DNA from: Ignavibacteriota bacterium
Lineage (GTDB): Bacteria > Bacteroidota > Ignavibacteria > UBA10030
DNA: 44,078 nucleotides
Assembly: GCA_003142575.1 (NCBI GenBank)
Contig: PLMS01000139.1
Coordinates: 1-44,078, forward strand
Direction: 5' to 3'
Positions 1 through 44,078 of the stretch are shown here, in pieces (within the stretch, counting starts at the first letter, position 1; the number at the start of each line of letters is the position of its first letter). The position numbers and the translations under genes were made by a program. The notes under the pieces were generated by a model. It was not told the DNA's origin, made no database searches, and worked only from the letters and a program-made list of their open reading frames with translations.

Positions 1-674
1 GAACAATATTTCTGGATGAAATTGGCGACATGAGTTTGCAGGCACAGGCAAAAGTGCTGCGGGCTTTGGAAGAAGGGAAAGTGGAGCGGGTCGGAAGCAA
101 CAAACTTATTACTGTCGATGTTCGCGTTCTGGCTGCGACCAACAAAAAATTAGATGAAGAAATCGCTAAAGAACATTTCCGGAAAGATCTTTTCCATCGG
201 CTGAATGTTATTCCGATTCATGCTCCCGCATTACGCGAACATCGTGATGACATTTCAATTCTTGCGCATTCATTCATCGATGATGTTTGTTCGAGAAATG
301 GAATAGCAAAGAAATCGATTTCCAACGAAGCGCTTAATGTCCTTATGCAAAAAGATTGGCCTGGCAATGTACGTGAACTTCGTAACGCTGTCGAACGACT
401 TGTCATCCTTTCACCCGGCACCGCGATTGATATTTCCGTGCTCGATGCATTTGGAGGAACGACCGATAAAGAAGTGGCAGGTTTGCTTGAGATCAATGGA
501 ACGTTTCAGGATTTTAAAGAACGTGCAGAAGCGGCATTTATCAAGAAGCAGTTGGAAATACACAAATGGAACATTACCAAAGCTGCCGAGGCAATGGAAA
601 TCCAGCGCAGCCATCTCTATACTAAGATGAAGCGGTATGGGTTGATGAAGGAAGGGGAAGAAGAAGGAGAGTGA
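1..674 (+). CDS. Sigma-54-dependent transcriptional activator, C-terminal part (5' end outside window)
   Basis: The reading frame is open from the first bases of the window, so the N-terminus is missing. It enters at the Walker B region (TIFLDEIGD) of a sigma-54-type AAA+ domain, continues through the sensor I region (VRVLAATNKKL), the arginine-containing FRKDLFHRLNV segment and the WPGNVREL sensor II motif, and ends in a Fis-type helix-turn-helix (NITKAAEAMEIQRSHLYTKM). Proteins of this type bind upstream DNA and use ATP to remodel sigma-54 RNA polymerase. The N-terminal receiver or sensor domain that would name the signal is not visible, so NtrC, ZraR and similar types cannot be told apart. 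The family call is secure; the specific role is unknown. Confidence 0.93.
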   Translation, partial: TIFLDEIGDMSLQAQAKVLRALEEGKVERVGSNKLITVDVRVLAATNKKLDEEIAKEHFRKDLFHRLNVIPIHAPALREHRDDISILAHSFIDDVCSRNGIAKKSISNEALNVLMQKDWPGNVRELRNAVERLVILSPGTAIDISVLDAFGGTTDKEVAGLLEINGTFQDFKERAEAAFIKKQLEIHKWNITKAAEAMEIQRSHLYTKMKRYGLMKEGEEEGE

Positions 675-731
675 ATGAAAAATGGCAATATTGTTATTCG
701 TCGGGGTGAAAAAATCAAGGAGAGCTTTTAG

Positions 732-755
732 AGGGACGTTTAATGAAACGTCCCT
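732..755. repeat. Perfect palindrome, REP-like hairpin
   Basis: A 10-bp perfect inverted repeat (AGGGACGTTT and AAACGTCCCT around AATG) lies 57 bp after the sigma-54 activator and is followed by ACGA. The arm resembles the 12-bp palindrome inside the transposase gene at 20513-20539, and both right arms end in CCCTACGA. No T-run directly follows the stem, so a mobile palindromic repeat fits better than a simple terminator. Confidence 0.6.
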
Positions 756-952
756 ACGAGGAAAACACGTTTTTCTTTTTTGAAGGTCATAAAAAGGAAA
801 AGTTATTTCGCGGAATGAATCAAGTGGGATGAATGACGCGGCAATCTGCTAAGCGAGGTTATCGGAGAAGTGTCTGAATGTTCGGATTGCAGTATCTTGC
901 ACAAAACGCAGGACTCGCAATGACAGGCTTTTGTGTTATTGTTGGACCATCC

Positions 953-1696
953 CTACTTTGAGTTTTGTAATCTTCCCTTTGCCGCTTCGAACATCACTAA
1001 TGCACCCGCCACAGACGCATTCAGCGATTCAATCTTTCCGTGCATCGGTATATTCACTAAGAAGTCGCATTTCTCTTTAACCAATCGGCGTATGCCTTTT
1101 CCTTCATTCCCGATAACGATGGCAAGCGAACCGCGGTAGTCGTGTTCATAATAGGGTTTGTCACTTTGCATTTCGGTCCCTACAATCCAGACTCCGGCTT
1201 TTTTCAACTCATCAAGCGTCTGCGCGATGTTGGTGACACGTGCAATGGCAATATGCGCCGTAGCGCCCGCTGATGTCTTGACAACGGTAGAATTTACGGA
1301 TGCAGCATTGTGCAGCGGTATGATGACGCCGTGGACACCGGCACATTCAGCAGAACGGATGAGCGCACCGAGATTGTGCGGGTCTTCAATTTCGTCGAGA
1401 ACAAGAATAAACGACGGCTCATTCTTTCTCTGAGCGATGGCAAGAATTTCTTCTATCTCGGCATAGCGGTAGGAATCGATTATTGCAATGATACCTTGTG
1501 ATTGAGTGTCGCCGGCGAGTTCAGCAAATCGTTCTTTATCTGCTTCCTTTACAGGAATGGCAAGTTTCCGTGCAAGCTGTTTTGCTTGGTCAATATGACT
1601 GCCGGATGTGCCATGCAAAATCAAAATTCTCTCAATAGGTTGACGCGATTTGAGCGCTTCCAGAACCGGCTGCCTGCCAACTATAAGATTGTCCAT
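953..1696 (-). CDS. rlmB: TrmH/SpoU-family RNA 2'-O-methyltransferase, RlmB type
   Basis: This is a SAM-dependent 2'-O-ribose methyltransferase of the SPOUT superfamily; RlmB methylates a guanosine in 23S rRNA. The N-terminus (NLIVGRQPVLEALKS) is the usual RlmB substrate-binding domain. The catalytic domain carries motif 1 (NLGALIRSAECAGVHGVI), motif 2 (IVIGNEGKGIRRLV) and motif 3 (SLNASVAGALVMFEA), which form the knotted SAM site. I chose the ATG at 1696, one base after the lgt stop codon, over an upstream TTG that would add 17 residues overlapping lgt. The resulting 247 residues match the family. It is the last gene of the minus-strand cluster and is probably co-transcribed with lgt. A tRNA target is less likely but not excluded. 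Confidence 0.9.
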   Translation of the reverse strand: MDNLIVGRQPVLEALKSRQPIERILILHGTSGSHIDQAKQLARKLAIPVKEADKERFAELAGDTQSQGIIAIIDSYRYAEIEEILAIAQRKNEPSFILVLDEIEDPHNLGALIRSAECAGVHGVIIPLHNAASVNSTVVKTSAGATAHIAIARVTNIAQTLDELKKAGVWIVGTEMQSDKPYYEHDYRGSLAIVIGNEGKGIRRLVKEKCDFLVNIPMHGKIESLNASVAGALVMFEAAKGRLQNSK

Positions 1697-1697
1697 T

Positions 1698-2522
1698 CTA
1701 CTTTGCTTTTGCTGTTTGGGTCGACGTTGTGAACCTCCGCCAGCCAAAAAGTCCCAGCGCGATGAGTACCAATGAAATGAGTTGTGCTTCGCTTAAACCG
1801 AAAATAATTCTTGGATTAGGACGAAGAAACTCAATAACAAACCGTTCAATACCTGCCAATACCAGGTAGATCATAAAGAGCTTGCCGGTCGGTGTTGTTT
1901 TCTTCCTGATGCTCCAGAGAAACCAACATATCAATGCACAGAGGATGAATTCATAGACCGGCGTTGGGTGGCAGGGAATATTATTAGGAACAATGCCACC
2001 GGGGAATTTGCTGGTAATTTCAGGAAAATCTTGAAATGCTACTGATGGAGGGTACGTTCCGTTGGAATAATTTGTTCCCCACGGAAGAGTCGTCGGGAAA
2101 CCGTAATCGCCGTCGCCCGCTAGGTGACATCCAATGCGAGCGATTCCGTAACCGAGAATGAGACCGGGTGCAATGGCATCGGCGATAGTAAAAAATTTTA
2201 TTCCCTTCTTATTTCCATACATATAAATGGAGAACGCTGCAAGAATAAATCCACCGTAGTATGTCAATCCGCCGGGATTAAACGTCATGCCGATAGGGTC
2301 AAGGATAAATGAAGACCAATTTTCGATTAAATATAATATCTTTGAGCCTGCAACTCCGGCAACTAAACCAATGAGTGTGATATTGTTAGCGATGTTTGGA
2401 TCAAGTTTGCGGCGTTTGAATTCGCTGACGAGCAGATAACTCCCGACAATGAATCCAAGAGCAAGCATTAATCCATAACCATAAACAGTGAAAGGACCGA
2501 TTTGGAAAAGTCGTGGACACAT
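1698..2522 (-). CDS. lgt: Prolipoprotein diacylglyceryl transferase
   Basis: Lgt transfers diacylglycerol from phosphatidylglycerol to the lipobox cysteine of prelipoproteins in the inner membrane. The 274-residue product has about seven hydrophobic segments, the N-terminal pattern IGPFTVYGYGLML, the GGLTYYGGFI segment and the signature GIARIGCHLAGDGDYG near residues 126-141. R129 in that signature probably matches the essential arginine of the family. The C-terminal region has the expected HPTPVYE motif. It uses an ATG start. Many products in this window (for example at 12224, 15326, 15898, 24392, 33050, 34163 and 39223) have lipoboxes and are likely substrates. The gene lies 73 bp after the unknown gene at 2596-2997. 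Confidence 0.96.
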   Translation of the reverse strand: MCPRLFQIGPFTVYGYGLMLALGFIVGSYLLVSEFKRRKLDPNIANNITLIGLVAGVAGSKILYLIENWSSFILDPIGMTFNPGGLTYYGGFILAAFSIYMYGNKKGIKFFTIADAIAPGLILGYGIARIGCHLAGDGDYGFPTTLPWGTNYSNGTYPPSVAFQDFPEITSKFPGGIVPNNIPCHPTPVYEFILCALICWFLWSIRKKTTPTGKLFMIYLVLAGIERFVIEFLRPNPRIIFGLSEAQLISLVLIALGLFGWRRFTTSTQTAKAK

Positions 2523-2595
2523 AAAAGATCAATTCAATATGAAAAAAAGAATTTTGGAAATAATTCAGCTAAAAATTTAAAGCATTAAGTAAAAA

Positions 2596-2997
2596 TTATG
2601 AAAGATTCAAAGGATCATTCGAAACAAGGATGAACGGCATCTTTGGTTTTTCTTTGATGTCGATGGACTTTGGTGTAATATGTACCGAAAATTCATTCAC
2701 AGTCTTATCCTGTTTTGTCACAACAAGATGGTACGTTCCCTCAAGTTGCGTATAATCACGCCGTCCCTGTGCGGGACCTGTTTGCGGCATCAACAATTCA
2801 GGAACATGAAGTCCTTTGACGCGGAGATGAATCTCTTTGCCGACAATTTCATCTTCTAATAGAATCTCATAGCGGAAGCTGACAAATATTTTTATCGTCT
2901 GAACGAGAAATACAATTACATTTCGCTTGGTCTTCTCATCATAATGATTGAAGATGTTTAACGTGTAATCCGGATCTCGTTTTTTCTTGATTGCCAT
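2596..2997 (-). CDS. Conserved-looking hypothetical protein between hisS and lgt
   Basis: The 133-residue product has no signal peptide or clear membrane segment, a basic N-terminus (MAIKKKRDPDYTLN), and alternating beta-type sequence with paired HITPKSIDI and FSVHI strands near the C-terminus. It starts two bases after the hisS stop codon, so translation is probably coupled to hisS. I do not recognise the family. A small beta-rich cytoplasmic protein is all the sequence supports. The tight spacing and intact frame make it a real gene. Confidence 0.75.
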   Translation of the reverse strand: MAIKKKRDPDYTLNIFNHYDEKTKRNVIVFLVQTIKIFVSFRYEILLEDEIVGKEIHLRVKGLHVPELLMPQTGPAQGRRDYTQLEGTYHLVVTKQDKTVNEFSVHITPKSIDIKEKPKMPFILVSNDPLNLS

Positions 2998-2999
2998 AG

Positions 3000-4247
3000 T
3001 CAGGTAGGGATCTTGATGTCATCGAGTGAGATAGAAATTTCTTCACCACTGAGCATATTTTTCAATTTGGCAGCTTTGGTCTTCAGCTCTTGCTCACCTA
3101 CCACAATGACATAGTGCGCCTGTTGCCGATTTGCTTCCCTCATTTGGGACTTAACACTTCGTCCAAGATAATCAACCTCAGCACAGATTCCTTTTTGGCG
3201 TAACTCGGTTGCTTTCAAAAATGTCCAAATGTGAGCGGGTTCATCTAATCCAACAAAATAAATAACTGGCGGAGCTTGCTTCTGGTCGCTCTTCCCAAGT
3301 TGGGAGAGCACCATCAAGAGTCGCTCGATTCCTGCGGCGAATCCAACTCCCGGTGTTGATTTACCGCCAAGTTCCTCGACAAGCAAATCATATCTCCCGC
3401 CGCCTGCGAGAGCATCCTGTGATCCAAGCGCAGTGCTTGTGATTTCAAAAGCGGTCTTAGTATAATAATCCAATCCTCGGACGAGTCTGCCATCAACCTC
3501 ATATGAAATGGTCAGCGCATCGAAGATTGAACGAACCGATGCAAAGTGTAAAGTGCATTCTTCACAGAGATGTTTGTACATCAGCGGCATGTTATTCGTG
3601 AGCTCGCGGTCTTTTTCATTTTTGGAGTCGAGGACACGGAGCGGGTTTTGTCCAACTCGTACCTGACTGTCCGGGGAAAGTTGGGAGAATACTTTTCGAA
3701 GTTCTGTCTGTAAAAGCTTCTTGTAAGCCGGTCGGCATTTTTCACATCCCACTGAATTGATCTTAAGAGAATAGTGATCGATACCAAGCTGTTTGTAGAT
3801 TTCCAGCGGCAAGGCCATCATTTCGACATCCAGTAGCGGTGATGATGCACCGAGTGCTTCAGCACCAAACTGGTGAAATTGCCGCAATCGTCCGGCTTGT
3901 GGACGCTCCTGCCGGAACATCGGACCAATATAATACACTTTCGTCAGCGGCGATTGTTCGCCAAGATTATTTTGAATATATGCGCGCAGCGCCGCCGCGG
4001 TTCCTTCCGGGCGGAGGGTGAGACTTTCTTCGCTTCGGTCGAGAAAGGTGTACATTTCCTTACTGACAATATCCGTGAGTTCACCAATGCTGCGAGCGAA
4101 CAAACCTGTTTGTTCGAATGCGGGAGTGCGGATTTCCCGGTAGTTGAAGTCGTGCATCACGCGGCGGACAACCGATTCCACGTGCTGCCAGCCGGCGATT
4201 TCATCCGGTAGAATATCTTTTGTGCCTTTTATCGTACGGAATTTCAA
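3000..4247 (-). CDS. hisS: Histidyl-tRNA synthetase
   Basis: This class II aminoacyl-tRNA synthetase charges tRNA-His with histidine in the cytoplasm. It shows the N-terminal RTIKGTKDILPDE, motif 2 (YYIGPMFRQERPQAGRLRQF), the histidine-specific RGLDYYTKTAFE motif, GGGRYD, and motif 3 (GVGFAAGIERLL), followed by the anticodon-binding domain. No ATG exists at the 5' end. I chose TTG at 4247 because it gives the usual MKFRTIKGTKD beginning and has AGGAAGGG about nine bases upstream. A second TTG at 4274 would add nine residues without a ribosome binding site. The length of 415 residues is normal. The gene is followed after two bases by the unknown gene at 2596-2997. Confidence 0.96.
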   Translation of the reverse strand: MKFRTIKGTKDILPDEIAGWQHVESVVRRVMHDFNYREIRTPAFEQTGLFARSIGELTDIVSKEMYTFLDRSEESLTLRPEGTAAALRAYIQNNLGEQSPLTKVYYIGPMFRQERPQAGRLRQFHQFGAEALGASSPLLDVEMMALPLEIYKQLGIDHYSLKINSVGCEKCRPAYKKLLQTELRKVFSQLSPDSQVRVGQNPLRVLDSKNEKDRELTNNMPLMYKHLCEECTLHFASVRSIFDALTISYEVDGRLVRGLDYYTKTAFEITSTALGSQDALAGGGRYDLLVEELGGKSTPGVGFAAGIERLLMVLSQLGKSDQKQAPPVIYFVGLDEPAHIWTFLKATELRQKGICAEVDYLGRSVKSQMREANRQQAHYVIVVGEQELKTKAAKLKNMLSGEEISISLDDIKIPT

Positions 4248-4325
4248 AATGTGCAGCCCTTCCTGCAATGTCAACGATTTTTAATGAGCAGGGTATTGAT
4301 ATGAAGTGTGTACACGTAGGCGAAG

Positions 4326-4796
4326 CTATCCCTCAGTAATAGCAGCTTCTTCCTTTCGAAATATCTCGAGGATGTCTTTAGGTGTTTCCGCTTCGAGGAG
4401 TTGCTTCCGAAAATCTTCTTTGTTCATCAGACGAGAAATACGACTCAGGAGCTTGATGTGTGGGCCGACCATATTATCACGCCCCACGAGGAGAAATATC
4501 AGCCGTACCGGTTGATCATCCAATGATTGATAATCAATAGCTTGTGCAGTGACCGCAAATGCCGCAACGATGTCGTTCACTGCATCCGTTTTGCCATGAG
4601 GGATCGCAAACCCCGATCCAACTCCAGTGGACATGATTTTTTCTCGTTCAAAAATCGCTGTCCGCATGCGCTCTTTGTCGGCAACTTGTTTCTGAGTGCC
4701 GGCAAGTTCGATCATTGCATTAATCACTTCTTCCTTTGTCGCGCCAGGAAGATTCGTCCGCACAACCGATTCATTTAATATGTCAGTAATTTTCAT
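4326..4796 (-). CDS. PTS EIIA-type phosphotransfer protein (PtsN/fructose class)
   Basis: This single-domain PTS EIIA type-2 protein is 156 residues long. The phosphorylated histidine is probably H67 in GSGFAIPHGK, and the second conserved block is LIFLLVGRDN followed by HIKLLSRISRLM. No EIIB, EIIC or HPr gene is nearby, so a regulatory PtsN-like role is more likely than sugar uptake, but this is inference from context. It uses an ATG start. The gene lies 105 bases from the sugar nucleotide gene upstream and 78 bases from hisS downstream, in the same direction as both. Confidence 0.88.
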   Translation of the reverse strand: MKITDILNESVVRTNLPGATKEEVINAMIELAGTQKQVADKERMRTAIFEREKIMSTGVGSGFAIPHGKTDAVNDIVAAFAVTAQAIDYQSLDDQPVRLIFLLVGRDNMVGPHIKLLSRISRLMNKEDFRKQLLEAETPKDILEIFRKEEAAITEG

Positions 4797-4901
4797 TCAA
4801 GTCTCCAAGTTGCCAGAGTCGCATAAGGAATGCAAAGGTTCACCTCCGACTTGAAGTGAACTATCAAAGATTGCAGAATTTCTATCAAAATACAAATGAA
4901 A

Positions 4902-7427
4902 TTACAATTCTTCCCGCTGCCCACCTTCAATCCACTGCTGAATAAGGGTCTCATATTCGTTCGCAAGACGCTCAGCCACAACCACATCGCTGGATTCTGC
5001 GTTAATATGAAACATCGGCCGTGCGCGATCGGGACTCAACAAGATTGATGTATGCGCCCCGAGATCGGATGGATAGAGCTTGATCCCTTCGATCAGATCG
5101 CGGGGAATTCGTTCCGACTGCTCTGTAAGCTTACGCATAATGCGTCCCTTCGTGTGCCACGGGCACGAGATATTTTTCTTGACGAAATAGAGTCGTGGTG
5201 TTTCTTTGTCGAGTTGACCGATTCGTTTTTTCGTTATCGCGATGCATTCAAGTAATTTTGAAATAGAATACATTCCATCGGAAGCAAAGAGGAATTCGTT
5301 GAAGATAAATCCGCCCTTCGTTCCGCCGACGAACTTGATCTGCTTGTCGGTTGCGGCATCCATCAGTGCAAGGTGGCTGTCGCGTGTTTTAACGACTTCC
5401 AAATTAAAATCTTTTGCTAAGAGATCAATCTCCCCGCTTGCAGAAATGGGAACGGCAAACTTGGTAATATCGTTTTTGGCGAGCACTAAGAATTTTACCA
5501 TCAGCGTTAACAAACGGTCATTATCGATAATATTCCCTTGCTCATTGACGATAAATATCTTTTCTGCCCCAGCATCGAGCATACAACCGACATCATATTT
5601 CAGTGAAGTGACAACATATGCCAGTTGACGCAATGATTCGTCAAACTCTTCTTTTGTTCGAGTAATTTTTCGGCTGTCGAGATATGCGTTGAGAGCAACC
5701 ACTTGAACGTTCATATTCCCAAGAATGTTCGGGAAGATGGTGGAAGCGATTCCGTTCGAATAGTCAATCACCAACTTCAGACCTGCAGATTGAATAACAT
5801 CGGTATTGAGTGTTTTCAAGAATCGCTGAATGTAGCTTTCCGTTGTCCGTTCAGGGAATGAGATCGAGCCGACTTGATCGGGATGGGCGCGGTTGAAGTC
5901 TTCACCGAAGAACAGCCGTTCCATGGATTTTGTCTTGCTCGATGGCAGGTCTTTTCCTTGTGAATCGAAAAAAATGATATCGGAACTATTTCTGTCGAAC
6001 GGGGATTTGCGGACGTGGATGCCGCCGCGTTCTTTTCCGGTTTGTAATTCGTGCCGGACAATGGGAATCGATGTTGTGCGTAGATCGGTGCAATGAACTC
6101 CGGCGGACATGAGACCGGACATAATTGCGCGATTTATCATTCGAGAGACATTATCTGAATCTCGGCTGGTAACAACCGTTGCTCCGGCTCCTACCAGCGC
6201 ACCAAACGCAGCTCCCAATTTGGCGCCAAATTCCGGACTGATTTCTATATTGGAAAGACCGGTGACGCGGGCGTCGGTAAAAAGTTCTCGCAGCCATCTA
6301 TCTTCCCATACCAGACTACGTGTAACAATAGAACCGTCCTCAATGCTTTTATCCGGCCATATCTTAATATTGGAGAGTAGCTTGCTCCGTTTTCCTATAA
6401 TACACGAATCGCCGATGAAAACATTTTCGAGGATGACGACATCGTCATTGATGGTGCATCCGGTTCCAATGACGTCGAACGATAATTCGGAACGAGCGCC
6501 AATTTTCGATTTCTTCCAGATGACTGAATTGCGAATGATACCGCCGGGGAAAATTTCACAATCGTCGCCGATAACAGAATTACCGATGACTGCTCCATTG
6601 TGTATCCGGCAGTTCTTTCCAATGACACTTGTTCCTGTAAGATGACGCGGGTCAGTCTCAACGGTTGAACCTTCGCCAAGAATGAGATTCTCCTTCTTCG
6701 TTCCCTCAATGTGTAATTTTACATCACCACGGAGGGCATCCATGTGTGCGTCCTGGTAATCGTTTAAACTGCCAATATCCTTCCAGTACCCTTTTGCGAT
6801 ATAGCCATAGATGCCAAGGTCACGTTTCAAGAGAATGGGGAAGAGATTCTTACTAAAGTCAAATTCTTGTTTTTCAGGTATAAGATCCAACACCTCAGGC
6901 TCTATAATATAAATCCCTGTGTTGATCGTGTCGCTAAACACTTCTCCCCACGATGGTTTTTCAAGGAAACGTGCAATTTTCCCATCTTCTTTTGTCAAGA
7001 CAACTCCGAACTGGAGCGGATTGGAAACTCGTGTAAGCAGCAATGTGGCTTTTGCTTTCTTCTCTTCGTGGAAGCGAAGAGCGGCTGTCAAATCGAAATC
7101 GGTAAGAACATCTCCACTGATAACTAAAAAACGCTCATTTAAAAAATCTTTCGCATTACGGACACTTCCCGCTGTTCCGTAATCCGCTTCTGCTTTGCGA
7201 TACTGCATGTTGATGCCGAAGGCGCTTCCATCTCCGAAATAACCTGTGATGGCATCCGGCTGATAGAAGAGCGTGGAGACGATATCTTTCATGTTGTGCG
7301 TTTTGAGTAGTTCAACAATGTGTTCCATAATAGGCTTATTGACCATTGGAACCATCGGTTTTGGAATGTTGCTGGTGAGAGGTCGCAAACGTGTGCCAAA
7401 CCCGCCAGCCATGATAACAGCTTTCAT
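4902..7427 (-). CDS. Fused sugar-nucleotidyltransferase / degenerate phosphomannomutase-like protein
   Basis: The 841-residue protein combines three parts. Residues 1-235 are a nucleotidyltransferase domain with AVIMAGGFGTRLRPLT and a following K, as in mannose-1-phosphate guanylyltransferases. Residues about 250-370 are a left-handed beta-helix of hexapeptide repeats. Residues about 380-841 are a phosphohexomutase-like region. In the last part S475 (HVRKSPFD) sits where the catalytic TASHNP serine would be, but the flanking H-N-P is missing. The magnesium loop DGDGDR reads DAGAEK and the GEMSGH sugar loop reads GGTKGG. The transferase probably makes an NDP-sugar for polysaccharide synthesis, while the mutase half is probably inactive or regulatory. 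I chose ATG 7427 (GGAAG upstream) over TTG 7439. Confidence 0.9.
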   Translation of the reverse strand: MKAVIMAGGFGTRLRPLTSNIPKPMVPMVNKPIMEHIVELLKTHNMKDIVSTLFYQPDAITGYFGDGSAFGINMQYRKAEADYGTAGSVRNAKDFLNERFLVISGDVLTDFDLTAALRFHEEKKAKATLLLTRVSNPLQFGVVLTKEDGKIARFLEKPSWGEVFSDTINTGIYIIEPEVLDLIPEKQEFDFSKNLFPILLKRDLGIYGYIAKGYWKDIGSLNDYQDAHMDALRGDVKLHIEGTKKENLILGEGSTVETDPRHLTGTSVIGKNCRIHNGAVIGNSVIGDDCEIFPGGIIRNSVIWKKSKIGARSELSFDVIGTGCTINDDVVILENVFIGDSCIIGKRSKLLSNIKIWPDKSIEDGSIVTRSLVWEDRWLRELFTDARVTGLSNIEISPEFGAKLGAAFGALVGAGATVVTSRDSDNVSRMINRAIMSGLMSAGVHCTDLRTTSIPIVRHELQTGKERGGIHVRKSPFDRNSSDIIFFDSQGKDLPSSKTKSMERLFFGEDFNRAHPDQVGSISFPERTTESYIQRFLKTLNTDVIQSAGLKLVIDYSNGIASTIFPNILGNMNVQVVALNAYLDSRKITRTKEEFDESLRQLAYVVTSLKYDVGCMLDAGAEKIFIVNEQGNIIDNDRLLTLMVKFLVLAKNDITKFAVPISASGEIDLLAKDFNLEVVKTRDSHLALMDAATDKQIKFVGGTKGGFIFNEFLFASDGMYSISKLLECIAITKKRIGQLDKETPRLYFVKKNISCPWHTKGRIMRKLTEQSERIPRDLIEGIKLYPSDLGAHTSILLSPDRARPMFHINAESSDVVVAERLANEYETLIQQWIEGGQREEL

Positions 7428-7583
7428 GGGCGCTTCCAACTAAAAGATATGAAGGAGAAACGATTCAATGGCAAAAAGTTATGCAAAAAAAAATACTGCC
7501 GCAAGCAATTGGTGACTACAATCATAATAAAACATCCGGTCGGAGGTGTCAGGTAAAAAACAATTAATATCTATAATGATTGG

Positions 7584-7612
7584 TTGACTTTTCAGCACAA
7601 AACAGGTAAATT
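7584..7612 (+). promoter_or_regulatory. Candidate promoter of the GAF-GGDEF gene
   Basis: TTGACT and TAAATT are separated by 17 bases, and the -10 runs on as TAAATTTAA, close to the TAnnTTTG form used by Bacteroidota. It lies 40 bases upstream of the start at 7653, in the gap between two divergent genes. Confidence 0.5.
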
Positions 7613-7652
7613 TAATGAAATTTGAGGGCAACCATAAGACTCTCGATACTCA

Positions 7653-9596
7653 ATGACTGACGCCCGAAGGTTCAACACATTCTTTTCCTGGATGCAATCG
7701 TTAACGCTTGCAGAGGAATTGATTGTAGTGGTGGGCGTCGTTTCATTTTTAGGGGGACTTGTCCTCTCAGCTACATTCGTGAAGACAGTGCTCTTATTAT
7801 TTTCTGCAGCATTGATCGCTTATGTGATTGTGCGAGTGGGGAAACGCAGAGGATTTTTTATCCAAGCAGCAGATGAGGATAGTCACTCTCTCACATCAGA
7901 GGAGTCTAATATTCGGATGAAGAAACTCGTTTTTGATGATTTTCAAGTTACCGGTAAGCAATACCAAGTTGATTATGTTGACGAGCCGGAACATTCACAA
8001 CCGATGCACCATGAGCGAGACACTATAGCGTTGGAAAAAAAAGATTCAGAAAAAACAACTACAACAGTGTTTGAGTTAAATGAGTTTATCGAGACTCCCG
8101 GCATCGGAGAAAATGCCGAGGAAAGTCCGAGAGCCGAATTCAATGCGCTGATTCAACGGGTGTTGAGTGTCGTGAAGGATGTTCAATTTGCCCATACAGT
8201 TGCTCTTTTTTGGATGAATAAAGAGAAACAACAATTGGTGCTCGAAGGGTATACGACCGACAGCGAAAAATTCATGACAAACAGACGGTTGCCAATCGGT
8301 TCTGATGTCGTCAGTCAAATTGCAGTGAATGGGAAACCACAGATCGTCAATTTTGTGGATGCTCTTGGTCAAGATGATATGGTGCCATATTACGAGACAA
8401 CAGATGTAGTAAAAACATTTGTGGGCGTGCCGATATTTTTTAGCGGAATTCAATCGCAGAATCCAGTGGCAGTTCTTGCCTTGGATTGTTTAGAAGCGGA
8501 TGCCTATGGAAACGAAACGATCACTTCACTGGCACAGGTTGCAAAGCTGATTTCGACGCTCATTCGAAGCTATACATCCAAATATGATCTCCTGTTGGAT
8601 TCTGAAGTACTCCGATCGATTAGTCGGGTGCGCGAACAGTTGAGTATTGACTTTGGCGCTCATTCCATCACGCGATCGCTTGCCGAGGAGACATCGAGAC
8701 TGGTTCCATGGGATTATATTGCAATTGTTTTATTTGACGACAGCAGAAAATCTTGGATTGTGCATAATCTCCTCAACCGGATGAACGATCCGTATGTTCC
8801 ACTCATGAGTGAACTGGATCCTCAACAGAGTTTGGTCATAGGAGTTATACAGACGGGTGTTCCCAAGATCATTGATGATCTGTCCACCACTACAGTGCCG
8901 CGGTTTTATCAAGCCGAACGATGTGAATCGAAGGGCGCGTTGGTTATCATACCGCTGAATTCATTGAATCGGTGCTATGGCGCCTTGGTTATAGAAAGTA
9001 AGGATCTGAAAACATATTCCGATGCTGATGTGAAGCTGGTGCAGAAGCTTGCCGAGACTTCATCGTGGGCGTTGGAAATTCTGAGCCTCACGGAAGTTAT
9101 GAACAATTACGTTTCGCTTGATGAAACAACAGGTGTCTTGACGCGTAAGAGTTTTATGGGCCGTTTGCATGAAGAAGTGCAGCGTGCAAGTGATTTTTCG
9201 AATGATTTGTCCTTAGTAATGATTTCCATCGACCGGATGGATGATCATATCGCACGTTATGGCAGGGAAGCCTTTGATTTCATACTGCAGAATGTCGGCC
9301 GCATGGTGAAGGTTTCCATTCGTCCCTACGATGTCGTCGGTAGGTTTGATTTTAATTGTTTTGTCATCCTTCTTGTGAATACGACGTCCAATGAAGCATC
9401 GTTATGGGCAGAAAAGATCCGTAAGAATGTTGCCAGCAATATCCTTAATATCGACAATAAAAGTTTTTCTGTAACGATCAGCGTGGGTGTCGCCGGTGCA
9501 ATCGATGAAGCATCTGACGTTGATTTGCTGGAGAATACAGACCGTGTTCTTCGGAAGGCGATTGAAGCAGGCGGTAATATCGTACGAGTATATTAG
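7653..9596 (+). CDS. Membrane-anchored two-GAF protein with degenerate GGDEF domain
   Basis: The 647-residue product has two hydrophobic segments (about residues 21-41 and 42-62), a charged linker, two GAF-like sensor domains (about 155-305 and 320-475) and a C-terminal GGDEF domain from about 490. The fold of the last domain is visible (DETTGVLTRKSFMGRLHEE, ISIDRMDDH, and the closing FSVTISVGVA block), but the catalytic GGDEF reads DFNCF at residues 566-570. Diguanylate cyclase activity is therefore unlikely; GTP or c-di-GMP sensing, or a dead-enzyme role, is more plausible. The start is ATG 7653, without a strong ribosome binding site. The small zinc-ribbon gene follows 37 bases later. Confidence 0.88.
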   Translation: MTDARRFNTFFSWMQSLTLAEELIVVVGVVSFLGGLVLSATFVKTVLLLFSAALIAYVIVRVGKRRGFFIQAADEDSHSLTSEESNIRMKKLVFDDFQVTGKQYQVDYVDEPEHSQPMHHERDTIALEKKDSEKTTTTVFELNEFIETPGIGENAEESPRAEFNALIQRVLSVVKDVQFAHTVALFWMNKEKQQLVLEGYTTDSEKFMTNRRLPIGSDVVSQIAVNGKPQIVNFVDALGQDDMVPYYETTDVVKTFVGVPIFFSGIQSQNPVAVLALDCLEADAYGNETITSLAQVAKLISTLIRSYTSKYDLLLDSEVLRSISRVREQLSIDFGAHSITRSLAEETSRLVPWDYIAIVLFDDSRKSWIVHNLLNRMNDPYVPLMSELDPQQSLVIGVIQTGVPKIIDDLSTTTVPRFYQAERCESKGALVIIPLNSLNRCYGALVIESKDLKTYSDADVKLVQKLAETSSWALEILSLTEVMNNYVSLDETTGVLTRKSFMGRLHEEVQRASDFSNDLSLVMISIDRMDDHIARYGREAFDFILQNVGRMVKVSIRPYDVVGRFDFNCFVILLVNTTSNEASLWAEKIRKNVASNILNIDNKSFSVTISVGVAGAIDEASDVDLLENTDRVLRKAIEAGGNIVRVY

Positions 9597-9633
9597 ATAA
9601 CAACACTGTAACTATTTTCTTTTGGAGATCTAA

Positions 9634-9828
9634 ATGGCAAAACAAACTGATTTTGCGGAAAAAGCAAAAAAAGCCGGACAGGAAAAAGGAGTCAAGTGTC
9701 CGAAGTGCGGGACCGTAAGAACCCCGACGCTCTATGTGCAATCGGTACGTTCAGCGCATGGTTCTTACCGGTTTAATCGGCAGCACATCCAATTATGCAA
9801 GTGCAATGAAAAGGAAATTTTGGGATAA
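9634..9828 (+). CDS. Small zinc-ribbon protein
   Basis: The 64-residue protein is basic at the N-terminus and has two metal-binding pairs, C22-P-K-C25 and C55-K-C57, separated by about 30 residues, which fits a one-zinc ribbon. It begins with ATG after a GGAG ribosome binding site (TTTTGGAGATCTAA). The gene sits between the GGDEF-like gene and deoB on the same strand. Such proteins often bind RNA or ribosomes, but nothing here fixes the partner. I do not recognise a named family. Confidence 0.8.
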   Translation: MAKQTDFAEKAKKAGQEKGVKCPKCGTVRTPTLYVQSVRSAHGSYRFNRQHIQLCKCNEKEILG

Positions 9829-9870
9829 TTATCCCATTCGCAGTCCCCACCGTGGGCATCTCGGATTGCA

Positions 9871-11055
9871 TTGAAACAGAAGAAACTGATACTTATTGTT
9901 CTTGACAGCGTTGGTGTCGGTGAATTACCGGATGCAGATAGATATGGAGACCAAGGGACAAATACTATTTCAAACATTGCACGAACCGTTGGCGGTCTGC
10001 GGTTACCCAACCTTGCTTCTCTGGGACTTGGTAATATCACAGACATCAAAGGTGTTGCAAGAGTTGAGAAAGCATCCGGTTGTTTCGGAAAGATGACAGA
10101 AGTATCGGAAGGCAAGGATAGCACCATAGGTCATTGGGAGATTGCAGGTATCATCACACAACAAAAATTTCCATTGTATCCGAAGGGCTTTCCGAAAAGT
10201 GTACTCGAAACATTTCTTCGTGTCACAGGATGCACCGGGTATTTGGGGAACAGGCCTGCGTCTGGAACAGAGATCATCAATGAATTAGGTGATGAGCATC
10301 TGCGCACCGGTTTCCCCATTGTGTATACATCAGGTGATTCGGTGTTCCAGATTGCCGCGCACCAGGACGTGATTTCCCTTGAGCGTCTCTATGAGATATG
10401 CGAAATAACACGAGAACAAGTACTGGTAGATGAGCATCGCGTGGGTCGTGTGATTGCGCGTCCTTTTATCGGCAGGAGCGAAAATTATATACGGACACCG
10501 AATCGACGCGATTATGCAGTTACACCTCCAGCAAAAACGATCTTGGATCTTTTATTCGAGAACAATATCCAAACGGTTGGTATCGGCAAGATTGATGATT
10601 TGTTCTGCGGTCGCGGATTGCAGGAAAAAATTCACACCACATCGAATGCAGAAGGGATAGAAGAAATTATCAGAGCAGGCAGGATGATGCAAACGGGATT
10701 CCTGATGGCGAACCTTGTGGATTTCGATATGCTGTATGGTCATCGACAAGACGCCAAGGGATATGCGAGTGCTCTAGAGGAGTTTGATGTAAAGCTTCCG
10801 GATATCCAGAAGTGCATCAACGATGGTGATTTGCTTGTCCTCACCGCTGATCACGGAAACGATCCAACAGATCAGAGTACAGATCACACGCGTGAATATG
10901 TTCCTCTGCTTTGTGCCAGTACTTCTGGGAAAAAAAATGTGAATCTCGGAGTGCGCTGTTCATTCGCGGATGTCGGTAGAACTGCAGCAGAATTCTTTGG
11001 TGTTAGCGGTGCTCAATCATTGGCGGGTCAAAGCTTCTTCGAGGAAGTTTTCTAA
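9871..11055 (+). CDS. deoB: Phosphopentomutase
   Basis: DeoB interconverts (deoxy)ribose 1-phosphate and 5-phosphate in nucleoside salvage; deoC at 14556 takes the product further. This alkaline-phosphatase superfamily enzyme shows the metal-binding DSVGVGELPDA near the N-terminus, the KDSTIGHWEIAG active-site segment with the phosphorylated threonine, and the C-terminal TADHGNDPT and STDHTREYVP metal motifs. Its 394 residues match the family. The start is TTG 9871, because no ATG precedes the conserved N-terminus; the ribosome binding site is weak. It follows the zinc-ribbon gene by 42 bases. Confidence 0.96.
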   Translation: MKQKKLILIVLDSVGVGELPDADRYGDQGTNTISNIARTVGGLRLPNLASLGLGNITDIKGVARVEKASGCFGKMTEVSEGKDSTIGHWEIAGIITQQKFPLYPKGFPKSVLETFLRVTGCTGYLGNRPASGTEIINELGDEHLRTGFPIVYTSGDSVFQIAAHQDVISLERLYEICEITREQVLVDEHRVGRVIARPFIGRSENYIRTPNRRDYAVTPPAKTILDLLFENNIQTVGIGKIDDLFCGRGLQEKIHTTSNAEGIEEIIRAGRMMQTGFLMANLVDFDMLYGHRQDAKGYASALEEFDVKLPDIQKCINDGDLLVLTADHGNDPTDQSTDHTREYVPLLCASTSGKKNVNLGVRCSFADVGRTAAEFFGVSGAQSLAGQSFFEEVF

Positions 11056-11220
11056 ATACTGCCACGGGAAACAATATACCGTTTGAAGAGTCTAATAAAC
11101 AGGTCAGAAATGAGGCAAATTCGAACAGTATCGGGAATGTGGATCGAATCGGTTTCCAGCGATTGTGAACTTTCCACCCTCCCTATCGTGTTATACATAG
11201 TGGAACATCCTGCTGGAACT

Positions 11221-11239
11221 CCCGTAGCAATCCTACGGG
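11221..11239. other. Short hairpin in the sigma factor leader
   Basis: CCCGTAG and CTACGGG form a 7-bp stem with a five-base loop, 30 bases upstream of the sigma factor ATG. It could be a regulatory RNA structure in the leader or a degraded palindromic repeat. There is no T-run, so it is not a standard terminator. Confidence 0.35.
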
Positions 11240-11269
11240 CAACGAGAGTTGAATTTTGACAAAGAGTCA

Positions 11270-12127
11270 ATGGTGAAAATAAGCAAACAATATACAAATC
11301 GTGAAAGCCAATCGCTCGATAAGTATCTCCAAGAAATTGGCAAAGTCGAATTATTAGTGCCGCAGGAAGAAATTGATCTTGCCCGACGCATTAAAAAAGG
11401 CGATCAAAAGGCGTTGGAGAAATTGACGAAAGCAAATTTACGCTTCGTGGTGAGCGTGGCAAAGCAATATCAGAACCAAGGATTATCGCTCGGTGATTTA
11501 ATCAATGAGGGTAACCTGGGATTGATCAAGGCGGCAAAACGTTTTGACGAGACACGCGGATTCAAATTCATTTCGTATGCGGTGTGGTGGATTCGTCAGT
11601 CGATCTTGCAGGCGCTGGCCGAACAATCCCGTATCGTACGTTTGCCGTTAAACCGTGTCGGCGCACTCAATAAGATCGGCAAGGCATTCAGCACGCTGGA
11701 ACAAGAGTTTGAACGCGAACCGAGCACGAGCGAACTGGCAGAAGAACTGGATATGTCGCTCTTTGAAGTTTCCGATACGCTGAAGATTTCCGGCAGGCAC
11801 TTATCGATGGATGCGCCGTTTGCACAAGGCGAGGATAACCGCTTGCTCGATGTTATTCAAGACAATCGTCAACCGACACCCGACTCCGGTCTTTTGGAAG
11901 AATCATTGAAGAACGAAGTAAAGCGTGCGTTGGCAACACTGAGCGAACGCGAAGCGCAAGTCATCAAGTTATACTTTGGTCTCGATTCGGAACATTCGTT
12001 GACGTTGGAAGAGATCGGCGAGAAATTTAACTTAACGCGTGAACGCGTTCGGCAGATCAAAGAGAAGGCAATTCGCCGTCTGCGCCATGCATCGCGAAGC
12101 AAAGCGCTGCGTGCATATCTTGGATAA
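11270..12127 (+). CDS. rpoD: Primary-type sigma factor (sigma-70 family, Bacteroidota type)
   Basis: The 285-residue protein carries region 1.2 ([15 protein letters not shown]), region 2 ([50 protein letters not shown]), region 3 ([13 protein letters not shown]) and region 4 ([29 protein letters not shown]). It lacks the long region 1.1 of proteobacterial RpoD, as is usual in Bacteroidota and Chlorobi, and [17 protein letters not shown] is the beginning typical of that group. ATG 11270 gives that N-terminus; a TTG 21 bases upstream is less likely. It probably directs the TTGACA/TAnnTTTG-type promoters noted elsewhere in this window. Confidence 0.95.
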
Positions 12128-12223
12128 ACGAAACGTGCCGGGAGAACCGGAAAATCGTGGTTGTTGTCGAAGCAAGCCCTGCGGCGTGCGGGGCCTTGTC
12201 ATAACGAAAGCACTTTCTTCAAC

Positions 12224-12862
12224 GTGGGCAGACAACGCATTCTATTGGTGATCAGCATCGTTCTCGCAGTCTTCGTGCTCGAAGGCTGCGGCGGATCATC
12301 ACCGCGATTCAGAAGCCAGGAGAAAAAATCTTCTTCTGCCACACCACCGCACCATGGACCGCGTTTTTCATCGAAAGAAGCGGAAGAAGAAGTAAAAGAG
12401 ACCGACAAAAAACCTGAGAAGAAAGAAATAGAACACATCGCCAAGGGCGGCCGAGATTTTCGAAAAGAAAAAAACGCCGCTATAAAACCACTTGATCAAA
12501 GTAAAATGATGCGGGAAATTTCTAAGTATATGGGTGTATCGTATGTGCATGGTGGATCGAGCGTAGATGGAATGGATTGTTCGGGATATACTATGACGGT
12601 GTATAAGAATTCCATGGATATTTTGCTTCCGCGCTCAAGTTATGAGCAATCAAAAAAAGGTACGGCGGTAGAGTTGAGTGAATTGAAATTCGGAGATTTG
12701 ATTTTTTTTAATACAACAGGCGAGAGTGCTTCTCACGTCGGACTCTATTTGGGCGATGATCTGTTCGCACACGCGAGCGTTTCACTCGGTGTGACGATCT
12801 CTTCGCTCCAGAGTACCTATTATGTCAAGCGATATGAATGTGCCCGGCGGATTGTGGAATGA
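12224..12862 (+). CDS. NlpC/P60-family lipoprotein, probable peptidoglycan endopeptidase
   Basis: With a GTG start at 12224 the product has 212 residues and begins with a short basic stretch, a hydrophobic segment and the lipobox LEGC (C22). A lysine- and glutamate-rich linker follows, then the NlpC/P60 domain with catalytic cysteine C119 (MDCSGYT), the histidine of ASHVGLYLG and a third polar residue in DLFAHAS. Members cleave peptide stems of peptidoglycan in the envelope. An earlier TTG at 12161 would place an arginine-rich stretch before the signal, so GTG is preferred, though its ribosome binding site is weak. The position after the sigma factor and before def suggests a housekeeping locus. 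Confidence 0.88.
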   Translation: MGRQRILLVISIVLAVFVLEGCGGSSPRFRSQEKKSSSATPPHHGPRFSSKEAEEEVKETDKKPEKKEIEHIAKGGRDFRKEKNAAIKPLDQSKMMREISKYMGVSYVHGGSSVDGMDCSGYTMTVYKNSMDILLPRSSYEQSKKGTAVELSELKFGDLIFFNTTGESASHVGLYLGDDLFAHASVSLGVTISSLQSTYYVKRYECARRIVE

Positions 12863-12904
12863 TATCCTGAGAATAAGAGAATACACAATAGAACGCAAAA
12901 CCCT

Positions 12905-13501
12905 ATGTCCATTCTTCCCATTTATCTTTTCGGAACCGAAGTTCTCAAGAAAAAAGCCAAACCGGTTGAGACGCTAGATGATTCAACCGTCAAGCTTATC
13001 TTTGATATGTTCGAGACGATGCATAAAGCCAATGGGATAGGTCTTGCAGCGAATCAGGTTGGCGATCTTCGGCGCGTGATTACGATAGATATTTCGGATG
13101 TCACCGAACCAAATGCAGAAGGCGAGATGGAAGATTCTGCACATCCGACTTCGCCCGATCTTCCACGCACACTTGCGCTTATCAACCCTGAGATAGTGAA
13201 TGAAGAAGGTGCCTGGTCGATGGAAGAAGGATGTTTGAGCCTTCCGGGAGTGCGTGGTGCAGTGGAACGGGCAGAAAAAGTACGTATCCGCTTTCGTGAC
13301 AGTGAATTCAAGAAACAAGAACTCTTCATGGATGGATTTCTTGCCCGCGTTGTGCTTCATGAATTTGACCATCTCAACGGTGTTCTCTTTGTGGATCGTG
13401 TCAACAAGGCAAAACGAAGTATGCTGCTGCCCAAGTTGAGAAAGATTCGAAAGGGAGAACTTGATCCCGACTATCCAGTGGTTACTGCCGCAAAGGTGTA
13501 A
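12905..13501 (+). CDS. def: Peptide deformylase
   Basis: Def removes the formyl group from the N-terminal methionine of new proteins. All three motifs are present: GIGLAANQVG around residues 44-53, EEGCLSLPG with metal ligand C110, and HEFDH with H152, E153 and H156. Its 198 residues include an insertion of about 15 acidic residues after IDIS (residues 62-86), longer than in E. coli Def. fmt starts three bases after its stop codon, the usual def-fmt pair that adds and removes the formyl group. Confidence 0.97.
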   Translation: MSILPIYLFGTEVLKKKAKPVETLDDSTVKLIFDMFETMHKANGIGLAANQVGDLRRVITIDISDVTEPNAEGEMEDSAHPTSPDLPRTLALINPEIVNEEGAWSMEEGCLSLPGVRGAVERAEKVRIRFRDSEFKKQELFMDGFLARVVLHEFDHLNGVLFVDRVNKAKRSMLLPKLRKIRKGELDPDYPVVTAAKV

Positions 13502-13504
13502 AGC

Positions 13505-14428
13505 ATGCGAATCCTTTTCATGGGCACACCGGAATTTGCCGTTCCAAGTCTTCGTATCCTTCTCGATCATTCCTATGAAATTCCAGCTGCCGTGACAGCA
13601 CCAGACAAACCAAGAGGGCGCGGACAACAAGTTTCCTTCACCTCTATAAAAGAGTTTGCTCTTCACCATCAGATTCCGGTTCTTCAACCGGAGAGACTTA
13701 ACGACGTAGCGTTCACTGCCGAAATTCAACAGCTTCATCCCGATCTCATTGTTGTAGTAGCATTCCGGATTTTGCCGCGAGAAGTGTACACGATTCCGAA
13801 ACTTGGTTCTTTTAATCTTCATGCATCGCTCCTGCCGAAATATCGCGGTGCCGCGCCGATCAATTGGACTATTATTCATGGAGAAAAAGAATCTGGCGTT
13901 ACGACATTCTTTTTAAAGGACGAGGTGGATACCGGCTCTATTCTTCTTCAGACACGAGTGCCAATTGGTTTGAATGACACTGCAGGTGATTTGCATGATA
14001 CACTCTCTGTGGTAGGTGCAGAGATTGTTCTTCAGACTGTTCGTCTCATTGAACTTGGCAATGTGCAGCCGCATCGGCAAGACGATTCACTTGCCTGTCC
14101 CGCACCGAAAATTTTCAAAGAAGACTGCCGTATCGATTGGACGAAACCGTCGCAACAGGTCCACAATTTTATTCGAGGACTTTCGCCGCACCCTTCCGCG
14201 TGGACGACACATATGGGCAAGCTGATTAAAGTGTTCCGCACCAGAATGGTTGAGAGACAATCGATACAAGCGGGAATTGTCTTGAATCGAACACAGAACA
14301 TACTGGAGGTCGGAACCGGAAGCGGTGTCGTTTCTCTTCTTGAAATTCAGCAAGAAGGAAAACGCCGGCTCGGCATCGAAGAATTTCTCAGGGGCTATCC
14401 GATTGAGTCAGGTGAAATGTTTATGTAA
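13505..14428 (+). CDS. fmt: Methionyl-tRNA formyltransferase
   Basis: Fmt formylates the initiator Met-tRNA using 10-formyltetrahydrofolate. The 307-residue protein begins MRILFMGTPEFAVPSL and carries the catalytic and folate-site signature NLHASLLPKYRGAAPINW, followed by GVTTFFLKDEVDTGSIL. The C-terminal domain that contacts tRNA follows (FIRGLSPHPSAWT). The length is normal. It follows def by three bases and is separated from deoC by 127 bases that contain a promoter candidate. Confidence 0.97.
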   Translation: MRILFMGTPEFAVPSLRILLDHSYEIPAAVTAPDKPRGRGQQVSFTSIKEFALHHQIPVLQPERLNDVAFTAEIQQLHPDLIVVVAFRILPREVYTIPKLGSFNLHASLLPKYRGAAPINWTIIHGEKESGVTTFFLKDEVDTGSILLQTRVPIGLNDTAGDLHDTLSVVGAEIVLQTVRLIELGNVQPHRQDDSLACPAPKIFKEDCRIDWTKPSQQVHNFIRGLSPHPSAWTTHMGKLIKVFRTRMVERQSIQAGIVLNRTQNILEVGTGSGVVSLLEIQQEGKRRLGIEEFLRGYPIESGEMFM

Positions 14429-14467
14429 GAGTTTCTTGTCGCCGACGATGTTCTTACATTGTCGTGC

Positions 14468-14495
14468 TTGTAACTCAAAATAATTCTCGTATATT
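14468..14495 (+). promoter_or_regulatory. Candidate promoter of deoC
   Basis: TTGTAA and TATATT are spaced by 16 bases; the -10 runs on as TATATTTAC, exactly as in the nrdJ promoter at 16986. It lies 60 bases upstream of the deoC ATG, within the fmt-deoC gap. Confidence 0.45.
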
Positions 14496-14555
14496 TACAC
14501 AAGCAGATGCAAAGAATATCTGCACAGACCAAGAGTTTGGCAAGCAATTCTCGAT

Positions 14556-15314
14556 ATGAAAGATACTGTGAACAAGAGAATGCAAAACGGAGAACATCAG
14601 ATTCCAGCTGATGTCGGAATAGAACGAAGCGTTTTCGATGCCAAGCTTGCTCGGATGATCGACCATACGCTTCTGAAACCGGAAGCAACTATGCAGGAAA
14701 TTGAGAATCTCTGTGCTGAAGCAAAACACTATGGTTTCGCAAGCGTGTGTATCAATCCGGCGTATGTGAAATTGTGTGCGGACGTGCTGCGCAATTCGAG
14801 TGTAAAAGTTTGTACCGTCATCGGTTTCCCGTTGGGCGCGACATCGAGTGCAGCGAAAGCATTTGAGACGGAACAGGCAATCAAACATGGTGCAAGTGAA
14901 GTTGATATGGTTATCAATATTGGAATGTTGAAGTCCCGCGAGTATGATTATGTCGAACACGACATCCTTGCAGTTGTCGATGTAGCGCATCGCTTGAAAG
15001 TGCTGGTAAAAGTAATCATCGAAACCGGATTGCTGAACGACGATGAAAAGATAAAAGCATGTGCGCTCGCGAAGCACGCAGGGGCAGACTTCGTGAAGAC
15101 GTCGACAGGATTTGTGAATGGCGGGGCGACCGTCGAGGACATTGCACTCATGCGGAAAGTTGTTGGTCCGGAGGTGGGAGTGAAAGCTTCCGGTGGTGTG
15201 CGTTCAAAGAAACAAGCGCTTGCTCTTCTTGCAAGCGGTGCGACGCGAATCGGTGCAAGCGCGAGTGTCAAGATCGTTACAGGGGATGAAATAGTATCAC
15301 CATCCATTTCATAA
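14556..15314 (+). CDS. deoC: Deoxyribose-phosphate aldolase
   Basis: DeoC splits 2-deoxyribose 5-phosphate into acetaldehyde and glyceraldehyde 3-phosphate. Catalytic residues are visible: D117 (SEVDMVIN), the Schiff-base lysine K181 (DFVKTSTGF) and K210 ([10 protein letters not shown]). The protein has 252 residues with an N-terminal extension of about 30 residues before [12 protein letters not shown]. Together with deoB at 9871 it links nucleoside breakdown to central carbon metabolism, although the two genes are separated by five others. The SPOR lipoprotein gene begins 12 bases after its stop codon. Confidence 0.96.
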
Positions 15315-15325
15315 AGAGGTCCTCG

Positions 15326-15901
15326 GTGAGTCGACATTTTTTTATAGTCAGCGTGTTGTTCCTCGGTACGGTTCTCTCATTCATGGGCTGTGTTTCCTCG
15401 GAAGAAACGGGCGCAGGGAATAGAGCAAAATCTCCGGTACAGATCTTTGGTTCGATTGATACGACACACCACGTGGGTGGTCAGGACATGAAGCAAGATT
15501 CCATACTGAATTCAAAAAATAACTCAAAACTTTTTTCAGAAAAATCGTCGCGTGTTGCACCAAAATTCAAATCAAAGCAGGATACGGTGCGAGCATCTAT
15601 GATAAAAAAAATGAAATTTTCTGCACATCCGCACATCATGATCGAGCGCCCGGAACATCCGATTTATACCGTGCAGATAGGCGCGTTCGCTCAAGCATCC
15701 AATGCATTGAGAACACAAAAGAAAGCAAAAGGACGATTTACCCATCAACCCATCTTTAATAAATATGTCAAGAGTGCCAAATTGTACCGCGTGAGTGTCG
15801 GGAGGTATGAAGACCGCAAGAATGCGTTCGCACTTGCTGATACTATGAAAGAACAATATTCCGAAGAGTACAACCAATGCTGGATCAACTTTATACCATG
15901 A
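15326..15901 (+). CDS. SPOR-domain lipoprotein
   Basis: The 191-residue product starts with GTG 15326, preceded by AAGAGG at good spacing. It has a lipoprotein signal ending in LSFMGC, a polar linker, and a C-terminal SPOR-like domain (YTVQIGAFAQASNALRTQKKA, then LYRVSVGRYEDRKNAFALAD) at about residues 112-190. SPOR domains bind denuded glycan strands, often at the division septum. It overlaps the next SPOR lipoprotein gene by four bases (ATGA), so the two are probably co-translated. The specific role is unknown. Confidence 0.85.
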   Translation: MSRHFFIVSVLFLGTVLSFMGCVSSEETGAGNRAKSPVQIFGSIDTTHHVGGQDMKQDSILNSKNNSKLFSEKSSRVAPKFKSKQDTVRASMIKKMKFSAHPHIMIERPEHPIYTVQIGAFAQASNALRTQKKAKGRFTHQPIFNKYVKSAKLYRVSVGRYEDRKNAFALADTMKEQYSEEYNQCWINFIP

Positions 15902-16440
15902 TAAAAACACAAATTCTTTTTTCCGCACTGTGTGTGCTGGTGCTAGTAACGGCAGGCTGTACATCATCGCCGCCATTTATTCGGGATGAAGAACCGAAGC
16001 AGGAAACATCGAAAGAAAATAAGCGCTCGTTGGCGGAATACGAAGCAACGCTCAACCCGGCAGATTATGATCAGGAAGTTGAGGTCGTTGAGAAGGCACA
16101 CGTTGAGGAAAAGAAACAGCAGGCACCTTTAGAAATTCCGAAAGACAGTTTTGTCGTTGAGGAAGAGGTAGTGCAGGGATTTCGCATTCAAGTTTTTTCT
16201 TCCTCCGGTGTTGATGAAGCAACACGGATGAAGGAAGTCGTGACGGAGAAATTTATCGGTGATTCAGTGTATGTGGTGTATGATGCGCCGGTGTATAAAA
16301 TACGGGTGGGAGATTTTGTGAACCGCTACGAAGCAAACCAGCGACTACCGGAGTTCACGGAAAAAGGATACCGCGATGCATGGATTGTCCCTGATAGAAT
16401 TGTTCAGCGGAAATTTGTACGCGTTCCTCTTCCAAAGTGA
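15898..16440 (+). CDS. Second SPOR-domain lipoprotein
   Basis: The start is ATG 15898, within an ATGA overlap with the previous gene. The 180-residue product has a lipoprotein signal ending in LVTAGC, an acidic linker rich in E and K, and a C-terminal SPOR-like domain (FRIQVFSSSGVDEATRMKEVV, then YKIRVGDFVNRYEANQRL). An earlier in-frame start seven codons upstream would lie inside the previous gene. Like its neighbour it probably binds peptidoglycan at the cell surface or septum. It ends the cluster; a weak terminator follows at 16457. Confidence 0.85.
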   Translation: MIKTQILFSALCVLVLVTAGCTSSPPFIRDEEPKQETSKENKRSLAEYEATLNPADYDQEVEVVEKAHVEEKKQQAPLEIPKDSFVVEEEVVQGFRIQVFSSSGVDEATRMKEVVTEKFIGDSVYVVYDAPVYKIRVGDFVNRYEANQRLPEFTEKGYRDAWIVPDRIVQRKFVRVPLPK

Positions 16441-16456
16441 CTTTTCACTGGACTTC

Positions 16457-16492
16457 GTCTGTCTTTACAGTAACAGACAATCGGATTTTTTT
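16457..16492 (+). terminator. Candidate rho-independent terminator after the SPOR genes
   Basis: GTCTGT and ACAGAC form a 6-bp stem with a ten-base loop, followed after seven bases by a run of seven T. The stem is weak, so this is a moderate call. Confidence 0.4.
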
Positions 16493-16962
16493 ATCTTCCT
16501 TCGAGTTTCATCGCAAAGGATATAATTTCCCGAAGTATTCGTGGGGAGACCATCATTTTCTCCTAAAGAATTTTTAGCGGGACATATGCATCTCGATGAG
16601 AGGGAGAACTTTTTCGAGATCGGAAGTGTTCACTACTCAGGTCGTGAGAAGTTATTTATTCTTTCATTTTTAAAATTCATTATTATGAATCCAGAGAGAC
16701 TGTCGCCACCCTTTTCCCCTCCTCAACGAAGAGGGAAGATGGGGGGAGTGCCTTGTTCTTTTCTGTTTTTGTAAAATAAAGGAACAGAGAAATCTGATTT
16801 GTTTATTTTACGTGATAGATTCTTACAGTCGGACGTACTGAAGAGGTATGAGAGATGTCAAAAATAGAATGAGTTCAAGTTTGGCTCCTCAGGAATAAAT
16901 GTTTTTTGTGTCAAGTGATTTTTTTATGTGTTCAGCCCCTCAAAAAACACTTAATTATTAAC
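16493..16962. other. Non-coding gap upstream of the nrdJ promoter
   Basis: I see no convincing gene here. One 77-codon open frame (16541-16774) lacks a ribosome binding site and a recognisable product. The stretch around 16705-16745 has a pyrimidine-rich segment followed by a purine-rich partial complement (CCCCTCCTC then GAAGAGGG), resembling an eroded palindromic repeat. I looked for a cobalamin riboswitch because the next gene uses B12, but found no convincing conserved core. Confidence 0.4.
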
Positions 16963-16991
16963 TTGACAAAGGGACTGTAACAGAATATATT
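16963..16991 (+). promoter_or_regulatory. Candidate strong promoter of nrdJ
   Basis: TTGACA and TATATT are spaced by exactly 17 bases, and the -10 runs on as TATATTTAC. It is 229 bases upstream of the nrdJ start, which implies a long 5' leader that could hold regulation. Confidence 0.6.
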
Positions 16992-17220
16992 TACAATCAG
17001 TTGCGATGCCAAAAAGAAAGAAGAAGGGTCGGAGGTTTTTATAAGTTTGGAGTCGTAAAAGAGGAGAATAAATGTGGCACGCAACGACTACCCATTTTTA
17101 TCATCAATATTATTTCTGGAAATTGAAATCAAATTATCCCAACCGTCGTAAGACGTATCTCTTATTCGTTGGTTGTAAGCTTTTGTATTGCACCACACTT
17201 TTTTAAGCAAGGAGTAACAT

Positions 17221-19989
17221 ATGCAAAATGTGCAGTCCCCCACCGCCAAAGTTGATTCCCGTACACACGAAAATGAAAATGTGAAACGGGGATTACGTTT
17301 CGAAAGGTTCTTTACGAAACGAGGCGTGCATCCCTTCGATGAAGTTGAATGGGAACGGCGCACTGCTGCGATCTCGAACGATCGAGGGGAAAAAATCTTT
17401 GAACAAAAAGATGTTGAAATCCCCAAATCATGGTCGATGACAGCAACCAATGTTGTTGTCTCGAAATACTTCTATGGTCAATTAGGGACAGCAGAACGCG
17501 AAACGAGCATACGGCAGCTTGTCGATCGTGTTGCCAAATCGTACTATACATGGGGATTGAAAGACGGTTATTTCGCATCGGAAGAAGATGCAGAAATATT
17601 TTATCACGAGTTGCTGTATCTTCTCGTCAATCAATATATGTCGTTCAATAGCCCGGTCTGGTTCAACGTCGGCGTGGAAAAAATGCCGCAGTGTTCCGCA
17701 TGCTTTATCAATTCGGTTAAAGATTCAATGTCCTCCATTCTGGAGCTTGCAAAGACGGAAGGCATGCTCTTTAAGTATGGATCGGGCACGGGCTCCAATC
17801 TTTCCACTCTTCGCTCCTCCAAGGAACGTATCACCGGCGGCGGTACTGCGTCCGGACCGGTTTCGTTCATGAAAGGGTACGATGCGTTTGCGGGCGTTAT
17901 TAAATCCGGAGGGAAGACACGTCGCGCAGCAAAGATGGTGATTTTGAATGTCGAACATCCGGATATTGTCAGCTTCATCAATTGCAAAGCGGAAGAGGAG
18001 AAAAAAGCATGGGCGCTCATCGACGCTGGTTATGACGGCGGCTTCAATGTGCCCGGAGGCGCGTACGATTCTGTCTTTTATCAGAACGCCAATCACTCCA
18101 TTCGCGTGAGCGATGAATTCATGAAAGCCGTTCTGGAAGATAAAGAATTTTGGACTAAAGCCGTAAAAGGCGGAATGCCGGTGGAAAGATTCCGAGCGCG
18201 CGATCTGATGAAACAAATTGCCGACGCGGCATGGATCTGCGGCGATCCCGGTATCCAATTCCATACAACGATCAACAACTGGCACACGTGCTCCGGCACG
18301 GCGCCGATCCATTCATCAAATCCTTGCAGCGAGTACATGTTCCTCGATGACAGTGCATGCAACCTTGCATCGCTGAACCTGATGAAGTTTCGCAGAACGA
18401 ACGGCGATATCGATGTGGAAGCGTTTCAGAAAGCCATTCAGGTCGCGATTACCGCAATGGAAATGTCCGTCGATAATTCGAGTTACCCGACACCGGAGAT
18501 CACACGAAACAGTCACGACTATCGTCCGCTCGGACTCGGGTACGCAAACCTTGGCGCACTGCTCATGTCCCGCGGTGTTGCGTACGACAGCGATGAAGGC
18601 AGAACGCTTACCGCTGCCATCACTTCTCTCATGTGCGGCGAAGCGTACAAACAATCTGCAAAGATTGCTGAAGCGCAGGGACCATTCAGCGGATTTGCAG
18701 CGAATAGAGATCCGATGTTGAACGTGATGGCGAAACATGGCATTCACGCAGAACGCATCGACAAGAATGCAGTGGAACCCAGTCTCTGGGAAGCACAGCG
18801 CAATGTGTGGAACGATGTTGTTGAGTTAGGACAAATGCACGGCATCCGCAACGCGCAGACAACCGTTCTTGCCCCGACCGGCACGATCGGTTTCATGATG
18901 GATTGCGATACCACAGGCATTGAACCGGATATTGCTCTGGTGAAGTACAAGAAAATGAGCGGCGGCGGTTTGATGAAGATCGTCAACCAAACCGTACCGG
19001 AAGCGCTCACGAAGTTAGGATACGACGACGAGCAGATCGAACACATTATCTCATACATCGATAAGAACGATACCATCGAAGGCGCACCGCATCTGAAAGA
19101 AGAACATCTTTCGGTATTCGATTGCGCATTCAAACCGGCACACGGCAAGCGCTCCATTCAATATATGGGGCATATCAAGATGATGGCGGCAGCACAGCCG
19201 TACCTCTCCGGCGCAATTTCCAAGACGGTGAACATGCCGACCGATGTGACCGCTGAAGATATTATGAAAGCGTATACCGAAGCGTGGAAGCTCGGGTTGA
19301 AAGCCATCGCCGTGTACCGCGACGGATGCAAGCGCACACAGCCGCTCAGCACATCGCTCGATAAGAAAAAGGAAAAACAGGCGACGACCAACAAGCCTGC
19401 ACGCCGTCACTTGCAGGACGAGCGCCAATCCATTACGCACAAGTTCAGTATTGCCGGGCACGAGGGCTACATTACTGTCGGGATGTTTGAAGATGGAACG
19501 CCGGGCGAGTTATTCATCACGATGTCCAAGGAGGGTTCCACGATTTCCGGATTGATGGATTCGCTTGCCACATCGATTTCGATTGCACTGCAGTACGGCG
19601 TCCCGTTGAAGGTGATGGTAGATAAGTTCAGCCACGCGCGCTATGAGCCGTCCGGCTTCACGAACAATCCGGATATCCCGATTGCGAAATCCGTGAGCGA
19701 TTACATTTTCCGCTGGCTCGGCAAGAAATTTATCAAAGAAGAGAACGGTACGACAAATACGAATAATGCAGTCAGCGACGTGAAAATTTCGGAAGAAACC
19801 GCGAGGAAACCGGCAGGGATTCTTAACGCCGCTGCAACGAAAGCCGCTTCAGTGTGGGAGAAGAATGAGAAGTTTGTATTTGAGACCCAATCCGATGCAC
19901 CTCCATGCCACGAATGTGGAAGTATCATGATCCGCAGCGGAAGCTGTTATAAATGCCTGGAGTGTGGCTCGACGTCAGGCTGTTCATGA
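17221..19989 (+). CDS. nrdJ: Adenosylcobalamin-dependent (class II) ribonucleotide reductase
   Basis: NrdJ reduces ribonucleotides to deoxyribonucleotides using adenosylcobalamin, and so needs no oxygen. The 922-residue protein has the radical-site block NPCSEYMFLDD with N367, C369 and E371, the glycine-rich KYGSGTGSNLSTLRSS segment, and the phosphate-binding APTGTIGFMMDCDTTG block. The C-terminus ends in a zinc-ribbon-like tail (CHECGS, CYKCLECGS, GCS) whose cysteines may take part in re-reduction. It starts with ATG after a clear AAGGAG. No nrdA or nrdB partner is in the window. The long leader and the promoter at 16963 suggest it is its own transcription unit. Confidence 0.96.
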   Translation: MQNVQSPTAKVDSRTHENENVKRGLRFERFFTKRGVHPFDEVEWERRTAAISNDRGEKIFEQKDVEIPKSWSMTATNVVVSKYFYGQLGTAERETSIRQLVDRVAKSYYTWGLKDGYFASEEDAEIFYHELLYLLVNQYMSFNSPVWFNVGVEKMPQCSACFINSVKDSMSSILELAKTEGMLFKYGSGTGSNLSTLRSSKERITGGGTASGPVSFMKGYDAFAGVIKSGGKTRRAAKMVILNVEHPDIVSFINCKAEEEKKAWALIDAGYDGGFNVPGGAYDSVFYQNANHSIRVSDEFMKAVLEDKEFWTKAVKGGMPVERFRARDLMKQIADAAWICGDPGIQFHTTINNWHTCSGTAPIHSSNPCSEYMFLDDSACNLASLNLMKFRRTNGDIDVEAFQKAIQVAITAMEMSVDNSSYPTPEITRNSHDYRPLGLGYANLGALLMSRGVAYDSDEGRTLTAAITSLMCGEAYKQSAKIAEAQGPFSGFAANRDPMLNVMAKHGIHAERIDKNAVEPSLWEAQRNVWNDVVELGQMHGIRNAQTTVLAPTGTIGFMMDCDTTGIEPDIALVKYKKMSGGGLMKIVNQTVPEALTKLGYDDEQIEHIISYIDKNDTIEGAPHLKEEHLSVFDCAFKPAHGKRSIQYMGHIKMMAAAQPYLSGAISKTVNMPTDVTAEDIMKAYTEAWKLGLKAIAVYRDGCKRTQPLSTSLDKKKEKQATTNKPARRHLQDERQSITHKFSIAGHEGYITVGMFEDGTPGELFITMSKEGSTISGLMDSLATSISIALQYGVPLKVMVDKFSHARYEPSGFTNNPDIPIAKSVSDYIFRWLGKKFIKEENGTTNTNNAVSDVKISEETARKPAGILNAAATKAASVWEKNEKFVFETQSDAPPCHECGSIMIRSGSCYKCLECGSTSGCS

Positions 19990-19997
19990 TTTTAATA

Positions 19998-20106
19998 GTC
20001 ATTCCCGTCCCGACAAGTCGGGACTGTCGGCCTGCCCGCCGGTCAGGCGGGGAATCCAGAATTGCGGCCTTTACCTGGATACCCGCCAAAAGCTTGCGGG
20101 TATGAC
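19998..20106. repeat. Nested palindromic intergenic element with GTCAT-CCCG ends
   Basis: The ends GTCATTCCCG (19998-20007) and CGGGTATGAC (20097-20106) are inverted with one mismatch. Inside are GTCCCGAC-AA-GTCGGGAC (20007-20024, perfect 8-bp arms), a CCCGCC-GGTCA-GGCGGG hairpin and an ACCCGC...GCGGGT hairpin. It lies just after nrdJ and before the transposase. It looks like a small non-coding mobile element of the type common in environmental bacterial genomes. Confidence 0.65.
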
Positions 20107-20183
20107 AGAGAAAAAAGATATTCACAACAATAAGATGAGGTTGTGAGCAGCGGGGGAAGTAAAAACAGAAAGTAAAATTACGA

Positions 20184-20223
20184 CGAACGCCGGTGGTGGC
20201 AACATCATCGGCGTTCGTGTTTT
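20184..20223 (+). terminator. Terminator-like hairpin, first copy, upstream of the transposase
   Basis: The 15-base arms 20184-20198 and 20203-20217 pair with two G-T positions around GCAA, followed by TGTTTT. It could end nrdJ transcription. The right part (20195-20221) recurs at 20765-20791 after the transposase, and the hairpin recurs as a perfect version at 22392. Confidence 0.7.
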
Positions 20224-20235
20224 GGATTCGTGTTG

Positions 20236-20760
20236 ATGATAGAAAAGCGCCAAAGAAAAACGGTTCGACTCAGGGAGTATGATTATTCACAGCCAGGAGA
20301 ATATTTTGTAACGATTTGTACAAAGAATCATGAATGTATGTTTGGTTCAATTATAAATGGTAAGATGGATTTGAATGAAAGAGGAAGAATTATTGATGGA
20401 TGTTGGAAAGGAATTTCAGAATATTTCCCATATGTGGGTCTGGACGAATATATCATTATGCCCAATCATTTTCATGGCATTATCATCATAAATGAAATTG
20501 ATATTCATTGTTGTAGGGGCGAGGTGGCCTCGCCCCTACGAAAGCCGACATTGGGAAATATGACGGCATATTTTAAATATCAATCGACAAAATTGACAAA
20601 CGAATCACAAGTTACACCGGGTGCAAAGGTATGGCAGCGAAATTATTTCGATCGGATTATCCGCGGTGAAAAAGAATTGCAGAACATACGGGATTACATC
20701 TCCAATAATGTTCTCGCATGGGCATTTGAAACGGAACATCCGGAAAATATCCCGTTATAA
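20236..20760 (+). CDS. Y1 (HUH) transposase, REP-associated type
   Basis: The 174-residue protein has the HUH motif H78-F79-H80 (IMPNHFHGII) and the tyrosine nucleophile Y154 (RDYISNNVLAW), with the usual N-terminal block (RLREYDYSQPGEYFVTICTKN). Single-tyrosine transposases of this branch cut and join single-stranded DNA at hairpins and are linked to spread of REP palindromes. A perfect palindrome (20513-20539) lies in the coding region between motifs and is translated in frame, adding about nine residues (CRGEVASPL). I chose ATG 20236 over GTG 20230. The gene has no IS partner such as TnpB. Confidence 0.9.
   Translation: MIEKRQRKTVRLREYDYSQPGEYFVTICTKNHECMFGSIINGKMDLNERGRIIDGCWKGISEYFPYVGLDEYIIMPNHFHGIIIINEIDIHCCRGEVASPLRKPTLGNMTAYFKYQSTKLTNESQVTPGAKVWQRNYFDRIIRGEKELQNIRDYISNNVLAWAFETEHPENIPL
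20513..20539. repeat. Perfect 12-bp palindrome inside the transposase gene
   Basis: GTAGGGGCGAGG and CCTCGCCCCTAC are perfect 12-base arms around TGG. The 27-base insertion is a multiple of three, so the reading frame is kept across residues about 93-102. It resembles the hairpin at 732-755, sharing the CCCTACGA ending. Confidence 0.8.
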
Positions 20761-20764
20761 CTTC

Positions 20765-20791
20765 GGTGGAAACATCATCGGCGTTTGTATT
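20765..20791. repeat. Partial copy of the hairpin repeat after the transposase
   Basis: The 27 bases match 20195-20221 at 24 positions, with AACATCATCGGCGTT identical, but the left arm of the hairpin is missing. It lies a few bases after the transposase stop codon, so the gene is flanked by direct copies. Confidence 0.65.
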
Positions 20792-20995
20792 CAATATAAA
20801 ATATTACTGTGGTTCCAATTTTATAAATGATTATCGCATTCTTTCCTTTTTTTAATTCAAATTCGCACTTTTAGCGTCATCTATGGAAAGATGGATTTTT
20901 GTTCTGCGCTTGTTTTTCTCGCTAAATAGCAATACACTTCCACAAAATATTTTTATAAAAGTTTTATATCTCCAATAAAAAGCGAGGAGGTTCGT

Positions 20996-22357
20996 ATGTC
21001 GAACTATATTCAAGATCTCATTGCGGAGGTCAAAGCAAAAACCCCGGCAGAGCCGGAGTTTCACCAAGCGGTGGAGGAAGTTTTAGAGTCGCTTGTCGTT
21101 GTGCTGGATCGTCATCCGGAATATCGTTCTGTAAAAATTCTCGAACGCATGCTCGTGCCTGAGCGAGTGATTATCTTCCGAGTTCCGTGGGTTGACGAGC
21201 AAGGCGAAGTTCAGGTCAATCTCGGTTACCGTATTCAGATGAACAGCGCAATCGGCCCGTATAAAGGCGGCTTACGGTTCCATCCTTCCGTGACTCTTAG
21301 CATTTTGAAATTCCTGGCGTTCGAGCAGGTTTTCAAAAACAGTCTCACCACACTCCCGATGGGCGGAGGCAAGGGCGGCTCGGATTTCGATCCCCATGGT
21401 AAAAGCGATCTGGATACCATGCGTTTCTGTCAGGCGTTTATGAGCGAGTTGTTCCGACATATCGGTCCGGATACCGATGTCCCCGCCGGCGATATTGGCG
21501 TTGGAGGACGCGAAATCGGATATCTTTTTGGTCAATATAAAAAACTGCAAAACGAATTCACCGGCGTTCTTACCGGTAAAAGTCTGAACTGGGGCGGTTC
21601 GCTTATTCGTCCGGAAGCGACAGGGTACGGCGCTGTCTATTTTGCTTCGGAAATGCTCGCGACAAGAGGCAAAACCATTGTAGGTAAAGTGTGCCTTGTC
21701 TCCGGGAGTGGCAATGTGGCGCAGTATACAGTCGAAAAAATAAATCAGATGGGCGGAAAAGTCCTAACACTGTCTGATTCCAACGGCTACATCTACGATG
21801 AAGAAGGCGTTGATGAGAAGAAGCTTGCATTCGTGATGGAATTGAAAAACACCCGGCGCAAACGCATCTCGGAGTATGTCGACAAATACCCGAAGGCGGT
21901 GTACATACCGGTTGATCCGAAACTTGATTATAACCCGTTGTGGAATCACAAAGCAGATTGTGCGTTTCCAAGTGCGACACAAAACGAGATTAATGGTAAG
22001 GATGCACAGAACTTGCTGAAGAACGGCGTCTTTGTTGTTGCCGAGGGAGCGAACATGCCGACGACGCTCGACGGCGTAAAGATTTTCCTTGATGCAAGAA
22101 TTCTGTATGGACCGGGTAAGGCGGCAAATGCCGGCGGTGTCGCAACATCCGGTTTGGAAATGTCGCAAAACAGCATGCGCTTGCCGTGGCCGCGCGAGGA
22201 AGTGGATAATCGCCTGCACCAGATCATGAAGAGGATTCACAAAACTTGTGTCGATGTCGCAGAGCGATTCGGTACTCCCGGTAATTATGTTAACGGCGCC
22301 AACATTGGAGGATTTCTCAAAGTCGCTGATGCAATGATGGATCAGGGAGTGGTATAG
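20996..22357 (+). CDS. gdhA: Glutamate dehydrogenase, probably NADP-dependent
   Basis: The enzyme interconverts glutamate and 2-oxoglutarate plus ammonia. The 453-residue protein carries the catalytic block GPYKGGLRFHPSV and PMGGGKGGSDFDP (catalytic lysine K126), the nucleotide-binding VSGSGNVAQYT and the conserved AEGANMPTT. The size and the N-terminus match the hexameric family that mostly uses NADPH. The ATG has a strong GAGGAGG ribosome binding site. It stands alone, between the transposase region and the terminator at 22392. Confidence 0.95.
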   Translation: MSNYIQDLIAEVKAKTPAEPEFHQAVEEVLESLVVVLDRHPEYRSVKILERMLVPERVIIFRVPWVDEQGEVQVNLGYRIQMNSAIGPYKGGLRFHPSVTLSILKFLAFEQVFKNSLTTLPMGGGKGGSDFDPHGKSDLDTMRFCQAFMSELFRHIGPDTDVPAGDIGVGGREIGYLFGQYKKLQNEFTGVLTGKSLNWGGSLIRPEATGYGAVYFASEMLATRGKTIVGKVCLVSGSGNVAQYTVEKINQMGGKVLTLSDSNGYIYDEEGVDEKKLAFVMELKNTRRKRISEYVDKYPKAVYIPVDPKLDYNPLWNHKADCAFPSATQNEINGKDAQNLLKNGVFVVAEGANMPTTLDGVKIFLDARILYGPGKAANAGGVATSGLEMSQNSMRLPWPREEVDNRLHQIMKRIHKTCVDVAERFGTPGNYVNGANIGGFLKVADAMMDQGVV

Positions 22358-22391
22358 TCGTATCGAAAGCACATCGATTATCGCACCGATG

Positions 22392-22430
22392 AACGCCGAT
22401 GATGGTAACATCATCGGCGTTTGTGTTTTT
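22392..22430 (+). terminator. Rho-independent terminator of gdhA, intact copy of the hairpin repeat
   Basis: AACGCCGATGATG (22392-22404) and CATCATCGGCGTT (22409-22421) form a perfect 13-bp stem around GTAA, followed by TGTGTTTTT. The same hairpin sequence recurs at 20184 and partly at 20765. Confidence 0.85.
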
Positions 22431-22568
22431 AGTTGCCATTCTATTGTTATTCATTCAATTTATCTCCATCATGCTTCATAATATCAATAGCCATCACAGA
22501 AAGTCTATACGTCTAAAGAAGTATAGATTTGCTCCTTGGGTACTTCATCATCAATGAAAGCAAAGCAT

Positions 22569-22961
22569 ATGGCAGACTTACAAATAGAACCCCCTGAAGA
22601 GCCAGAACAATTAACTTCAATCGGGACTAAATTTTTGAGATTTGGGGCGACGTTTCTTTGTGCACTCCTCGGTTTATTATTAGTTCTCCTTGGGTATATG
22701 GTTGCCATACTCATGCATTTAGAGTTAGCAGAATTTAATGCGTACACTTCCATCTATTTCTCCGTTTCCATTGTACTATGGGTTTTGATCGGTTTATTTA
22801 CGCCTTTCGCTCTTTTTCAGAGATTCTTCGAGGAATTAAAAGGCGTGACTGCCGTGCGTGTCGTTGTTTTTGCTCTTGTGATTGGAACATTCGTTATCGT
22901 GCATTGGTATGTAATTACTATTGCAACACAATTGCTCGTGTCGGTATTCGGCATTGAATAG
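22569..22961 (+). CDS. Small membrane protein of unknown function
   Basis: The roughly 130-residue product has a short acidic, proline-rich N-terminus and three hydrophobic stretches (about residues 24-50, 58-84 and 96-128). I recognise no family. ATG 22569 (MADLQ) is taken; an in-frame ATG 15 bases upstream is equally possible because neither has a clear ribosome binding site. The gene is between the gdhA terminator and a LysE-type exporter in the same direction, 51 bases upstream of that gene. Confidence 0.7.
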   Translation: MADLQIEPPEEPEQLTSIGTKFLRFGATFLCALLGLLLVLLGYMVAILMHLELAEFNAYTSIYFSVSIVLWVLIGLFTPFALFQRFFEELKGVTAVRVVVFALVIGTFVIVHWYVITIATQLLVSVFGIE

Positions 22962-23012
22962 ACCGGAGAAATAGCTCCTTCCAATTTAAATACTTTCTTT
23001 TGGGTATTACAA

Positions 23013-23642
23013 ATGTACGATTCGACTACGTTGATTACGTTTATAACGGCGAGTATCGTTATCATTCTAGCGCCGGGTCCGGCCCAGGCACTTGTGATAG
23101 CGAGAACCATCAGTGAAGGGAGAAATGCAGGCATCATAACGGCAATAGGGCTCAATACCTCAATATTTGTTCATGCTATCGCAGCCGCGATCGGATTGTC
23201 AGCTATCCTGGCAACATCAGCCGTGGCCTATACTATTGTCAAATATCTGGGAGCTGTATATTTAATCTATCTGGGGATCAAAGCATTCTCTCAACAAGAA
23301 AGTGGCAAAACATCTGCAAGCACAATGGTCAGAGGCTCAACAGGACCTTTTGCAAAAGCCTTTATCACCGGCGTCTTAAATCCGAAAGTTGCACTTTTTT
23401 TCATAGCATTTGTTCCTCAATTTGTTGATCCCCGGCGCGGCTTGGTTATTCTGCAATTTATTACACTGGGAGCGATTCTGGCAATTCTGGATATTGTGTA
23501 TGAGTCCCTGTTGGCGATTTTTGTAGCTTCCATGAGTAATAGGTTTACACAAGACGGGAAATTCTCCGTATGGAGACAAAGGATCACAGGTACAGTGCTC
23601 ATCGGACTGGGAGTGCGATTGTTTTTCATGGAAAAAATTTAA
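23013..23642 (+). CDS. LysE/RhtB-family amino acid exporter
   Basis: The 209-residue inner-membrane protein has about six hydrophobic segments. It shows the N-terminal signature APGPAQALVIARTISEGRNAG and the mid-protein LNPKVALFFIAFVPQF typical of LysE/RhtB efflux proteins, which export amino acids and related compounds by proton exchange. The substrate cannot be predicted. The ATG start is at 23013. The 200 bases after the stop hold no recognisable gene. Confidence 0.9.
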   Translation: MYDSTTLITFITASIVIILAPGPAQALVIARTISEGRNAGIITAIGLNTSIFVHAIAAAIGLSAILATSAVAYTIVKYLGAVYLIYLGIKAFSQQESGKTSASTMVRGSTGPFAKAFITGVLNPKVALFFIAFVPQFVDPRRGLVILQFITLGAILAILDIVYESLLAIFVASMSNRFTQDGKFSVWRQRITGTVLIGLGVRLFFMEKI

Positions 23643-23843
23643 CTTGAAATGAAGAACACACAATCTGTAAGTGATATTTCTCCCCGGCGATTAAAGTTAT
23701 TCAAAGCCTGTGTTCTCAGAGCATTGGTGGTTGTGGTTTGGCTAAAAAATTTCTACTATTTCGACACTGGAATTAGAAACTAGTAATCTATTTTGCCGTA
23801 TTTGATTGTAGGCATCCCATCATCAGGAAAATAGAATTCTTGT

Positions 23844-24197
23844 ATGGAAAACACATCAGGACAAGGAAAGGATTCTGACGTTCCTTCAGAAATTCAAACA
23901 TGGAACTGGGGCGCCTTTTTTCTTAATGCATTATGGGGATTGTTCAACAGGACCTATATTGCGCTGCTCTGTGTTATTCCGGTTGTCGGGGTTCTCATGG
24001 CATTTGTATTAGGATTCAAAGGGAATGAATGGGCTTGGCAGAATAAACATTGGAAAAGCGTTGAACAGTTTCAACGAGTGCAAAAGCGGTGGGCGATAGT
24101 GGGGATCATCTTGTTCCTCGTTGGTTCTATTCTGAGTATATTCGCTGTAAAAATTCTTCTTCCAATTCTTAAAATATTCCAGGTAATTCCGAGGTAA
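23844..24197 (+). CDS. Small membrane protein with WNWGAFF motif
   Basis: The 117-residue product has a polar N-terminus, the motif WNWGAFFLNALWGLFNR, a hydrophobic segment, FVLGFKGNEWAWQNKHW, and a second hydrophobic C-terminal stretch. This pattern recurs in short bacterial membrane proteins of unknown function, which I recognise only by motif. It begins with ATG 23844 and is followed by two terminator hairpins before a convergent gene. Confidence 0.75.
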   Translation: MENTSGQGKDSDVPSEIQTWNWGAFFLNALWGLFNRTYIALLCVIPVVGVLMAFVLGFKGNEWAWQNKHWKSVEQFQRVQKRWAIVGIILFLVGSILSIFAVKILLPILKIFQVIPR

Positions 24198-24237
24198 TAT
24201 TCATAAGCACAAAATCTCATGTACTACGGATAAAAAA

Positions 24238-24261
24238 AGCCGGATGTTTTCGAATCCGGCT
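24238..24261 (-). terminator. Terminator hairpin, orientation fits the minus-strand gene
   Basis: AGCCGGAT and ATCCGGCT form an 8-bp stem with an eight-base loop. The T-run is on the minus strand side (seven A on the plus strand before the stem), so it suits transcripts reading leftward. Confidence 0.6.
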
Positions 24262-24322
24262 CATTATTATAAAGGCTTTTCTAAAATTATGTCCTGGTTA
24301 TTTCACTCAATTCTCACCTAAA

Positions 24323-24359
24323 AAAAACACCAGCGTTCATTCCGAGCGTTGGTGTTTTT
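24323..24359. terminator. Bidirectional terminator between convergent genes
   Basis: AAAAACACCAGCG and CGTTGGTGTTTTT form a 13-base stem with one G-T pair, with A-rich and T-rich outer ends that serve both strands. It lies between the genes ending at 24197 and 24392. Confidence 0.75.
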
Positions 24360-24391
24360 CAAAAAGAAAATTATAAACAGCCTGGTTTTTT

Positions 24392-24946
24392 TTACATTCC
24401 TGCGGTTCCAAATGTTACATTAAACGTACCATTTGTGATGGTAACCGTGCTTTGATCAGATTTCGCAGCAGTACCACTGAAGGTCCCTTGCATCCCAGTT
24501 GAAGAAAAACTCGTTACGTGGCATGTGCCGCTCGTCAGAGTGTACTCGTTAGAAATATCGGTGCTTGATGTGCCTCCTTTTAAGAACGTGAATGAAAATC
24601 CATTGTCGGTGATACCAACAGTATCGGTACCAGTGCCATTAGTCCAGAGCAGCAAAGTAACCATATCCCAATTGCTAGAGCTATGCCATGTATTTCCAAT
24701 GACTACCGAATTACTTGTTCCGGTTAACGCTTCTACTTGGGTACCAGTGTTTCCACTAGATGTGACGGCCCATGATCCGCTAAAACTAAGATTCCCGAGC
24801 GAGCCTGCAGTGAATGATATCGATCCAGAACCGTAGAGATTGCCGGCTGGAGTATTTGGATTTATGGGATTACTGCTGGAGTCTTTTTTACACCCGACGA
24901 TAGCGACCAATAGTACAATGAGCACACATGATAGTATCTTTTGCAT
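24392..24946 (-). CDS. Lipoprotein of unknown function, Ser/Thr/Gly-rich
   Basis: The 184-residue product has a signal ending in AIVGC followed by KKDSSS, a common form in this phylum. The rest is rich in S, T and G with alternating beta-type strands (SISFTAGSLGNLSFSGSW, then STVTITNGTFNVTFG), suggesting a small beta-sandwich displayed on the membrane. It has ATG with GGAGG upstream on the minus strand. I recognise no family. Two terminators follow it. Confidence 0.75.
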   Translation of the reverse strand: MQKILSCVLIVLLVAIVGCKKDSSSNPINPNTPAGNLYGSGSISFTAGSLGNLSFSGSWAVTSSGNTGTQVEALTGTSNSVVIGNTWHSSSNWDMVTLLLWTNGTGTDTVGITDNGFSFTFLKGGTSSTDISNEYTLTSGTCHVTSFSSTGMQGTFSGTAAKSDQSTVTITNGTFNVTFGTAGM

Positions 24947-25166
24947 ATAACCTCCGAAAGTTGATTGTGATGTGATTAGTAAATTATGTTACATGTGAAT
25001 ATAAAATTATTTATATGAAACTATAAAAAAAGAACAAAACTTACAATAGTGTTTCTTGGTTTTTTCTATTGTTGTGACCAAAATCAATATTCCTGATTCT
25101 TCATTTGGTCGAAATGGATGCACAACTAGAACTAAAAAGGTTAGTGAGACATAGCGTTTAGTGCTA

Positions 25167-26282
25167 TTATCGCTGCATTGTTTCTACAAATCGCGCGAAA
25201 AGGTAGTCGCTGTCGTGGGGACCGGGAGAAGCTTCCGGATGATATTGTACCGAGAAGATCGGCAAAGAACGATGACAGAATCCCTCATTTGTATTGTCGT
25301 TTAGGTTTGTATGTGTAATTTCGATAGACTTAGGATCCAGTGAATCCGGATCGACCGCGAAACCGTGGTTCTGCGATGTGATTTCAATCGATCCAGTCTT
25401 TAAATTCTTTACAGGGTGGTTTGCGCCGCGATGGCCAAATTTTAACTTGAATGTTTTCCCTCCTAATGCTAACGCCAGCAATTGGTGGCCGAGGCAAATT
25501 CCGAAGATGGGTTTCTTTCCGATAAGTTTCTTGATATTCTCAATGGCATATGTTACCGCTGCCGGATCGCCGGGACCATTAGAAAGGAATATGCCGTCCG
25601 GATTCATCTTCAATAATTCATCTGCGGGAGTCTGTGCAGGTAAAACAGTGAGGTTGCATCCGTAGGAAGTCAATCGCCGAAGTATGTTTTGTTTGACACC
25701 ATAATCATAGACGACGACATTCCACTTCTTACCGCTGGAATGTATTGCTGGAAGCGCGAATGGTGTGGTATCGATTTTATTCCAAGTATAAGATTTGTCT
25801 GTGGTGACACGGCTTGCGAGGTCGAGGCCAGCCATGTGCGGCGATTTTTTTACTTTGGCAAGCAAGCTCTTGTCGTCTAAATCTTCTGTAGAAATTATTC
25901 CACGCATTGCTCCCACAGAGCGGATCATCTTCGTCAACATCCGTGTGTCGATACCTTGAATGCCGGTAATGTTATGTTTTGCCAGCCAATCGCCAAGACT
26001 TTCCGTCGAGCGGAAATTGCTCGGGAAAGTGCTATATTCCTTCACAATAAACCCCGCAACTTGCGGTTTGACTGATTCGAGATCGTCGCCATTAACACCA
26101 TAGTTCCCGATAAGCGGATAAGTCATTGTCACGATTTGTCCGTTGTAGGAAGGATCGGTAAGGATTTCTTGGTAACCGGTAAGGCTGGTATTGAATACGA
26201 CTTCACCAGTTGTCTCGCCATGTGCACCAAATGACTCTCCTGTGAAGATTGTGCCGTTTTCGAGTATGAGTTTTGCTTTCAT
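25167..26282 (-). CDS. carA: Carbamoyl-phosphate synthase, small (glutaminase) subunit
   Basis: CarA hydrolyses glutamine to supply ammonia for carbamoyl phosphate, used in arginine and pyrimidine synthesis. The 371-residue protein has the N-terminal domain ([20 protein letters not shown]) and a class I glutaminase domain with C263 (GICLGHQ), H348 and E350 ([10 protein letters not shown]). The large subunit gene carB is not adjacent in the window. It is divergent from hrcA, with 162 bases between. Confidence 0.96.
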
Positions 26283-26363
26283 TCCGGCGATAAGATAAGA
26301 AGAAATGTGGGGCGATGCAATTTCCCAGACACTGCGGCGTTTTTAGAATTCGATACATGTTTC

Positions 26364-26390
26364 TGAGCACTCGTACTCATTGAGTGCTTA
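26364..26390 (+). promoter_or_regulatory. CIRCE element, HrcA operator
   Basis: TGAGCACTC, nine bases, then GAGTGCTTA matches the CIRCE consensus TTAGCACTC-N9-GAGTGCTAA with one change in each arm. It ends two bases before the -35 box of the hrcA promoter, so HrcA probably represses its own operon. Confidence 0.9.
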
Positions 26391-26392
26391 CC

Positions 26393-26423
26393 TTGACAAC
26401 GGAGCGTTTAATGGTTAATTTTG
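26393..26423 (+). promoter_or_regulatory. hrcA operon promoter with TAnnTTTG -10
   Basis: TTGACA and TAATTTTG are spaced by 17 bases. TAATTTTG fits the Bacteroidota TAnnTTTG form exactly. It lies directly downstream of the CIRCE element and 21 bases before the hrcA ATG. Confidence 0.75.
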
Positions 26424-26444
26424 TATTGGAGATAAAGATGTTGT

Positions 26445-27494
26445 ATGGGAGAAGTGACCGATAATAACCAAGCGTTAAATGAACGTGAGCAAAGCATTCT
26501 GCACCATGTAGTGCATAACTACATTCAAACGGCTATTCCGGTGGGTTCGCGATATATCTCCAAGCATTTTGAATCCAGCTTGAGCGCTGCATCTATCCGT
26601 AATGTCATGGCAGACCTGGAAGAACTGGGTTTTTTGTCTCATCCGCATACATCGGCAGGCAGGGTGCCAACCGATCTAGGGTACAGATTTTATATTGATT
26701 ATCTGATGGAAATGCAGCAACTTGGCGATGATGAAAAACTGCGGATTCATCAACAGCTGGATCAAACAAACGATGCCGATGAAATGCTGCGCGAGACTTC
26801 GAAGCTGCTCGGCAAGATTTCACATCAACTCAGTATTGTAACATCACCGCATCTCAGCAGCGGTATATTTGAAAAGATCGAACTTATTCCGATCGCGAGT
26901 TCCAAGCTGCTCGTCGTGATTTCCATTCGCACCGGAATAGTGCGCACGATTATGATGGAGATAGGAGTTGAAGTCCGGAGGGATCACCTCGATCAGGTTG
27001 GCCATTTATTGAATGAACGGTTATCAGGATTAACACTGCATGAAATTCGCGATTCATTTGTGGACCGGGTTCGGGACATGCAGAGTGAACAGACAGGACT
27101 GATACGCCTCTTTATTGAATCAGTCGATCAACTGTTCACCGATTCCAAAGAACGTGACAAAGTCCTGATTGGCGGCACAAAGAATATCATTGAGCATCCG
27201 GAATTCATAGACCCGAAGAATTTTCGTTCCGTGATCGAGCTGATCGAAAACGAAGATATTATTGTTCACCTTTTAGAAAAGCATGATGAACTTCAAAAAG
27301 GTTTTGTGGTAACGATCGGAACAGAGAATAAAGACGAGACAACAAAAGAATACAGCTTTGTAACGGCAATATACGATGTCGAGGGAGTGACGGGGCGTGT
27401 CGGTGTAATCGGTCCGACGCGCATGAATTACAGCAAAGTCATTCCCTTGGTGGATTATGTTGCCCAGACAATTGCAAAAATGTTAAGTGCATAG
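26445..27494 (+). CDS. hrcA: Heat-inducible transcription repressor HrcA
   Basis: HrcA binds CIRCE and represses chaperone genes until heat stress. The 349-residue protein has an N-terminal winged helix (NEREQSILHHVVHNYIQTAIPVGSRYIS, where SLSAASIRNVMADLEELGFLSHPHTSAGRVPT gives the recognition region) and a C-terminal GAF-like domain (FVTAIYDVEGVTGRVGVIGPTRMNY). ATG 26445 is used. The operator at 26364 and the following grpE and dnaJ indicate an autoregulated heat-shock operon. Confidence 0.96.
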   Translation: MGEVTDNNQALNEREQSILHHVVHNYIQTAIPVGSRYISKHFESSLSAASIRNVMADLEELGFLSHPHTSAGRVPTDLGYRFYIDYLMEMQQLGDDEKLRIHQQLDQTNDADEMLRETSKLLGKISHQLSIVTSPHLSSGIFEKIELIPIASSKLLVVISIRTGIVRTIMMEIGVEVRRDHLDQVGHLLNERLSGLTLHEIRDSFVDRVRDMQSEQTGLIRLFIESVDQLFTDSKERDKVLIGGTKNIIEHPEFIDPKNFRSVIELIENEDIIVHLLEKHDELQKGFVVTIGTENKDETTKEYSFVTAIYDVEGVTGRVGVIGPTRMNYSKVIPLVDYVAQTIAKMLSA

Positions 27495-27541
27495 AAAAAA
27501 GAACATTGCACATTTGATTGTACGATATTTTTAAAGGAATT

Positions 27542-28126
27542 ATGGCAGAAAACGAATTGGAAAATAATAACAACGGAACCGGAAAAGAATTAAAACCAGA
27601 GATAAGTACTCCGCCTGAATTACCGGAGGCGACTGAGTCAGCTCTCCACATGGAGGAGCTTCAAAAGCAGGTTGACCAGTATAAAGATTTACTGTTACGG
27701 AAAGCAGCGGAGTTCGATAACTATAAACGCCGCATCGAAAGTGAAACAACAAACATTTTCAAGTATGCAACAGAATCATTGGTGGAGGATTTGCTGCCGG
27801 TGCTTGATGATTTTGAACGCTCACTGAAGCACAGGAAAGAAAGCAAAGACAACGATGCACTCGTGAAAGGCATTGAGTTGATTTATCAGAAACTCGTGAA
27901 GGTGCTGGAAGGGCGCGGTGTCAAGTCATTCGATACAGTGGGAAAAGAATTTAGCGTTGAGTATCATGACGCACTGATGCAAATTCCGCGTACCGATGTA
28001 CCATATCATACGATTCTTGAAGAAGTTGAAAAGGGATATACATTGAACGATAAAGTCATTCGACATGCAAAGGTGGTTGTTTCGTCCACTCCAGATGAAT
28101 CGCCAACCGGCACTTCTGGAAAATAA
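27542..28126 (+). CDS. grpE: GrpE nucleotide exchange factor
   Basis: GrpE releases ADP from DnaK. The 194-residue protein starts with an acidic, disordered region, then a long coiled coil (LRKAAEFDNYKRRIESETTN) and the beta domain (VEYHDALMQIP, VEKGYTLNDKVIRHAKVVVS). ATG 27542 has AAAGGA upstream; a TTG 24 bases earlier is less likely. It lies 47 bases after hrcA and 9 before dnaJ. Confidence 0.95.
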   Translation: MAENELENNNNGTGKELKPEISTPPELPEATESALHMEELQKQVDQYKDLLLRKAAEFDNYKRRIESETTNIFKYATESLVEDLLPVLDDFERSLKHRKESKDNDALVKGIELIYQKLVKVLEGRGVKSFDTVGKEFSVEYHDALMQIPRTDVPYHTILEEVEKGYTLNDKVIRHAKVVVSSTPDESPTGTSGK

Positions 28127-28135
28127 GTAAAGACT

Positions 28136-29308
28136 ATGGCAAAAAGAGATTTTTACGAAATATTGGGAGTTGATCGCAGTGCAACACCGGAGGTAGTCAA
28201 AAAAGCGTATCGGCAGATGGCTATGAAGCACCATCCTGACCGTAATGCCGGGAATAAAGAAGCGGAAGAAAAATTTAAGGAAGCGGCAGAAGCATACGAA
28301 GTGTTGGGTGACCCAGAAAAAAAACAACGCTACGACCAGTATGGACATGAAGGTCTGCGCGGTACGAATTACCGTGACTTCCATGACATCAATGATATTT
28401 TTAGCACCTTTAGTGATGTTTTTTCAGGCGGCTTTGGCGGTTCAATCTTCGAGGAAATGTTCACCGGTGGTCAACGATCTCGGCGGCGTTCTTCTACACA
28501 ACACGGGCAGCCGGGTTCAGACTTGCGTGTTCGCCTTTCTTTGACATTGGAAGAAATCGCCAGCGGTGTTGAAAAGAAGATTAAGGTGAAGCGTCAGAAA
28601 AAATGCGATATATGCAGTGGAAGCGGAGCAAAGACATCCAGTGGCAAATCGACCTGCCCTCAGTGCGGCGGCAGTGGTGAACTGCGGCAAGTATCGCGTT
28701 CTATGTTCGGTCAGTTTGTCAATATCACGATATGTCCTTCCTGCGAAGGCGAAGGGCGCATTGTGAAAGACCCGTGTTTAAGCTGTCATGGTGAAGGACG
28801 CGTACAAGGTGAATCGACTATTAAGGTGAACGTGCCCGCCGGTGTGACGGAAGGAAACTATATTCCTCTTCAGGGTCAAGGGAATGCTGGGCGTCGGGGC
28901 GGCCCCGCCGGTGATCTCATTGTTGTTATCGAAGAAGAACCGCATCAGCACTTCAAGCGCAATGGTGACGATATCATCTATGAATTATGGATCAGTTACC
29001 CGACAGCAGCGCTTGGCGGCGATGTGGAAATTCCAACGCTTACAGGAAAAGCAAAGCTTGCCATTGATTCCGGAACACCAGGAGGCAGAATGCTTCGAAT
29101 GCGCGAGCGTGGTATTCCACATTTGAATAACTACGGCCGCGGTGATGAACTCGTGCGTGTGAATGTATGGGTGCCTGCAAAACTCAATGCGAAAGAAAAA
29201 GAATTGCTGCGCGACCTTTCGACGTGCGAGCATGTAAACCCAAGCGAAGAGGATCGTCTCAACACCGACCGGTCTTTTTTCGATAAGGTGAAAGATGTTT
29301 TTTCTTGA
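28136..29308 (+). CDS. dnaJ: Chaperone DnaJ
   Basis: DnaJ delivers unfolded proteins to DnaK and stimulates its ATPase. The 390-residue protein has a J-domain with H33-P34-D35, a short glycine/phenylalanine region ([16 protein letters not shown]), four CXXCXGXG-type zinc motifs ([32 protein letters not shown]) and a C-terminal substrate-binding domain. It is a complete type I DnaJ. dnaK is not in the operon. Confidence 0.97.
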
Positions 29309-29314
29309 TCGGAT

Positions 29315-29743
29315 ATGTTGAAACGTATTGTGGAATGGTTGGCATTAACGAAAACTGAACGGAATGTGATTCTGTTTTTGGTTACAACAATGATTATTGG
29401 TGCGACTATTCGTTTATATCAGGCAACGTTTCCGGCTTTACCGCAGTTTGATTATCGCGCATCAGATAGCACGTTTGCCGTACTCAGCGCGGCACCGGAA
29501 GACAGTGTGAGTGTTGTTCCGACAAGCATGAGAACCGGAAAAGAATCCGGAAAGCTCAATATCAATACAGCGACAGAGCAGCAACTGATGGATTTGCCGG
29601 GAATCGGCGAAGCGACAGCGGAACACATTCTGAAGTATCGCAAAGAGAGAGGAAAATTTACCACAATTGAAGATCTTCGCGCTATTAAAGGAATAAGTAA
29701 AAACAAATTGGAACGTCTCAGTCCTATGATTACAACTCAATAG
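29315..29743 (+). CDS. Membrane-anchored helix-hairpin-helix protein, ComEA-like
   Basis: The 142-residue product has one membrane segment (about residues 19-37), a linker, and a C-terminal double helix-hairpin-helix domain (LNINTATEQQLMDLPGIGEATAEHILKYR, with FTTIEDLRAIKGISKNKLERL). ComEA-type proteins bind DNA during uptake. Only the single domain and the anchor can be seen. It starts six bases after dnaJ, and a PilM-like gene follows after 26 bases, which is a suggestive but unproven link to DNA uptake or pili. Confidence 0.82.
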   Translation: MLKRIVEWLALTKTERNVILFLVTTMIIGATIRLYQATFPALPQFDYRASDSTFAVLSAAPEDSVSVVPTSMRTGKESGKLNINTATEQQLMDLPGIGEATAEHILKYRKERGKFTTIEDLRAIKGISKNKLERLSPMITTQ

Positions 29744-29769
29744 CCACCACCCATCGAGAGATTCCACAC

Positions 29770-30690
29770 ATGAAATCAACTTATTATGTCGGCGTTTCGT
29801 TCCTCAGAGGAAAAATCCAATTAGCCGAGGTTGAGCATAAGAAGAGGAAGTCAATCGTCACCGTATTGGCTGAACGCGATACGACCATGGATTTTACCCG
29901 CACGGGTGCAACCATCTCGGCAGATCACCCGCAGTTGAGTATGTTTGTGAGAGAGTTGAAAGAAATGATGAAGCAGCATAAGGTCTCGACGGAATATATT
30001 TCGTTTGCGCTGCCGCCTGATCCGCTTTTTATTAATATCATTCCTGTGGAACCCGGTCTGACCGGCAAGGATCTCTCTCAATATCTTCAGTGGGAAGTTG
30101 ATCAATACTATCCTCATTCATCACCAAGAGAATTTATAACCGATTCTCATGGATTGCCGATTGAAAATGCCGGAGCCCAACAAACATTTATGGTTGCGGT
30201 GCACCGCGGATTGGTTGCTTTCCTACAGAAAGCCGTGGTCGGACTGAAAATGAAACTGAACATTATCGATATTGATCAATTCAGCACGGAAAAGACTCTC
30301 ATCACAAACTACCCTGAAATACTTGAACACGATATCGTACTCATCGGGCTTCGTAAAAGCGGTATCGATGCAAGTGTCATTCATAACGGGCAGATGACAG
30401 ATTATCGATCGTTCCTCTATAACGGTGAACTATATCCGGATAAATATATTTTGGAATACCTGAAATATCTGAAGCGAAAAGATAATAGTACACCGGCAGC
30501 ATTGCTTCTGCATGGGGTCGATGTCACAAAAAGTTTGGTCATGTCGCTCCGGACAACAACCGGGATTAAACAAACATTGGCGCTGAATCCATTTCGCAAA
30601 CTTGTTGCCGCAAAGAATCTCAATCCATCGTTTATCAAAGATGGCTACCGATTCTCTGCAGCAATCGGCCTGGCGTTACGCACGAAATGA
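29770..30690 (+). CDS. PilM-like protein (actin-like ATPase fold)
   Basis: The 306-residue product resembles type IV pilus PilM/competence proteins by its layout: an N-terminal VGVSFLRGKIQLAEVEH strand pair, the middle FALPPDPLFINIIPVEPGLTGKDLSQYLQWEVDQYYP block, and the C-terminal NPFRKL and AAIGLALR ending. The usual pilN, pilO, pilP and pilQ partners are not adjacent, and the N-terminal phosphate loop is weak. The gene overlaps rsmD by four bases. The PilM-like call is moderate, and the exact role is unknown. Confidence 0.65.
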   Translation: MKSTYYVGVSFLRGKIQLAEVEHKKRKSIVTVLAERDTTMDFTRTGATISADHPQLSMFVRELKEMMKQHKVSTEYISFALPPDPLFINIIPVEPGLTGKDLSQYLQWEVDQYYPHSSPREFITDSHGLPIENAGAQQTFMVAVHRGLVAFLQKAVVGLKMKLNIIDIDQFSTEKTLITNYPEILEHDIVLIGLRKSGIDASVIHNGQMTDYRSFLYNGELYPDKYILEYLKYLKRKDNSTPAALLLHGVDVTKSLVMSLRTTTGIKQTLALNPFRKLVAAKNLNPSFIKDGYRFSAAIGLALRTK

Positions 30691-31256
30691 GAATTATCGC
30701 CGGTGACTTTCGCGGCCGCTTACTAGAATCGGTACCTGATCTATCGGTTCGTCCAACAACGGACCGCGCGAAGCAAACGATCTTTGACATTCTCACAAAC
30801 CGTATCGATTTTGATGATCTGGAAGTGCTCGATTTATTTGCCGGCAGCGGCAGCCTCGGTTTGGAAGCGATCAGTCGTGGTGTCAAGAATGTCACGTTCA
30901 TCGATAAATCAAGAAAGCCGCTGGATGTGCTGGAAAAGAATGTTGCATCGCTCGGATGTGAGGCGCAATGTTCCGTGTATCAAGCGGATGTGTTTTGGTA
31001 TCTGAAGAATATGAAGCGGGCATATGATCTCGTCTTCGTGGATCCGCCGTATAAGTTGGAAAACATCGGTCTGCTGCCGAATGCTATTTATGATTCCGGA
31101 GCGGTGCGTCATGGTTCCTACGTCGTGATGGAACACAGCCGCGAATCCATGATAGATTTGGATGAGCAAAAGTATGAGATTCTCAAAAAACCGTTCGGTC
31201 AAACGACTGTGTTGATTCTGACAGCCATTGTTCCACCCACACATCCAAGGACGTGA
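30687..31256 (+). CDS. rsmD: 16S rRNA (guanine(966)-N2)-methyltransferase
   Basis: RsmD methylates G966 of 16S rRNA (E. coli numbering) in the small subunit. The 189-residue protein has MRIIAGDFRGR, the SAM-binding DLFAGSGSLGLEA and the catalytic DPPY (residues 119-122). It overlaps the PilM-like gene by four bases (ATGA) and coaD starts one base after its stop codon. Confidence 0.93.
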   Translation: MRIIAGDFRGRLLESVPDLSVRPTTDRAKQTIFDILTNRIDFDDLEVLDLFAGSGSLGLEAISRGVKNVTFIDKSRKPLDVLEKNVASLGCEAQCSVYQADVFWYLKNMKRAYDLVFVDPPYKLENIGLLPNAIYDSGAVRHGSYVVMEHSRESMIDLDEQKYEILKKPFGQTTVLILTAIVPPTHPRT

Positions 31257-31257
31257 G

Positions 31258-31737
31258 ATGAAAATTGCCATCTACCCCGGAACATTCGATCCCGTAACAA
31301 ACGGGCATCTGGATATTCTTGAGCGCGCGCTCAAGCTCTTCGACAGAGTCATTATTACTGTCGCCCGGAACACGACAAAGAATCCGTTTTTTACAGAAGA
31401 AGAGCGTATCATGCTTCTCCGGCAAGTGACGAAGCGTTACAAGAATGTAGAGGTCGATTCTTTTCAGGGACTCTTAGTGGATTACGTACGGCAAAAGAAA
31501 GCCATTGCCGTCGTTCGCGGGCTGCGAGCAATGACAGACTTTGAGTACGAATTGCAGATGGCGTTGATGAACCGGAAGTTAGATGAGAAGATGGAGACCA
31601 TCTTTCTCATGCCGACAGAAAAATACACATACCTCAGTTCCAATGTTGTTCGAGAAATTGCGCGGCTGGGCGGTGATGTGAGCAAGTTTGTTCCGCCAGC
31701 CGTTCTGAAAGCGCTTCGGCAGAAAAACAGGCGATAA
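31258..31737 (+). CDS. coaD: Phosphopantetheine adenylyltransferase
   Basis: CoaD makes dephospho-CoA from 4'-phosphopantetheine and ATP. The 159-residue protein begins MKIAIYPGTFDPVTNGHLDI (nucleotide-binding TNGH with H17) and contains VVRGLRAMTDFEYE and the YLSSNVVREIA signature. ATG 31258 is one base after rsmD; an earlier start would overlap rsmD. The rsmD-coaD pairing is common in bacteria. Confidence 0.96.
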   Translation: MKIAIYPGTFDPVTNGHLDILERALKLFDRVIITVARNTTKNPFFTEEERIMLLRQVTKRYKNVEVDSFQGLLVDYVRQKKAIAVVRGLRAMTDFEYELQMALMNRKLDEKMETIFLMPTEKYTYLSSNVVREIARLGGDVSKFVPPAVLKALRQKNRR

Positions 31738-31747
31738 AGTCTCACAC

Positions 31748-31776
31748 TTGAATACGACTACTATTAGGACTATAGT
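31748..31776 (+). promoter_or_regulatory. Promoter of the antitoxin gene
   Basis: TTGAAT and TATAGT are spaced by 17 bases, 25 bases before the antitoxin ATG. The -10 lies inside the operator palindrome at 31768-31782. Confidence 0.6.
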
Positions 31777-31782
31777 ATAGTC
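31768..31782. promoter_or_regulatory. Palindromic operator overlapping the -10 box
   Basis: GACTATA-G-TATAGTC is a perfect 7-bp inverted repeat over the -10 box. Phd/YefM antitoxins commonly bind such sites and repress their own operon. Confidence 0.6.
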
Positions 31783-31800
31783 AAACTAAAAGAGGTCGCT

Positions 31801-32121
31801 ATGAAATTAAGCACTGCTGTTAAACCAATTAGTTATTTAAAGGCGCACGCGTCTGAATTGATCCGTACTATTACGAACACTCAACAGGCTCTTGTCGTAA
31901 CTCATAACGGCGAGGCAAAAGTTGTGGTGCAGGACATGAGAAGCTACGAGCGCATGCAAGAGACACTTGCATTACTCAAAATCCTCACTCTCAGTAAGAA
32001 TAATATCAAAAAGGGCAAAGTGAAATCATTGAACGAGTCTTTCTCAAATCTCGAGAAACGAATAAAGGCGTTCAAAGATGAAAAAATTTATTGTTTTCAT
32101 CGACACCAGTGCCGAAGATGA
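31801..32121 (+). CDS. Phd/YefM-type antitoxin
   Basis: The 106-residue product begins like a Phd/YefM antitoxin (KPISYLKAHASELIRTI, then QALVVTHNGEAKVVVQDMRSYERMQ). ATG has AGAGG upstream, and the palindrome at 31768 overlaps the -10. The C-terminal tail KIYCFHRHQCRR runs over the toxin start by 44 bases and looks like non-native readthrough of the toxin DNA. It normally neutralises the toxin encoded just downstream, but that gene is truncated, so the antitoxin probably acts alone. Confidence 0.85.
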   Translation: MKLSTAVKPISYLKAHASELIRTITNTQQALVVTHNGEAKVVVQDMRSYERMQETLALLKILTLSKNNIKKGKVKSLNESFSNLEKRIKAFKDEKIYCFHRHQCRR

Positions 32122-32224
32122 TCTTTTTGATATTTACAGTTATGTAGCGTTGAATGATTCAATCATGCTCTATCTTTGGGCGGAACTTGTCCGCCGGTCG
32201 TTTGGCGGAGCCGCCATCCGTTAG
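32078..32224 (+). pseudogene. Truncated RelE/ParE-type toxin
   Basis: A 48-codon frame overlapping the antitoxin reads MKKFIVFIDTSAEDDLFDIY and SYVALND, the N-terminus of RelE/ParE toxins. After about residue 35 it passes into the palindromic repeat at 32181-32234 (SFGGAAIR) and stops. The rest of the fold, with its catalytic or gyrase-binding residues, is absent. It was probably interrupted by the repeat or a deletion with repeat entry. Confidence 0.7.
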
Positions 32225-32230
32225 GCGGCA
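32191..32230. repeat. GGCGG-rich palindromic repeat, first copy
   Basis: CCGCC-N8-GGCGG and CCGCC-N8-GGCGG form two adjacent hairpins. The 27 bases at 32202-32228 match the copy at 34770-34796 at about 22 positions, with TTGGCGGAGC identical. It ends the toxin remnant and lies 28 bases before the next gene. Confidence 0.7.
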
Positions 32231-32257
32231 CCTTAAACTATGATATGAGGTACAACG

Positions 32258-32635
32258 ATGAATAGTTGGAGCAATTGGAAAAACTTTTCTGCTGAGGAAG
32301 TTAGCAATATCCCCAAAAAGGTAAAAGGTGTTTATGTGATAAGAGAAACCTCTAAACCAAAACCTACGCATTCCGATATAATCTATATTGGAAGTGCAGG
32401 AAAAGGAAAACAAGATATAAGACAACGATTAATAAATCTTCTTAGAGGGATTCGCGCCTCAAAATTAAAATTAGCACGACATTATCATTGTGCTAGCATA
32501 AGAATCAAAAAACATAAGAAATTAGAATTTTCTTGGGTAAAGTGTCACCAAGCCCCTGATGGTGTAGAGAAAGCTTTTTTACTTGCATTCAAGTGCTCCA
32601 CTGGTAAAATACCAGAATGTAATAAATGTTTTTAG
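32258..32635 (+). CDS. GIY-YIG-like small protein
   Basis: The 125-residue protein matches the GIY-YIG endonuclease layout: GVYVI for GIY, DIIYIGSAG for YIG, an arginine in IRQRL, and a glutamate in VEKAFLLAF that could bind metal. Such domains cut DNA in repair, restriction and homing enzymes. No extra domain is present. ATG has GAGG upstream. A second protein with the same layout follows 33 bases after the stop. The region is AT-rich, unlike the flanking housekeeping genes. Confidence 0.7.
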   Translation: MNSWSNWKNFSAEEVSNIPKKVKGVYVIRETSKPKPTHSDIIYIGSAGKGKQDIRQRLINLLRGIRASKLKLARHYHCASIRIKKHKKLEFSWVKCHQAPDGVEKAFLLAFKCSTGKIPECNKCF

Positions 32636-32668
32636 GATATTATTACACACATAGGGAAGAATATTTTG

Positions 32669-33060
32669 ATGTGTGATAAATGGAAGAAGGTATGCTTTGA
32701 CAAAGCATCAATATCAAAATTAGTTCTGCATTCACCAGGTGTCTATAAGATACTACAATCTTCTTTATATAACCGGTATCATAAAACAACTAGAATTCTA
32801 AAAATCGGGATGTCAAAGAAGTCTCTTCGCAAAGAATTATTAAATCATTTTGGTCCACACACTGCATCGAACAGGCTTTGTCGAATTAAATCGGATAGTA
32901 ATAACCGAATAACAATAAGGTGGTATCATTGTGGAAAGTTAAAGGCAAAAAACTTGAACAAAAGCTTCTCAAAGAATTTGAAGATATTTATTGGGATTTG
33001 CCTGTCTTGAATTCCACGCGAGGTTATACGAGGGGAAAGGATAAACATTATGTCAAATAG
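32669..33060 (+). pseudogene. Second GIY-YIG-like gene, frameshifted at an A-run
   Basis: The first part carries SPGVYKIL and RILKIGMSKKSLRKELL, again a GIY-YIG layout. The original frame stops at 33010 after an unlikely basic tail (KAKNLNKSF). One base added at the A6 run 32947-32952 joins a frame reading KKLEQKLLKEFEDIYWDLPV, which restores the glutamate and the LL-x-x-F block seen in the neighbour at 32258 and ends at 33060, overlapping the next gene's start by 11 bases. This is either a real frameshift or a homopolymer sequencing error. ATG 32669 is taken. Confidence 0.7.
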
Positions 33061-33910
33061 ATTGAATCAAGGGATACCTTTCTTTTTTTTCATTTGTCTC
33101 TCTTCTATTACGATAGTGGTCTTATTTCTTCTTTCTTCCTGTGGCCCCAGCGACCAACAGAGAGTGAACACATTAAAGGATCTTTTCAAGCAGCATAAGT
33201 ATCGTGATGTCATAAGCACATACGAGACAACAAGGAGCGAAATATCAGATACGTCTGAGAATAGACGTGCAAGTTTAATCTACAAAAAAGCTACTGATGT
33301 AATTCGTCGAATCAACAAATTGATAATCATCGCGGATAGTTTACAAAAACTGGGTTTTATTGATGATGCCAAAAAATATCTCGAGGATGCTTCGCAAATA
33401 GAACAAACAGATACGGTTAGTACGAATAAACTAAAATATATTTCTTCCCTTGTTGGTCAAAAAAGGCCTAAATATTTTTATAGAGGAATGATTGAGAATT
33501 ATGAATTCCAGTATATTTTCCATACCCGCTGGAAGAATAATGAAATTCTGCCAGATACGGTTGAGATTTTTGTTAAGAACCATGATAATATTAGACGCAC
33601 AGCACTCGCATATTTCATCCCGTCATTGTGGTATCTCAAGGTAACAAGAAATGGTATATCGGGCTTAGCGGTTATTCTCAAATCTGAAATAGTTGGGTCT
33701 GAACGTTTTAGCAGGGTAATTTGGCCTAGTGAAACATTTAATGGAAAGACTAATTATTCAAATGTAAATATTATGCGTGAAAATACAAATATTTCAATTT
33801 CACGAGTTTTTAAAACCATTATAATTGGAACGGATGAAGCTTATTATATAAATTTAATCGGATACAAATATTCAAAAATACGGCAATTAAATTTTACTGG
33901 GTTTGAATAA
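33050..33910 (+). CDS. Lipoprotein of unknown function
   Basis: The 286-residue product has a signal with a long hydrophobic stretch and a lipobox LLSSC. A helical part follows (about residues 38-130, TLKDLFKQHKYRDVISTYE, IDDAKKYLEDASQIEQ) that suggests tetratricopeptide-like repeats. The rest is beta-type. ATG 33050 has GGGGAAAGG upstream. It overlaps the corrected frame of the preceding gene by 11 bases. I do not recognise a family. Confidence 0.75.
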   Translation: MSNRLNQGIPFFFFICLSSITIVVLFLLSSCGPSDQQRVNTLKDLFKQHKYRDVISTYETTRSEISDTSENRRASLIYKKATDVIRRINKLIIIADSLQKLGFIDDAKKYLEDASQIEQTDTVSTNKLKYISSLVGQKRPKYFYRGMIENYEFQYIFHTRWKNNEILPDTVEIFVKNHDNIRRTALAYFIPSLWYLKVTRNGISGLAVILKSEIVGSERFSRVIWPSETFNGKTNYSNVNIMRENTNISISRVFKTIIIGTDEAYYINLIGYKYSKIRQLNFTGFE

Positions 33911-34162
33911 CTCACTGCATAGATGTATAACATGAAATTTAAAAGATTAATTGGTGCTTCCTAATTATTTTAAAAAGGACAGAGTCAAATAAATAAAATG
34001 GAACTTGTTTCGTTTAGTACAATTTCGAATATATGAGCTTAATGAAAATGGATTCAAATATTTCTAACTATAAAGAAATAGGATGGTGTAGAAAGAAGTG
34101 ACTTGAAATTGATTTAATGAGCAGAATAATAGAACGCGTGCCATTAAAACAAGGAGACCAAA
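33911..34162. other. AT-rich gap with fragment resembling the next gene
   Basis: No gene with a start is visible. The 17 bases at 34044-34060 are identical to 34529-34545, inside the next gene, and both encode ENGFKYF in the plus frame. It may be a remnant of a duplicated copy. Confidence 0.35.
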
Positions 34163-34666
34163 ATGAAAACGCATCAAAGTTCTACAACGAGCTGGGAACA
34201 AATTTCCAAATGGGCTCGGTTATTTGTAGTCATGTCCATTACATCAATTGTAATTGGATGTGGTCAAGTTCAAGCGAAAGGATATCTTTCGAATGAAGTT
34301 TTTAAACGTCTGGGACAAAGTGCAAAAATGCTGCGCAGCGAATTAGGTAAACCAGATATCATAAAAGAAACAGATGAGTCCATACATTGGGTCTATGACA
34401 GAGATCATGGAGAGGTCTATTCATTTGCGCGCAACGTAGACGCAGTTGAATTTGCTGCATATGTTGTAGCGGGTCTAACCCAATATGAGGCGCTTCGCAC
34501 CAAGACAGCGATGATAGAGGAACTCGAAGAAAATGGATTCAAATACTTTTCTGGAGATGAAGAAACGATTCAGTACAGAAAAAATGGACGCTCCTTTTCA
34601 ATAACGCATAGGCCAAATATACATGGAAAATGGAATGTAACACTGCAAGCTGGTTTACAATATTGA
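34163..34666 (+). CDS. Lipoprotein of unknown function
   Basis: The 167-residue product has a lipoprotein signal ending in IVIGC and a polar rest. The SELGKPDIIKETDESIHWVY segment resembles the repeated motif of outer-membrane assembly lipoproteins such as SmpA/BamE, but only weakly. ATG has AAGGAG at good spacing. The GGCGG repeat follows downstream. The function is unknown. Confidence 0.7.
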   Translation: MKTHQSSTTSWEQISKWARLFVVMSITSIVIGCGQVQAKGYLSNEVFKRLGQSAKMLRSELGKPDIIKETDESIHWVYDRDHGEVYSFARNVDAVEFAAYVVAGLTQYEALRTKTAMIEELEENGFKYFSGDEETIQYRKNGRSFSITHRPNIHGKWNVTLQAGLQY

Positions 34667-34723
34667 TCCTGAGCAAATGTTTCATAAAACCTAAACCTAT
34701 AATTATCAGTGCGGCAACTTTTT

Positions 34724-34796
34724 ATCCGCCGTCTTTCGCGTTTTGTGCGTCCGCCATATTTTGGGCGGATTGGCGGAGCGACCATCCATAAGGTGG
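34724..34796. repeat. GGCGG-rich palindromic repeat, second copy
   Basis: A CCGCC-ATATTTTG-GGCGG hairpin (34751-34768 region) is followed by the 27-base block 34770-34796, which matches 32202-32228. It lies 21 bases before the next gene. Confidence 0.6.
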
Positions 34797-34817
34797 TTTT
34801 CCATTTAGGGGAATCCA

Positions 34818-35411
34818 ATGAAAACCCCATCGAAGAAACAACTTGAGAAGGCACATGAAGTTTACATAAAGAACGAACCGAGAGATTTATTCTACAAGGT
34901 TGCAAACGATCTTGTTTCTCTTTCACTCAAAGGAAAAACTTCTGTTACTGTAGCCGAAGCAATCTCCGCCCTGCTTCTAACTTGGAATCGAGAAGTTTAT
35001 CGTTTCAAGAAATTTACAGAGTCAGACTTGGTTGTTTTAGATAAAAACATTTCCAAACACAAGGATGCCCTCATTTCATATCGAAAACGTTCTATCCGTC
35101 TTCCATCTGTCAGTCAAGAGGGACTTCTTGTATGCTTATTTCAAGATTTCGAACATCCACGTGGTCCAGTAGGTGCGGCAAAGACATTGCATCTTCTCGC
35201 TCCTAAGTTTTTCCCACTATGGGACCGTAGAATTGCTGAAAAGGGGTATGGAATCAAACTATATAAAACAGGTAGGAATGGTCAAGGATATTTAATTTTT
35301 TTGAAAATGGTTGCAAAGCAAACAGCGAAAATCAAGCGATACAATAAGCGATATCCACTCAAAAGATTAGACGAATATAACTATTGCAAGTATACAAAGA
35401 ATTGGATTTGA
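34818..35411 (+). CDS. Hypothetical protein
   Basis: The 197-residue product has no signal or membrane segment and is helical and basic. Its LHLLAPKFFPLWDRRIAEKGYG block is conserved-looking, with a tryptophan-aspartate pair. The ATG has TAGGGG at good spacing. It sits between two predicted secreted proteins in the AT-rich segment. I do not recognise the family. Confidence 0.7.
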   Translation: MKTPSKKQLEKAHEVYIKNEPRDLFYKVANDLVSLSLKGKTSVTVAEAISALLLTWNREVYRFKKFTESDLVVLDKNISKHKDALISYRKRSIRLPSVSQEGLLVCLFQDFEHPRGPVGAAKTLHLLAPKFFPLWDRRIAEKGYGIKLYKTGRNGQGYLIFLKMVAKQTAKIKRYNKRYPLKRLDEYNYCKYTKNWI

Positions 35412-35435
35412 CCGATATGAATAAAGGAGATCAAT

Positions 35436-36542
35436 GTGAAACGGCTAGATAAACTACTGATTATCGCAATATTGGTCTGTGCAATACTTTTGCTAATAGT
35501 AATCATTAACAATCCGATAGAAAAAAGTTCCGATCCATCGTTAGATGAACTTAATTTGAAGAAAGGGTTACTCGATGTGAAATGGGACGATGATTGGATT
35601 TCAATAAAAACAAAAATTGAAAAATATCCAAATGTTATTCCAACCAACATAGTCGACACGGGCAGTATCGTATTCAAAGGAGGAAATCTCTGTGGTTTCA
35701 CAGTCGGTGTGTGGTGGTTTTCGTATTACAATGGTTCTAAGTTGCATCTAATTTCGATTAGCTTTGACAGCAAAACAATTGAAAATATGGAGGCAGCTTT
35801 TGTCAAATTGCGAAATATAGTTATTAATGAATTAGGCCCACCCATTGAAAAGCAGACAAATCATCTTAACAAAAGAGCTGAATGGGATGTCCTCATTGAT
35901 TCATCAAAGTACGTTCATGTATTTCTAAATAGGGAGATTTATGATTGGAGTCCAAATTATGAAGGATTATTACTTGAGATATCTTTGAAAGATATAGATA
36001 CATCATCTCATATAGAACGGACGGAGTATCAATCATCAGATATTCTAGTTGATACAACTATCTTTGGATCACTATCTTATGGTATGACCGTAAATCAGGT
36101 AAAGGGACTGAGCAATATATATGTCGCAGGGCTATCAGACTTTAATTATAGTTATGCAAAAGTATATTCGATGTCACGCAGAACATTATTTTGTGGAGAT
36201 TCAGTTAAATTAATAATTTATTTCGATCAGCAAGGGACTGTTGAACGCGTTTTTATCACTGACTTCTCACTCTGCAATAGGAAGACAGGGAAAGGAACTT
36301 ATTTACCTTCAATAACAAATGAAGGTAAGTCTGAAATCAAAAGGATCAAAGGGTACTTCACTCGGCTTTATGGTGCACCTTCTTCTAAGGATACCAATTA
36401 TACTGAATGGTATAGTCTATCAACTACTATGTGGCATTCATCGTCGTCCGATATTTCCTTACTTCAAGACATTACAACGGAAAATCATAAAAAAATGGAA
36501 GGCGAACCGGGATTATTTTTTGAGAGAAAGAAAAAACCTTAG
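35436..36542 (+). CDS. Membrane-anchored protein with an internal duplication
   Basis: The 368-residue product starts with GTG 35436 after AAAGGAG; the nearby ATG is followed by a stop. One N-terminal membrane segment (about residues 7-26) precedes two related domains (about 44-190 and 205-360). Both begin with a short beta strand and a helix with a V-x-x-I/V spacing and contain a G-x-P turn (LGPPIEKQ and YGAPSSKD). This suggests a duplicated module facing the periplasm. I recognise no family. Confidence 0.7.
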   Translation: MKRLDKLLIIAILVCAILLLIVIINNPIEKSSDPSLDELNLKKGLLDVKWDDDWISIKTKIEKYPNVIPTNIVDTGSIVFKGGNLCGFTVGVWWFSYYNGSKLHLISISFDSKTIENMEAAFVKLRNIVINELGPPIEKQTNHLNKRAEWDVLIDSSKYVHVFLNREIYDWSPNYEGLLLEISLKDIDTSSHIERTEYQSSDILVDTTIFGSLSYGMTVNQVKGLSNIYVAGLSDFNYSYAKVYSMSRRTLFCGDSVKLIIYFDQQGTVERVFITDFSLCNRKTGKGTYLPSITNEGKSEIKRIKGYFTRLYGAPSSKDTNYTEWYSLSTTMWHSSSSDISLLQDITTENHKKMEGEPGLFFERKKKP

Positions 36543-36685
36543 TTATAGCTATAATCTCAAACAAATAATTAGACTCCACTTAAAAATGGAAGCGGCCTAC
36601 CCATTTTAAAAAGGAAAGAGTCCCCCGCTCAACAAAAAAATCGATAACACTGAGTCAGTTCTTTTTACTTTTCTGACAAGGTGTT

Positions 36686-38173
36686 CTACAGAATCGGTAG
36701 CTGGATAGTGAAAGTGCTTCCCTTGCCTTCTTTGCTTTTTACTTCGATTGAGCCATTATGCGCTTCCGCGATCCATTTGGCAATGGGGAGGCCGAGACCG
36801 CTACCGGAGGTGTTTTCATCGTTTCCGGAGCTTCGCTCTACGCGGTAAAATCGCTCAAATATTTTACTTTGATCCTTTCGTGGAATACCGATACCGTTAT
36901 CCTTGATCATTATAACTGCATTCCCAGTATCCTTTTTTAGTGAAAGTGTCACAAGCCCGTGCGGTTGTGTATATTTGATGGCATTATCGATGAGATTCAA
37001 GAAAAGCTGCTTCAAACGTGCGGCATCTCCTTTGATGTGCAACTCCTCGGAGCGCTCCAATTTTATCTTGATCTTTTTTGCTTCAGCAAGTACTTGTGCC
37101 TCTTCAAAGAGTTGGTGGATGAATTCATCCAGCGCGACCGGCTGCATGTTGAATACCAATCGCCCGGTATCCGATTTTACCAGGATCATCAGGCTTTCAA
37201 CGATCGAGGAGAGCCGGACTAATTCATCGTTCATGCTCATGAAAAGTTCGCGTGCTTGTTTGGACATTCGTTGGTTGCGCAGCGCGACTTCAATTTCACC
37301 GCGCATAATTGTAAGCGGCGTCCGTAACTCGTGCGACGCATCTGCGGAGAATTGCTGAATTTGCACGAATGATGCCTGCAAGCGGCTGATCATATCGTTG
37401 AATTGTTCTGTGAGCCGTCCAAGTTCGTCATTGACGCGATGCGTTGGAAGTCGGCGGCTAAGATTTTGCGCAGTAATTTCTTTTGCTGTCTTCGTGAGTT
37501 CATCAACGGGCTTAAGCGATTTGTGCGCCAGAAACCACCCGCCGATAACAGAGATCAATAACGCCAATGGCGTGATGAAGAGGAAGTTGTAGAAAACACT
37601 GTCCGTTACTTCGTACACCGGTTCCAGCGGGTAAGCGACAAAAATCTTGACATAGTCGTTTTGTGTCAACGCGAGACGAATCTCCTGGTTATCCGGGCCC
37701 TTCGTACTGACGACGTTGATCCATTGATACGGAATTTCGTTGTAGCTAATCGTGTGCCCGCGCAGACTTTGAGATCGGTACAGCAAGTCGCCGTTGCGGT
37801 CAAGAATCTGAATGTAGTGGCGCCTCGGACTCAGCAGGGTATGCTGGTAAATCTGGTTCCACATCTCGTCTATTTCTGCGCGCTTACCGGCGCTTGTGTC
37901 AATTACTTCCGGTTGTTCTTCCTGCTGTGCGGCGCTGCGTTTGAGTTCCTGCAGTTCTTTGAGTGCGGCTCGTTTTATTTTTACTTTCTTCGCTTGCGGT
38001 CCGATAAATTCGTTCACCCATTGCACTTCGTTCTTTAAGGAATAGTCCAGATTATCGAGGAGCGAGGATCGCGATGCAACATAGGCAATGACACCTGAGC
38101 CGAGAAGTGTGACGCCAAGAATTGCGGCATACCACAATGAAAGTTTTGTGCGGATGGAATGAAGTATTTTCAT
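36686..38173 (-). CDS. Sensor histidine kinase
   Basis: The 495-residue membrane kinase has two membrane segments (about 12-34 and 195-216) around a periplasmic region of about 160 residues, then HAMP (about 217-270), the phosphoacceptor H281 (FSADASHELRTPL), and a catalytic domain with NLIDNAIKYT, DNGIGIP and GSGLGL. It overlaps the response regulator gene by four bases. The signal sensed is unknown. Confidence 0.95.
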   Translation of the reverse strand: MKILHSIRTKLSLWYAAILGVTLLGSGVIAYVASRSSLLDNLDYSLKNEVQWVNEFIGPQAKKVKIKRAALKELQELKRSAAQQEEQPEVIDTSAGKRAEIDEMWNQIYQHTLLSPRRHYIQILDRNGDLLYRSQSLRGHTISYNEIPYQWINVVSTKGPDNQEIRLALTQNDYVKIFVAYPLEPVYEVTDSVFYNFLFITPLALLISVIGGWFLAHKSLKPVDELTKTAKEITAQNLSRRLPTHRVNDELGRLTEQFNDMISRLQASFVQIQQFSADASHELRTPLTIMRGEIEVALRNQRMSKQARELFMSMNDELVRLSSIVESLMILVKSDTGRLVFNMQPVALDEFIHQLFEEAQVLAEAKKIKIKLERSEELHIKGDAARLKQLFLNLIDNAIKYTQPHGLVTLSLKKDTGNAVIMIKDNGIGIPRKDQSKIFERFYRVERSSGNDENTSGSGLGLPIAKWIAEAHNGSIEVKSKEGKGSTFTIQLPIL

Positions 38174-38883
38174 GCAGACATGCCCGCCGACGTTCCTTTG
38201 GCGGATTTGAATGACAACTTTTTGTCAGAAAGATAGTACCCTTTACCACGTTCGGTCTGAAGAAGCTTCATCGAGAAGTCGGCATCGATTTTTTTTCGCA
38301 GGTGGTTGACATACACATCTACGACATTTGTGCCCGGATCAAAATTGTATCCCCAAATATCCCTTGAAAGCTCCTGGCGTGAAATTAATTCACCGCGGTG
38401 ACGTAAAAAATATTCGATGAGAGCATACTCGCGTACAGTCAGCTCAATGGGAGTACCGGAACGGCTGGCTGTATGTGCAACGGTGTCCAAAATAAGATCG
38501 GCATATTTAAGTTTTGTCCTGACCGTACCTCGGCGCATCAATGAGCGAATACGTGCTAACAATACGTTAAAGGCAAATGGTTTCGTCAAGTAATCATCCG
38601 CGCCCTGATCAAGCCCACCCACGATATCCTCCGTTGCACTGCGAGCTGTCAGCATCAAGATTGGAGTTCGGATTTCGTCTTTCCGCAAATCGCGCAGGAT
38701 TTCAAAACCATTTTTCTTGGGAAGCAAGACATCAAGCAGGATGAGATCGTACACTTCTGTTCGAGCACACTTCTCGCCGGTCTTTCCATCGGCGGCGGTT
38801 TCAACTTCATACCCCTCAGCTTCTAAGCCCTTTTTGAGAAAACGGGCAACCTTCTGTTCGTCCTCAATCACAAGGATGCGCAT
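38170..38883 (-). CDS. OmpR/PhoB-family response regulator
   Basis: The 237-residue protein has a receiver domain with D51 as the phosphorylated aspartate (LILLDVLLPKKNGFE), the conserved LTA and KPF positions, and a C-terminal winged helix (LTVREYALIEYFLRHRG, ending NVVDVYVNHLRKKID). It is partnered with the kinase at 36686. A carboxy-terminal tail of about 20 residues after GKGYYL is longer than usual. Confidence 0.95.
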   Translation of the reverse strand: MRILVIEDEQKVARFLKKGLEAEGYEVETAADGKTGEKCARTEVYDLILLDVLLPKKNGFEILRDLRKDEIRTPILMLTARSATEDIVGGLDQGADDYLTKPFAFNVLLARIRSLMRRGTVRTKLKYADLILDTVAHTASRSGTPIELTVREYALIEYFLRHRGELISRQELSRDIWGYNFDPGTNVVDVYVNHLRKKIDADFSMKLLQTERGKGYYLSDKKLSFKSAKGTSAGMSA

Positions 38884-39222
38884 AATGATCTTTCTTATGA
38901 TGTAGTAGTCACGATATTATACTTGGGGAAGTTACTCGTTTATCGGAAAAGTGTCAAATGGGAAGAAAAAAAGAATGGAATTCTATGATTATTGAAGGAG
39001 TAATAGATTCAAGTTGTAGATTCTGCTCTAAGGAAATTATCGAATGACTGGATCCTGTGTACGTGTGCAACAGAGGAAAACTATCATAAAGATCCTCTAT
39101 ATATGAAAAACTCTTCATACAGTTATCTTTGAATCTCCCACATTTTTCCCTATATTTTTTATCAACACATCATCTAGAATACTAGAGAACACCTCAAAAT
39201 TCATAACGGTATTGACAAAGAA
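38884..39222. other. Divergent promoter region, no gene seen
   Basis: I see no gene here. A minus-strand TATAAT (38921-38916) lies 33 bases upstream of the response regulator ATG but has only a weak -35. The candidate promoter of the TRAP operon at 39129 is on the other strand. Confidence 0.4.
39129..39156 (+). promoter_or_regulatory. Candidate promoter of the TRAP operon
   Basis: TTGAAT and TATATT are spaced by 16 bases (TTTGAA at 17), with the -10 running on as TATATTTT. It is 66 bases upstream of the TatT-like gene. Confidence 0.45.
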
Positions 39223-40089
39223 ATGAAAACTATGAAGAGAATTATAGTGTGCAGTATTGCAGTGTTTCTCTTGGAAGGCTGTATCCAGACCATTGCGCTA
39301 CGCTCAATGGGCGGTATTCTCGATAATGGGCTATCAGCATTCTACGAAGAATCTGATTTGCAATTGGCACACGAGGCGCTTGGGAGCAACCTCAAACTCA
39401 TCGAGGCAATGATCAAGAGCGATCCGGAGAACGAACAGTTTCTTACATTTGCAGCGGAAGGGTTCAATGCCTATGCATTGGCTTTTTGCGAGGATGACAG
39501 TGTGGAGCGGGCACGCGTTTTTTATTTGCGCGCAAAAGAATATGGAATGCGAGTTCTCATGAAAAATAAAAAATTTAAGGAGGCTTTGGATAGCAATATT
39601 ACGGCATTTCGTGAAGCAGTAAATACCTTTGATAAGGATGATGTCCCCGCCATTTTTTGGACTGCGTTCAGCTGGGGAAGCTATATCAATATCACTCGCA
39701 CTGATGTTGCAGGTCTTGCCGATTTAAGTAAAGTAAACGCTCTTATTGAATTTGTAGCAGAAAAAAATCCTTCATTCTATTATGGCGGTGCGTATTTATT
39801 TCTTGGCACTATCGAAGGCAGTACGCCGAAGTCGCTCGGCGGAAATCCCGATAAAGCGAAAGAATATTTTGAGAAGTGTCTTGCACTCAATGGCGGAAAA
39901 TTTTTAATGACGCAATTGTATTATGCCCGAACATACGCTGTGGCGACACAAAACCAGCCGTTGTTTGAATCATTACTGAAACAGGTGGAGGAAGCTTCCC
40001 CGGATATTTTACCGGAAGCGCGTCTTGCCAATATTGTCGCAAAAAAGAAAGCGCGGAAACTGCTGGCGCAATCAAACGAATTATTCTAA
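39223..40089 (+). CDS. TatT-like TRAP-associated lipoprotein
   Basis: The 288-residue product has a lipoprotein signal ending in LLEGC and a helical rest with tetratricopeptide-like repeats (SMGGILDNGLSAFYEESDLQ, DKAKEYFEKCLALNGG). This matches the TatT family of TRAP-associated periplasmic proteins, best known from Treponema, which form a complex with the binding protein. It lies 13 bases before the binding protein gene and leads the operon. Confidence 0.82.
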   Translation: MKTMKRIIVCSIAVFLLEGCIQTIALRSMGGILDNGLSAFYEESDLQLAHEALGSNLKLIEAMIKSDPENEQFLTFAAEGFNAYALAFCEDDSVERARVFYLRAKEYGMRVLMKNKKFKEALDSNITAFREAVNTFDKDDVPAIFWTAFSWGSYINITRTDVAGLADLSKVNALIEFVAEKNPSFYYGGAYLFLGTIEGSTPKSLGGNPDKAKEYFEKCLALNGGKFLMTQLYYARTYAVATQNQPLFESLLKQVEEASPDILPEARLANIVAKKKARKLLAQSNELF

Positions 40090-40102
40090 AAGGACCATAG
40101 AG

Positions 40103-41122
40103 ATGACAAAACGATTTATGAAAATCATTTTTTTTACTCAACTATTCGTTGCTGTAGTACTCTCAACTGCTTTGAGTCAGCAATACACCATCAAATTCGC
40201 TTCCATTGCACCGGATGGCAGCACGTGGATGAATGTGATGAAAGAGTATGATGCTGCGATTCGAAAAGAAAGCGATGGGCGGCTTGGTTTTCGTATGTAT
40301 CCGAGCGGAGTGCAAGGAGATGAAAAGACGGTGATCCGAAAAATCGGTGTAGGACAACTGCATGCTGCAGGTTTTACCGGTGTCGGGCTCGGAGAAATTG
40401 CGCCCAAAGAGCGTATTCTCGATACGCCATTCCTGATTCGAAGCAGTGAAGAAGCTGATAATCTGTACCAAGTATTCGATCAAGAATTACAACAAGCGTT
40501 TGTAGCCGGCGGATATGTGCTGCTTGGTTGGTCAGAGGTCGGATTTGTCTATGTGTTCAGCAATTCTCCGATCAAGAAAGCGGATGATATCAAGCAGCTC
40601 AAAATGTGGGTGTGGGATGGCGATCCTGTGGCGGAAACAGCCTTCCGCGCATTAGATATCAAACCGATTCCTCTTTCATTTGATAACGTCCGTACATCGC
40701 TGCAAACCGGCCTTGTCAATGCATTCTATACAACTCCGTATGCCGCAATCGCACTGCAATGGTATACGCAAGCAAAATTTATGGCTGATTATCCGCTCAC
40801 ATGTTCGTCTGGGGCTGTACTTCTTTCCAAAAAATATTACGACACCATGCCAAAAGATTTACAGGAGATTCTTATCCGTAATGGTCGTATCTATATGAAG
40901 AAACTTACCGAAGCTGGTCGTCTGGATAATAAGAATTCACTTACCGAGCTTAAGAAACGCGGCATTACATTTACCGAAGCGAACGATAAAGAAGTACAGG
41001 AGTATATGGCCGCCGGACTTCGCGCGCGCCGGATGCTCGTTGGAAAAATGTATGATGAAGACTTTATGAATCGCGTTGAAAAAGTTGCGGAAGATTTTAG
41101 AAAGAGTACGAAAAAGAAATGA
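40103..41122 (+). CDS. TRAP transporter periplasmic binding protein, DctP family
   Basis: The 339-residue product has a signal peptide ending near residue 26 and the DctP-type fold (FASIAPDGSTWMNVMKEY, YPSGVQGDEKTVIRKIGVGQLHAAG, DTPFLIRSSEEADNLY). The conserved arginine that binds a substrate carboxylate (in the pattern L-K-M-R-V) appears replaced by tryptophan (LKMWVWDGDP). The substrate may therefore not be a typical carboxylate. ATG 40103 has AGGACC upstream. It overlaps the small permease gene by four bases. Confidence 0.87.
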   Translation: MTKRFMKIIFFTQLFVAVVLSTALSQQYTIKFASIAPDGSTWMNVMKEYDAAIRKESDGRLGFRMYPSGVQGDEKTVIRKIGVGQLHAAGFTGVGLGEIAPKERILDTPFLIRSSEEADNLYQVFDQELQQAFVAGGYVLLGWSEVGFVYVFSNSPIKKADDIKQLKMWVWDGDPVAETAFRALDIKPIPLSFDNVRTSLQTGLVNAFYTTPYAAIALQWYTQAKFMADYPLTCSSGAVLLSKKYYDTMPKDLQEILIRNGRIYMKKLTEAGRLDNKNSLTELKKRGITFTEANDKEVQEYMAAGLRARRMLVGKMYDEDFMNRVEKVAEDFRKSTKKK

Positions 41123-41616
41123 AGATACTGAAAGCTGTTGATTCCATTCTCAATAAGATTGAAGGGGCAGTGCTTATTATTCTCCTTCTCACTATGCTTA
41201 TCATGGCATTTGGACAAGTCGTACTGCGAAATATTTTCTCCGGCGGTATTGTCTGGGGAGATATTCTTTTGCGCCATCTCGTGTTGTGGATAGGATTCCT
41301 TGGAGCAGCGCTTGCTACGAGCGGTGAACGTCATATTAATATCGATGCATTAACACGCTACCTGCCCGAACGGCTTAAAAGAGCTGTTGGCACGCTCACG
41401 AACATCTTCGCTGCTTTTGTGTGTTTTCTCTTATTCCGCGCATCGCTGACGTTCATCGATTTCGAAATTGCCAATAAAAATACCGTCTTTGGCGAGGTTC
41501 CTTCCTGGTATGCGCAGATTATCATTCCGGTAGGATTTGGCTTGCTTGTATTCCATTTCATTGTTCGCGCAGTAATTGATGCGGAGAAAGCGGTTCAGAA
41601 AGGAGCAACAGCATGA
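41119..41616 (+). CDS. TRAP transporter small permease, DctQ family
   Basis: The 165-residue membrane protein has four hydrophobic segments and the DctQ block WGDILLRHLVLWIGFLGAALAT. It assembles with DctM and the binding protein in the inner membrane for sodium- or proton-driven uptake. It overlaps the flanking genes by four bases on each side. Confidence 0.9.
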   Translation: MKILKAVDSILNKIEGAVLIILLLTMLIMAFGQVVLRNIFSGGIVWGDILLRHLVLWIGFLGAALATSGERHINIDALTRYLPERLKRAVGTLTNIFAAFVCFLLFRASLTFIDFEIANKNTVFGEVPSWYAQIIIPVGFGLLVFHFIVRAVIDAEKAVQKGATA

Positions 41617-42893
41617 CCATTTGGCTGATTGTAGCTCTTATTGTATTGCTCATGCTGTCCGGTGCTCCTCTCTTCACTATTTTTGGAGCTCTGGCACTTT
41701 ATTTATTCTTTGTTTCCGGAATTGATATATCGGCTGTTATTATTGAGCTCTATCGTCTCACGGATATGCCGCCGCTGGTTGCGATTCCACTCTTTGCATT
41801 TGCAGGGTACATGTTGGCAGAGAGCAATGCACCTCATCGATTGGTCAATCTGTCTCAGGCAGTATTTGGCTGGATACCAGGTGGGTTGGCAATTGTGGTA
41901 TTAGTAACTTGTGCATTCTTTACAGCATTCACCGGGGCCTCCGGCGTGACGATCGTGGCATTGGGCGGCCTGCTCTATCCCATGCTCATAAAAGAACACT
42001 ATCCGGAAAAATTCTCACTTGGTTTGGTGACAGCCTCTGGAAGCATCGGCTTACTCTTTCCCCCAAGCTTACCGATTATTGTCTACGGTATGGTTGCAGG
42101 AGTCAGTATCGATAAATTGTTTGTCGCAGGAATTATTCCAGGTATAATACTCATTTCAATTATCGCAATATACAGTGTGCGTGAGGGGATCAGAGCTCAA
42201 GTGCCGCGAGTTCCATTTGTCTGGTCGAATGTCATCAGGACAATGAAAGAAGTAGCATGGGAGTTGCCGTTGCCGTTTATCATTATCATCGGAATTTATG
42301 GAGGATTCGTTACGGCAACTGAAGCAGCATCGGTGACGGCGTTTTATGTATTCATCGTAGAGGTTTTCATTTATCGCGATTTGAAAATATTCAGCGATCT
42401 GCCGCGCGTCATGAAGGAATCGATGCTCTTGGTGGGTGCAATCATCTCTATTCTTGGTGTGGCTCTCGGATTGACAAATTATCTTATCGACCAGCAAGTA
42501 CCACAAAAGCTTTTTGAGTTTGTTCAGACAAATATAAGTAGCCCGATAACGTTCTTGTTAATCCTCAACGGTTTCCTGATCATTGTTGGAATGATGATGG
42601 ATATATTCTCTGCCACTATCGTAGTTGTGCCGCTTATTCTTCCTATAGCGCGCGCATTCAATGTGGATCCCGTGCATCTCGGTATCGTCTTTCTCACGAA
42701 TTTAGAAATTGGTTATCTGACACCGCCGGTCGGATTGAATCTCTTCTTGTCAAGTTTGCGGTTCAAGAAGCCTGTGCTTCATATTACGAAGTCGGTTCTT
42801 GTTTTTATACTTCTCGAACTAGTTGCATTGATGGTGATTACGTACTGGCCTGGCCTGAGTCTCTGGTTAGTGCATCTTAACGGAACGCAATAG
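41613..42893 (+). CDS. TRAP transporter large permease, DctM family
   Basis: The 426-residue membrane protein has about twelve hydrophobic segments and DctM motifs (TAFTGASGVTIVALGGLLYPML, ASGSIGLLFPPSLPIIVYG, LTPPVGLNLFLSS). It carries the transport path, coupled to the ion gradient. It starts in an ATGA overlap with DctQ, and the terminator at 42916 follows. Confidence 0.95.
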   Translation: MTIWLIVALIVLLMLSGAPLFTIFGALALYLFFVSGIDISAVIIELYRLTDMPPLVAIPLFAFAGYMLAESNAPHRLVNLSQAVFGWIPGGLAIVVLVTCAFFTAFTGASGVTIVALGGLLYPMLIKEHYPEKFSLGLVTASGSIGLLFPPSLPIIVYGMVAGVSIDKLFVAGIIPGIILISIIAIYSVREGIRAQVPRVPFVWSNVIRTMKEVAWELPLPFIIIIGIYGGFVTATEAASVTAFYVFIVEVFIYRDLKIFSDLPRVMKESMLLVGAIISILGVALGLTNYLIDQQVPQKLFEFVQTNISSPITFLLILNGFLIIVGMMMDIFSATIVVVPLILPIARAFNVDPVHLGIVFLTNLEIGYLTPPVGLNLFLSSLRFKKPVLHITKSVLVFILLELVALMVITYWPGLSLWLVHLNGTQ

Positions 42894-42915
42894 AGACGCT
42901 CTTAGAAATTTATAG

Positions 42916-42955
42916 AAGGGTGAAGCGGAGGGGAAGTGAAGCTTCACCCTTTTTC
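42916..42955 (+). terminator. Rho-independent terminator of the TRAP operon
   Basis: AAGGGTGAAGC (42916-42926) and GCTTCACCCTT (42941-42951) form an 11-bp stem, continuing into TTTTCC. It lies between the convergent DctM and MFS genes. Confidence 0.7.
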
Positions 42956-42966
42956 CATTTCATAAA

Positions 42967-44078
42967 TTATTCCAACGTACGTATTTTTGGTACGAAGACC
43001 ATCACAAGACCAGCAATACAAAACGCAGCGGCAGAACTTAACAATGCCGCTTCTGCTTCTCCGGCATGTTCTGCAATGGTTCCTAGCAGAAGTGCACCAA
43101 GCGGCATCGATCCTATAAAGATCGTGGTGTACACACCCATAACACGTCCTCTCAGTGAATCAGGCACTATCGATTGTATGGTGGCATTGGAAAGATTAGC
43201 AACAAATATTGTCGCTATACCAAGAAAAACCATGAAGAGCAGCGAGAGCGGCAGCCAATATGTCATTGCAAAGAAGGCAATAAAAACGGGAAAACAGAGG
43301 GAGCCGATTGTAATAAATTTACCGCGGACATGAGATCCCCCGAATGTGGCTATGGTCAATGCTCCAAAAAGAGAACCGACACCGCGAGCAGAAAAGAGAA
43401 GGCCGTTTGTCGCTGCGTTACCGTGGAGTATTTTCACCGACCATGCAGGGAGTAATGTTCCTAAGGACATTCCGAATAAACTTGTCGCAGCAACCAATCC
43501 GATGAGCGCACGAATCATCGGTTGATGACGCACATAATCAATCCCTTCCTTTAAAGCAGAGAGCGTGGAACTGTGTTGTAAAGTTTCTGTGCGTGGCAGA
43601 AAACGCATCGATGCCAGCGCGATGATAACAGCAATGAATGAGACCCCGTTGACAGCAAAACACCATCCGGGTCCGAAAGCGGCATAAATGATGCCGGCAA
43701 TTGCCGGGCCAACGACAAGAGCGGCGTTAAACATTGTCGCATTGAGCGCAACGGCATTTGTGAGATCTTCACGATCCACCATTTCTGAGACAAATGCCTG
43801 GCGCGCCGGTGCATCAAAAGCGTTGGCAGATCCCAGACCGAATGCCAACACAAGAATATGCCACGGCTGGACAGTGCCGGTGAATACAAGTGCTGCAAGA
43901 ACAAATGCGAGGATCATCATGATGAATTGTGTAATGATAAGGAGCTTGCGTCTTGAGACGCGATCTGCAACAACTCCACCATACAGCATAAAAAACCAGG
44001 AAGGAACGCCATAAGCAAATCCCACATACCCAAGATATGCTGAAGAATGCGTCAATTGATAAATGAGAAATCCCTGTG
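42967..44078 (-). CDS. MFS permease, EntS-like type, 5' end outside window
   Basis: The minus-strand frame stays open to the window edge (QGFLIYQLTHSSAYLG), so the start is outside. The visible 370 residues have about ten hydrophobic segments, the signature YGGVVADRVSRRKLL after the first visible helices, and DSLRGRVMGVYTTIFIGSMPLG in the second half. This is the MFS group that includes EntS-like exporters. The substrate is unknown. Confidence 0.87.
   Translation of the reverse strand, partial: QGFLIYQLTHSSAYLGYVGFAYGVPSWFFMLYGGVVADRVSRRKLLIITQFIMMILAFVLAALVFTGTVQPWHILVLAFGLGSANAFDAPARQAFVSEMVDREDLTNAVALNATMFNAALVVGPAIAGIIYAAFGPGWCFAVNGVSFIAVIIALASMRFLPRTETLQHSSTLSALKEGIDYVRHQPMIRALIGLVAATSLFGMSLGTLLPAWSVKILHGNAATNGLLFSARGVGSLFGALTIATFGGSHVRGKFITIGSLCFPVFIAFFAMTYWLPLSLLFMVFLGIATIFVANLSNATIQSIVPDSLRGRVMGVYTTIFIGSMPLGALLLGTIAEHAGEAEAALLSSAAAFCIAGLVMVFVPKIRTLE

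Follow-up and report, generated by a model that had tools for sequence, protein, structure and literature searches.

A Putative Host Terminator, Its Local Copies, and an In-Gene Palindrome at a REP-Type Transposase Locus beside nrdJ in an Ignavibacteriota Bacterium

The window analyzed here, the whole 44,078-nt stretch of contig PLMS01000139.1 from an Ignavibacteriota bacterium (genome G000), carries a Y1 transposase gene between nrdJ and gdhA, with one hairpin (A) directly behind nrdJ, a decayed copy (B) directly behind the transposase gene and a third hairpin (C) behind gdhA (table 1).

Table 1. Coordinates in the window of the genes, hairpins and protein motifs discussed in the text
Feature	Positions	Strand	Remark
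nrdJ, B12-dependent ribonucleotide reductase	17221..19989	+	Owner of terminator A
Hairpin A with the T-rich stretch after it	20183..20223	+	Predicted nrdJ terminator, conserved in congeners
Y1 transposase, TnpAREP/RAYT relative	20236..20760	+	ATG start; GTG at 20230 also possible
HUH motif, H78-F79-H80	20467..20475	+	Invariant histidines
Double-foot palindrome GTAGGGGCGAGG-TGG-CCTCGCCCCTAC	20513..20539	+	Likely cognate REP, inside the transposase ORF
Helix 106–125, directly behind the palindrome	20551..20610	+	Covaries with the palindrome in relatives; probably DNA-binding
W133-Q134	20632..20637	+	Counterpart of W94-Q95 of the Escherichia coli enzyme (region reading GTAG; PMC6006769)
Y154 (catalytic Tyr) to N158	20695..20709	+	
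Copy B, decayed hairpin directly 3' of the transposase	20765..20791	+	Full hairpin at the same place in G003
gdhA, NADP-specific glutamate dehydrogenase	20996..22357	+	
Hairpin C with T-run	22389..22430	+	Predicted gdhA terminator, homologous to A

Hairpins behind nrdJ, the Transposase Gene and gdhA

Hairpin A folds at 20183–20218 into a 16-bp stem with a GCAA loop (−29.2 kcal/mol over 20178–20225; z −7.2 against dinucleotide shuffles), and hairpin C at 22389–22424 into a 16-bp stem with a GTAA loop (−25.8 kcal/mol over 22384–22430; z −6.8 against such shuffles). Copy B (20755–20796) folds poorly, at −6.8 kcal/mol (z −1.4), with 21 of 200 shuffles equal or better. The initial annotation had placed three hairpin copies at these sites, and all are present, including the direct repeat in which A and B agree at 24 of 27 positions; its stems are real but were drawn too short, by one base per side in A and three in C. 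Over the same 43 nt, A is 88% identical to C and 63% identical to B. Both A and C pair a stable hairpin with a T-rich stretch 3' of a gene, the two marks of an intrinsic terminator, although the stretch behind A is interrupted (GTGTTTT).

Copies of the hairpin are few. The sequence AACATCATCGGCGTT has exactly three exact matches on the forward strand of the window and, on the reverse strand, one match with one mismatch, which is the other arm of C; at up to 3 mismatches there are 7 matches in the window, against a shuffle mean of 2.1 (1 of 100 shuffles gave as many). Throughout the genome (3.28 Mb, 152 contigs), CATCATCGGCGTT is matched four times, always within hairpins A, B and C, two of these matches being the two arms of C. 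The dispersed hairpin family for which the initial annotation had proposed a genome search is thus absent, the core being confined to the three hairpins. Neither dispersed copies (in this genome by CATCATCGGCGTT, in 13 genomes by an outer-stem pattern) nor a GTAG-type tetranucleotide at the foot of A, B or C (read from the sequence) were found, and the three hairpins are not REPs.

A single hairpin of the same plan lies behind nrdJ in two other members of the genus (G001 and G005), both lacking a transposase within the next 1.5 kb, and in G009, from another genus of the same family, where a protein search found no transposase homologue at E 1e-5; in G001, the likeness extends to the sequence just upstream of the hairpin. 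Across nine hairpins (those behind nrdJ in six genomes, B of G003, and C of G000 and G004, leaving aside the G002 hairpin, whose loop is one base longer, and the decayed B of G000 and G004), standard pairs fill 99.1% of 117 cells, with the sole unpaired cell in G005, and five cells have changed on both sides; each of these values was reached by 1 of 500 shuffles. The loop is GCAA, GTAA or GAAA, all of the GNRA type, in eight of the nine, and GAAG in G009. The outer-stem pattern, which misses copies with an altered outer stem such as B of G000 and C of G004, gave many unrelated matches in the 13 genomes and found this hairpin type only behind nrdJ (G000, G001, G003, G004, G005), this transposase (G003) and gdhA (G000, G002). 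The type is thus confined to this neighborhood, and we reject the idea that the genus commonly uses the outer-stem hairpin as a terminator. The same plan behind nrdJ without a transposase, together with this confinement, marks A as the old nrdJ terminator and B and C as its local relatives. As judged from the sequences, hairpin A is a host terminator, predicted to act intrinsically, that stands behind nrdJ independently of any transposase. Ordinary as this result is, it removes a tempting misreading, in which terminators are the spread unit of a REP transposase: the initial annotation had considered the hairpin as a spread unit or moving end, and this does not agree with a hairpin in G009 without a detected transposase, a core unique in its genome and no dispersed copies in 13 genomes. 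A separate block of composite inverted repeats, GTCATTCCCG..GCGGGTATGACA, lies behind nrdJ at 19998–20110, with a similar block at the same place in G004; GCGGGTATGACA occurs once in the genome, with no second copy.

History of the Locus

Gene order varies among the congeners. G003 has nrdJ, hairpin, transposase and full hairpin, and G004 has nrdJ, hairpin, transposase, half hairpin, a small gene, gdhA and a C-type hairpin; in G005, nrdJ and its hairpin are followed by the same small gene that comes after B in G004, which makes this the place without the transposase (such sites come from diverged congeners, not strain pairs). Copy B occupies the same position in three genomes, full in G003 and decayed in G000 and G004. 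The gdhA gene adjoins the nrdJ/transposase locus in G000 and G004, and in G001, G003 and G005 lies on another contig or ~280 kb off, with unrelated terminators. In G002, gdhA is followed by a hairpin of this type, on a contig that starts inside gdhA; nrdJ was not found in this genome, which is therefore uninformative at nrdJ. An asnS-like gene of G000 is nearest to that of G002 (0.947) and then G001 (0.792), that of G003 being nearest to G004 (0.843); nrdJ of G000 is nearest to G003 (0.831, against 0.778 for the asnS-like gene), and gdhA of G000 is closer to G004 (0.845; asnS-like 0.782) than to G001 (0.777). (Here and below, the names asnS, hsdS, ORF6N and ornithine carbamoyltransferase come from reading translations only.) We read these discordant affinities as probable recombination between congeners at the locus.

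The tie between transposase and terminator copies seen in the initial annotation holds: the gene stands directly behind the host terminator, with a second copy after it, and G001 and G005, which lack the transposase there, have just one terminator. In some congeners, a Y1 transposase gene of RAYT type would have ended up directly 3' of the nrdJ terminator, with a second terminator copy behind it and a further homologous copy behind gdhA; B and C are probably local products of a duplication at insertion or of later recombination.

One specific route to A and B would be insertion at the nrdJ terminator with a target duplication of ~36 nt, which we regard as quite possible, if somewhat short of an even chance. 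In G003, two near-identical full hairpins bound a unit of 15 nt, the ORF and 1 nt, and in G005, one hairpin is followed by the gene that comes after B in G004. Flank repeats are also commoner around related transposases than around controls, at 16 of 57 versus 6 of 137 (a control count that includes four transposase genes, L008, L021, L041 and L126, and becomes 2 of 133 without them) and, in a further set, at 20 of 76 versus 3 of 139 control ORFs; the sets used 59 of 61, 57 of 61 and 76 of 80 transposases, the rest having flanks that were too short or contained N. Against such a duplication, many of the counted repeats are REPs, equal to the in-gene palindrome described below (e.g., at L218, L197, L184 and L176), whereas others are cassette repeats (at L143 and L006, one repeat recurring in an array) or element repeats (at L164 and L165, common to different loci of one element), and the repeat at L076 is absent from the site in five of five congeners. 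Y1 transposition as in IS200/IS605 elements is, moreover, not known to duplicate its target. With such mixed sources, the flank repeats do not establish target duplication as a general process.

Several of these loci have features of their own. At L006 (2028–2900) and L143 (G000:C34 and G002:C65), an ~80-nt repeat, CTTGCCCTCC..GAACCAGTCATGATTACCATGGGGGATCGCCGATGACA, precedes successive genes, one of them ORF6N-like, an arrangement reminiscent of a gene-cassette array with the transposase as one member. Related transposases at different loci (L164 and L165, G000:C147 and C135; L073, G002:C29) have ~50–80 nt in common before the start, and at both L164 and L165 the direct repeat AGCTTTTGGCTACATTT flanks the gene on either side; these common flanks hint that the gene itself may have moved. 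The transposase at L087 (G015:C79) lies directly behind the end of an hsdS-like gene, with a diverged second copy of that 3' end behind it (69 of 85 positions), and that at L095 (G012:C12) lies directly behind a small ORF, again with a diverged 3'-end copy behind it (~70 of 92 positions). At L090 (1156–1449; G036:C13), four near-identical GTAGGGGCGGTGC palindromes stand in tandem, ~91 nt apart, beside the transposase.

The further suggestion that host terminators are the target of this REP-type transposase does not generalize: a terminator lies within 150 nt upstream of 6 of 140 related transposases (three of the six being this locus) versus 18 of 256 control ORFs, and downstream of 6 of 137 versus 17 of 256. 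We consider it very improbable that the hairpins belong to the transposase as its ends or REPs, with A as left end, B as right end and C as a moved solo copy. Similar copies on both sides of the gene, the full hairpin pair in G003 and the frequent flanking of RAYT genes by REPs (PMC3733652) are what such ends would give; however, the hairpin stands behind nrdJ in G001 and G005 without a transposase there, and in G009, no copies are dispersed, its foot lacks a GTAG-type tetranucleotide, and it is a different palindrome (GTAG..CTAC) that tracks the transposase gene. That A, B and C are three unrelated terminators, alike by chance or by convergence on GC stems with GNRA loops, is equally improbable despite the weakness of B, given the likeness of A to C, the restriction of the stem type to this neighborhood in 13 genomes and the homology of A and B in three congeners.

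The Transposase, Its Palindrome and the Following Helix

The transposase (174 residues from the ATG at 20236) has both the HUH motif and a catalytic Tyr with Asn four residues on, the signature of TnpAREP/RAYT proteins, and H78, H80, W133, Q134, Y154 and N158 are invariant in alignments of 20 and of 38 sequences. It scores 43.9 bits (E 2.1e-11) against the NCBIfam model NF047646 (REP-associated tyrosine transposase), below the curated cut-off of 80, so we call it a relative rather than a member of that equivalog model. The REP-bound TnpAREP structure 4ER8 is matched by profile (E 8.1e-7) and, with an AlphaFold2 model (mean pLDDT 88.1, pTM 0.83), by Foldseek (E 2.6e-6, TM 0.60 by query); the model also matches the ISDra2 and IS608 transposases. 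Searches of PHROGs, and of Pfam at E 0.001, gave no match, and a single-sequence search of solved structures gave only two chance-level matches. By sequence and predicted fold, the protein is a Y1 transposase related to TnpAREP (RAYT), with relatives encoded at five loci of the genome, this one included (the C135 copy is broken).

Inside the ORF lies a double-foot palindrome (RNA fold −26.7 kcal/mol; z −5.3) that encodes about residues 93–102, between the HUH strand (78–85) and helix 106–125, in a stretch modeled with low confidence (mean pLDDT 52 for residues 91–100). At up to 3 mismatches, the genome has four further sites, one in C78 that is exact outside the loop and three in C68 with 1–3 mismatches; G004, whose orthologue has the same arms, has one further site, whereas G001, G002, G003 and G005 have none, nor did a reversed control pattern give any. 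Sites of the form GTAGGG..CCCTAC number 11 in the genome versus 2 for a control. Of the 11, three are in transposase ORFs, seven are outside every frame of at least 90 codons, and one precedes the probable start of a carbamoyltransferase-like gene. Within 1000 nt on either side of the window's transposase, no arm of its own palindrome was found, so that it does not form a REPtron. For 19 of 85 relatives with such a palindrome, this gene not among them, the gene's own palindrome arm recurs within the 1-kb flanks (permutation mean 2.0, maximum 7); for the arms of other genes, the figure is 40 of 5308. The most likely substrate of the enzyme would be the GTAG..CTAC palindrome in its own ORF, together with the few other sites of that sequence. 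From what is known of the family, the palindrome would bind as a folded single strand to the helix encoded just behind it, a link that the covariation described below supports, GTAG would be read near W133-Q134, and Tyr154 would act as the nucleophile. Taken as a whole, we consider it probable that the locus combines a host nrdJ terminator and its local copies with a transposase whose substrate is the in-gene palindrome.

The comparison covered 141 transposases. Genomes of the order supplied 61, the window's among them, and named records spanning many phyla supplied the other 80, taken as the best of 570 confirmed; 12 that were broken or lacked the HUH and [WF]Q anchors were left out. By a strict rule, a double-foot palindrome lies between HUH and Tyr in 85 of the 129 full-length relatives, this gene included, whereas 44 lack one, several of these having doubled or degenerate palindromes. 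Two or more palindromes stand in a row inside the genes at L167, L188, L219, L226, L231 and L232, like small REP clusters within a coding sequence. The palindrome uses the three codon frames 46, 39 and 0 times (46 vs. 39, binomial p 0.52); in the third, the TAG within GTAG would be a stop codon. The near-equal use of both stop-free frames suggests that it is the DNA, rather than the peptide, that is kept.

For 82 of these genes (the 85 minus L092, L136 and L190), the 9 nt after GTAG were compared with the middle, the stretch of 34 residues leading up to WQ, without those encoded by the palindrome (some middles are truncated at an FQ by the [WF]Q anchor). Palindrome distance correlates with that of the middle (Mantel r 0.54) more than with that of the N-half (0.26) or C-part (0.22), and none of 2000 permutations reaches the three correlations; the partial correlation is 0.495 for the middle given the N-half, and 0.083 for the N-half given the middle. 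Restricted to the 44 named loci, the values are 0.56, 0.27 and 0.21 (middle, N-half and C-part). Among the 187 of 3321 pairs whose 9 nt differ at one position or none, identity is 0.62 versus 0.35 in the middle and 0.57 versus 0.51 in the N-half. Shuffles and permutations of this kind remove shared ancestry only in part. Exceptions speak against a simple code: the window's gene (L005) and L072 share their arm, but not their helix, with L078, L193 and L212 (middle identity 0.27–0.41), and L074, whose arm differs by one base from that of the GCGGTTCG group, has a middle identity to this group of 0.29–0.44.

The three orthologues at nrdJ are themselves mosaic at this point. Informative sites joining G000 with G003, G000 with G004, and G003 with G004 number 60, 22 and 19 in the N-half, 13, 28 and 10 from the palindrome to WQ, and 13, 8 and 17 behind WQ (Fisher p 1.5e-5 for N-half vs. 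middle in the first two classes; chi-square p 0.005 and 0.004 for the C-part against each of the two). As a single case of three sequences, the mosaic fits an exchange near the palindrome.

It is rather unlikely, in our view, that the palindrome is a neutral insertion in a tolerant loop, linked to the helix only through common descent of gene lineages. Such an insertion would suit the little impact on activity suggested in PMC6006769 and the low-confidence loop that holds the encoded residues; however, the middle shows a far closer link than the N-half or C-part do, one that survives control for the N-half, similar palindromes accompany similar helices in both frames (L180, L230), and the nrdJ orthologues are mosaic here. 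We tentatively hypothesize that, in this RAYT group, an in-gene REP together with the helix that follows it makes up a single exchangeable specificity cassette, that self-nicking may promote its exchange, and that the nrdJ mosaic may be one such exchange. If so, each gene would carry its own recognition site beside the protein part that reads it, and the coding sequence of a RAYT would itself reveal its target, as a natural recognition code. The choice of REP by REP transposases and the origin of new specificities are open questions in the field; should the in-gene REP record enzyme specificity, many enzyme/target pairs could be read from genomes, and helix swaps can test the rule.

Relation to Known Systems

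Hairpins A and C resemble intrinsic (Rho-independent) terminators in their GC-rich stem, stable tetraloop, T-rich stretch and site directly behind a gene, and differ from them in the broken T stretch of A; B, unlike such terminators, hardly folds. With the IS200/IS605 TnpA proteins (IS608, ISDra2) the transposase shares fold and catalytic core, but the fourth residue past its Tyr is N rather than Q, no subterminal hairpin ends were recognized, and its neighbors are nrdJ and gdhA. REPtrons and TIRtrons, as described by Di Nocera et al. (2013; PMC3733652), likewise place one tyrosine transposase gene between repeats; here, however, the flanks are a direct repeat of a host terminator rather than GTAG REPs or long inverted repeats.

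A close likeness is to TnpAREP subclass 2.4, for which in-gene REPs have been published (Quentin et al. 2018; PMC6006769). By its described features, rather than by that paper's own classification, the window's transposase shares with this subclass the HUH and Y---N motifs, the conserved WQ and R, and a double-foot GT[AG]G..C[TC]AC REP in frame between HUH and Y, and, as in that paper, such genes occur in many phyla. The in-gene REP is hence known in kind; a link to the following helix was not found described, the TnpAREP literature consulted, which comprised sections and passages of PMC6006769, PMC3733652 and PMC2817692 among others, holding no statement of REP/helix covariation that we found, nor did we find the near-equal use of both stop-free frames in print. 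Unlike subclass 2.4, the gene studied here has no matching REP in its 1-kb flanks but a duplicated host terminator. PMC6006769 further suggests little consequence of the insertion, whereas in the genes compared here REP and helix covary.
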